Source: Leisingera methylohalidivorans DSM 14336 (GTDB lineage Bacteria; Pseudomonadota; Alphaproteobacteria; Rhodobacterales; Rhodobacteraceae). Taken from it: a stretch of DNA of 39,801 nucleotides. The stretch covers positions 1 to 39,801 of the forward strand of contig NC_023146.1 in assembly GCF_000511355.1 (NCBI RefSeq), given 5' to 3'. Of the stretch, positions 1-39,801 are shown one piece after another. A program made the translations under genes and the position numbers. Position 1 is the stretch's first letter, and each line of letters opens with the position of its first letter. The notes below the pieces were generated by a model that was not told the DNA's origin, made no database searches, and saw only the letters and a list, made by a program, of their open reading frames with translations.

Positions 1-28
1 TTCTGAGGAATGCTGTGACAGGGCGGCG

Positions 29-46
29 GCGGCCATGTTTGGCCGC
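29..46. other. intercistronic hairpin after nrtA
   Basis: A perfect 7-bp stem (GCGGCCA / TGGCCGC) with a TGTT loop lies 20 bp beyond the nrtA stop codon in the direction of transcription. It has no T-tract on the minus strand, so it is more likely an mRNA-stabilising or attenuating hairpin between nrtA and the next operon gene than a full terminator. A gene for the nitrate permease (nrtB) would be expected just outside the window, but that is inferred from family gene order. Confidence 0.45.
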
Positions 47-65
47 GCCGCGCACCCGTCCGGTG

Positions 66-1433
66 TCAGCCCTGAACGGCGCTGCCGACGACGGTCTGGC
101 CGGCCTTCAGGCCGATCGGCAGGCTGTCGATATAGGCGTTGGGGGTTTTGCCATCGAAGGGGATGCCGTCGATGATGTCCTCTGGCGGGGTCGGCGCCTT
201 GTAGCCGTCGCTGTCCCAGGGGAAGTCTGCGGTATCGGCAAGCCCTTCATCGACCAGCATTTTTGCCGCCTCCAGGTAGATCTCGGGCTTGTAGACCGAG
301 CGCGCGATCTCATCATACCAGCTGTCAGGCTTGGCTTCGGCAATCTGGCCCCAGCGGCGCATCTGGGTCAGGTACCAGACCGCGTCCGAATAGAACGGAT
401 AGGTGGCGTTGTAGCGGAAGAACACGTTGAAATCGGGCACCGCGCGCGTGTCGCCCGGCTCGTACTCAAACGTCCCGGTCATCGAGTTGGCGATCACCTC
501 CGCATCGGCTCCGACGTAGTCCGGGCGCGACAGGATCTCGACCGCTTCCGCACGGTTGGCGTTGTCGTTTTCATCCAGCCACATGGCGGCGCGGATCAGC
601 GCCTTGACCACAGCGCGGGCGGTGTTCGGGTTCTCCTCGGCAAACTCAGCAGTGATGCCGAACACCTTTTCCGGGTTGTTCTTCCAGATTTCGTAATCGG
701 TGATGACTGGTACGCCGATGCCCTTGAACACGGCCTGTTGGTTCCACGGCTCCCCCACGCAGTAGCCGGAGATCGTGCCGGCCTCCAGCGTCGCGGGCAT
801 CTGCGGCGGCGGGGTCACCGACAGGAACGCCTCGGCGCTGATCTGGCCGGTAACGTTTTCAGGAGAGTAGTAGCCGGGGTTGATGCCGCCTGCCGCCAGC
901 CAGTAGCGCAGCTCGTAATTGTGAGTGGAAACCGGGAACACCATGCCCATGTTGAAGGGTTTGCCCTTGGCGTTGAAGTCTTCAATCACCGGCTTCAGAT
1001 ATGAGGCAGAGATCGGATGGGCGACCTTGCCGTCCGCATTGGTCGGCAGGTTTGGCTTCATCATCTCCCAGACTTCGTTGGACAGGGTAATGCCGTTGCC
1101 GTTCAGGTCCATGGAAAACGGCGTGATGATATGGGCCTCGGTGCCATAACCGATGGTCGCCGCCAGCGGCTGGCCTGCCAGCATATGCGCGCCGTCCAAA
1201 GTGCCGTCGATGACGCCGTCCAGCAGAACCTTCCAATTCGCTTGAGCCTCCAGCGTGACAAACAGCCCCTCATCATCGAAAAAGCCCTGCTCATAGGCCA
1301 CCGCCAGGGGCGCCATATCCGTCAGCTTGATAAAGCCAAAGGTCAGCACGTCCTTTTCTAGCTCCAGGGTTGCGGCTAGCGCCGGTCCGGTCAGGGCGGT
1401 CGAGGCTGCAAGCGCCAGTATCAATCTTTTCAT
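66..1433 (-). CDS. nrtA: NrtA-type nitrate ABC transporter substrate-binding protein
   Basis: This 455-aa protein belongs to the NrtA/CmpA/SsuA-like periplasmic binding family and should capture nitrate (or nitrite) for an ABC importer. The start at 1433 is chosen because it gives a clean Sec signal peptide ([16 protein letters not shown], cleavage after PALA) and has an AAGGAA ribosome site; a longer reading from 1502 would add 23 unlikely residues. Family features include the [15 protein letters not shown] start of the mature protein, the [10 protein letters not shown] segment near residue 80 and the GYCVGEPWN motif near residue 240, shared with NasS next door. It is the third gene of nasT-nasS-nrtA; the permease and ATPase genes are probably beyond the left edge. 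Its leader carries an ANTAR attenuator. Bicarbonate (CmpA) is an alternative ligand, but the nasTS context favours nitrate. Confidence 0.88.
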
Positions 1434-1482
1434 CGGGTTAGTTCCTTTTCCTAGCTGCGTCCGGCCCATAGGGGCGGAACAG

Positions 1483-1536
1483 AAAAAGCCGCTGACACGC
1501 ACCGCCGGGAGGAGTGGCGGTGGGTCGAGCGGCTTT
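1483..1536 (-). terminator. intrinsic terminator (attenuator) in nrtA leader
   Basis: On the minus strand AAAGCCGCT (1536-1528) pairs with AGCGGCTTT (1493-1485). An inner stem CACCGCC/GGCGGTG (1522-1516 with 1506-1500) is nested inside. The outer arm runs straight into TTTTT, giving a classic Rho-independent signal about 50 nt before the nrtA start codon. Because it lies inside the leader and competes with the second ANTAR hairpin, it should be a conditional terminator. Confidence 0.85.
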
Positions 1537-1594
1537 GCTCAGTGAAACCCGGTCTTCGGGGAAATTCTCAGTCAGGCTCCGTTGCCTGGCTGAG
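1483..1594 (-). promoter_or_regulatory. NasT-responsive ANTAR antiterminator leader of nrtA
   Basis: Read on the minus strand, the leader holds two hairpins with six-base loops. Hairpin P1 (1567-1594) has stem CTCAG-c-CAGGC / GCCTG-a-CTGAG and loop AACGGA. Hairpin P2 (1527-1540) has stem GAGC/GCTC and loop AAAGCC. Both loops have A at position 1 and G at position 4, the known signature of ANTAR-bound RNA. The linker is 26 nt. The P2 loop and 3' arm (AAAGCCGCT) are exactly the 5' arm of the following intrinsic terminator, so P2 and the terminator exclude each other. In the known NasS-NasT mechanism nitrate frees NasT from NasS; NasT then stabilises the two-hairpin form and transcription proceeds into nrtA. 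The mechanism here is inferred from that family knowledge. Confidence 0.85.
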
Positions 1595-1698
1595 TTCAGA
1601 CTGCCGGAAGCGCCGGAAAGCGCCAATGGTTTCTTTGCTGCCGCAGCAATAAATTCTGCATTGCAGCATCGCGCGCCGGATTGCTGCCTGATTTTTCA

Positions 1699-2877
1699 TC
1701 AGACCTCGGCCTGGGGATCAAAAACCCGGCCATCGAAGAACCGGTTCTGCAACAGGCTGACCGCTTCCGATTCCCCCGCTGGCAGCAGCATGGCGCGGAT
1801 CGCGCCTTCCAGTTTCGAACAGGCTCCGGGCAAGTCGGCGCCGGTCCCGCGCAGGGCGTTGCGGTACAGATCGCTGCGGAATACCTGCCCGGCCTTTGCA
1901 AGTGCCGTCTCGCGCTCCAGGCCGTTCCGCTGTGCGAGCTGCAAAGCAATCCATTGCGCCTGGCTGCGCCAGGGGAAGCCTGCGGCGCCGTCATGAAAGC
2001 CGATGAAACCGGGTGCTTCGCGCTGCAGGCCCTGAGGTGTGACCGTGAATTTTCCCGACAGCGCGCGCTCGATGATTTCGGCGGGCAGATCGAGATACCG
2101 CCGCGCGGACAGGATTTCAGCCGCCAGCCCGCGGGAGGCGGGATCGGCCAGCCAGCGGCCTGCGCGCCAGAGCGCCCGGATGAGGCGGCCGGACAGGTCC
2201 GGTTCGGCTTCTGCCCAGGCACCGCGGACGGCCAGCACCTTTTCCGGCGCAAAGGACCAGATCGCCCGACCGGGCAGCAGCAGCGCGCCAGCGCCCTGTT
2301 CAACTGCCATGGATCCCCAGGGTTCACCAACGCAGAAGGCGTCGATTTCGCCGTTGCGGACTGCCTCGGCCATCAGCGGCGGCGGGACCGTACGGATGCC
2401 GAAGTCGCGGGGTGTGTCCGGCCCCAGTCCATTCAACCAGTAGGTCAGCAGTTCGGCATGCATGGAGAAGGGAAACGGGACGCCAATTCGCAGGTCCGGG
2501 CCGGCCGCCGCAATCAGGGCCTTCCCGGCGGACACCGCGTCATGAAAGGAGAGCCTGTACCCCGCATCGGCCAGCCTGCGGGCCAGGCTGCTGCTGACAC
2601 CGATGACGGTGCCATTGACGGACAGCACCGACAGCACGGACAAGGGCGCGCTGACGCCACCAAGGCCAAGCGCCGCAGCAATCGGCACCGGGGCGAGCAT
2701 CTGAGCGGCGTCCACTTGGCCAAAAGCCAGCATGTCCCGCAGCGACGACCAGGAGGCCGCGGGGTGCAGTTCCAGAATCAGCCGTTCTTCAGCGGCAAAG
2801 CCCATTTCCTGCGCGGCGATCAGCGGCGCCGCATCGGTTAGCGGGACATAGCCGGCAGGGATCCGTGTCGCACTCAT
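1699..2877 (-). CDS. nasS: NasS nitrate sensor (NrtA-like, cytoplasmic)
   Basis: This 392-aa protein is a homologue of the nitrate-binding protein NrtA but starts directly with MSATRIPAGYVPLTDAAPL and has no signal peptide, so it should stay in the cytoplasm. In studied alphaproteobacteria and Azotobacter NasS binds nitrate or nitrite and releases its partner NasT. It shares with the adjacent NrtA the LTDAAPL/LTDMAPL start and the CVGEPW motif near residue 190. Its ATG overlaps the nasT stop (ATGA, 2874-2877), implying translational coupling and balanced amounts of the two partners. The 265-bp gap to nrtA holds the antiterminator leader. Confidence 0.87.
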   Translation of the reverse strand: MSATRIPAGYVPLTDAAPLIAAQEMGFAAEERLILELHPAASWSSLRDMLAFGQVDAAQMLAPVPIAAALGLGGVSAPLSVLSVLSVNGTVIGVSSSLARRLADAGYRLSFHDAVSAGKALIAAAGPDLRIGVPFPFSMHAELLTYWLNGLGPDTPRDFGIRTVPPPLMAEAVRNGEIDAFCVGEPWGSMAVEQGAGALLLPGRAIWSFAPEKVLAVRGAWAEAEPDLSGRLIRALWRAGRWLADPASRGLAAEILSARRYLDLPAEIIERALSGKFTVTPQGLQREAPGFIGFHDGAAGFPWRSQAQWIALQLAQRNGLERETALAKAGQVFRSDLYRNALRGTGADLPGACSKLEGAIRAMLLPAGESEAVSLLQNRFFDGRVFDPQAEV

Positions 2878-3458
2878 GCCAGCAGCCCTGCCGCGGTGAC
2901 CAGCGCCTGCGCCACGTCCGCGACGCGCTTGTTCTGGTCCATCGCGGCCTTGCGCAGCAGCGCATAGGCCTCATCTTCGCCGATGCCGCGGGCCTTCATG
3001 ACCATACCTTTGGCGCGGTCGATGACCTTGCGCTCTTCCAAGGCGCGCTTGGCCTCGGCGAGCTCTGTGCGCATCCGCTGAAACAGCCGGAACCGGGCGA
3101 TCGCAGCGTCCAGAACCGGCTTCAGCCGGGCAGGCTGCAGCCCGTCGACTACATAAGCCGAGACACCGGCCTCCACCGCGGCAGCAGACAGCCCGTCCTC
3201 GCTGCGATCGACAAACATGGCCACCGGCCGTTCCTTGGGGCCGGTGGCCAGCGTCAGCTCCTCCAGCACGTCGCGCGAGGGATTTGCGATATCGATGAGG
3301 ACAACATCCGGGTCGCGCATCTGTATCTGGCGCGCCAGGCCTGAAGGTTCTGAGATGACCTGAATGTCGAAATCCCCGGCTTCCCGCAGCCCGTCCACAA
3401 TCATGAAGGCGCGTTCGCGGTCTGTTTCGACAACAACAATGGACAGGACATCGGGCAT
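2874..3458 (-). CDS. nasT: NasT, ANTAR-domain antiterminator
   Basis: A 194-aa two-domain regulator. Residues 1-120 resemble a response-regulator receiver (SIVVVETDRERAF, DPDVVLIDIANP), and the C-terminus is an ANTAR domain (ERKVIDRAKGMVM...ALLRKAAMDQNKRVADVAQAL) with the usual Ala/Arg/Met RNA-binding helices. ANTAR proteins bind paired hexaloop hairpins in mRNA leaders and block terminators, and a matching target lies in front of nrtA (1483-1594). The start at 3458 is chosen because it begins exactly at the receiver fold; upstream in-frame residues are not domain-like. First gene of the nasT-nasS-nrtA series. NasS is expected to hold it inactive without nitrate. Confidence 0.88.
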   Translation of the reverse strand: MPDVLSIVVVETDRERAFMIVDGLREAGDFDIQVISEPSGLARQIQMRDPDVVLIDIANPSRDVLEELTLATGPKERPVAMFVDRSEDGLSAAAVEAGVSAYVVDGLQPARLKPVLDAAIARFRLFQRMRTELAEAKRALEERKVIDRAKGMVMKARGIGEDEAYALLRKAAMDQNKRVADVAQALVTAAGLLA

Positions 3459-3652
3459 GCGGCAGAGCATGAAAAGGGAGGAAGAAGTCTGTAAAGGCCA
3501 CTGATGCGGCGTGATTTTCAGATAACATGCTCGCGCCGAAAATTTAAGCGAACAGCCCGAACTTTTGGCTTGGAAAGAAACCGGCGGCAGGGTTTTGTCA
3601 CGTAAACTCTGCGTCGGTTGTCGGTGTGCCGACATCAGCGCAATCGAAGTGT

Positions 3653-3753
3653 ATGATCCAGCCTTCGATCAGCTACAAACGCCACCGTTTCCCGCCCGAG
3701 ATCATCACTCACGCGGTCTGGCTGTACGTCCTCTTCAGCCTTAGCATGCGCTA
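3653..3753 (+). pseudogene. IS6-family transposase, 5' fragment
   Basis: From ATG 3653 the reading frame gives MIQPSISYKRHRFPPEII followed by THAVWLYVLFSLSMR, the typical start of IS6-family transposases (YKRHRFPPEIIxxAVWLY). It is cut at 3753 by the composite transposon, and the sequence resumes in frame after 7326 with VEGILLERGIDVSYESVRRW. If the insert and one TA copy are removed, the join reads atgcgc-TAG-gtcgaa, so an amber codon sits at the insertion point and the gene was probably already dead or dies there. IS6 terminal repeats were not found. Confidence 0.75.
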
Positions 3754-4604
3754 GGCCGTGTTGACAAAAGGGATTCACATCGGGTGCTGGGCGTGATTCA
3801 AGCTGCCATCTGCGATGGAGACCAGCTTGGCACGAGACCTGATGTCGGACGAAGAATGGGCCTTTTTTGAACGGTTCATCTTAGCGACCCGCGCCCCGAA
3901 CGGACGCAAGCCTATCAATCATCGCCTTATTCTCGATGGAAATTTTTGGGTCGCTCGAACCGGCGCTCCTTGGCGTGATCTGCCCGAGGAGTTCGGCAAG
4001 TGGTCTAGCGTCTACCGTCAGCTCCGGCGTTGGACCTTGGCAGGGCTCTGGGAACAGATCATGGATGGTTTGAACGAAAGTGGCGCAGTTCAGGACGTGC
4101 TGCAAATGATCGACAGCCCCGTGGTTCGCGCGCACCATCAGGCAGCGGGCGCTAAAGGGGGACTCCGAGACAGGGTTTCGGCCGTTCGAGAGGTGGCTTC
4201 ACGACCAAGATCCACCTCCTCGTCAATGCCGCCGGGTTGCCCATGAGAACCGAAATCACGCCAGGGCAAACGTCCGACTATCTGGGCTTTGAACTGGTCA
4301 TGGCCGACAACCTGCCCCAGCCTAAGATATTGCTCGCAGATCGGGGTTATGACGCTGACGGCATTCGCAAGTCTATGGATGACCGCGGCGTTCGGCCCGT
4401 GATCCCCATGCGCCGGTCCCGCAAAAAGCGCATCGGTGTGGACCGTTCTTTATATCGGCTTCGAAACCTGGTCGAACGATGTTTCAACAAGCTCAAGAAC
4501 GCCCGCAGGGTCGCAACCCGCTACGACAAGACAGCCGAGAGTTTCCTGGGCTTCGCCGACATCACGTCAATCCGCCTCTGGCTGCGCCATTTGTCAACAT
4601 GACC
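3754..4604 (+). mobile_element. IS5-family (IS427-type) insertion sequence, copy 1
   Basis: The element is 851 bp, with left end GGCCGTGTTGACAAA and right end complementary to GGTCATGTTGACAAA (13 of 15 positions match). TA flanks both sides (3752-3753, 4605-4606). It encodes one transposase in two overlapping frames. About eight base differences from copy 2 lie in the first half; none was noticed in the second half. Confidence 0.88.
3815..4602 (+). CDS. IS5/IS427-type transposase, made by -1 frameshift
   Basis: DDE transposase of the IS5 family in two overlapping frames: 3815-4246 and 4237-4602. The family sequence continues correctly if the ribosome slips back one base at AAAGGGGG (4154-4161), which turns AKGGLRDRV into AKGGTPRQGFGRSRGGFTTK. 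Catalytic features are the first Asp in MIDSPVVRAH, the second in LADRGYDAD and the Glu in YRLRNLVERCFNKLK (Y-R-E-K signature). The fused product would be about 260 aa. Frame slippage is a known control device in this IS group, so the element may be active. Confidence 0.85.
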
Positions 4605-4640
4605 TAACAAGCCCCAGCCGGCTGATCGCATCAAACTCGC

Positions 4641-5135
4641 TTAACGGAGCTTCTCGGCCACGAACTGCCCGACCGCCTGCTTGTTTTCCTCCCCAATCTC
4701 GACGTCGCCATCGTTAAGCAAATCCGCCAATGTCTGAGCACGCAAAGCATCCCGCCATAGCTTTTCGGCGGCCAGCATGCGCCTCTTTATGAAACAGTCC
4801 TTTTTGTATGCACAGGTGGCGTTTGTCGTAACACGACCTTTCTGGCGGATCTCCCGGCAAACATAGGCTGGACCGGGGCCATCGATGGCTTCGACCACAT
4901 CCAGCATGGACACCTCTTCTGCTGGTCGCATCAATCTGTACCCCCCCCGTGGCCCGGGAATGGCTTCGGTCACCGCCGCGGCCGTCAAAGCGCGCAGATG
5001 CTTTAGAAGGTAACTTTCTGAAAGACCATGCAGCGCCGCAAGGTCTTTTCCGGATAGGACTTTGTCCTTTGGCAAGGCCGCCAGAATAGCCGCGCAGTGC
5101 AAGGCCGCTTCCACGCCATCTCCCAAACGTCGCAT
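4641..5135 (-). CDS. Rrf2-family transcriptional regulator
   Basis: A 164-aa regulator with an N-terminal winged helix typical of Rrf2 proteins (LSGKDLAALHGLSESYLLKHLRALTAAAV, then GPRGGYRL) and the family's SMLDVVEAIDGP segment. Three cysteines (YVCREIR, NATCAYKKDC) in the position of the Rrf2 cysteine cluster could bind an Fe-S cluster or sense redox change. It is transcribed away from ahpD and the cupin. The shared 114-bp gap contains a 27-bp inverted repeat that is probably its operator. It is cargo of the composite transposon. The inducing signal cannot be read from the sequence; oxidative or electrophile stress is plausible from the neighbours. Confidence 0.85.
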   Translation of the reverse strand: MRRLGDGVEAALHCAAILAALPKDKVLSGKDLAALHGLSESYLLKHLRALTAAAVTEAIPGPRGGYRLMRPAEEVSMLDVVEAIDGPGPAYVCREIRQKGRVTTNATCAYKKDCFIKRRMLAAEKLWRDALRAQTLADLLNDGDVEIGEENKQAVGQFVAEKLR

Positions 5136-5187
5136 ACGAAATCCTTCCTAAACCTGATCATCTACCCGTTTAACGGTTGCAAAACTT

Positions 5188-5214
5188 AATCATAGATATA
5201 ATCTATCCATGATT
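5188..5214. promoter_or_regulatory. probable Rrf2 operator overlapping a -10 box
   Basis: The arms AATCATAGATA and, on the other strand, AATCATGGATA form an inverted repeat (10 of 11 matches) between the divergent Rrf2 gene and ahpD. A perfect TATAAT (5197-5202), oriented toward ahpD, sits inside the repeat. A bound regulator would therefore block RNA polymerase. No well-spaced -35 box was identified. Confidence 0.6.
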
Positions 5215-5249
5215 CGACTGCACTATCACTCCCCGAAAGGACCACGTCA

Positions 5250-5684
5250 ATGACAATGCGCTTCAACGTAGCAAAAGACACACCACAACTCTACAATGCC
5301 TTGTTGGCGCTAAACGCAGCTGTCGCCGAAGCTGATGTGGAGCCGCGTCTGATACACCTTATCAAAATCAGGGCTTCACAGATAAATGGTTGCGCGTTTT
5401 GCGTTGGCATGCACATCAAGGAAGCAGCGGATGACGGTGTGGGAGAGAATGTACTTCATCTGCTGCCCGTCTGGCAGGAATCCAGCGCGTTCAATGCGCG
5501 CGAAAAGGCCGCTCTTGCCTGGGCAGAGACGCTGACACTGCTGGCCGGCTCTGGCGTACCGGACGCCGCATTCGACGCGGCACGGGCGGAATTTTCTGAG
5601 CAAGAGTTGGCGGTGCTGACCGTGGCGGTTGGGGCAATGAACCTTTGGAATCGCATCGGCGTTGGCGCCCAGATGCCAGCCTGA
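5250..5684 (+). CDS. AhpD-like / carboxymuconolactone decarboxylase family protein
   Basis: A 144-aa protein of the AhpD-like fold. The diagnostic motif is INGCAFCVGMHIKEA at about residues 50-64, with a CxxC pair followed four residues later by His, the peroxidatic centre of AhpD-type alkylhydroperoxidases. The segment LIHLIKIRASQ before it and EKAALAWAETLTLL after it are also family-typical. It heads a two-gene unit with the cupin (23 bp apart) and is divergent from the Rrf2 gene, which likely controls it through the inverted repeat. A role in removing peroxides or reactive electrophiles is inferred from the family; the substrate is unknown. Confidence 0.85.
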   Translation: MTMRFNVAKDTPQLYNALLALNAAVAEADVEPRLIHLIKIRASQINGCAFCVGMHIKEAADDGVGENVLHLLPVWQESSAFNAREKAALAWAETLTLLAGSGVPDAAFDAARAEFSEQELAVLTVAVGAMNLWNRIGVGAQMPA

Positions 5685-5706
5685 ACCGAAGGAAAAAGGA
5701 TATATC

Positions 5707-6216
5707 ATGTCAATCGATAACGTGCGCTCCACCAGCTTCGCATCGGTCGCAAGGCGCGCCGCCTCTTGGCGACGGCCATGGCGCCGTCTGTCCGGTGCTG
5801 TTTTCTGCTGCCTTGTTGTAATTGCTACCTTGCTGATCACAGTGGCAGCAGGGAACGCACATGACGCCAAACCCGGCATTGCCGGTGTTCAGCGAGAACT
5901 GCTGCGCCAAATGCCTTTGCCAGATTCTCCCGGCCGGTTCGTGACCGCTTTGACGATCGAACTTGCCCCCGGCGCAGTGGTCGGGCCGCATCGGCATGGT
6001 GGGTTCGTCTATGTCTACCTGCTTGAGGGCAGGATTCGCAGTCAGCTGGAGGGGCAAAACCCCGTAGAATATAGCAGCGGGCAAAGCTGGACTGAGCCAG
6101 CAGAAGTGCTGCACAGGCGGACGGAAAATCCCAGCACAACAGAGCCTGCGAAGTTCCTGGCGGTCATCTATAGCGATGCCGATGCGGTGATCACGCGCCC
6201 CGAAACAGACAATTAG
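5707..6216 (+). CDS. membrane-anchored or exported cupin-domain protein
   Basis: A 169-aa protein with an arginine-rich N-terminus followed by a hydrophobic segment (LSGAVFCCLVVIATLLITVA, residues about 37-56), which suggests an inner-membrane anchor or long signal peptide with the cupin domain outside the cytoplasm. The cupin core shows GAVVGPHRHGGFVYVYLLEG (motif 1 with His ligands) and a later His in SWTEPAEVLHRR. The start at 5707 is chosen for the strong GGAAAAAGGA ribosome site; an upstream in-frame start would overlap ahpD. It is the last cargo gene of the composite transposon. The metal and substrate are unknown. Confidence 0.75.
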   Translation: MSIDNVRSTSFASVARRAASWRRPWRRLSGAVFCCLVVIATLLITVAAGNAHDAKPGIAGVQRELLRQMPLPDSPGRFVTALTIELAPGAVVGPHRHGGFVYVYLLEGRIRSQLEGQNPVEYSSGQSWTEPAEVLHRRTENPSTTEPAKFLAVIYSDADAVITRPETDN

Positions 6217-6473
6217 CCAGGCCTGATTTTGCAGAATTTTCGGAATCGCACATCGTGACCGAAGATATATTCAATCCATCCCCGGCAACGCGCTGGTCGG
6301 CATGCATCCCAGCGGGAACTACTAGACGAAACTGAGCTTGGAACACTGTGGACAGACGGATGACCTCGAATCGGTCCTGACCGCGATCTTCCAAGCTCAG
6401 GATCTCGAATTGGCCAAGCCAATCTGTGGCTGCATCGTCCATAAATGCCGGCTAATTGCCCGCACATTATTGA
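6217..6473. other. no recognisable gene between cupin and second IS copy
   Basis: This 257-bp stretch shows no convincing coding sequence on either strand, no clear terminator and no repeat. It is probably the remaining flank of the DNA captured between the two IS copies. Confidence 0.5.
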
Positions 6474-7324
6474 GGTCATGTTGACAAATGGCGCAGCCAG
6501 AGGCGGATTGACGTGATGTCGGCGAAGCCCAGGAAACTCTCGGCTGTCTTGTCGTAGCGGGTTGCGACCCTGCGGGCGTTCTTGAGCTTGTTGAAACATC
6601 GTTCGACCAGGTTTCGAAGCCGATATAAAGAACGGTCCACACCGATGCGCTTTTTGCGGGACCGGCGCATGGGGATCACGGGCCGAACGCCGCGGTCATC
6701 CATAGACTTGCGAATGCCGTCAGCGTCATAACCCCGATCTGCGAGCAATATCTTAGGCTGGGGCAGGTTGTCGGCCATGACCAGTTCAAAGCCCAGATAG
6801 TCGGACGTTTGCCCTGGCGTGATTTCGGTTCTCATGGGCAACCCGGCGGCATTGACGAGGAGGTGGATCTTGGACGTGAAGCCACCTCTCGAACGGCCGA
6901 AACCCTGTCTCGGAGTCCCCCTTTAGCGCCCGCTGCCGGATGGTGCGCGCGAACCACGGGGCTGTCGATCATTTGCAGCACGTCCGGAACTGCGCCACTT
7001 TCGTTCAAACCATCCATGATCTGCTCCCAGAGCCCTGCCAAGGTCCAACGCCGGATCTGACGGTAGACGCTAGACCACTTGCCGAACTCCTCGGGCAGAT
7101 CACGCCAAGGAGCGCCGGTTCGAGCGACCCAAAAAATTCCATCGAGAACAAGGCGATGATTGATAGGGTTGCGTCCGTTCGGGGCGCGGGTCGCTAAGAT
7201 GAACCGTTCAAAAAAGGCCCATTCTTCGTCCGACATCAGGTCTCGTGCCAAGCTGGTCTCCATCGCAGATGGCAGCTTGAATCACGCCCAGCACCCGATG
7301 TGAATCCCTTTTGTCAACACGACC
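6474..7324 (-). mobile_element. IS5-family (IS427-type) insertion sequence, copy 2 (inverted)
   Basis: Second 851-bp copy, in opposite orientation. The ends are GGTCATGTTGACAAA at 6474 and, on the minus strand, GGTCGTGTTGACAAA at 7324. The outer flank is TA, the inner flank GA. It differs from copy 1 at about eight positions, all noticed in the first half of the transposase; the second half encodes an identical protein. Confidence 0.87.
6476..7263 (-). CDS. IS5/IS427-type transposase, made by -1 frameshift
   Basis: Same two-frame DDE transposase as in copy 1, with frames 7263-6832 and 6841-6476 and the slippery AAAGGGGG run at 6924-6917. Replacements relative to copy 1 include RNPINHRLVLDGIFW for RKPINHRLILDGNFW, RQIRRW for RQLRRW, AVPDVL for AVQDVL and HHPAAG for HHQAAG. 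All catalytic motifs (IDSPVVRAH, LADRGYDAD, RNLVERCFNKLK) are intact, so either copy could supply transposase to both sets of ends. Confidence 0.84.
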
Positions 7325-7650
7325 TAGGTCGAAGGGATTCTGCTGGAACGCGGCATCGACGTTTCCTACGAGTCGGTCCGACGCTGGACCAGCAAGTTCG
7401 GGTCGCTGATCGCGCGCAACTTGCACCGGCGGCAGGCCCGCCCCGGCGATGTCTGGCACCTGGATTAAGTTGTCGTGAAAATCGCAGGCGGATCTTTCTG
7501 GCTCTGGGGGGGGCGGTCGATCAGCATGGGGTAGTATTGGACGAAATACTTCAGACCAGACGGGACAAGCGCGCCGCAAGACGTCAGCTGGTCAAGGTAT
7601 TGAAGCGACTTGGTTTTACCTCTGAACGGTTCGTGACGGACTCCGGCGGC
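7325..7650 (+). pseudogene. IS6-family transposase, middle fragment (continues 3653-3753)
   Basis: Directly after the transposon the frame gives VEGILLERGIDVSYESVRRW and, further on, RPGDVWHLD, the conserved first catalytic region of IS6 transposases. The next codon is TAA where family members have Glu (WHLDE). After the run of G at about 7507 the match moves to another frame, reading AVDQHGVVLDEILQTRRDK and later RFVTDSGG. The gene is thus broken by the insertion, at least one stop and a frameshift. Confidence 0.78.
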
Positions 7651-7804
7651 TGCGAAGAGCAGAAAGCGCCATTTTCCAAATCCTGCAAAGCACACCTGGT
7701 TTCCGCCCAAAGACCACTGTCAGGAAGCTACGCCGCGCGATGTCCCTCAGAACTTGTTTGTTCACGCTGGTCCCTCCTTCGTCTGTCAGACAGATTAAAA
7801 TCTG

Positions 7805-7979
7805 TTAGCCAAACTCAGAAATTCCATACATAACGCGTTCGCGCCTTCGGGCCAGTTGGTTTAAGTTTTCAGCCCGGTTATTCAAACCCTTGAGCGCGCG
7901 ATGCTCGACCTCGGGCATGATCTTGCGCTTTGCGGCCGGGTATGAGCGAAGTTTATCAGTAATCAGAACCCGTAGCGGA
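7805..7979 (-). pseudogene. IS6-family transposase, 3' fragment, opposite strand
   Basis: The minus-strand frame reads RVLITDKLRSYPAAKRKIMP, then EHRALKGLNNRAENLNQLARRRERVM and a stop at 7805. This is the characteristic C-terminal part of IS6 transposases (TDKLRSYxAA, HRxxKGLNNRAENSHQ). It faces the other IS6 fragment, so it comes from a different, inverted copy or from a rearrangement. The 150 bp between the two fragments show nothing recognisable. Confidence 0.72.
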
Positions 7980-8058
7980 TACCCTGCTGCTTGCTCCTAA
8001 GGCAGGAACGCTGCCCTTTCGGATAGTCCCCTGGTTACGGTGCTGCGCCCCGCTGGCG

Positions 8059-9414
8059 TCAGAGGTGCAACGCGTGCTCCAGTGCGCGCAGGCAGGCTTC
8101 CTGGAGCCCTTCCGACTGGGTAGGATGGGCATGGATGGTTGCGGCGATGTCTTCGAGGCAGGCCCCCATTTCGATGGCCAGCGAGAAGGCCGCCGACATC
8201 TCGGAAATCCCGGCGCCCACCGCCTGAATGCCCAGCACCGCGTGATCGGCGTCGCGCCAGACGACGCGGATGAAGCCGTCCTCGCGCTCGGTCGTCATCG
8301 CCCGGCCATTGGCAGCAAAGGGAAACTCGGTGCTTTTGCCCTCAACCTCGCCAGGCAATGCGCCGCAGGTGACGATTTCGGGATCGGTGAAGCAGACGGC
8401 GGGAATGGCGCGCTTGTCCCACTCGACCGCGTGGCCCGCGACATGTTCGGCCACCATCTCGCCCTGCGCCATGGCGCGGTGGGCCAGCATCGGCTCACCG
8501 GTCACATCGCCGATGGCGTAGATGCCGCGCATCGAGGTCTGGCAGGTCTTGTCGATGCGGATGAATGGGCCGTTCAGGGTCAGTGCCAGCTCATCAACGC
8601 CGATGCCTTCGGTGCGCGGGCGGCGGCCGACGGTGACAAGGGCTTTCTCCGCCTGGATCTTGCCCTGGCTAGTGGTCAGAACGCCATCGGTATAGCCTTC
8701 GGCCTTGGCACCGGTGAGAACCTGTACACCCAGCGTTTCCAGCCTCTTGGCGACGGGCCGGGTCAGGGCCTGATCGTAAAGCGGCAGGATGCGGTCCTCG
8801 GCTTCGACCACAGTGACCTTGGCGCCGAGCTTGGCAAAGGCGGTGCCCAGCTCCAGCCCGATATAACCTGCGCCGACCACGGCTAGGCTCTCGGGCACCG
8901 CCTGCAGCGCCAGCGCCTCGGTTGACGACAGGATGTTGCCGCCGAAGGGCATCGAGGGTAGTGCCACCGGCGCCGAGCCAGAGGCGATCACGATGCGCTC
9001 GGCGCGGATCTGGGTGCTTTTCTCGCCCCGCTTGACTACTATGGTTTTGCCATCGAGGAATCGCGCGCGGCCCTCGAACAGGCGCACGCCCGCCTTGCGC
9101 ATCAGCCCGTTCACGCCGCCGGTCAGCCGCTGCACGATGCCGTCCTTCCAGGCCACTGTGCGGCTGAAGTCGATTTGGGGCTTGCCTGCGGAGATGCCGA
9201 GCGGCCCCTCGGCTGCATAGGTCATCTTAAAAAACTCGTCGGCGGCATGGATCAGCGCCTTGGAGGGTATGCAGCCCACGTTCAGGCAGGTGCCGCCTGG
9301 CTTGGCTTCGTCCACCACGATGGTGTCGACGCCCAGCTGGCTGGCACGGATGGCGCAGACATAGCCGCCGGGACCGGCACCGATGATCAGCAGTTTACAT
9401 TTCAGATCAGTCAT
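8059..9414 (-). CDS. lpdA: dihydrolipoyl dehydrogenase (E3)
   Basis: A 451-aa flavoprotein that reoxidises dihydrolipoamide on E2 and passes electrons to NAD+. N-terminal FAD-binding GAGPGGYVCAIRASQLG is followed by the redox-active disulfide GGTCLNVGCIPSKAL, the second dinucleotide motif VVGAGYIGLELG at about residue 180, the FAD contact IYAIGDV, and the C-terminal active-site His-Glu pair HAHPTQSEGLQEA. Last gene of the E1alpha-E1beta-E2-E3 operon: its start codon directly abuts the E2 stop. The operon context marks it as the E3 dedicated to the branched-chain complex. Confidence 0.93.
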   Translation of the reverse strand: MTDLKCKLLIIGAGPGGYVCAIRASQLGVDTIVVDEAKPGGTCLNVGCIPSKALIHAADEFFKMTYAAEGPLGISAGKPQIDFSRTVAWKDGIVQRLTGGVNGLMRKAGVRLFEGRARFLDGKTIVVKRGEKSTQIRAERIVIASGSAPVALPSMPFGGNILSSTEALALQAVPESLAVVGAGYIGLELGTAFAKLGAKVTVVEAEDRILPLYDQALTRPVAKRLETLGVQVLTGAKAEGYTDGVLTTSQGKIQAEKALVTVGRRPRTEGIGVDELALTLNGPFIRIDKTCQTSMRGIYAIGDVTGEPMLAHRAMAQGEMVAEHVAGHAVEWDKRAIPAVCFTDPEIVTCGALPGEVEGKSTEFPFAANGRAMTTEREDGFIRVVWRDADHAVLGIQAVGAGISEMSAAFSLAIEMGACLEDIAATIHAHPTQSEGLQEACLRALEHALHL

Positions 9415-10710
9415 TCAGCCCTCGACAAACAGCATTGCCGGAGATTCCAGCAGGGTTTTCAGTTTCTGCACAAACACCGCCGCATCCCAGCCGTCGACCA
9501 CCCGGTGGTCGAAGGAGCAGGAGATGTTCATCATCTTGCGCGGCTGGAACTGCTGACCGTCCCAGACCGGGCGGATCTGCATCTTGTTGACGCCGACAAT
9601 TGCCACCTCCGGGTGGTTGATGATCGGCGTGGTGGCAATCGCCCCCAAAGCCCCCAGCGAGGTGATGGTGATGGTGCCGCCCGACAGCTCCTCGCGCTTG
9701 ATCGAGCCTTCGCGCGCGGTCTCGGCCAGGCGGGCCAGCTCGCCCGCGTTGTCCCACAGGCTGCCCGCTTCGGCGTGGTGCACAACCGGCACATTCAGCC
9801 CCTGCGGCGTCTGGGTGGCAACGCCGATATGCACGCCGCCGTGGCGGTGAATCACCCCGGCCTCGTCGTCGAAGCGCGCGTTCAGGCCGGGCTGCTCACG
9901 CACCGCCTCGACAATCGCGCGCATCAGGAAGGGCAGCAGCGTCAGCTTGGGGCGTTCGCCCTCGTGCTTTTTGTTCAACGCCGCGCGCAGGTCTTCCAGC
10001 GCGCCCATCTCCACCTCTTCGACGATGGTGATATGCGGGATCTGCCGTTTCGACAGCGCCATCTTCTCGGCGATCTTGCGGCGCATGCCGATGACGCGGA
10101 TCTCCTCGACGCCGGTGTTGCGGCCGCGCTTCACGCTGCCCTGCTGAATGCCACCCGAGGCGATCCAGCTGTCCAAATCCTCGTGGCTGATGCGCCCGCC
10201 GGGGCCGCTGCCCGGCACATGGCGCAGATCCACCCCTTCGGAGCGCGCCCGCGCCCGCACCGAAGGTGCGGCCAGCGGCTTGGCGCCTTCCGGGCGCGGC
10301 AGCCGGTGGCCCGGTTTCTTGGCCGCTGGGGCAGGAGCTGCAAGCTCGGGGGCGGGCTTTTCCTCCGGCTCCGGTGCCGCCTCCGCCTCCTGCGGATCGG
10401 CGGGCTTGGTGGCAGCAGGCTTGGTCGGCTTCTCCGCTGCGGCGGCATCGGCACTCTCGTTGCCGTCGCCGTCGACCTCAATGCGGATCAGCACGGATCC
10501 GATCGCCATCATCTCGCCGATCTCGCCGCCCAGCTCCAGCACCTTGCCCGCCACGGCCGAGGGCACCTCGACCGCGGCCTTGTCTGTCATCACCGCCCCC
10601 AGAATGTCATCTTCGCGCACGATGTCGCCGGGCTTCACGTGCCATTCGGTCAGCTCGGCCTCGGCAATGCCTTCCCCCACATCGGGGAGGCGCATGGCAA
10701 AAACACCCAT
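9415..10710 (-). CDS. bkdB: branched-chain 2-oxoacid dehydrogenase E2 (dihydrolipoyl acyltransferase)
   Basis: A 431-aa core enzyme with three parts in order. A lipoyl domain (residues 1-80) carries the lipoylated Lys in VMTDKAAVEVPS. An Ala/Pro/Glu-rich linker follows, then the peripheral subunit-binding domain (APSVRARARSEGVDLRHVPG, then GPGGRISHEDL). The catalytic domain ends with SCSFDHRVVDGWDAA (HxxxDG motif). Together with E1 it forms branched-chain acyl-CoA from the keto acids of Val, Leu and Ile. It sits 4 bp after E1 beta and directly before E3. A pyruvate-type E2 is less likely because E1 alpha and beta are of the bkd type. Confidence 0.9.
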   Translation of the reverse strand: MGVFAMRLPDVGEGIAEAELTEWHVKPGDIVREDDILGAVMTDKAAVEVPSAVAGKVLELGGEIGEMMAIGSVLIRIEVDGDGNESADAAAAEKPTKPAATKPADPQEAEAAPEPEEKPAPELAAPAPAAKKPGHRLPRPEGAKPLAAPSVRARARSEGVDLRHVPGSGPGGRISHEDLDSWIASGGIQQGSVKRGRNTGVEEIRVIGMRRKIAEKMALSKRQIPHITIVEEVEMGALEDLRAALNKKHEGERPKLTLLPFLMRAIVEAVREQPGLNARFDDEAGVIHRHGGVHIGVATQTPQGLNVPVVHHAEAGSLWDNAGELARLAETAREGSIKREELSGGTITITSLGALGAIATTPIINHPEVAIVGVNKMQIRPVWDGQQFQPRKMMNISCSFDHRVVDGWDAAVFVQKLKTLLESPAMLFVEG

Positions 10711-10714
10711 CGTT

Positions 10715-11728
<1,014 letters not shown>

Positions 11729-11729
11729 C

Positions 11730-12965
11730 TCAGTACCCCGCTTCCTGACGCTGCCGGATCAGATGCGGCGGCATCGTCTCGTAAACACCCTCGAACATGT
11801 CGCGCGGGCTGGGGGCATTGCCATCGCCGAGCGTGCCGATGGCCTCGGCCTGCTTCTGGGTGCGCACGATTTCGTCCAGAATTTCCGCCTCGGCCTGCGT
11901 GTGGCGCTCATCGCTCCACTCGCCGATGGTAATGAGGTGGGTTTTCAGGCGCTCGATCGGATCGCCCAGCGGCCAGGCCGCGGCTTCGCGCCGGGAGCGG
12001 TAGGCGGCGGGATCGTCGCTGGTGGAATGGCCGCCGGCGCGGTAGGTGACATGCTCGATCAGCGTTGGCCCGTGGCCGCGGCGCGCCCGTTCGCAGGCCC
12101 ATTTGGCCACCGAATGGACAGCTAGATAGTCGTTGCCGTCGACCCGGATCGACGCGATGCCAAAGCCATGCCCGCGGGCCGCGAAAGTGCCGACACCGCC
12201 GCGGGCGATGCCTTGGAAAGTGGAAATGGCCCATTGGTTGTTGACGATGTTCAGCACCACAGGCGCGTCGTAGGTCGAGGCAAAGACCATGGCGGAGTGA
12301 AAGTCGCTCTCGGCGGTGGAACCGTCGCCGATCCAGCCGCTGGCGATTTTGGTGTCGCCTGAAATCGCCGAGGCCATCGCCCAGCCGACCGACTGCACGA
12401 ACTGGGTGCCGAGATTGCCGGAGATCGAGAAGAACCCGTGCTCCTTCGAGGAATACATGATCGGCAGCTGGCGGCCATGCAGCGGGTCGTCGGCATTGGA
12501 ATAGATCTGGTTCATCATAGTAAGCATCGGATAGCCGCCCGCAATCAGCAGCCCGGCCTGCCGGTAGGTCGGGAAATTCATGTCGCCCGGTTTCAGCGCT
12601 TTGGAAAAGGCGCAGGACACCGCCTCCTCCCCGAGGTGCTGCATGTAGAAGCTGGTCTTGCCCTGGCGCTGCGCATTCAGCATGCGGGCGTCGAAGGTGC
12701 GCAGGGTCAGCATGTGGCGCAAGCCTTCGCGCAGCTCATCCGCGCTTTGCTCGCCGGCCCAATCACCCACCGCCTCGCCGTCCTTGTTCAGCACGCGGAC
12801 GATGGAAAAGGCCATTTCGCGGATCGTGTCGGGATCCACATTGACTGGCGGGCGCTTGACCGCCCCGGCGTGCGGGATTTCAAAATCCGAGAAATCAGGC
12901 GTGACGCCCGGACGGCAGCCGGGCTCCGGCACGTTCAGCGATAGCGGCGGGAAGTCTTCACTCAT
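11730..12965 (-). CDS. bkdA1: branched-chain 2-oxoacid dehydrogenase E1 alpha subunit
   Basis: A 411-aa subunit that binds thiamine diphosphate through the GDG...NN motif seen in WIGDGSTAESDFHSAMVFA and VVLNIVNNQWAIS. Other family marks are RQGKTSFYMQHLGEEA and the phosphorylation-loop region HVTYRAGGHSTSDDPAAYR. The start at 12965 is chosen because MSEDFPPLSL has a GAGAGGTG ribosome site at suitable distance; a longer reading from 13055 adds 30 residues of non-domain sequence. First gene of the bkd operon, so its promoter should lie in the 750-bp upstream gap. No Lrp-type BkdR gene was seen in the window. Confidence 0.92.
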   Translation of the reverse strand: MSEDFPPLSLNVPEPGCRPGVTPDFSDFEIPHAGAVKRPPVNVDPDTIREMAFSIVRVLNKDGEAVGDWAGEQSADELREGLRHMLTLRTFDARMLNAQRQGKTSFYMQHLGEEAVSCAFSKALKPGDMNFPTYRQAGLLIAGGYPMLTMMNQIYSNADDPLHGRQLPIMYSSKEHGFFSISGNLGTQFVQSVGWAMASAISGDTKIASGWIGDGSTAESDFHSAMVFASTYDAPVVLNIVNNQWAISTFQGIARGGVGTFAARGHGFGIASIRVDGNDYLAVHSVAKWACERARRGHGPTLIEHVTYRAGGHSTSDDPAAYRSRREAAAWPLGDPIERLKTHLITIGEWSDERHTQAEAEILDEIVRTQKQAEAIGTLGDGNAPSPRDMFEGVYETMPPHLIRQRQEAGY

Positions 12966-13712
12966 GCGGCACCTCTCATTTCCGGGCATGACCGGGCATC
13001 GCGACTGAAAACGAAAGCGGCGCGGTACCGGTCTCCCCAGCTTAGCAAAGCCCATTGGCTGAAAAGCCTCAATTTGAGAGAGGATGCCATAAATTTGAGG
13101 TGAAAATCACCAATAATGACGAAATCTTGGTGGCTTCCAGGCATTGTCATGTCTGGATGGCGCCCGTTTGGCAATGCTGGATTTCAGGGATGTTGAAGCT
13201 CGGCGGGTCAGGTGCAGTCATGTCTTCAGCCTTTGTTTGCGGCTCACTTTGAACGCTGGCCCTGATTTTGTCCGCTTGAGCTGATCCCGATCACATCAGT
13301 GCGCTGTAAATGCGCCAGACTGCACTGCCATTTGTGGACAGCTCCTGATTTGCAAGAGTTTTCTTTGTGATTTTGCTCTTTATGCATAGCGGTCATTTGT
13401 CCGGCCTGTTTGCGCGGTACATATGCCGCTGGCCGTGATGAAGTCCGCGAACCGGATCCCTATCAAGTTGCCGGACTATGACGTCCTGGCAATGCCCCGG
13501 CGTGTTCCTTGCTCGCAACAGCAACCGCAACCGTGGCTTTGTGGACATCCAGGCCTAAGAACATAAAATATTCCATTTGGTCTGGCCCCAATCCTAAGGC
13601 GCTACCCCTGACAATTTAATACAACCCTCGAACAGAGAATGCCGCGGGAGAGGTTACCGGCCCAGTCAATTGGCGGTCCCGATCAACTGACCTAATTGGC
13701 ACCTTTCCAACC
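12966..13712. other. 747-bp gap: bkd promoter region plus transposase remnant
   Basis: No intact gene was recognised. The right-hand part carries a short IS110-like remnant (13463-13564). AT-rich sequence around 13060-13140, just upstream of the bkd start, is the likely promoter area, but no clear -35/-10 pair or operator was identified. Confidence 0.45.
13463..13564 (-). pseudogene. IS110-family transposase, N-terminal remnant
   Basis: From 13564 the frame reads MFLGLDVHKATVAVAVASKE and stops after 33 residues. The GLDVHKxTxxVAVA pattern is the start of the DEDD domain of IS110-type transposases. Only this N-terminal stub survives. IS110 elements usually lack inverted repeats, and no ends were found. 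The call rests on one motif and is tentative. Confidence 0.5.
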
Positions 13713-16700
13713 CTAAACAATCAATTCGTGATTGGCGCGTGGTAGAAACAGCCGCTTCCAGATCACAAAGATCGCGGGGATGAGCAGAAGCGTCAGCAGC
13801 GTTGCGGTGGCCATTCCGCCAACCATGGGTGCAGCAATCCGCTGCATAATTTCAGAGCCGGTTCCACTGCTGTACATCACCGGAATCAAGCCTGCATAAA
13901 TGGTCGCTACGGTCATCACTTTGGGCCGGACCCGAAGCAGGGCGCCTTCAAAGACAACCTCTTCGATGTCCAAGCTTGTCAGGTCACGGCGCTCGGCACT
14001 GGCCGCCTCAACCCGGTTATTCCAGGCAACGTTGAGATAGAGCAGCATGACAATTGCCGTCTCAACCGCAACCCCGGCCAGTGCAATGAACCCGACCATT
14101 ACTGCCACGGAAATATCAAACCCAAGATACCAGGTCAGCCAAAGCCCGCCCGCCAGGGCCACCGGCAAGGCCGCCAATATGATTGCGACCTCAGTCACAC
14201 GGGAGAAGGCCAGGAACAGCATCAGGGTGATGATCAGCAATGTGGCCGGGGCTACCAGTGTCAATCTTTCCTGCATGCGCTGGATATATTCGTACTGCCC
14301 CGACCAGGTCAGGGAATACCCCGGCGGCAGCGTGACGGCCTCTGCCACCCGGGCACGGGCCTCATCCACATAGCCGCCGAGATCACGCCCTGCAATGTCG
14401 ATGAAGACTAATCCGGTTGGCCGGGCATTTTCGGATCGGATCATGCTGGGGCCATCGACGATGCTGATTTCGGCCACTGCGCCCAGAGGAATATGGGCGC
14501 CTGATGGCGTCACCACCGGCAGATTGCGGATTTTTTTCCGGGCTGTCGCGCCATTCCTGAGGATAGCGCAAGTTGATCGGGAACCGCTCCAGGCCTTCGA
14601 CGCTTTCGGACACTTGCAAGCCGCCAATGGCGGTCTGAACAACGTCTTGGATCTCATGCACGCTCATCATGTAAAGCGCCGCGGCCTTGCGATCGATATC
14701 GATCTCGACAAAACGGCCGCCGGCGGGACGTTCCGCATAGGCAGAGACGGTGCCTTCGATATCCGATACGGCGCGCTCCATTTCGATCCCGATACCTTCG
14801 ATGACCGAAAGATCCGGACCCGGCACCTTTACCCCCACCGGGCTTTTGATGCCGGTTGCCAGCATGTCGATACGGTTTTTAATCGGCTGGATCCAAACGT
14901 TGGTTACGCCTGGAACCTGCACAATCCGGTCCAATTCGCGTCGGATGAGCTCCAGTGTCATGCCTTCGCGCCACTCAGACTCAGGTATCAGCTGGATCAT
15001 CGTCTCCAGCATTGTCAGCGGCGCCGAGTCCGTCGCAGTGTCGGCACGGCCCAGCTTGCCATGCACAGACTGGACCTCTGGAACCGCGGCAATCAGACGG
15101 TCGGTCTGCTGCAGCACCTCGCGCGCCTTGCCGATCGATACGCCGGGATAGAGCGACGGCATATATAGCAGATCGCCTTCGTTCAGCTCTGGCATGAATT
15201 CGGTTCCGATGCGCTGCAGCGGCCAAGCCATGGACACAACCAGGGCCATGGCCAGGGCAGAAGTTGCCCAGGGCCAGGCGACAGCGGCGTCAAGAAACGG
15301 CCGGTAGAGCCAGATAACCAGACGGTTCAGCGGGTTTTTGCGTTCGGGGAGAATCCGCCCGCGCACAAGATAGCCCATTAGAACCGGCACCAGTGTAATC
15401 GACAAAATAGCCGCGGCGGCCATGGCATAAGTCTTGGTGAATGCTAGCGGTTTAAACAGCCGGCCCTCCTGGCTTTCCAGCACAAACACCGGCAGAAAGC
15501 TAACCGCGATAATCGCCAGCGAGAAAAACAGCGCAGGCCCCCACTTCAGTGGCGCATTCAGAGACAATCCGCCATCTGTTCTCGCGGGTTACCGGCTCTT
15601 TCTCAATGCGCCGGTGCATCGCCTCGATCATAACGATGGCCGCATCGACCATGACACCGATCGCAATCGCAATACCGCCCAAGGACATAATGTTGGCATT
15701 CACGCCCTGCAGCTTCATGACGATGAAGGCGGCAAAGATGCCCAGCGGCAGCGACAGCGTAATCACCAGAGACGACCGCAGGTGCAAAAGAAAGGCGCCA
15801 CAGACCAGGATCACCACAATCAATTCTTCGGTCAATTTGTGTCAAAGGTTTTCCACCGCCCGCTCAATAACACCGGACCGGTTGTAGGTGGTCACAAGCT
15901 CCACGCCTTCGGGGAGGTTCGGACGGATTTCCTCGATCAGGGCTTCGCCGGCCTTAATTGTGGCCAGAGCATTACCGCCCCAGCGCAGGATCACGACCCC
16001 GCCGACGGCATCGCCTTCGCCATTAAACTCGCCGACCCCGCGGCGCATTTCCGGGCCAAACCGGATTTCGGCCACATTACCCAATGTGATGGCGGCACCG
16101 CGCGCATTGACCATCAGAGGCGCAGCAGCGATATCGGCAAGTTCGTCCACATATCCTGTGGAGCGGACCATATATTCGGCCTCGCCCATCTCGATCACGC
16201 TGCCCCCGGTTTCCCGATTGGCCTGTTGGATGGCCTTTTTGGCAGCGCTAAGCGGCACATTGTAGGCGCGCAGCTTATTCGGATCGACAACCACCTGATA
16301 CTGCTTGACCATGCTGCCGATTGTCGCGACCTCAGAGACGCCTTGGACGGTTTGAAGTTCGTATTTGAGGAACCAGTCCTGCAGCGTTCGGAGCTGTGCA
16401 AGGTCGTTTCGGCCTGTGCGGTCGATCAATGCATATTGATAGATCCAGCCGACACCGGTGGCATCTGGGCCGATTTGCGGCACCACCCCCTCGGGCAGGT
16501 TCGCCGAGATCTGCCCCAGGTATTCCAGCACCCTGGTACGGGCCCAGTTTGGATCAGTGCCCTCGTCGAACACGATGTAGACATAGCTGTCGCCAAAAAA
16601 TGAAAACCCGCGCACGTCGGTCGCCCCCGGCACCGCCAGCATCGCAATGGCAACCGGGTAGGTGACCTGATCCTCGATCACCTGCGGCGATTGCCCAGGG

Positions 16701-16858
16701 TAGGAGGTTTTGACGATCACCTGAACGTCGGACAGATCCGGAATAGCGTCAACCTCAGTTGAGCGCAGCGCCCAGACCCCTGCCAGTGCAATCATCAGCG
16801 ACACCGCAAGCACGATCATCCGGTTGGCAATTGAAAGGCGGATAATTGCAGCAATCAT
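13713..16858 (-). pseudogene. cusA: CusA/CzcA-type heavy-metal RND efflux pump, broken
   Basis: With its defects repaired this would be about 1047 aa, the normal length of a CusA inner-membrane proton antiporter. Recognisable parts are the start with ALRSTEVDAIPDLSDVQVIV, the first transmembrane helix, FSFFGDSYVYIVFDEG, the permease motif IAIAIGVMVDAAIVMIEAMH and the C-terminal helices ending in LTLLLIPAIFVIWKRL. Three lesions are visible: an in-frame TGA at 15842-15844 (NL*HKLTEEL, where relatives have Ser), an extra G in a five-G run at 15538-15542, and an extra A in a seven-A run at 14531-14537. The two homopolymer changes could be assembly errors, but the stop and the damaged cusB support real decay. 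Its start overlaps the ancestral end of cusB. CusA versus CzcA is decided by the CusF-bearing partner. Confidence 0.85.
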
Positions 16859-19071
16859 TGATCTGCCTCCTTCATTGGGGCTGTACCAACCAGCGTCAGC
16901 ATATCGGACGCAGCGCGGGTCATCAGAAGAACGCTCTCTTACCCCAGCTTGAGATCCTCAACCGCCATTTCAGGCGAAATTGCGAAATTCATCGTCATGC
17001 CTGGCATGCCAATCTCGGCAATTGGGCCGTGGGTAATATTTGCAGTGGATGCTTCCAGGTCGATCTTATTGATCGCGCCCAAAACACGGATGGGCGAGTT
17101 TGCCGGCTCAGCTGAGGACAAGACCAGAGTCATACCGTCTTCCCGCAGAAACGTCAGCATCATGTCCTTGTTTGTCGCCAGCGTGGCTGCATCGAGTGTT
17201 TCAGCCAAGGTGAAATCCATAGTCATGGCTGGCATGCCGAACTCAGGGATCGGGCCGTGGCTGATCGTTGCCTTACGCTGGGCAGTAACAATTTGCTTGA
17301 TTTGACCCGCTGCAACAATTGGCGCCGCGCCCTCTTCGGCGGTCTCCATTGGCGGCTCTGCTGCAGCAGCTGGCTGATTTGACTCCGGTTTGGCCTCGTC
17401 CGGTGAACGAACAGCCACAACGATGTAGAGACCGTCTTCACCTTTGGCGAGATCGAAGGCCACAGCTTCCCCGAGCGGAATGGCATCCTGATCCACGCCG
17501 GAAACGGACATTTCCATTTCCATAGCCGACCAGCCCAATTCCGGGATCGGATCGTGCCGTAATGCCAGCTTACCATCATTGGTGACCGCATCAATGACGC
17601 CTATGGCGGTGGCCACAACGCCATCATTGGAGCCGAGGTCAATCAGCGACAGACGCCCATCAGCGCCACGGGCCGCACGGAAAGCCACCTCCTGGCCTGC
17701 CGTCAGATGGCCGATTTCCAAATCGGCCCGCACTGGGAATTGTGATACCATGGCTGGCCAGCCGAGACTGTCGAGCTCATCATGCTGAACCGTCGCCAGA
17801 CGTGCTACCAGGTCCAGCGCCACAAGGACCCCTTCGCCGCGGGCGGGTTCCACATCGGTTGGTGCCATTCTGATAAAGCCTGCCGACAGCGCGCTTTCGC
17901 TGTCGATCAGAAACTGCGCCGAGGCCACCACTACTTCGCCGGGGGCCAGACCCTGGATGACTTCTGTCCGGTTGCCGTCCCCGAATGTGCCCCGCAATCC
18001 GGTTGTGATCAGGCGTGGCTTGAAAGTGCCCTTGGCGGTCTTGAGAATGACCCGCTCGGAGTGGCCAGTTCGGATGATGGCCTCGTTCGGAACTGTCACC
18101 GCAGAGCGTGTTTGCCGCGGTGACAGCGCGACAGTGCCGAACATGTTCGGCTTCAGCAGCCCTTCAGTATTGTCAAAACGCAGCCGCACCGGCAGCGTGC
18201 GGGTGGTGGCATCCAATTCGGGATAAATTTAGTCTACTTTTCCTTCAAAGACCCGGCCCGGCAAATGCTTAAACCGGGCTTTGGCTTCCATCTCAGTGGA
18301 CAAGCGGGCCAGATCCTTCTCGAAAACGTCAGCGACGAGCCATTCACTTGACAAATCAGTCAAGGAGACAGACCTGATGTCGGGTTCCAAGAACATTCCG
18401 TCGGCGGCCTTCACAGAGAGCACTATGCCGTTTTGCGGTGCGTATACCCGCAGCCTGCGGGCCAAGTTGCCGGAGCGGGCAATTTCATAGATCTGCTGCT
18501 GCGAAACACCTAGACTGCTCAGCTTTCGTTTTGCCACATCTACGATGCGCTGGTCTCCGGCTTCAATTGCGCGCACAAAGTCGGCGCTGGAGGATCCGAT
18601 TTCCTGGGAGAACATCTCAAACAGCAGCTCGGCCTTGGAAACCCGGTCTCCAACCGCAAGCGTTCTTAACTGTTCGATCCAGCCTTCGACGCGGGTGTGC
18701 ACGTGGCTGGTCAGATGTTCGTTGTAGCCGATAAAGCCAACGGTTTCGATCCGTTCAGAAAGGGGTTCAACCTGGGCCAGGGCGGTGCGCACGCCAATGG
18801 CATTAATTTCCGCAGCCGACAGCTGGACCTCGGCAGGGTCGCCTGAAGGCTCCTGGCCAGCGTAAACCGGGACCAGGTCCATACCCATCGGTGATTTTCC
18901 GGGTCCGTCCCGGCGGAAATTCGCATCCATCGGTGCAACCCAATAAAGGATTTCGGCACCGGCACCCCCGCCTGCGGCGGTCGCATCCAGGTAGTGTCTC
19001 TCCCCCAGCGCCCCGATCGCCAGGCCGGAACCCAAAGTTAATAAAAGCAATGCAGCATAACGTCCGCGCAT
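16855..19071 (-). pseudogene. cusB: CusB-type periplasmic adaptor with four CusF-like domains, broken
   Basis: Ignoring two in-frame TAA codons this encodes about 738 aa. The start at 19071 gives a signal or anchor (MRGRYAALLLLTLGSGLAIG). Next come a heavy-metal-binding segment (YWVAPMDANF...GKSPMGMDLVPVY) and the hairpin and barrel regions of the adaptor (HVHTRVEGWIEQL, LPVRLRFDNTEGLLKPNMFG). The C-terminus carries four CusF-like repeats whose metal motifs lie near 17760-17790, 17520-17560, 17221-17262 and 16990-17032. The stops are at 18229-18231 (GKVD*IYPEL, where Tyr is usual) and 16939-16941 (LKLG*ESVLLM). Beyond the second stop the frame continues to a TGA that overlaps the cusA ATG (ATGA), confirming the original extent. 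Role in copper/silver export is inferred from the family. Confidence 0.85.
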
Positions 19072-19156
19072 TTGAACCTCGCCCGGGCGGTCCTTCGCCC
19101 ATGTCAAATTTTCAGCAATTCAGTAGATCGCGCGCAAGCGCGCGGGATGTGTCCGG

Positions 19157-19579
19157 TCAAGCGAGCCTGGGCGGTCGTTCAACTTTTTGCAGCAAGGGAA
19201 GAATGCGAAAAACGGCTTCACGGTTCGCAAATACCGGGCCAACGAGCCGGTATTTCGAGACCACCGAAAAGGCGCTGGTCAGCATAAGAGCGCTGCAAAA
19301 AAGTATCAAACAATTCCCTACGGTACTATGATCGTGACACGGCATCCCCTGCTCGGCGGCCATATCCGTATCACTCCTGAAAGCAGTTGGCAGACCAGCT
19401 ATATCTGTGGCCAGATCCATGCCAATGACCGGCACCCCGGAGGGCCGCTGATCATGCATCGTGCACAAAGGGATCAATGACACGGCTGTCAATTTCAACA
19501 GAATGAAAAAAACCGCCACAGCAAGGAGCGCAAGCTGCACTATGTTCAGTTTGAAACTATGTCTGCTGGCCTCAGTCAT
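19157..19579 (-). CDS. small membrane protein of the cus locus, function unknown
   Basis: A 140-aa protein with a hydrophobic segment near the N-terminus (LNIVQLALLAVAVFFILLKL) and a second near residues 92-108 (NCLILFCSALMLTSAFSVV). The loop between them holds several Met, His and Cys residues (IPLCTMHDQR, DMAAEQGMPCHDHSTVGNC), reminiscent of small copper-locus membrane proteins. The start at 19579 is chosen because the protein then begins just before the first hydrophobic stretch. It lies 85 bp upstream of cusB in the same direction and probably belongs to the same transcript. I do not recognise the family; a metal-related role is inferred only from residues and position. Confidence 0.55.
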   Translation of the reverse strand: MTEASRHSFKLNIVQLALLAVAVFFILLKLTAVSLIPLCTMHDQRPSGVPVIGMDLATDIAGLPTAFRSDTDMAAEQGMPCHDHSTVGNCLILFCSALMLTSAFSVVSKYRLVGPVFANREAVFRILPLLQKVERPPRLA

Positions 19580-19870
19580 GATCCCGAGATATCCATTCTC
19601 CGGGGAAGTACAAATAACGTCGCTGTGTTTGAACCGAGATCCTTTGTAGGGCTCTACCGCAAACGTTTTGGCGGTGTGAGCGATACCTGAACCGCGACTC
19701 CTATAGCCTCTGAGGGTAGGGGCATCGGCCCAACTCTGCCAATTCGAGAACCGGGATTCCGGCGTTGCTGCGGGAGAGACGGGACACTGGCCCCCTTCAT
19801 TCCTTTTGACCTCTGAACCCACGCCAATTATGAACCCCCAACGTTTTCTGCCGTTGCTCCTCAGCTCGCC
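19580..19870. other. upstream region of the cus locus, no gene seen
   Basis: No convincing coding sequence was found. As the DNA upstream of the small membrane protein and cusB it should hold their promoter. No clear CueR- or CusR-like operator was identified. Confidence 0.4.
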
Positions 19871-19960
19871 CATTGCGCGCAGAGCCTAGACCTCTGCGCG
19901 CAATGAATATTTAAAAGCGGCAGTTTATCGATTTAGGCGGCATTGTTCGCAGAGGTCTAG
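19871..19960. repeat. cluster of perfect inverted repeats
   Basis: A perfect 14-bp inverted repeat, CATTGCGCGCAGAG (19871-19884) and CTCTGCGCGCAATG (19892-19905), is separated by 7 bp. A second perfect 13-bp pair, CTAGACCTCTGCG (19886-19898) and CGCAGAGGTCTAG (19948-19960), uses part of the same sequence. The latter copy includes the stop codon of the upstream AhpD-fold gene. There is no T-tract. The set could end transcription between two convergently used regions or mark an old rearrangement joint. Confidence 0.65.
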
Positions 19961-20496
19961 TCAAACTTCTGAAACGGTTTGTCGACCGGCGTTTTTGCAA
20001 GATGGTTGGTGTAGTTCGACATTACCTTCTGCGCATAACCCAAGATGATGTCGAGGATGTTCTGCCGGGTGAAGCCTGCATCGAGAAAAGCCTGCACGGA
20101 TGCCTCAGTCAGGTTGCCGCGTTCGCGCACGATCTTGAGCGTGAAGTCGCGCAGAGTTTCGAGACGGGCGTTCGGCAGCGGTGTCTGATTGCGCAGAGCA
20201 TCGGTTATTTCCAGGTCGACCTTCATGCCGTGGGCAATGGCGGTATGGGCTGGAACGCAGTAACTGCAAGTGTTCTCGACATTGATGGTCTGCCAGACAA
20301 CGGTCAGTTCATCCTTGCCGAAACTGGAATTCTGAAACAATTCATGCACGCGCTGATAGGCCTCAAGCAACTGGGGCGACTCGGCCATGACCGCATGCAG
20401 GTTTGGGATCATGCCAAATGCGGCCTTGGAATTCTCCAAAAGCGGCTTAGACGCTTCAGGCACGGTGGTTTCGTCATGAAGGGTGAAATCTGTCAT
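19957..20496 (-). CDS. AhpD-like / carboxymuconolactone decarboxylase family protein
   Basis: A 179-aa alkylhydroperoxidase-fold protein with the active motif NTCSYCVPAHTAIA near residues 75-88 (CxxC, then His). Segments LLENSKAAFGMIPNLHAVM and the C-terminal NILDIILGYAQKVMSNYTNH are typical of the peroxidase-related branch. The start at 20496 (MTDFTLHDETT) is chosen for its GGAG ribosome site. It is divergent from a TetR regulator, and two operator-like repeats lie in the gap, so repression by that regulator is likely. It is not closely similar to the AhpD-like protein inside the composite transposon. Substrate unknown. Confidence 0.87.
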   Translation of the reverse strand: MTDFTLHDETTVPEASKPLLENSKAAFGMIPNLHAVMAESPQLLEAYQRVHELFQNSSFGKDELTVVWQTINVENTCSYCVPAHTAIAHGMKVDLEITDALRNQTPLPNARLETLRDFTLKIVRERGNLTEASVQAFLDAGFTRQNILDIILGYAQKVMSNYTNHLAKTPVDKPFQKFD

Positions 20497-20565
20497 CGTT
20501 GGTCTCCGTTGCAATGATGCTAACCCGAGTCAGGAGCCCGGATCGCGAGAACTGATGTAAGGAGT

Positions 20566-20605
20566 TTGAGTGATCACTCAACCATAGACTTGAACAATCA
20601 CTCAA
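20566..20605. promoter_or_regulatory. tandem TetR operator sites
   Basis: A perfect 16-bp palindrome TTGAGTGATCACTCAA (20566-20581) is followed 24 bp on by a second copy, TTGAACAATCACTCAA (20590-20605), matching at 13 of 16 positions. Both lie between the divergent AhpD-fold gene and the TetR gene, the usual place for an autoregulated TetR operator. They also argue against a TetR start upstream of 20668, because the first site would otherwise be inside the coding region. Confidence 0.75.
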
Positions 20606-20667
20606 TCTTGAAGCCAAGATCCCGAAGAAGCCGGGACATTTCCGTTGGCGCGCTTTATTCTGTGGTT

Positions 20668-21276
20668 ATGAAACGCGCGCGCCCTTATGACCGAGACTCC
20701 GCATTGAATGCTGCAATGAACTTGTTCTGGAGAAAAGGTTATCACGCCACATCTTTGAAGGACCTTGAATTCGCGCTGAACATGAAGCCGGGCAGCATTT
20801 ACGCTGCCTTTCACAGTAAGGAGGCGCTCTTTTTGGCGTCGCTCGAGCGGTATATGCAGGTTAACCAGGTTCGTCTCGGTGAATTGCTGGCCGGAACGGG
20901 GTCTCCGCTGGCCGCTCTTGCCGAATTTCTGCGCAGCTTCGTGTATCCGGCAAACGAGGCCCGAGGACCGCAGGTCTGCATGATTGTCAAGTCTATGTTA
21001 GAGGCGACAGACGCAGATAAAGCAATTGCAGAAGCCGCCCGCACCTATTTGGACAATATGACCGGCGAGATCATCGCGCTTTTCCGCGCTGCGCAAGACA
21101 GTGGCGAGCTGCCGGGCGACGCCGATGCGGTGCTTCTGGGGCGGCGCTATCTTCTGAACCTCACGGCCCTGCGCATCGAGGCGCAGTGGACAAGGTGTGG
21201 CGCTGAGCTAAAGCAGCTGGCGGAGAGCATGGCGCAGGAGGTTGAGGCCCTGGCTATACGTTCTTCCGAAAACTGA
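20668..21276 (+). CDS. TetR/AcrR-family transcriptional regulator
   Basis: A 202-aa regulator. The N-terminal helix-turn-helix shows ALNAAMNLFWRKGYHATSLK and LEFALNMKPGSIYAAFHSKEALF, the classic TetR DNA-binding pattern of the branch with a Phe-Trp-x-x-Gly-Tyr core. The ligand domain follows (residues about 70-200). The start at 20668 (MKRARPYDRDSA) is preferred because homologues begin here and because the tandem operators lie just upstream. Divergent from the AhpD-fold gene, which is its likely target. Ligand unknown. Confidence 0.88.
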   Translation: MKRARPYDRDSALNAAMNLFWRKGYHATSLKDLEFALNMKPGSIYAAFHSKEALFLASLERYMQVNQVRLGELLAGTGSPLAALAEFLRSFVYPANEARGPQVCMIVKSMLEATDADKAIAEAARTYLDNMTGEIIALFRAAQDSGELPGDADAVLLGRRYLLNLTALRIEAQWTRCGAELKQLAESMAQEVEALAIRSSEN

Positions 21277-21346
21277 TACCGGTGCCGGATCACACCAGCT
21301 GAAACGCCTGGAAGGCAAGACGTCCGGTAGGGATTGCCAACAAGTT

Positions 21347-21364
21347 TGCTAATGGACATTAGCA
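21347..21364. promoter_or_regulatory. palindromic operator-like site
   Basis: TGCTAATG-GA-CATTAGCA is a perfect 8-bp inverted repeat 70 bp after the tetR stop. It looks like a repressor site. The short reading frame after it (from 21377, containing GYRFPRELV) resembles the start of an IS6-type transposase only weakly, and no intact gene follows before the IS5 element. Confidence 0.4.
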
Positions 21365-21490
21365 TAGGCAGCCGGGATGAAGATGCCTTGCACGATGCCT
21401 GGCCTTCAAGGCTACCGTTTTCCTCGCGAGCTCGTCACACCCAGCTCCTTGGCAACACCGGTTTGTGTGGCACCAGGCTTATATAGCCTA

Positions 21491-22568
21491 GACCGCGTTG
21501 CACGAATAGCGCCCGGGCCGCAATTGCCCCTTTCCCCGGCTCGTTATGCGACACGCTGATAGGCTGCACGACCGAGACGGGTCATGCGGTTGAGGGCGTT
21601 GACAGCGATGCGGGCTTCGGTTGCCTGGGTCTCCATGTTGCAGCTGCGCAGTTCCTGTCCGATGAGCTGTTTGTAGCGCCCGATCTGGGCCTCGCCGCGC
21701 GATCTCTGACCATAACCGGTGGCCTTCTGCCATGCCATTCGGCCAGTTTCGGTTATCATGTCGATATGAGCGTTGCGTGCCTGGCAATTTCCGGGAACAG
21801 CGTTCTTCGGCGGCGGAATGATCAGTTCGACATCCGAGCCAAACGCCTGCCGGATTGTCACGCCGGTTGGTACACCATCATAAGCCCCGTCTCCGATGAA
21901 ACGGCGCACCCGACCGGACACCTCGGCAAGAAGGTCGGGCAAAGCGCCTGTGTCCCCGACATGCTGGGGTGTCAGGCAGGACGCCACAAGCTCGCCGCTC
22001 TCCAGATCGAAGCCTATATGCAGTTTGCGCCATATCTTACGGGCCTTCGGCAGCCCGTGCTTCTCCCGCATCCACTCGCGGCCACCGTGGACACGCAGCC
22101 CTGTGCTGTCCACAACCAGCGCGATCGGACCACTGGCTGTCCGGGTGTCAGGCGCGATCTGAAGCGATGGCGAACGCCGGCAAAGCGTCGAAAAATCTGA
22201 CACGGGGAGGTCCGCCTGCATGAGCCGCAGCAAACTGCGGACAAAGCCCTGCGTTTGGCGAAGCGGCAAGCCGAACACGGCGCGCAGGGTCAAGCAGGTC
22301 TCGATCGCCAGATCAGAATATCGTTGTTGACCACCGCGCTTGCCAGAGCGCACTGCGCACCACCGAGACACCGCGTCTTCGCTGAACCAGACCGTTACGT
22401 CACCACGCTGGCGGAGCGCCTCATTGTATTCGGCCCAGTTCGTCACACGGTACTTTGGCTTCGCAAACTTATCCCGCCGCGACGCGTTGAATTTGAAAGG
22501 CATCCCAGCATCCCGCAGTCAAATCGAAGGACCAGCTACGCATCGGAAACGATTTGTGCAACACGCTC
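21491..22568 (-). mobile_element. IS5-family insertion sequence (IS903-like group)
   Basis: About 1078 bp. The ends are GACCGCGTTGCACGAAT at 21491 and, on the minus strand, GAGCGTGTTGCACAAAT at 22568, matching at 14 of 17 positions. The core GTTGCAC is typical of this IS5 subgroup. No direct target duplication is visible, so the element is old or its flanks have been rearranged. The exact outer bases are uncertain by a few positions. Confidence 0.7.
21544..22503 (-). CDS. IS5-family transposase
   Basis: A 319-aa DDE transposase in one uninterrupted frame. It begins KFNASRRDKFAKPKYRVTNW and has the three catalytic regions ALVVDSTGLRVHG (Asp), FIGDGAYDG (Asp) and GQRSRGEAQIGRYKQLIG (Glu). It has the normal length for the IS903-like subgroup and no visible lesions. 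It differs clearly from the two-frame transposases of the composite transposon. Confidence 0.88.
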   Translation of the reverse strand: MPFKFNASRRDKFAKPKYRVTNWAEYNEALRQRGDVTVWFSEDAVSRWCAVRSGKRGGQQRYSDLAIETCLTLRAVFGLPLRQTQGFVRSLLRLMQADLPVSDFSTLCRRSPSLQIAPDTRTASGPIALVVDSTGLRVHGGREWMREKHGLPKARKIWRKLHIGFDLESGELVASCLTPQHVGDTGALPDLLAEVSGRVRRFIGDGAYDGVPTGVTIRQAFGSDVELIIPPPKNAVPGNCQARNAHIDMITETGRMAWQKATGYGQRSRGEAQIGRYKQLIGQELRSCNMETQATEARIAVNALNRMTRLGRAAYQRVA

Positions 22569-22571
22569 GCG

Positions 22572-22777
22572 ATGATGGGACCGAGGCAGGAAGCACAGGC
22601 GTCACTGTTTTTGAGTTCTCGCTTGAGGATCATGTGCCTCAAGACCACCTGCTTCGATCCATTGATAGTTTTTTCGATGTGAGCGGCATCCGAGGCCACT
22701 GGGCGGACTTCTATAGCCATACTGGTCGTCCATCAGTCGATCCTGAGTTGCTGATCCGCATGCTGCTGGTCGGGTAT
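22572..22777 (+). pseudogene. IS1182-like transposase, N-terminal remnant
   Basis: The sequence reads MMGPRQEAQ in one frame and, after a frameshift near 22600, FEFSLEDHVPQDHLLRSIDS and HWADFYSHTGRPSVDPELLI, then RMLLVGY. This is the strongly conserved start of IS1182-type transposases. The match stops at about 22777. Only the first fifth of the gene is left, directly beside the IS5 element. Confidence 0.78.
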
Positions 22778-23489
22778 CCCCGGGCCGGTCCCTGCGCATT
22801 GGCGGGTAGATCAGGCGTCGGTGTTCAGTTCTGCTGAGGGCACTGATTCACGTTGCGGACCGGTGCCAGGTTAAGTTCAACAGCAAGGCATAGCTGCAAC
22901 GCCCAATTAATCGGCACTTGAACCGAAAAACTATTTAAACTTCGGCGAACAGATAAATTTCATCGGTCGCGACACAAAGAAACCTTCACGACGGGCGCCG
23001 CAGCGCAGCATGGTAGATTCACACAAAGGTTGCGCCGGATACCTCCTTCCATCCTGTGCAGCGGAAAAGAAGTCCAACAGGGCGTGGCCGGGCAGTGGTT
23101 TGCCCGGCCAGGTCACTTGTTCACAGCCAAATTCACATAGGCTGACCTGGTAAAGGCAGGACTGGCGTGTTGAGCAGACCCCGGGCGTGTGTCCCGGTTC
23201 GATCAGCATCCAACGCAAAAACCGCCGTTCACTTCGATTTGCCCTGTATTCGTACAAATTTGGAGTTTCATAGTGCTGCTGCAGCAGGCCGGTCAGCGCA
23301 GTCTCTCTAACGCCCAAATGGCAGGCACATCTTGATGCAGCCTGTCAATTTTCAGGCAAGTCTGCCAGTCCTGAACATACATCCTAGCTGGCAACTGGAA
23401 AAACCTCAAAGCACCCGGCCCAATGAAGCTACAAACTTCCCGGGAGCCTGAGCATCACCGCATCGTCAGCCATAAACCATTGCCCAGCC
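22778..23489. other. gap before urease operon; no firm gene
   Basis: The only sizeable frame is on the minus strand (22931-23317, 128 aa, Arg- and Cys-rich, no recognisable motif). It may be chance coding in GC-rich DNA. The urease promoter is expected in the last 150 bp, but no clear boxes or NtrC site were identified. Confidence 0.35.
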
Positions 23490-24281
23490 TTGCCCCGCGC
23501 GATCGCCAGAGCAGAGGTTTCCGCGCATGTGCGGGACGGCTGTTCGAGGCTGAAGACGCTGCATCAATCCGGAGCGCTGAAGCTGCTGTTTCCGCAGGGC
23601 CGTCCGGATGTCGAGGCGGTTGCGGTCAATACCGCTGGCGGCATCACCGGCGGGGACGATTTCCGGCTTGCAGCCACCGCCCATGCGGAGGCCGGCTTGA
23701 CGGTTACCACCCAGGCGGCAGAACGCATCTACCGGGCGCTGCCGGGCCAGACCGCCAGGGTGGAAACCCGGCTCTGCGCCAAGGCCGGCGCCAGGCTGAA
23801 CTGGCTGCCGCAGGAAACCATTCTGTTCAACGGCTGCGCCCTGCACCGCCGCCTGATTGCGGAGCTGGAACCCGGTGCGCAGTTTTTGCTGATTGAACCG
23901 TTTGTCTTCGGCCGCGCTGCAATGGGCGAAACACTTACGCATGCGACGGTCCGCGACCGGATCGAAATCCGGCGCGGCGGCAGTCCTATCTACCTCGATG
24001 CCACGGCGCTTGCCGGAGATGCCGCCGCTATGCTGCAGCGGCGCGCAGTTGCGGGCGGCGCCGGCGCCATGGCTTCACTTGTGCTGGTGGCGCCGGAGGC
24101 CGAAGTGAAGCTTGATCCGCTGCGCCGGATGCTGCCGGAGACCGGAGGCGCCTCCTTGCTTGGGCCGGATCTTCTGGTGCTCCGCCTGCTTGCCCGGGAC
24201 GGTTTTGCCCTGCGCCAATGCCTTGTTCCGGTGCTGGAGCGGCTGCTGTCCGCGGGGCTGCCGCGCACATGGATGCTTTGA
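23490..24281 (+). CDS. ureD: urease accessory protein UreD
   Basis: A 263-aa accessory protein that forms the UreD-UreF-UreG complex on apo-urease for nickel insertion. Family segments are [27 protein letters not shown] near residues 32-58, [29 protein letters not shown] and the C-terminal LRRMLPE region. The usable start is TTG at 23490, giving [12 protein letters not shown]; no in-frame ATG lies nearby upstream, so the start is uncertain. First gene of the ureDABCEFG operon, 14 bp before ureA. Confidence 0.88.
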
Positions 24282-24295
24282 AGAAGGAGGAGCGG

Positions 24296-24598
24296 ATGAA
24301 CCTGACCCCGCGCGAAAAGGACAAGCTGCTTATCGCCATGGCTGCCGAAGTCGCCCGCAAGCGGCTGGACCGCGGCGTCAAGCTGAATCACCCGGAAGCG
24401 ATTGCGCTGATTTCGGATGCGGTGGCCGAGGGCGCCCGCGACGGCCGCACGGTGGCTGAGATGATGGAGGCCGGCGCCCAGGTGGTCAGCCGGGATCAAT
24501 GCATGGAAGGGGTGCCCGAAATGATCCGCGATGTGCAGGTCGAGGCCACATTTCGCGATGGCACCAAGCTGGTGACCGTTCACCAGCCTATCCGTTGA
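24296..24598 (+). CDS. ureA: urease gamma subunit
   Basis: A 100-aa protein with the standard length and sequence of Ure[51 protein letters not shown], and [25 protein letters not shown] near the end. The start at 24296 follows an AAGGAGGAG ribosome site. With UreB and UreC it forms the structural core of cytoplasmic urease, which hydrolyses urea to ammonia and carbon dioxide. Confidence 0.95.
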
Positions 24599-24648
24599 AC
24601 CCCCGCCCGGTGCCGGACGCCCCGAACCACCCCAAGACAGGAGAAAGC

Positions 24649-24816
24649 ATGATACAACCAATACCCGTTACCGTCGCGGTTAGCGCTCTTGCGGCGGGTC
24701 CCGCCCTGGCTCACGGCGGAGCGCATGTCCATCCGCATGAGGTCGGCCTCTGGCTTGTCTTTGCAGTGCTGGCGGCGCTTGCCGCAGGCGCAGTTCTGGC
24801 CTGGAGGCGGAAGTGA
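24649..24816 (+). CDS. small His-rich membrane protein in urease operon
   Basis: A 55-aa protein with an N-terminal hydrophobic leader ([21 protein letters not shown]), a short His-rich stretch ([10 protein letters not shown]) and one transmembrane helix ([21 protein letters not shown]) ending in WRRK. If the leader is cleaved after ALA, the histidines would be just outside the membrane. A GGAGAAAG ribosome site precedes ATG 24649. Its TGA overlaps the GTG start of ureB (GTGA), so it is translated inside the operon. A nickel-handling or membrane-linked role is conceivable from the histidines, but no function is established here. Confidence 0.7.
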
Positions 24817-25118
24817 TCCCGGGTGAGCTGTTCCCGGCCGGAGGCAGCCTGACGCTGAATGCGGGCGCCGAAGCCACCACTCTGATGGTCGCCAATACCG
24901 GCGACCGGCCGGTCCAGGTGGGCAGCCATTACCATTTTGCCGAGGCTAACCCGGCGCTGGATTTCGACCGGGCGGCGGCCCGCGGGCGGCGGCTCGACAT
25001 TGCTGCAGGCACCGCCGTGCGGTTCGAGCCGGGGCAGCGGCGCGAGGTGCAGCTGATCCTGATCCTCGGCAGGCGCCGTGTGTTCGGGTTCAACCGGAAA
25101 GTCATGGGAGTGCTCTGA
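24813..25118 (+). CDS. ureB: urease beta subunit
   Basis: A 101-aa protein of normal UreB length, starting with [21 protein letters not shown], then [33 protein letters not shown] and GQRREVQLI, the conserved core. The start overlaps the stop of the small membrane protein by 4 bp. One base separates its stop from the ureC start. Structural subunit of urease. Confidence 0.95.
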
Positions 25119-25119
25119 C

Positions 25120-26829
<1,710 letters not shown>

Positions 26830-26978
26830 AATTGAGCACCGGGAGAAAAACATGAGTAAAGTCACAGCACCGCGCCACGTTCGCGGCAATCAGGCGGCGA
26901 AAAACCTGGCCCGCTTTGCCGACCTGGCATACCCTATGCGTCAGAGGGAGGAGCTCACTGGAAAAGGAGTGATCTCCA

Positions 26979-27203
26979 ATGGCAGAAATCTCACACATTA
27001 TCACCGGCAGGCCGGAGTTAGCGGGCATCCTGCGCCGCTGTTTTGCGGCTGTGGGCAATGCATTGGTCGCTATTGCGGAAGCGGATTCACGCATGCGTGC
27101 CGCGCGGCAGTTGAACGCGATGAGCGACGAGGAACTTGCCGAACGGGGCCTGAGGCGCGAGGACATCGTGCGCCATATCTTCTCAGACAGGTTCTACATT
27201 TGA
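26979..27203 (+). CDS. DUF1127-domain small protein in urease operon
   Basis: A 74-aa protein whose C-terminal half matches the DUF1127 pattern common in alphaproteobacteria: RMRAARQLNAMSDEELAERGLRREDIVRHIF. A strong AAGGAG ribosome site lies 8 bp before ATG 26979. DUF1127 proteins are small, often Arg-rich, and in some bacteria affect RNA turnover and carbon, nitrogen or phosphate metabolism; what this one does is unknown. Its place between ureC and ureE in the same direction makes it part of the urease transcript. An alternative frame from 26852 with its own ribosome site overlaps it but shows no domain. Confidence 0.7.
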   Translation: MAEISHIITGRPELAGILRRCFAAVGNALVAIAEADSRMRAARQLNAMSDEELAERGLRREDIVRHIFSDRFYI

Positions 27204-27234
27204 GGCCGTTGGCCGTCGGCACAGGAGCGTACGG

Positions 27235-27732
27235 ATGAACGCGCCTATGCTGACTGCCCGGGCATATCATGGCCATGCTCATGCCGCCGCCCCGGTGGAC
27301 CAGGTGGTGCTGGACTATGAAGCCAGGTTCCTGCGCCGCAAGGTGCTGCAGACCGAAGGCGGCGACCACCTGCTGGTTGACCTTCCGCAGACCACCTCGC
27401 TGGAGCACGGCGGCGTGCTGGTTCTGGAGGACGGCGGTGAAATCGCCGTCGCAGCCGCAGCTGAGCCGCTGCTGCAGATCACCGGAGATGGGCTGTTGCG
27501 GCTGGCCTGGCATATCGGCAACCGCCACACCCCCTGCCAGATCGAGGATATGCGGCTGCTGATCCGCCAGGACCACGTGATCCGCGCAATGCTGGTGCAA
27601 CTTGGCGCCACAGTGGAAGAGGTGACGGAGCCCTTCACCCCCGAAGGCGGCGCCTATGGCCACGGGCGGACCCATTCCCACGAACACGGCCATTCCCTTC
27701 ATCACGGTCCGGAGCACAGCCATGAGCATTAA
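27235..27732 (+). CDS. ureE: urease accessory protein UreE (nickel chaperone)
   Basis: A 165-aa nickel metallochaperone. The central part has the UreE pattern LAWHIGNRHTPCQIEDMRLLIRQDHV with the conserved His used for nickel. The C-terminus is a His-rich tail ([23 protein letters not shown], given here only as a composition: ten histidines in the last 23 residues) that stores extra nickel. The stop TAA overlaps the ureF start region by 11 bp, so translation is coupled. Confidence 0.92.
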   Translation: MNAPMLTARAYHGHAHAAAPVDQVVLDYEARFLRRKVLQTEGGDHLLVDLPQTTSLEHGGVLVLEDGGEIAVAAAAEPLLQITGDGLLRLAWHIGNRHTPCQIEDMRLLIRQDHVIRAMLVQLGATVEEVTEPFTPEGGAYGHGRTHSHEHGHSLHHGPEHSHEH

Positions 27733-28369
27733 TCCCGGGCCAGTGGTGCTGCTGCAGTGGCTGTCTCCGGCTTATCCGGTGGGCGCATTCGCCTGGTCCC
27801 ACGGGCTGGAAACTGCGGTTGCCCGCAAGGAGGTGACCGATGGGGCAGGGCTGGAAGCCTGGCTGGGTGATCTGCTGCTGTTTGGCAGTGCCCGCACGGA
27901 CGCAATTCTGCTGGCCGCTGCCTGCCGCGCCAAAGACATGGCCGCGCTGGCAGAGGTGGACGCCACCGCCCGCGCATTTGCTCCCTCCCGGGAACGTCTG
28001 GCTGAAACAGTTGAACAGGGCGCCGCCTTCTGCCGGGCCACGTCGGAGGTCTGGGGCGGCAGCCTGCCCCGTCTCAGCTATCCGGTGGCTGTTGGCCGTG
28101 CCGCGTGCATGCACGGGCTGGCGCTGGACCTGACGCTGCACATGTTCACACATGCCTTTGTTTCTAACCTGATTTCGGCAGCCCAGCGGCTGCTGCCGGT
28201 TGGCCAGATCGAAGGCCAGCGCATTCTGAAAAACCTTGGCCCGCTGGTATCCGATGCAGCGAAGAACGCGCTCACTTCGGACCTGTCCAGCCTCTCCAGC
28301 GCCTGTTTTGCTGCGGATGTCGCCTCGATGGTTCATGAAACACAATATTCAAGGATTTACCGGTCATGA
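27722..28369 (+). CDS. ureF: urease accessory protein UreF
   Basis: A 215-aa all-helical accessory protein that bridges UreD and UreG. Typical segments are [21 protein letters not shown] at the N-terminus, the variable middle, [14 protein letters not shown] and the C-terminal [20 protein letters not shown]. The start at 27722 lies inside the end of ureE, and the stop overlaps the ureG ATG (ATGA), an arrangement suited to making the three chaperones in fixed ratio. Confidence 0.92.
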
Positions 28370-28995
28370 CTTCTCCCCACGGTCCATTGCGGGTCGGAAT
28401 CGGCGGACCGGTCGGTGCGGGCAAGACCACGCTGACCGCCCAGCTTGCCCGTATTCTGTCGCCGCATCACTCGATCGGGGTGATCACCAATGACATCTAC
28501 ACCCAAGAGGACGCCGAGGCGCTGATGCGGATGCAGGTGCTGCCGCAGGACCGGGTGATCGGGGTCGAGACCGGCGGCTGCCCGCATACCGCGATCCGCG
28601 AGGATGCGTCGATCAACCTTGCCGCGGTGGCCGAGATGGTACGGCGCCACCCGGATGTGGAGATCGTGCTGATCGAAAGCGGCGGCGACAATCTCTCTGC
28701 CACCTTCAGCCCCGAACTGGCCGATGTAACTCTGTATGTGATCGACGTCGCGGCGGGTGAAGAGATCCCGCGGAAGGGAGGGCCGGCGATTACCCGCTCT
28801 GACCTGTTGATCGTCAACAAGACGGATTTGGCGCCCCATGTCGGCGCATCGCTCGACGTGATGGCGCGCGATGCCGCGCGGATGCGCGGATCGCTTCCCA
28901 CGGTGTTCACCAGCTTGCGGCACGGCAAGGGGGTTGCCGAAGTTGTCCGCCATCTTTGTGCAATCGGAGGTCTTACTTTCGCGGTCCCGCTGTAG
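28366..28995 (+). CDS. ureG: urease accessory GTPase UreG
   Basis: A 209-aa SIMIBI GTPase that powers nickel transfer into urease. The P-loop [13 protein letters not shown] lies at residues 12-24. The nickel-binding CPH motif is in [17 protein letters not shown] near residue 70, followed by [18 protein letters not shown] and the base-recognition [10 protein letters not shown]. Last gene of the urease operon. A weak hairpin (AGCGG/CCGCT, 28994-29008) at the stop has no T-run. Confidence 0.95.
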
Positions 28996-29020
28996 CGGTT
29001 TTCCCGCTGCCGCCCCGTGG

Positions 29021-29093
29021 GCATTTGACAGCCCTGGCCCGGCTGCGAAAACATCGGACCGTGCCGGAGAGTTTTGTCCGGAGCATTTGACAG
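29021..29093 (+). promoter_or_regulatory. duplicated TTGACA-bearing motif before the phosphorylase gene
   Basis: The 11-bp sequence GCATTTGACAG occurs at 29021-29031 and again at 29083-29093, in the 113-bp gap between ureG and the glycoside phosphorylase. Each copy contains a consensus -35 hexamer TTGACA. A convincing -10 box was not seen at 17 bp from either, so the element may be a promoter pair or a repeated regulator site. Confidence 0.35.
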
Positions 29094-29108
29094 GAGCTGT
29101 GACTGCAA

Positions 29109-30854
29109 GTGACCCATGCAACCACCGCATTCGACGCACGACTGGCCGGGCTGCTGCAGCAAATATACCCGGACCACATCACTGCGCAGCTCGCGGCACG
29201 GGTCGTTTCAGCCTTCTGGCCCGAGGGCACGCACCGCCGCAAGCGCGGCCGCAGGCCGGGCAACCGGCTGTGGTCCGAGCGCGACGCGGTTCTGATCACT
29301 TACGGAAATTCGCTGCAGGATGGCAGCCACAAACCGCTGGATGTGCTGTACGATTTCCTGCTCAACCGTATGCGCGGGGCGGTCAACGGCGTCCATATCC
29401 TGCCATTTTTTCCCTATACCTCGGACGATGGTTTTGCGGTGAGCGACTACCTGGCGGTGAACCCGCAGCTGGGAGACTGGCAGGACATCAGCCGGATCGC
29501 GTCGCATTTCCACCTGATGTCAGATCTGGTGCTCAATCACGTGTCCAGCCAGGGCCATTGGTTCAATGAGTACCGTCAGGGCAATGCCCCCTATGACCGC
29601 TACTTCTATGAGGCCAGCCCTGATGACGACCTCTCGCAGGCAGTGCGCCCGCGCACCACGCCGCTGCTGCAGGCCGTCGAGACCCGCAGGGGAACCCGTC
29701 ATGTCTGGTGCACCTTCAGCCATGACCAGGTTGACCTCGACTTCACCAACCCGGACGTGCTGTTGGAGATGCTGGGCATCATCCGCCTGCACATCAGCAA
29801 GGGGGTGCGGATCCTGCGGCTGGACGCGGTGGCCTTCATCTGGAAGCAGGCCGGCACCCGCTGCATCCACCTGCCGCAGACCCACGCCATCGTGCAGCTG
29901 ATGCGGCTTCTGTGCGACTATGCGACCGAAACAGTTGTGCTGCTGACAGAAACCAATGTGCCGCGCAGCGAAAATCTGAGTTACTTCGGCAACCGGAATG
30001 AAGCGCATGCGATCTACAACTTCCCACTGCCGCCCTTGATCCTGCACGCCATGCAGTCGGGGACGGCGCGCTACTTGCACCGCTGGCAATCAGCGATGCC
30101 GCCGGCGCAGCTGGGCTGTGCTTACCTGAACTTCACCGCCAGCCATGACGGCATCGGCATGCGCCCGGCCGAAGGTGTTCTGCCGCCGGAAGAAAGGGCG
30201 CGGATGATAGACGCCGCGCGGCAGGCCGGCGGGCTGGTGTCGATGCGAGCCAAACCGGGGGGCGGCGAGGAGCCCTACGAGCTGAACAGCTCCTATTTCG
30301 AGGCGATGCGCTGCACCTTCCCAGGTGAGGATGCGCTGCAGATCCCGAGGTTTCTGTGCTCCCAGACCATCGTGATGTCGCTAGAAGGCATTCCGGCCTT
30401 CTATATCCATTCGCTGCTTGCGACCCCGAACGATCACGAGGCCGTCGAACGGCGCGGCATGAACCGTGCCATTAACCGGCACCAGTGGCATTACCCGGAT
30501 CTGCTTGAGCGGCTGGACGATCCGCATTCGGACCAGTCGCGGGTGCTAGGGGAGATGAGCCGCCTGCTGAAGCTCCGCGGCCGTCAGCCGGCTTTTCACC
30601 CCAACGCAACGCAGTTCACGCTGGCGCTGGACGAGCGCATGTTCGGGATCTGGCGGCAGAGCCTCGACCGGGACCAATCCATTTTTGCGCTGCATAACGT
30701 CAGCAAAGACACCGTGACCGTCAGCCCCACGGCAATCAACCTGATCGAAGGCGACGATTGGACCGACCTGATAACCGGAGAGCGGATTGCACCGGCTGGT
30801 CCTGAAATTCCCTTTGCCCCCTACCAGTGCCGCTGGATCAGCAACAGGGTCTGA
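29109..30854 (+). CDS. GH13_18 glycoside phosphorylase, probably glucosylglycerate phosphorylase
   Basis: A 581-aa alpha-amylase-fold enzyme of the sucrose-phosphorylase subfamily. Catalytic regions are VHILPFFPYTSDDGFAVSDY, the nucleophile Asp in GVRILRLDAVAFIWK, the acid/base Glu in VVLLTETNVPRSE and the third acid in FTASHDGIGMRP. At about 580 aa it is longer than true sucrose phosphorylases (about 500) and closer to glucosylglycerate phosphorylases such as E. coli YcjM. The neighbouring genes for making glucosylglycerate support that substrate: phosphate would split it to glucose-1-phosphate and glycerate. It starts at GTG 29109 with GGAG upstream and ends 10 bp from the convergent synthase gene. 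Sucrose or glucosylglycerol as substrate cannot be excluded. Confidence 0.8.
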   Translation: MTHATTAFDARLAGLLQQIYPDHITAQLAARVVSAFWPEGTHRRKRGRRPGNRLWSERDAVLITYGNSLQDGSHKPLDVLYDFLLNRMRGAVNGVHILPFFPYTSDDGFAVSDYLAVNPQLGDWQDISRIASHFHLMSDLVLNHVSSQGHWFNEYRQGNAPYDRYFYEASPDDDLSQAVRPRTTPLLQAVETRRGTRHVWCTFSHDQVDLDFTNPDVLLEMLGIIRLHISKGVRILRLDAVAFIWKQAGTRCIHLPQTHAIVQLMRLLCDYATETVVLLTETNVPRSENLSYFGNRNEAHAIYNFPLPPLILHAMQSGTARYLHRWQSAMPPAQLGCAYLNFTASHDGIGMRPAEGVLPPEERARMIDAARQAGGLVSMRAKPGGGEEPYELNSSYFEAMRCTFPGEDALQIPRFLCSQTIVMSLEGIPAFYIHSLLATPNDHEAVERRGMNRAINRHQWHYPDLLERLDDPHSDQSRVLGEMSRLLKLRGRQPAFHPNATQFTLALDERMFGIWRQSLDRDQSIFALHNVSKDTVTVSPTAINLIEGDDWTDLITGERIAPAGPEIPFAPYQCRWISNRV

Positions 30855-30864
30855 TCAGGCCGGG

Positions 30865-32085
30865 TCAGGCGAACTCGTCCTGGTCAGCAACTGCCGCACC
30901 CTTGAGATCTGTCAGGAAATCAGGGTCGGCCGAATGCACGCGGTTCCAGGTCGGGATAAAGGGCGTTTCATGCGGGTTTTCCAGGAACATGTGGCCTGCG
31001 CGCAGAATGTTCTCGGCAAAGAGCTCGATCGACTTTTCTTCATTGTGGCGATCGACTGACAAGCCGTTCATCTTTGCATCGCTGTGGTAGCCCTCCAGCA
31101 GATCGAGCGCCGACCGGTAGTAGGTCGCTTTGAGCGTTCTAAACACATTTGGTGTGAAAACCGTGCCGTCCGCTGCCAGCTTGCGGATGATCGCCTTGCA
31201 GATGTCGGTGGACATGCGGCTCAGGCCCCGCGAGGCGTCTTCAGGCGATAATTCCTGGTGCTTGTGGTCATAGGCATCGGAAATTTCGACCTGGCACACC
31301 GATTTCGGCGCCAGGTTGCGCCAGGCTTCGGACAGTACTCCGACCTCCAGACCCCAGTCTGAAGGGATGCGCAGGTCTGCCAGAACATGGGTCCGCATCG
31401 CGAACTCCCCCGACAGCGGGTATCGGAAGCTGCGCAGGTAGTCGAGGTAGTCACGGTCGCCGACCACACGCTTCAGGGCAATCAAAAGGGGGCTCACCAG
31501 CAAGCGGGTCACCCGGCCGTTCAGCTTGCCCGACCCGATCCGCGGATAGAACCCTTTGGACATCTGGTAGGAGAACCCGGGATTGACAACCGGGTAGACC
31601 AGCCGCGCCAGCATCTCGCGGTCATAGGTGAGAATATCGCAGTCATGGATCGCCATGACCGCGCTATCTGCACAGGCCAGGAGGTAACCGATACAGGACC
31701 ACACGTTCTTGCCCTTGCCGGGTTCCTGCGGGGCGAGCCCCAGGGTGCCGAGCCGAGCCTCCAGCACCTGCATCCGCGGGCTGTCGTTCCAGATCACGAT
31801 GTGATCCTGCGGCAGCCTTGCGAAAAATTTGCGCGCGTGGCGGAATTGTGCCTCGTCCGCCTGGTCCAATCCGATGATGATCCTGTGCAAATAAGGCACC
31901 TGTGCCAGCTCTTCCACGATATTCTCCAGCGCCGGGCCTTCCAGCTCGGAATAGAGACAGGGCAGGATCAGGGTGATGCGCCTGGTTTTAGCGTAGACCG
32001 TGAGCTCATGCGTCAGGTCCTCAAGGCTGCGAGTTCGCAGATTATGCAGCGTGGTGATGTTTCCGTTCTGGTGAAAGTCAGCCAT
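30865..32085 (-). CDS. gpgS: glucosyl-3-phosphoglycerate synthase-like glycosyltransferase
   Basis: A 406-aa GT-A glycosyltransferase resembling bacterial GpgS, which joins glucose from an NDP-glucose donor to 3-phosphoglycerate. The nucleotide-sugar region is ITLILPCLYSELEGPALENI, the metal-binding acidic motif is AIHDCDILTYDREM, and later come GSGKLNGRVTRLLVSPLLIAL and SGEFAMRTHVLADLRIPSDWGLEVG, characteristic of the family. It follows the phosphatase gene with an 8-bp overlap, so synthesis and dephosphorylation are coupled. Mannosyl transfer is a possible alternative, but the phosphorylase next door favours glucose. Confidence 0.8.
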   Translation of the reverse strand: MADFHQNGNITTLHNLRTRSLEDLTHELTVYAKTRRITLILPCLYSELEGPALENIVEELAQVPYLHRIIIGLDQADEAQFRHARKFFARLPQDHIVIWNDSPRMQVLEARLGTLGLAPQEPGKGKNVWSCIGYLLACADSAVMAIHDCDILTYDREMLARLVYPVVNPGFSYQMSKGFYPRIGSGKLNGRVTRLLVSPLLIALKRVVGDRDYLDYLRSFRYPLSGEFAMRTHVLADLRIPSDWGLEVGVLSEAWRNLAPKSVCQVEISDAYDHKHQELSPEDASRGLSRMSTDICKAIIRKLAADGTVFTPNVFRTLKATYYRSALDLLEGYHSDAKMNGLSVDRHNEEKSIELFAENILRAGHMFLENPHETPFIPTWNRVHSADPDFLTDLKGAAVADQDEFA

Positions 32086-32872
32086 CGCTTGCTTCCTCCC
32101 TGGTCAGATTAAGGTCCTGCAGCAGGCCGAGGATCGCGGCGTTCCAGCCGGCAGGCCCGGCAAGTTTGGTACGGCGGATGCGCCCTTCTGCTTCCCTCGG
32201 CAGGGGCGGCAGATCCGGCCCGTGCGGGTTGCTGACGATATATCCGACATCCGCGGCCTGCAGCATCGCGGCGTCATTGGGTGCATCGCCAAGGGCCGCA
32301 GTCAGCCCGGCGGAATAGTGCTGTGCCAGATCCCGCAGCCTGTCCGCCTTGTTGCCGCCAAAGGAAAGCGTCAAGAAGCGCCCGCCGCGCTGCGCCTGCA
32401 GACCGGCAGTCCGGGCCGCTCTCAGGAACCGGCCAAGTTCCGCCTCTGTTCCGTGCCAGATACCGGGTTCGCTGAAGTCCCGGGTCCGGGCCTTCCGGGC
32501 TGCCTCAAACGTGAGGCCAGTAAGAATTGCAACCTCATGATCGGACATCGCCCTAAAACCGCGGAAGCCTGGCGGCAGCACTGCAATCCGGTCCAGCAGG
32601 TCCGGGTACCGGCTGCTTTGCGAGGCGGTCTCCTCTCCCGCCCCGAGTAGCCCGGCGCCGTTTTCGACAATTGCAGGCCATCTCCCGAGACCCATCGACT
32701 GCCTCAGTGGAGCAACTTCTGCCGCCGTCTTGCTGGTGGCCAGAATAACACCCGCCCCGGCTCTTTTCAGCGCTGTCAGCGCCGGCCGGGCGGGCTCCCA
32801 GCTATAGTTCTCGTGGTGCAACAAGGTGCCATCGAGATCAGAGAATACGAGAAGCGGGACAGCTAGCGTCAT
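32078..32872 (-). CDS. HAD phosphatase, mannosyl/glucosyl-3-phosphoglycerate phosphatase family
   Basis: A 264-aa HAD-superfamily enzyme of the Cof/MpgP type. Motif I is LLVFSDLDGTLLHH at residues 7-20, motif II is ILATSKTAAEV, motif III is the Lys in FGGNKADRL and motif IV is ALGDAPNDAAML. It would remove the phosphate from glucosyl-3-phosphoglycerate to give glucosylglycerate, a compatible solute. The start at 32872 is chosen because it begins just before motif I; the longer frame adds 45 unrelated residues. First gene of the two-gene unit with the synthase. Confidence 0.82.
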   Translation of the reverse strand: MTLAVPLLVFSDLDGTLLHHENYSWEPARPALTALKRAGAGVILATSKTAAEVAPLRQSMGLGRWPAIVENGAGLLGAGEETASQSSRYPDLLDRIAVLPPGFRGFRAMSDHEVAILTGLTFEAARKARTRDFSEPGIWHGTEAELGRFLRAARTAGLQAQRGGRFLTLSFGGNKADRLRDLAQHYSAGLTAALGDAPNDAAMLQAADVGYIVSNPHGPDLPPLPREAEGRIRRTKLAGPAGWNAAILGLLQDLNLTREEASDG

Positions 32873-33081
32873 GCGCCAAGTATAGTCTGGCCGTCCCGGG
32901 ATGGAGAGATTTCCGCAGCCAGGCCAGGCGCGGTTGCTGAAATCCTGTTCGGTTCTCTGCTGCCTGCCTAAAGTTCGGGCTTTTTTCATCCGCAGGCCTG
33001 GGCCCAAGCCGGCAGGGCGGCTTGATCCTGATCACTTGAGGAAAGCTCAATTGGGGTATTCTTTCCCGGAGGAGGCGCAAG
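32873..33081. other. promoter region of the phosphatase-synthase unit
   Basis: No gene is seen in this 209-bp stretch. It should hold the minus-strand promoter of the phosphatase-synthase pair. No clear promoter boxes were identified. Confidence 0.35.
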
Positions 33082-33228
33082 ATGCGCGCAATGATGTTCC
33101 GCTAGGCTCACGAGCCGCTCTTCCTGGAGGACGATCCTCAGCCGGAACCGGGGCCTTGGGACGTTCTGATAAAGGTCGAGGCCTGCGGCGTGTGCCGCAC
33201 TGATCTTCATATTGCAGATGGCCGATCC
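33082..33228 (+). pseudogene. zinc alcohol dehydrogenase, N-terminal remnant
   Basis: Frame from ATG 33082, after a GGAGGA site: MRAMMFR, an in-frame TAG, then [20 protein letters not shown] and [17 protein letters not shown]. The last part is the catalytic zinc site of medium-chain alcohol dehydrogenases (GVCxTDLH). The gene stops matching at about 33228, so more than four fifths are missing. Confidence 0.75.
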
Positions 33229-33301
33229 TGCCGTTTGCAGAAGTGCCCGATGCCAGAACGCGCCCAGTTGCCGCGCAGATAACAGGACAGACCCCGGCAT
33301 T

Positions 33302-33475
33302 GTGAACGCGGCGGAAGAGCGGCTAAGCCGGGCATTTGCGGAGCGGGACGGAGCGCTGCTGGCAGACGTGCTGAAGCCGCTTCCAATCAGCTATGCGCTG
33401 CGAGAACTGACAAACCTGCCGCCGGATGACCAAAGCCTTGCGCTGTCGCTGCGGCCTGCGGAGCGTGCCGAATAA
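33302..33475 (+). pseudogene. possible N-terminal fragment of an MgtE-like protein
   Basis: A 57-aa frame from GTG 33302: the stretch DVLKPLPISYALRELTNLPP followed by DDQSLALSLRPAERAE resembles the helical N-domain repeat of MgtE magnesium channels (ALxxLPPExxxxLLxxLxxxRAAE). No channel domain follows. The resemblance is modest and the frame could be a stand-alone small protein or a chance match. Confidence 0.3.
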
Positions 33476-33478
33476 CCT

Positions 33479-33700
33479 TACAAGAAGTCCGTCTTGCTGC
33501 CTGTTCAATAGCACCACGGTGCCTCCACGATCTTCAATAATCGTTTGCGCGATACAAAGGCCTAATCCTACACCGTCGGAGGGCTAGGCCTGACCCGTAA
33601 AAAGGCGGCGGAAAGGTTGAAAGACCGTTTCGGGTTTAGAGTCAGGAATGCCCGGTCCGTCGTCCTCGACGCAAATGACAAAATCGCGGCCTACAGGAGA
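33479..33700 (-). pseudogene. sensor histidine kinase, C-terminal remnant
   Basis: The minus frame reads FVICVEDDGPGIPDSKPETV and FQPFRRLFTGQA, then an in-frame TAG (33584-33586), then SDGVGLGLCIAQTIIEDRGG and LNRQQDGLLVRLFGT. These are the G1, F and G2 boxes of a HATPase domain in the right order. The histidine box, sensor and N box are missing, so only the last third of the ATPase domain remains. Confidence 0.75.
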
Positions 33701-33769
33701 AAGGGGAATGGTCGGGCAAGGGAGCTCCGGCACCGGCCGGAACGCCATGTGAACACGAGTATGCAAATG

Positions 33770-34280
33770 GCGCTATCTGCGCATCGTTGCCTCGGGTGCT
33801 ACCCACAGCATGGAACGTTAGGAGACAGGGTAACTGGATAGCTGCTGACCCCTGAAGGCGGCTTCTCCAAATGGCGCTTTCAGTCTCTGCATGGATTTGC
33901 TTGAGCGTCCCAAGATCACAGCCCCATTTTTGATGAGCCCGATTTAGCGAGTTTCACCGCAGCTCCGGAATGTTTAGACAGCTCTAGCGGGAAATTTTTT
34001 CATACAGCATTCTTCTAGATTGATCCCCTCATGACACTAAAAGCTAAAGACCAGATGCAGCCAGCCGCATGAATAGCAGGCAGAAATTAGGTCAGCAATC
34101 CTGACTTATTTAACATAAGAAGGCTTATAGCGCGGAGCGCTCACAGTGCGGCCCGGTGAAACACCCGGGCCGCGGCAACCCGGCTATTGCCGTTCGAAAA
34201 CAAAAATTTGCGCAGTGCTGCGGGTGTCCAGAGCCGTTGTCGGACTGCTCGCGTTTCAAAAGGAACGAGGAACTACGCCC
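33770..34280. other. gap before traD with hairpins; possible oriT region
   Basis: No gene was recognised. AT-richer sequence (about 33950-34110) is followed by two perfect small hairpins: AGCGC-GGA-GCGCT at about 34130-34142 and GCCCGG-TGAAACAC-CCGGGC at 34151-34170. In MobF systems oriT often lies beside the coupling-protein and relaxase genes, so this is a candidate location, but no known nic sequence was seen. Confidence 0.3.
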
Positions 34281-36641
34281 ATGCGCAACAAAGGACATAC
34301 CCAGCTTGTCAGAGGCGGCCAGACGACACAACACTGGACCCGCATGGCAACACAGGTGCTTAAGTACAGCATCTCAATGGCCGCCGCCGCCTTCACCGTC
34401 ACGTTTCTGATTTTAGTCTTACAGAATTACGAAATGGATAAGGTGCGGCTCACGGGCATCTACTGGATCGCTGAATTCAACGTCGAGCAGCGCGGCACCG
34501 AACTCCGGGAACTCCACTACATGGATCTCGGCGGCCAGCGTGTGAAACGCACCGCGGGCCAGATCTATGCCGACCGGGAAATCCGTGCAATCTACGAACA
34601 ATACGCCGCCAATGCCTGGCGCTTCCTCTATGTCTCGATTGTGCCTGCGGTTGCGGCATTCGCCTTCACCTTCGCCGTCTTCGCGATGGTCGGCCGCTCC
34701 CTGAAAGAGGAAGAGCACATCCGCGGTGCGCGCCTGGTCACCGCCAAAGAGCTGAAAGCCTGGTCAAAGCGGAAATGGCGCGAATACGAAAAGCGCTTTG
34801 GCAAGGGCTCCAAGAATGGCCCCCGCTACACGTTGGCCGGGATCGAGTTTCCCCCCAATGCTGTGGAAGCACAGATCGGCATCACCGGCACCGTCGGCAC
34901 CGGCAAAACCAATGCCATGCACGAACTGCTGAACACCATCCGGGCGGCAAGCGGCCGGGCCATCATCTATGACCGCATGGGCGGCCTGCTGCGCGACCAC
35001 TACGACCCGGAAAAAGACATCATCCTCAACCCCTTTGATGAACGCTCTGTGGGTTGGTCCCCCTTCAATGAGGTGGTTTCTCCGGAAGGCTTCGCACAGA
35101 TCGCCGAGGTGATGATCCCGGATCAGCAAGGCTCCCTGGACAGTTTCTGGACCCAATCCGCCCGGCTGGTCTTCCAGTACGCCGCCCGCGAGCTGGCAAA
35201 GGCCGGAAAGACCACAAATACTGACCTTCGCAAAGCCATCATGAACATTCCATCCGAGGAGCTGGGCAAACTGGTGGCCGCGACGCCCGGCGCGCATTTC
35301 TTCGGGGAGCATGTTGCCAATACCTCCGGCTCCATCCGCGCCAACATGATCACCGAGCTGCGGTTCCTGGAATACCTGCGCGATGATGCCGAACCCTTCT
35401 CAATCCGCGATTGGGTGGTGGATGACCGGCCCGGTTTTGTGTTCCTGACCGGCAACGCCGAACAGTCGGCAGCGGTGCGCAACATCGTCTCGGCGGTTTT
35501 TGAGGTGGCGGCCAACGCGCTGATGACGACAGAGGAAAGCCGCGACCCCAAGGTGTGGTTCTTTCTCGATGAAGTGCCGACCCTGAACAAGATGCCCTTC
35601 CTGCCCAAGAGTCTTGCGGAGATCCGGCAGTTCGGCGGGGCCTTTGTTGTCGGCTACCAGGTGTTTTCCCAGCTGGAAGACATTTACGGCGACAAGGCGG
35701 CGGAGACGATTTCCGGCGTCCTGAACAACCGGGTTGTCTTCAACACCCCCGATTACAATACCGCGCAGCGCTCCTCCCGATCCCTGGGCGAAGAGGATGT
35801 GATCGAGCAGCAGGAAAACCTCACCTTGGGGGCGCATGACACCCGCGACGGCGTGGGCATTGTCGGCCGCCGTACCCAGCGCGCGATTGTCACCCCGGCG
35901 GAAATCCAGTCATTGCCCCAGTTCGTAGCCTATTTCCGTCCGGCCTATGACGCCCCAACCGCCAGAGTACGCTTTGAACCGGTTCCGACCACGGCCACCG
36001 CGGAAAAGTTCATCCCCTACAAGGGCAACGGCTTCGACGCCGGCGGAATGCAGGTCGCCGCCGTGAATGTGGAGATCCAGGAGGGCGAGACTGCAGAGGA
36101 AGGCTTTGCCGCCCTGAAGCCTGAAGATCAGAAGGCTGAATTCTTCCGCTTCCTGGACCGTCTGCGCCCTGAAGGTACGGCGCGGATCGAGGCTCCAGCC
36201 AACACCTCGGAACGGGACTGGTACTGGCAGCACTTTGCCACCGCCCGGGTGCGCGGCCTCGATGTGAAAGAGATCGCTCCGCCGGATCCTTATGCAGGCT
36301 TCGCAGGCAACGGCACTGCCAAGGCCCGCGAAACTGCCGCGCTTCCCTACCCCGGCACCGCGCCGGCACAATCTGAACCCGCGGCTGCATCGGCGGCGCC
36401 AGAGGTTGAACTGGCATCGGAGGATCCGGCGCAGGCCGCAGAAACGCCACCAGCCGGGGGCGCAACGGGTGAAACAGTCAGCACGCCCCTGCCCCTCTCT
36501 GTTCGTGCCCATCCTGCTGTTGGTCAAACCCAGCCTGACAGGAGAACACCGAAGCGGCCGGAACGCCCTCAAGCGGAACCCGCGAGTGATGCCGCAACAG
36601 CCTTTCTGAACCTTGAAACTGCCTTCGCGGAGGATTCCTGA
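34281..36641 (+). CDS. traD: type IV coupling protein (TraD/TrwB/VirD4 family)
   Basis: A 786-aa conjugative coupling ATPase. Two N-terminal transmembrane helices (about residues 28-50, AAAAFTVTFLILVL, and about 113-135, VSIVPAVAAFAFTFAVFAMV) anchor it. The ATPase domain has Walker A GITGTVGTGKTN near residue 203 and Walker B KVWFFLDEVPTL near residue 428. The C-terminal 170 residues are rich in Ala, Pro and Glu, as in TraD proteins that contact the relaxosome. The start at 34281 has GAGGAAC upstream and begins before the first helix; the in-frame extension to 34146 is unlikely. The stop is one base before the relaxase start. It would feed the relaxase-DNA complex to a type IV secretion channel, no genes of which are in the window. 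Confidence 0.87.
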   Translation: MRNKGHTQLVRGGQTTQHWTRMATQVLKYSISMAAAAFTVTFLILVLQNYEMDKVRLTGIYWIAEFNVEQRGTELRELHYMDLGGQRVKRTAGQIYADREIRAIYEQYAANAWRFLYVSIVPAVAAFAFTFAVFAMVGRSLKEEEHIRGARLVTAKELKAWSKRKWREYEKRFGKGSKNGPRYTLAGIEFPPNAVEAQIGITGTVGTGKTNAMHELLNTIRAASGRAIIYDRMGGLLRDHYDPEKDIILNPFDERSVGWSPFNEVVSPEGFAQIAEVMIPDQQGSLDSFWTQSARLVFQYAARELAKAGKTTNTDLRKAIMNIPSEELGKLVAATPGAHFFGEHVANTSGSIRANMITELRFLEYLRDDAEPFSIRDWVVDDRPGFVFLTGNAEQSAAVRNIVSAVFEVAANALMTTEESRDPKVWFFLDEVPTLNKMPFLPKSLAEIRQFGGAFVVGYQVFSQLEDIYGDKAAETISGVLNNRVVFNTPDYNTAQRSSRSLGEEDVIEQQENLTLGAHDTRDGVGIVGRRTQRAIVTPAEIQSLPQFVAYFRPAYDAPTARVRFEPVPTTATAEKFIPYKGNGFDAGGMQVAAVNVEIQEGETAEEGFAALKPEDQKAEFFRFLDRLRPEGTARIEAPANTSERDWYWQHFATARVRGLDVKEIAPPDPYAGFAGNGTAKARETAALPYPGTAPAQSEPAAASAAPEVELASEDPAQAAETPPAGGATGETVSTPLPLSVRAHPAVGQTQPDRRTPKRPERPQAEPASDAATAFLNLETAFAEDS

Positions 36642-36642
36642 C

Positions 36643-39600
36643 ATGATGTCGATTTCAAACGTCTCGGCCGGAGCGGCTGCCAGCGGCTACTACAAGCAGG
36701 AAGGCTATTACAAAGCGGGAACCGAGGAAGGCGAACGGGCGGCCACCTGGTTCGGCAAAGCGGCGGAGGAAAACGGTCTGACCGGCTATGTCGATAACAG
36801 GCACTTTGCGCAGCTGCTCGATGGTGAAGCTCCGGACGGCAAGCTGATGGGCCGCTACGTGGACGGCGAGCGCCAGCACCGTCCCGGTCTCGACCTCACC
36901 TTTTCCGCGTCCAAATCGGCCTCAGTGGCCGCCCTGGTGATTGGTGACAAGCGCATTATTGAAGCTCACGACGCCGCGGTGCGCGCAGCTATGGCAGTGG
37001 TGGAAGAACGATTTATTAAAACGCGCTTCCAGCAAGACGGGGAAATGACCACCAAAACAGGAGAGGGCATCATTGCCGGAATTTACCGGCATGATACGTC
37101 CCGCGCGCTTGATCCGAATTTGCACAGCCATGCCGTCATTGCCAATATGGTGAAAAACGAGAACGGCGGATACTCGGCAATCCGGAATGAAGCCGTTTAC
37201 AACAACAGAAATCTTATCACCGAGATTTACCGCTCCGATTTTGAGAACAGGATGGCAGATCTTGGTATTGCCACTGAGCGTGGGAAATACGGCGAGGTGA
37301 ACATCTCGGGAATTTCCAAGGAAGTGACCGAAGCCTTTTCCAAGCGGCGGCAGGAAATTCTGAATACCCTCGACAGTAAGGGCATGGATGTTTCGCCGGA
37401 AACAGCGAGCAAAGCAGCATTAGCCACCCGTGCGGCCAAGCACAAAAATCTGGACCGGGACGCGCTGCGGGAAACCTGGCGTGCAGATGCACTCACGGCC
37501 GGTCTTGGCCGGGATCAGCTGGACTTTGGCCGGGTGGGTCACGCAGCCCCGCAGCCTGTGGTGCCACTCGATCAGCAGCGCCCGATCGACCCCCTCGCGG
37601 AACCCGGCCAGCCGTCCGGAATGTTCGAGAAGGCCAAGGCCATGCTGTCCAGTGCTGCAGCCGTGGCTCGCCTGGAGACTGACCCCAGGCAGGCTGTAAA
37701 CCGCGCCGTCGAACACATCAGCGAACGGGAATCCGCTTACAGCCGGGCGGATCTCACAGTGGCGGCAATGCACTTCGCCTACCGCTCAGACTTCAAGGCG
37801 GTAGACGCGGAAATCAACCGGCAGATTAAGGCTGGCAGGCTGTTTGAAAGCGGCGAGGACGGACAGATCCTGACCGACAAGGCGTCCGTGGAACTGGAAC
37901 GCTCTATTCTAGCAACTTGGCGGAAAGCCGAAAAGACCGAGGGGCTGGAATTGCAAGGCACTGCCCGCAGAACCGGGGAAAGCGCCCTCAGCAAAAAGCT
38001 GTCTGAAACTAATTCGCTATCAGACGGTCAGCGCGCCTCCATCGAAACCACCCTGACCGGGAACGGCCGCTATGTCGGCATTCAAGGCTATGCTGGGACA
38101 GGTAAGACCTTCATGCTGGAGAGCACCAAGGAAGCCCTGACCCGCATGACACATTATGCCGGTCAGAGCGGCTATGAGGTGAAAGGCTATGCACCCAGCC
38201 ACCAAGCGGTGAGTGAGCTGACCAAGGTTCTGGGCAGCGCCGAGACCCTGGCGAAAGTGGTCACGGCCGAACGCCACCATCCGCAGGACGTGGACAACAG
38301 CAGGACCATTCTGGTTGTCGATGAAGCCTCGATGGTCTCTGCTCAGGACATGCGCAGCTCCATGGACTACGCAGAGCGCACCGGCGCACCGCGTGCCGTG
38401 TTCGTAGGCGATGTCCAGCAGCTCGATGCGGTTGCGGCAGGCCAGCCCTTCGCACAGATGCAGAAATCCGGGATGCGAACAGCGGTCATGGACGAGATCC
38501 GCCGCCAGCGGAACGATGATCTGAAGGCAGCGGTCTATCACTCGATCCGGGGCGAAATCACGGCAGCGTTCAACCGTTTGGAAGACAACGTTCTGAAGGT
38601 TGATGATCCCCGGCAAGAGGCCGCAGAAAGGTTCCTGGCGCTCACCCCGGCAGAGCGGCAGGGAACCCGGATCCTCGCCCTCACCAACGCCGCTCGGGCA
38701 GAGATTAATGAGGCAGTACGCGACGGTCTCCGGCAGGAAGGCCATATCGCCTCCGATGACGTCAAGGTGAACGGCCTAGTAAACCGTCAGCTCACCGAGG
38801 CCATGCTTGCCGACGCCCGCAGCTACGCCCCTGGCGATGTCGTCATGTCCGTGGCCACAAGCAAGGAATACGGCCTCAAAAAGAACAGCCTCTATGTGGT
38901 TCGGGAAGCTGATCACAGGGGCAATAAGCTGACCGTTGAGCATGAGGAAACCGGTGTCCGGACCACCCTGCCCCTGGCTGCAAAGTTCAATCAACGGGAG
39001 CTTGGAAAGGCGCTGGTGGCCTACGAACGCGAGGCCCGAGGCATGGCTGAAGGCGACCAGGTGCGGTTCCGGATCACAGATCCGGAAAGCGGCATCAAGA
39101 ACGGTTTGCGGGCTGAAATCAAATCAACAAAGGGTGGAGTAATTGAGGCCGAAACGCGGGAAGGATCGCGCATCACAATTCCGGCTGACAGCCTCGCAGC
39201 CCGCGGCCTGGAACACGACTAAGCAGCCACCGCGCACGCGGTTCAGGGTGAGACCGTTGACAAGGTGATTGTGGCAATGCGCTCCACCGAACGGCTGGCG
39301 ACCCAGAAGAGTTTCTACGTCGAAATCAGCCGGGCACGGGATGAGGCGATGCTGCTGACTGAAGATCCGGACCGGCTGTCAAAGGCCATCGAAAACGAAA
39401 CTGGCATCCGCCAGACCGCCCTTGATGCCTGGCTGGACGGCCGTCTCGCTGGCGCCCGCGCCTGGCAGCCGGAAGAAGAGAAAGCCCGAGAAGAACCGCA
39501 GCAGAAACCCGAGGCGGTGAAGGAAAAAGAGGCCAAGGAGAAGGAGCCGGAGACCCCTGCCCTGCCCGGTCTTTTCGATGAGAAACTTAAAGAAGTTGAA

Positions 39601-39648
39601 AAACAGGCAGAAATCATCCTGCAGCGTGACAAGGACATTGAACGATGA
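36643..39648 (+). pseudogene. traI: MobF relaxase-helicase (TraI/TrwC), interrupted by an in-frame stop
   Basis: Without the stop this would be a 1001-aa relaxase-helicase. The relaxase domain has the MobF tyrosine pairs (SGYYKQEGYY, residues 14-23), LDLTFSASKSASV and the metal-binding histidines in RALDPNLHSHAVIANM. The helicase domain has Walker A GYAGTGKTF near residue 484, Walker B TILVVDEASMV near 560 and FVGDVQQLDAV. A TAA at 39220-39222 (residue 860, LEHD*AATAHAVQG) replaces the usual Tyr just before the conserved TAHAxQG motif. The frame then continues correctly (STERLATQKSFYVEISRARD) to 39648 with a charged Glu/Lys-rich tail. The first 859 residues could still nick DNA, but the helicase lacks its last motifs. 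Confidence 0.85.
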
Positions 39649-39801
39649 GTGAGACACAGCAGAACCTCCGTGTCCGGCTTGGGCCGGTAGCGAGCGCCCT
39701 GATCGAAGGCACCGCTGAAAACCGTCAAGAAGCTTTGGACCGCGCTATCACGGACCTGCAGGAAAGGGCCGTGAGAAACGCTGACGAACGAGAAGGTCAG
39801 G
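39645..39801 (+). CDS. partial gene after traI, function unknown
   Basis: The frame opens at ATG 39645, overlapping the traI stop by 4 bp (ATGA), and runs off the window after 52 residues: MSETQQNLRVRLGPVASALI followed by a charged helical stretch. The coupling to traI suggests a small relaxosome or plasmid accessory protein. No family was recognised from this part. Confidence 0.55.
   Translation, partial: MSETQQNLRVRLGPVASALIEGTAENRQEALDRAITDLQERAVRNADEREGQ

Follow-up and report, generated by a model that had tools for sequence, protein, structure and literature searches.

Organization of the locus

We analysed a window of 39,801 nt, comprising positions 1 to 39,801 of NC_023146.1 (GCF_000511355.1) from Leisingera methylohalidivorans DSM 14336. 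At the locus, two inverted IS copies enclose genes for an Rrf2-family regulator, an AhpD-like protein and a cupin, and the whole block lies within the remnant of an IS6-family transposase gene. The block sits on a plasmid and the host is a marine bacterium; taken together, the three genes resemble a switch for oxidative stress. The features are listed below, where C2 denotes another replicon of the same genome.

3590-3753, plus strand: 5' half of the IS6-family transposase remnant, 88-89% identical to the C2 copies, ending in the target TA
3752-3753: TA, left copy of the target duplication, abutting the outer end of the left IS
3754-4604, plus strand: left IS, IS5 family, IS427-like, 851 bp; orfA at 3815-4246 and, overlapping it in the -1 frame, orfB to 4602, each uninterrupted
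4605-4606: TA at the inner end of the left IS
4641-5135, minus strand: Rrf2-family regulator, RsrR-like, 164 aa; PF02082, 96.4 bits, over the Pfam cut-off
5188-5214: candidate operator between the Rrf2 and AhpD genes, a 27-bp imperfect dyad (11-5-11)
5250-5684, plus strand: AhpD-like protein (carboxymuconolactone decarboxylase family), 144 aa; PF02627, 65.5 bits
5707-6216, plus strand: cupin, 169 aa; PF07883 (Cupin_2), 44.9 bits
6472-6473: GA in place of the expected TA, inner end of the right IS
6474-7324, minus strand: right IS, inverted, 851 bp, both transposase frames open
7325-7326: TA, right copy of the target duplication, abutting the outer end of the right IS
7327-7579, plus strand: 3' part of the IS6-family remnant, 85% identical to a C2 copy

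The whole unit spans 3,571 bp (3754-7324), of which 1,869 bp are enclosed between the two IS copies, and its inverted arms (3751-4605 and 6473-7327, 855 nt each) are 99% complementary. The GC content of the cargo was 56%, as against 61% for the rest of the window. The initial annotation had described two inverted IS5/IS427-type copies around the three genes, with TA outside both outer ends; exact mapping of the ends and the Pfam matches confirmed this arrangement. Paired IS copies at the ends, non-IS cargo and a target duplication outside both outer ends together mark the block as a probable composite transposon, a 2-bp target duplication taken alone being a weak criterion. Elements of this type are familiar, and it is the cargo that deserves more attention.

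The two IS copies

The transposase of the IS is of DDE type, is encoded in two overlapping frames (44-490 and 403-846 in IS coordinates) and matches PF13340, PF01609 and PF13586. Both frames, orfA and orfB, are open in both copies, an observation which speaks for mobility. With its 851 bp, TA duplication and two-frame DDE transposase, the IS has the features of the IS427 group, whose members measure about 0.83-0.87 kb (sizes tabulated in PMC3281130); its 18-bp terminal repeats match at 15 positions in the left copy and 16 in the right. The two copies agree at 842 of 851 positions, and among the nine substitutions between them at least three are private to the left copy and at least two to the right. 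As the copies differ at nine sites, the transposition event was not brand new, and the private changes in each make any present mobility of the unit uncertain. The nine differences are somewhat clustered, the largest gap being 399 bp (P about 0.03 by simulation), a signal that we judged too weak for a claim of gene conversion.

The 4.65-Mb genome of the strain holds six matches to the IS, of which only the two in the block are full length and the other four are fragments (73-85%). The nearest full-length copies found outside the block are 85.5-87% identical, and in 20 other genomes of the genus full-length copies reached up to 87% among the matches listed. Within the block TA was present at three of the four IS ends (both outer ends and the left inner end). 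Among the IS relatives with both ends readable, 21 of 25 loci carried TA on both sides. As lone copies of this IS type are likewise found between TAs, these dinucleotides alone cannot decide whether the unit transposed as a whole, and we set them aside as proof of it.

Probable insertion into an IS6-family remnant

The left end of the IS6-family element lies at about 3590. Its family was assigned through the target-gene copy on C2, which matches PF13610 (DDE_Tnp_IS240); the short IS6 piece from the window, run alone against Pfam, gave no match. When the insert and one TA are removed, the joined flanks read SLSMR-stop-VEGILLERG, and in translation a second stop follows in the 3' part, 46 residues further on. 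The in-frame join given in the initial annotation is right as to phase, and omits the TAG that stands at the junction. This stop suggests that the target was probably already dead before the insertion. On C2, all three IS6-family sequences are continuous through the insertion point, and in another genome of the genus (G019, contig C3) the matches to the left and right IS6 parts are also adjacent there. The uninterrupted relatives on C2 argue that the block in all likelihood entered a single CTAG in one piece, which is the simplest reading of the sequence. The three C2 sequences read GA, not TA, at the insertion site, and one has to suppose that a base of the target had changed beforehand.

Initially, the arrangement had been taken as direct evidence that the whole unit transposed into a CTAG site. 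Insertion as a unit remains the likely account, as the two IS6 halves rejoin; the word direct is too strong, because neither an empty site at the locus nor a second insertion was found. The junction stop, the GA at the right inner flank and the 1% divergence of the IS copies had also gone unmentioned, while the overall interpretation is supported. Weighing against insertion as a unit are the failure to find an empty site in relatives or a second location, GA at the C2 sites and GA at the right inner end.

Distribution of the unit, the cargo and the target site

We searched for the 3,571-bp unit in other genomes, as had been proposed initially, and did not find it among the matches listed for 20 other genomes of the genus, all of which cover the IS part only (as many as 14 candidates per genome being scored). 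Nor did a search of 21 genus genomes, its own included, reveal the unit at a second location, and no cargo accompanied by the IS was found elsewhere in 121 relatives or, with 2 candidates per genome scored, in 394 family genomes. At six of six loci with relatives of the cargo (L017, L018, L037, L038, L039 and L040) there was no such IS in the stretch examined, and therefore the module exists independently of the IS.

Among plasmids, a search with 3600-7800 returned 22 records, all 22 of them listed and matching IS parts only, at most at 83%. A tblastn search with the cupin found 394 records, none reaching 60%, and one with Rrf2 gave 168, a single one of which fell at 60%-80% (Mameliella alba, 63%). 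No plasmid matched the cargo tail (6214-6473), which includes the final stretch of about 190 bp (6286-6472).

An empty IS6 site at the plasmid locus was looked for in the genus genomes and was not found. In the other genomes of the genus the main left-flank matches extend no further than the beginning of the IS6 remnant (about 3590), and those of the right flank start after it (about 8043 or later); between them there were only short or weak IS6-like matches, on other contigs or at other places. In Leisingera sp. S132 the same neighbours flank three other genes.

The cargo genes and the candidate operator

The Rrf2 protein matched PDB entries 6hsd (E 2.5e-35) and 6y45 (E 7.3e-34), the next family following at 1.5e-7; by these matches RsrR, which is a redox sensor of the [2Fe-2S] type, is the nearest protein with a solved structure. 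In an RsrR-type sensor the expected cluster ligands are two Cys, one His and one Glu. In the alignment with RsrR the Glu and His line up, one Cys is aligned and another is shifted by one residue, and across the seven Rrf2 sequences aligned the invariant residues include Glu9, His13 and, in the second half, three Cys. The dyad adjoined an Rrf2-AhpD pair in all seven other genomes in which pattern searches found it. Counting against the proposed module, the Rrf2 relative is only 46-47% identical in three of these genomes, and the exact dyad is missing at two Rrf2-AhpD loci, L038 and L040. The conservation of the dyad supports the self-regulated module suggested initially, of which autoregulation itself, like redox control of the cargo, is a property that we infer from sequence.

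The AhpD-like protein carries CAFC followed by a His and scores 38.3 bits against TIGR00778 (cut-off 27.8); core domain, CXXC and His place it in the AhpD family. Its PDB matches are 2gmy, 2ijc, 2o4d and 7xw1. The cupin has 53 relatives besides itself and, as judged by eye, a hydrophobic stretch at its N terminus; it is perhaps exported. The PF02627 and PF07883 matches of the two proteins each exceed the Pfam cut-off.

Proposed origin and working of the element, and alternatives

We estimate a probability of roughly 0.85 that the block is a 3,571-bp composite transposon which inserted as a unit with an imported cargo, in which an RsrR-like Rrf2 protein controls the AhpD-cupin pair. The transposase from one or both IS copies would have treated the pair of outer (left) ends as those of a single element, and the unit would have inserted into the IS6-family remnant at one CTAG, duplicating TA. 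The cargo may derive from another alphaproteobacterium, perhaps a relative from the roseobacter group. The Rrf2 protein would bind the dyad at 5188-5214, repress its own gene and the divergent AhpD-cupin pair, and release DNA on a redox change of its iron-sulphur cluster, whereupon the AhpD-like and cupin proteins could act on peroxides or related compounds.

A serious contender, falling somewhat short of an even chance, is that the block moved once as a unit in the past and has since become immobile, while the module is kept for its own function. The nine differences between the IS copies with private changes in each, the altered inner flank of the right copy and the decay of the IS6 target fit this account, against which stand the open transposase frames in both copies. 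It differs from our best explanation on the present state only, and the odds of the two overlap.

It is improbable that a lone IS in the IS6 remnant later gained the cargo and the second IS by homologous recombination between IS copies. Related copies are common in the genus and the two here are near-identical, as such an event would have it; however, integration of a circle by crossover within an IS yields direct repeats, and the copies are inverted, which would require an extra inversion of one IS alone. Least probable of all are two independent single-IS insertions flanking a module already inside the IS6 remnant: the left copy does have TA on both sides like a simple insertion, as is usual for single copies, but the outer flanks together make up a single IS6 gene whose halves meet without loss, so that the module would have to have pre-existed in IS6 and ended exactly at both IS ends, and no further full-length copy of the IS occurs in the genome.

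The locus lets gene capture be read from the sequence: both outer ends, the target, its uninterrupted relatives elsewhere in the genome and cargo relatives free of the IS are all visible. The cargo itself has nearly an even chance of being an undescribed, self-contained alphaproteobacterial redox switch, in which an AhpD-like protein, accompanied or not by an exported cupin, is controlled by an RsrR-type [2Fe-2S] Rrf2 protein together with an 11-5-11 operator. Sensor, operator and effectors need under 2 kb, and this compactness would be why the switch travels in a composite transposon of 3.6 kb. In this small regulator-operator-enzyme module the dyad is a predictor of its gene neighbours, so that a function for an Rrf2/AhpD pair can be tested directly.

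Comparison with known systems

ISPaes1 and ISPbe2 of the IS427 group are entered in a table of PMC3281130 with a length of 851 bp, a 2-bp duplication and 18-bp terminal repeats that match at 16 and 15 positions; the IS of the block resembles these table entries in length, 18-bp ends and duplication size. The same paper describes Tn6097 of Paracoccus ferrooxidans, a composite transposon of 17,759 bp with identical flanking copies of ISPfe2 (IS1634 family) and a 6-bp duplication, captured in a trap plasmid (PMC3281130). Both elements are alphaproteobacterial, with a convergent IS pair, non-resistance genes among the cargo, a short target duplication and a position inside a disrupted gene. Unlike Tn6097, the present unit has an IS5-family pair, 3.6 kb and a 2-bp TA duplication, and its movement is deduced from sequence.

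RsrR of Streptomyces venezuelae has 11-3-11 operators and a divergent target gene for an NmrA-type regulator (PMC5015018), PDB 6HSD is named RsrR, and Trp9 is described as rotating on reduction (PMC11138216). RsrR and the cargo protein are alike in belonging to the Rrf2 family, in their aligned N-terminal Glu and His, in Cys near the C-terminal half and in a gene divergent from its target with inverted-repeat operators between (a candidate one here). They differ in that the cargo protein has an 11-5-11 dyad, a divergent AhpD-cupin pair and Ala where RsrR has Trp9. The chain named AhpD (6k40) is distant from the cargo AhpD-like protein (E 0.0044). The latter matches over nearly its full length 2gmy (Atu0492, E 2.3e-43) and 2o4d (PA0269, E 1.8e-36), both named hypothetical proteins.

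Inverted IS copies and the site of insertion

The initial annotation had described two inverted 851-bp IS copies around Rrf2, AhpD-like and cupin genes, and this arrangement was confirmed with the following coordinates:

Features of the 3,571-bp unit (3754-7324)
3754-4604, left IS copy, 851 bp
4605-6473, region enclosed by the IS copies, 1,869 bp
4641-5135 (-), Rrf2 regulator gene
5188-5214, 27-bp imperfect 11-5-11 dyad, candidate operator
5250-5684 (+), AhpD-like gene
5707-6216 (+), cupin gene
6474-7324, right IS copy, 851 bp, inverted relative to the left

Two overlapping transposase frames (IS positions 44-490 and 403-846) are open in both copies, and the transposase halves match PF13340 and PF01609/PF13586. 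The IS agrees in length, ends and 2-bp duplication with ISPaes1 and ISPbe2, IS427-group elements tabulated in PMC3281130, and its putative placement in that group is based on these three features. We examined 27 of 38 related IS loci, two of which (L060 and L123) each lack one end; among the remaining 25, TA was found on both sides in 21, the exceptions being L054, L055, L126 and L127. The outer ends of the unit conform, as had been claimed, with TA beyond each of them (GCGC-TA[unit]TA-GGTCG), while the inner flank is TA at the left IS and GA at the right.

An IS6-family transposase gene is split between the two outer flanks, with its 5' half on the left and its 3' half on the right. A BLAST search of contig C2 from this genome mapped both halves side by side, and alignment showed three C2 sequences uninterrupted at the insertion point, reading GCGC-GA-GGTCG in two and GCGC-GA-AGTCG in one; one C2 copy of the target gene matches DDE_Tnp_IS240. 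Likewise, on contig C3 of a genome of the same genus (G019) a weak left-half match (76%) adjoins the right-half match (87%) without interruption. When the flanks are joined over one TA, the phase is kept from SLSMR to VEGILLERG, as the initial annotation had held, but the rejoined frame is not open: a stop falls at the junction itself, and a second follows 46 residues on. The IS6-family target therefore probably already carried a nonsense change, which also created the CTAG.

We consider that the unit arose by composite transposition, with a probability of roughly 0.85. The full-length IS is present in the genome only at these two places, the four other matches being fragments of 77-192 bp at 73-85% identity, and this favours composite transposition, as does the poor fit of other readings. 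Two lone IS insertions would each have to hit exactly an edge of a block inside one gene, in a genome that holds no further full-length copy, which would be a strong coincidence. Integration by crossover of a circle carrying the cargo is argued against, as it predicts direct IS copies and those of the window are inverted. The left and right copies differ at 9 of 851 positions; compared with 12 unanimous IS relatives, the left copy alone deviates at three of these sites and the right alone at two, the remaining four not being assignable to either copy from the 12 relatives. Since each copy has private changes, the unit is no fresh event, or its IS copies were already non-identical at its formation.

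The initial annotation had proposed a search for the unit in other genomes. Matches came from 18 of the 21 genomes of the genus that were searched (this one among them), with at most 14 candidates scored in each; the listed matches from other genomes cover the IS part only, with full-length copies at no more than 87% and one 514-bp stretch at 90%. No description of an Rrf2-AhpD-cupin cargo or its transposon was found in the full-text literature searched, mostly non-subscription. In the Paracoccus study PMC3281130, the single composite transposon captured, Tn6097, is flanked by an IS of a different family from that of the unit.

Cargo genes and the candidate operator

The type of element is ordinary and its insertion history clear; the cargo is worth testing. 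With the AhpD-like protein as query we obtained 16 loci in named genomes. Rrf2, AhpD and cupin stand together in L017 from Roseovarius marisflavi (90%, 90% and 72% protein identity), where homology spans window positions 4629-6285, most of the cargo, and in L018 from a MAG (82%, 75% and 63%). The other 14 gave no Rrf2 match at E 1e-3, and six of them have a cupin match. Relatives of the cupin number 53 (itself excluded), the three nearest at 89%, 85% and 83%. At the DNA level (two candidates scored per genome, own included) the cargo had matches in 5 of 121 relatives and 12 of 394 family genomes; outside the own genome only G129, G051, G283 and G423 exceeded 100 bases, the others being of 23-36 bases. 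The IS of the unit was not seen in the stretches examined of six cargo-relative loci (L017, L018, L037, L038, L039 and L040).

The dyad between Rrf2 and AhpD reads AATCATAGATA-TAATC-TATCCATGATT. It is the sole match in the window at up to three mismatches, with none in 100 shuffles. Exact matches to the pattern were present in 4 of 394 genomes of the family, and exact matches to a version two bases shorter in 7 of 292 genomes of the order (own included in both); a backward control pattern gave zero among the genomes listed. Seven distinct other genomes have the dyad, and relatives of Rrf2 and AhpD adjoin it in all seven. The pair is divergent in four of them; in the other three the genes run in tandem, the dyad lies upstream of Rrf2 and the Rrf2 relative shows just 46-47% identity. 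The dyad is kept though gene order varies, as seen in the tandem pairs of L132, L135 and L136. A cupin is present in one of the seven (within 3-kb loci). L017 and L018 also have the dyad; no exact match was found in L038 and L040, though both have an Rrf2-AhpD pair.

The structures nearest to the cargo Rrf2 are 6hsd (E 2.5e-35), which is RsrR (PMC11138216), and 6y45 (E 7.3e-34), the next best being at 1.5e-7. According to the same paper, the RsrR cluster is held by two Cys from one subunit and His and Glu from the other. In the cargo Rrf2, Glu9, His13 and three second-half Cys are invariant across seven aligned sequences; its Glu and His align with those of RsrR, as does one Cys, whereas another Cys is offset by one residue and Trp9 of RsrR is Ala. 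Related Rrf2 proteins are treated in PMC9338935. In PMC5015018, RsrR has 11-3-11 repeats, unlike the 11-5-11 candidate dyad, and is believed to regulate both itself and a divergently placed gene.

Surroundings of the unit

The window lies at the start of contig C3 (220,701 bp) in a genome of 4.65 Mb and three contigs, and its transfer genes (34-39.8 kb) share 86-89% identity with five plasmids from Leisingera and Phaeobacter. An AhpD/CMD-like gene (19957-20514, -), whose protein had no Pfam match at 0.001, is divergent from a TetR-like gene (20566-21276, +), both named by eye, and the two may form a further regulator-peroxidase pair on this plasmid. CusA/CusB-like metal-efflux genes (13713-18216, -, by eye) are broken into several reading frames and apparently decayed. 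We also noticed an open DDE transposase gene (21544-22503, -; PF13737/PF01609) and a urease gene cluster (23490-28995, +, by eye). Between the IS6 remnant and lpdA lies debris (7829-7979) at 83% identity to C2 48545-48695, perhaps several dead elements piled up in one place.
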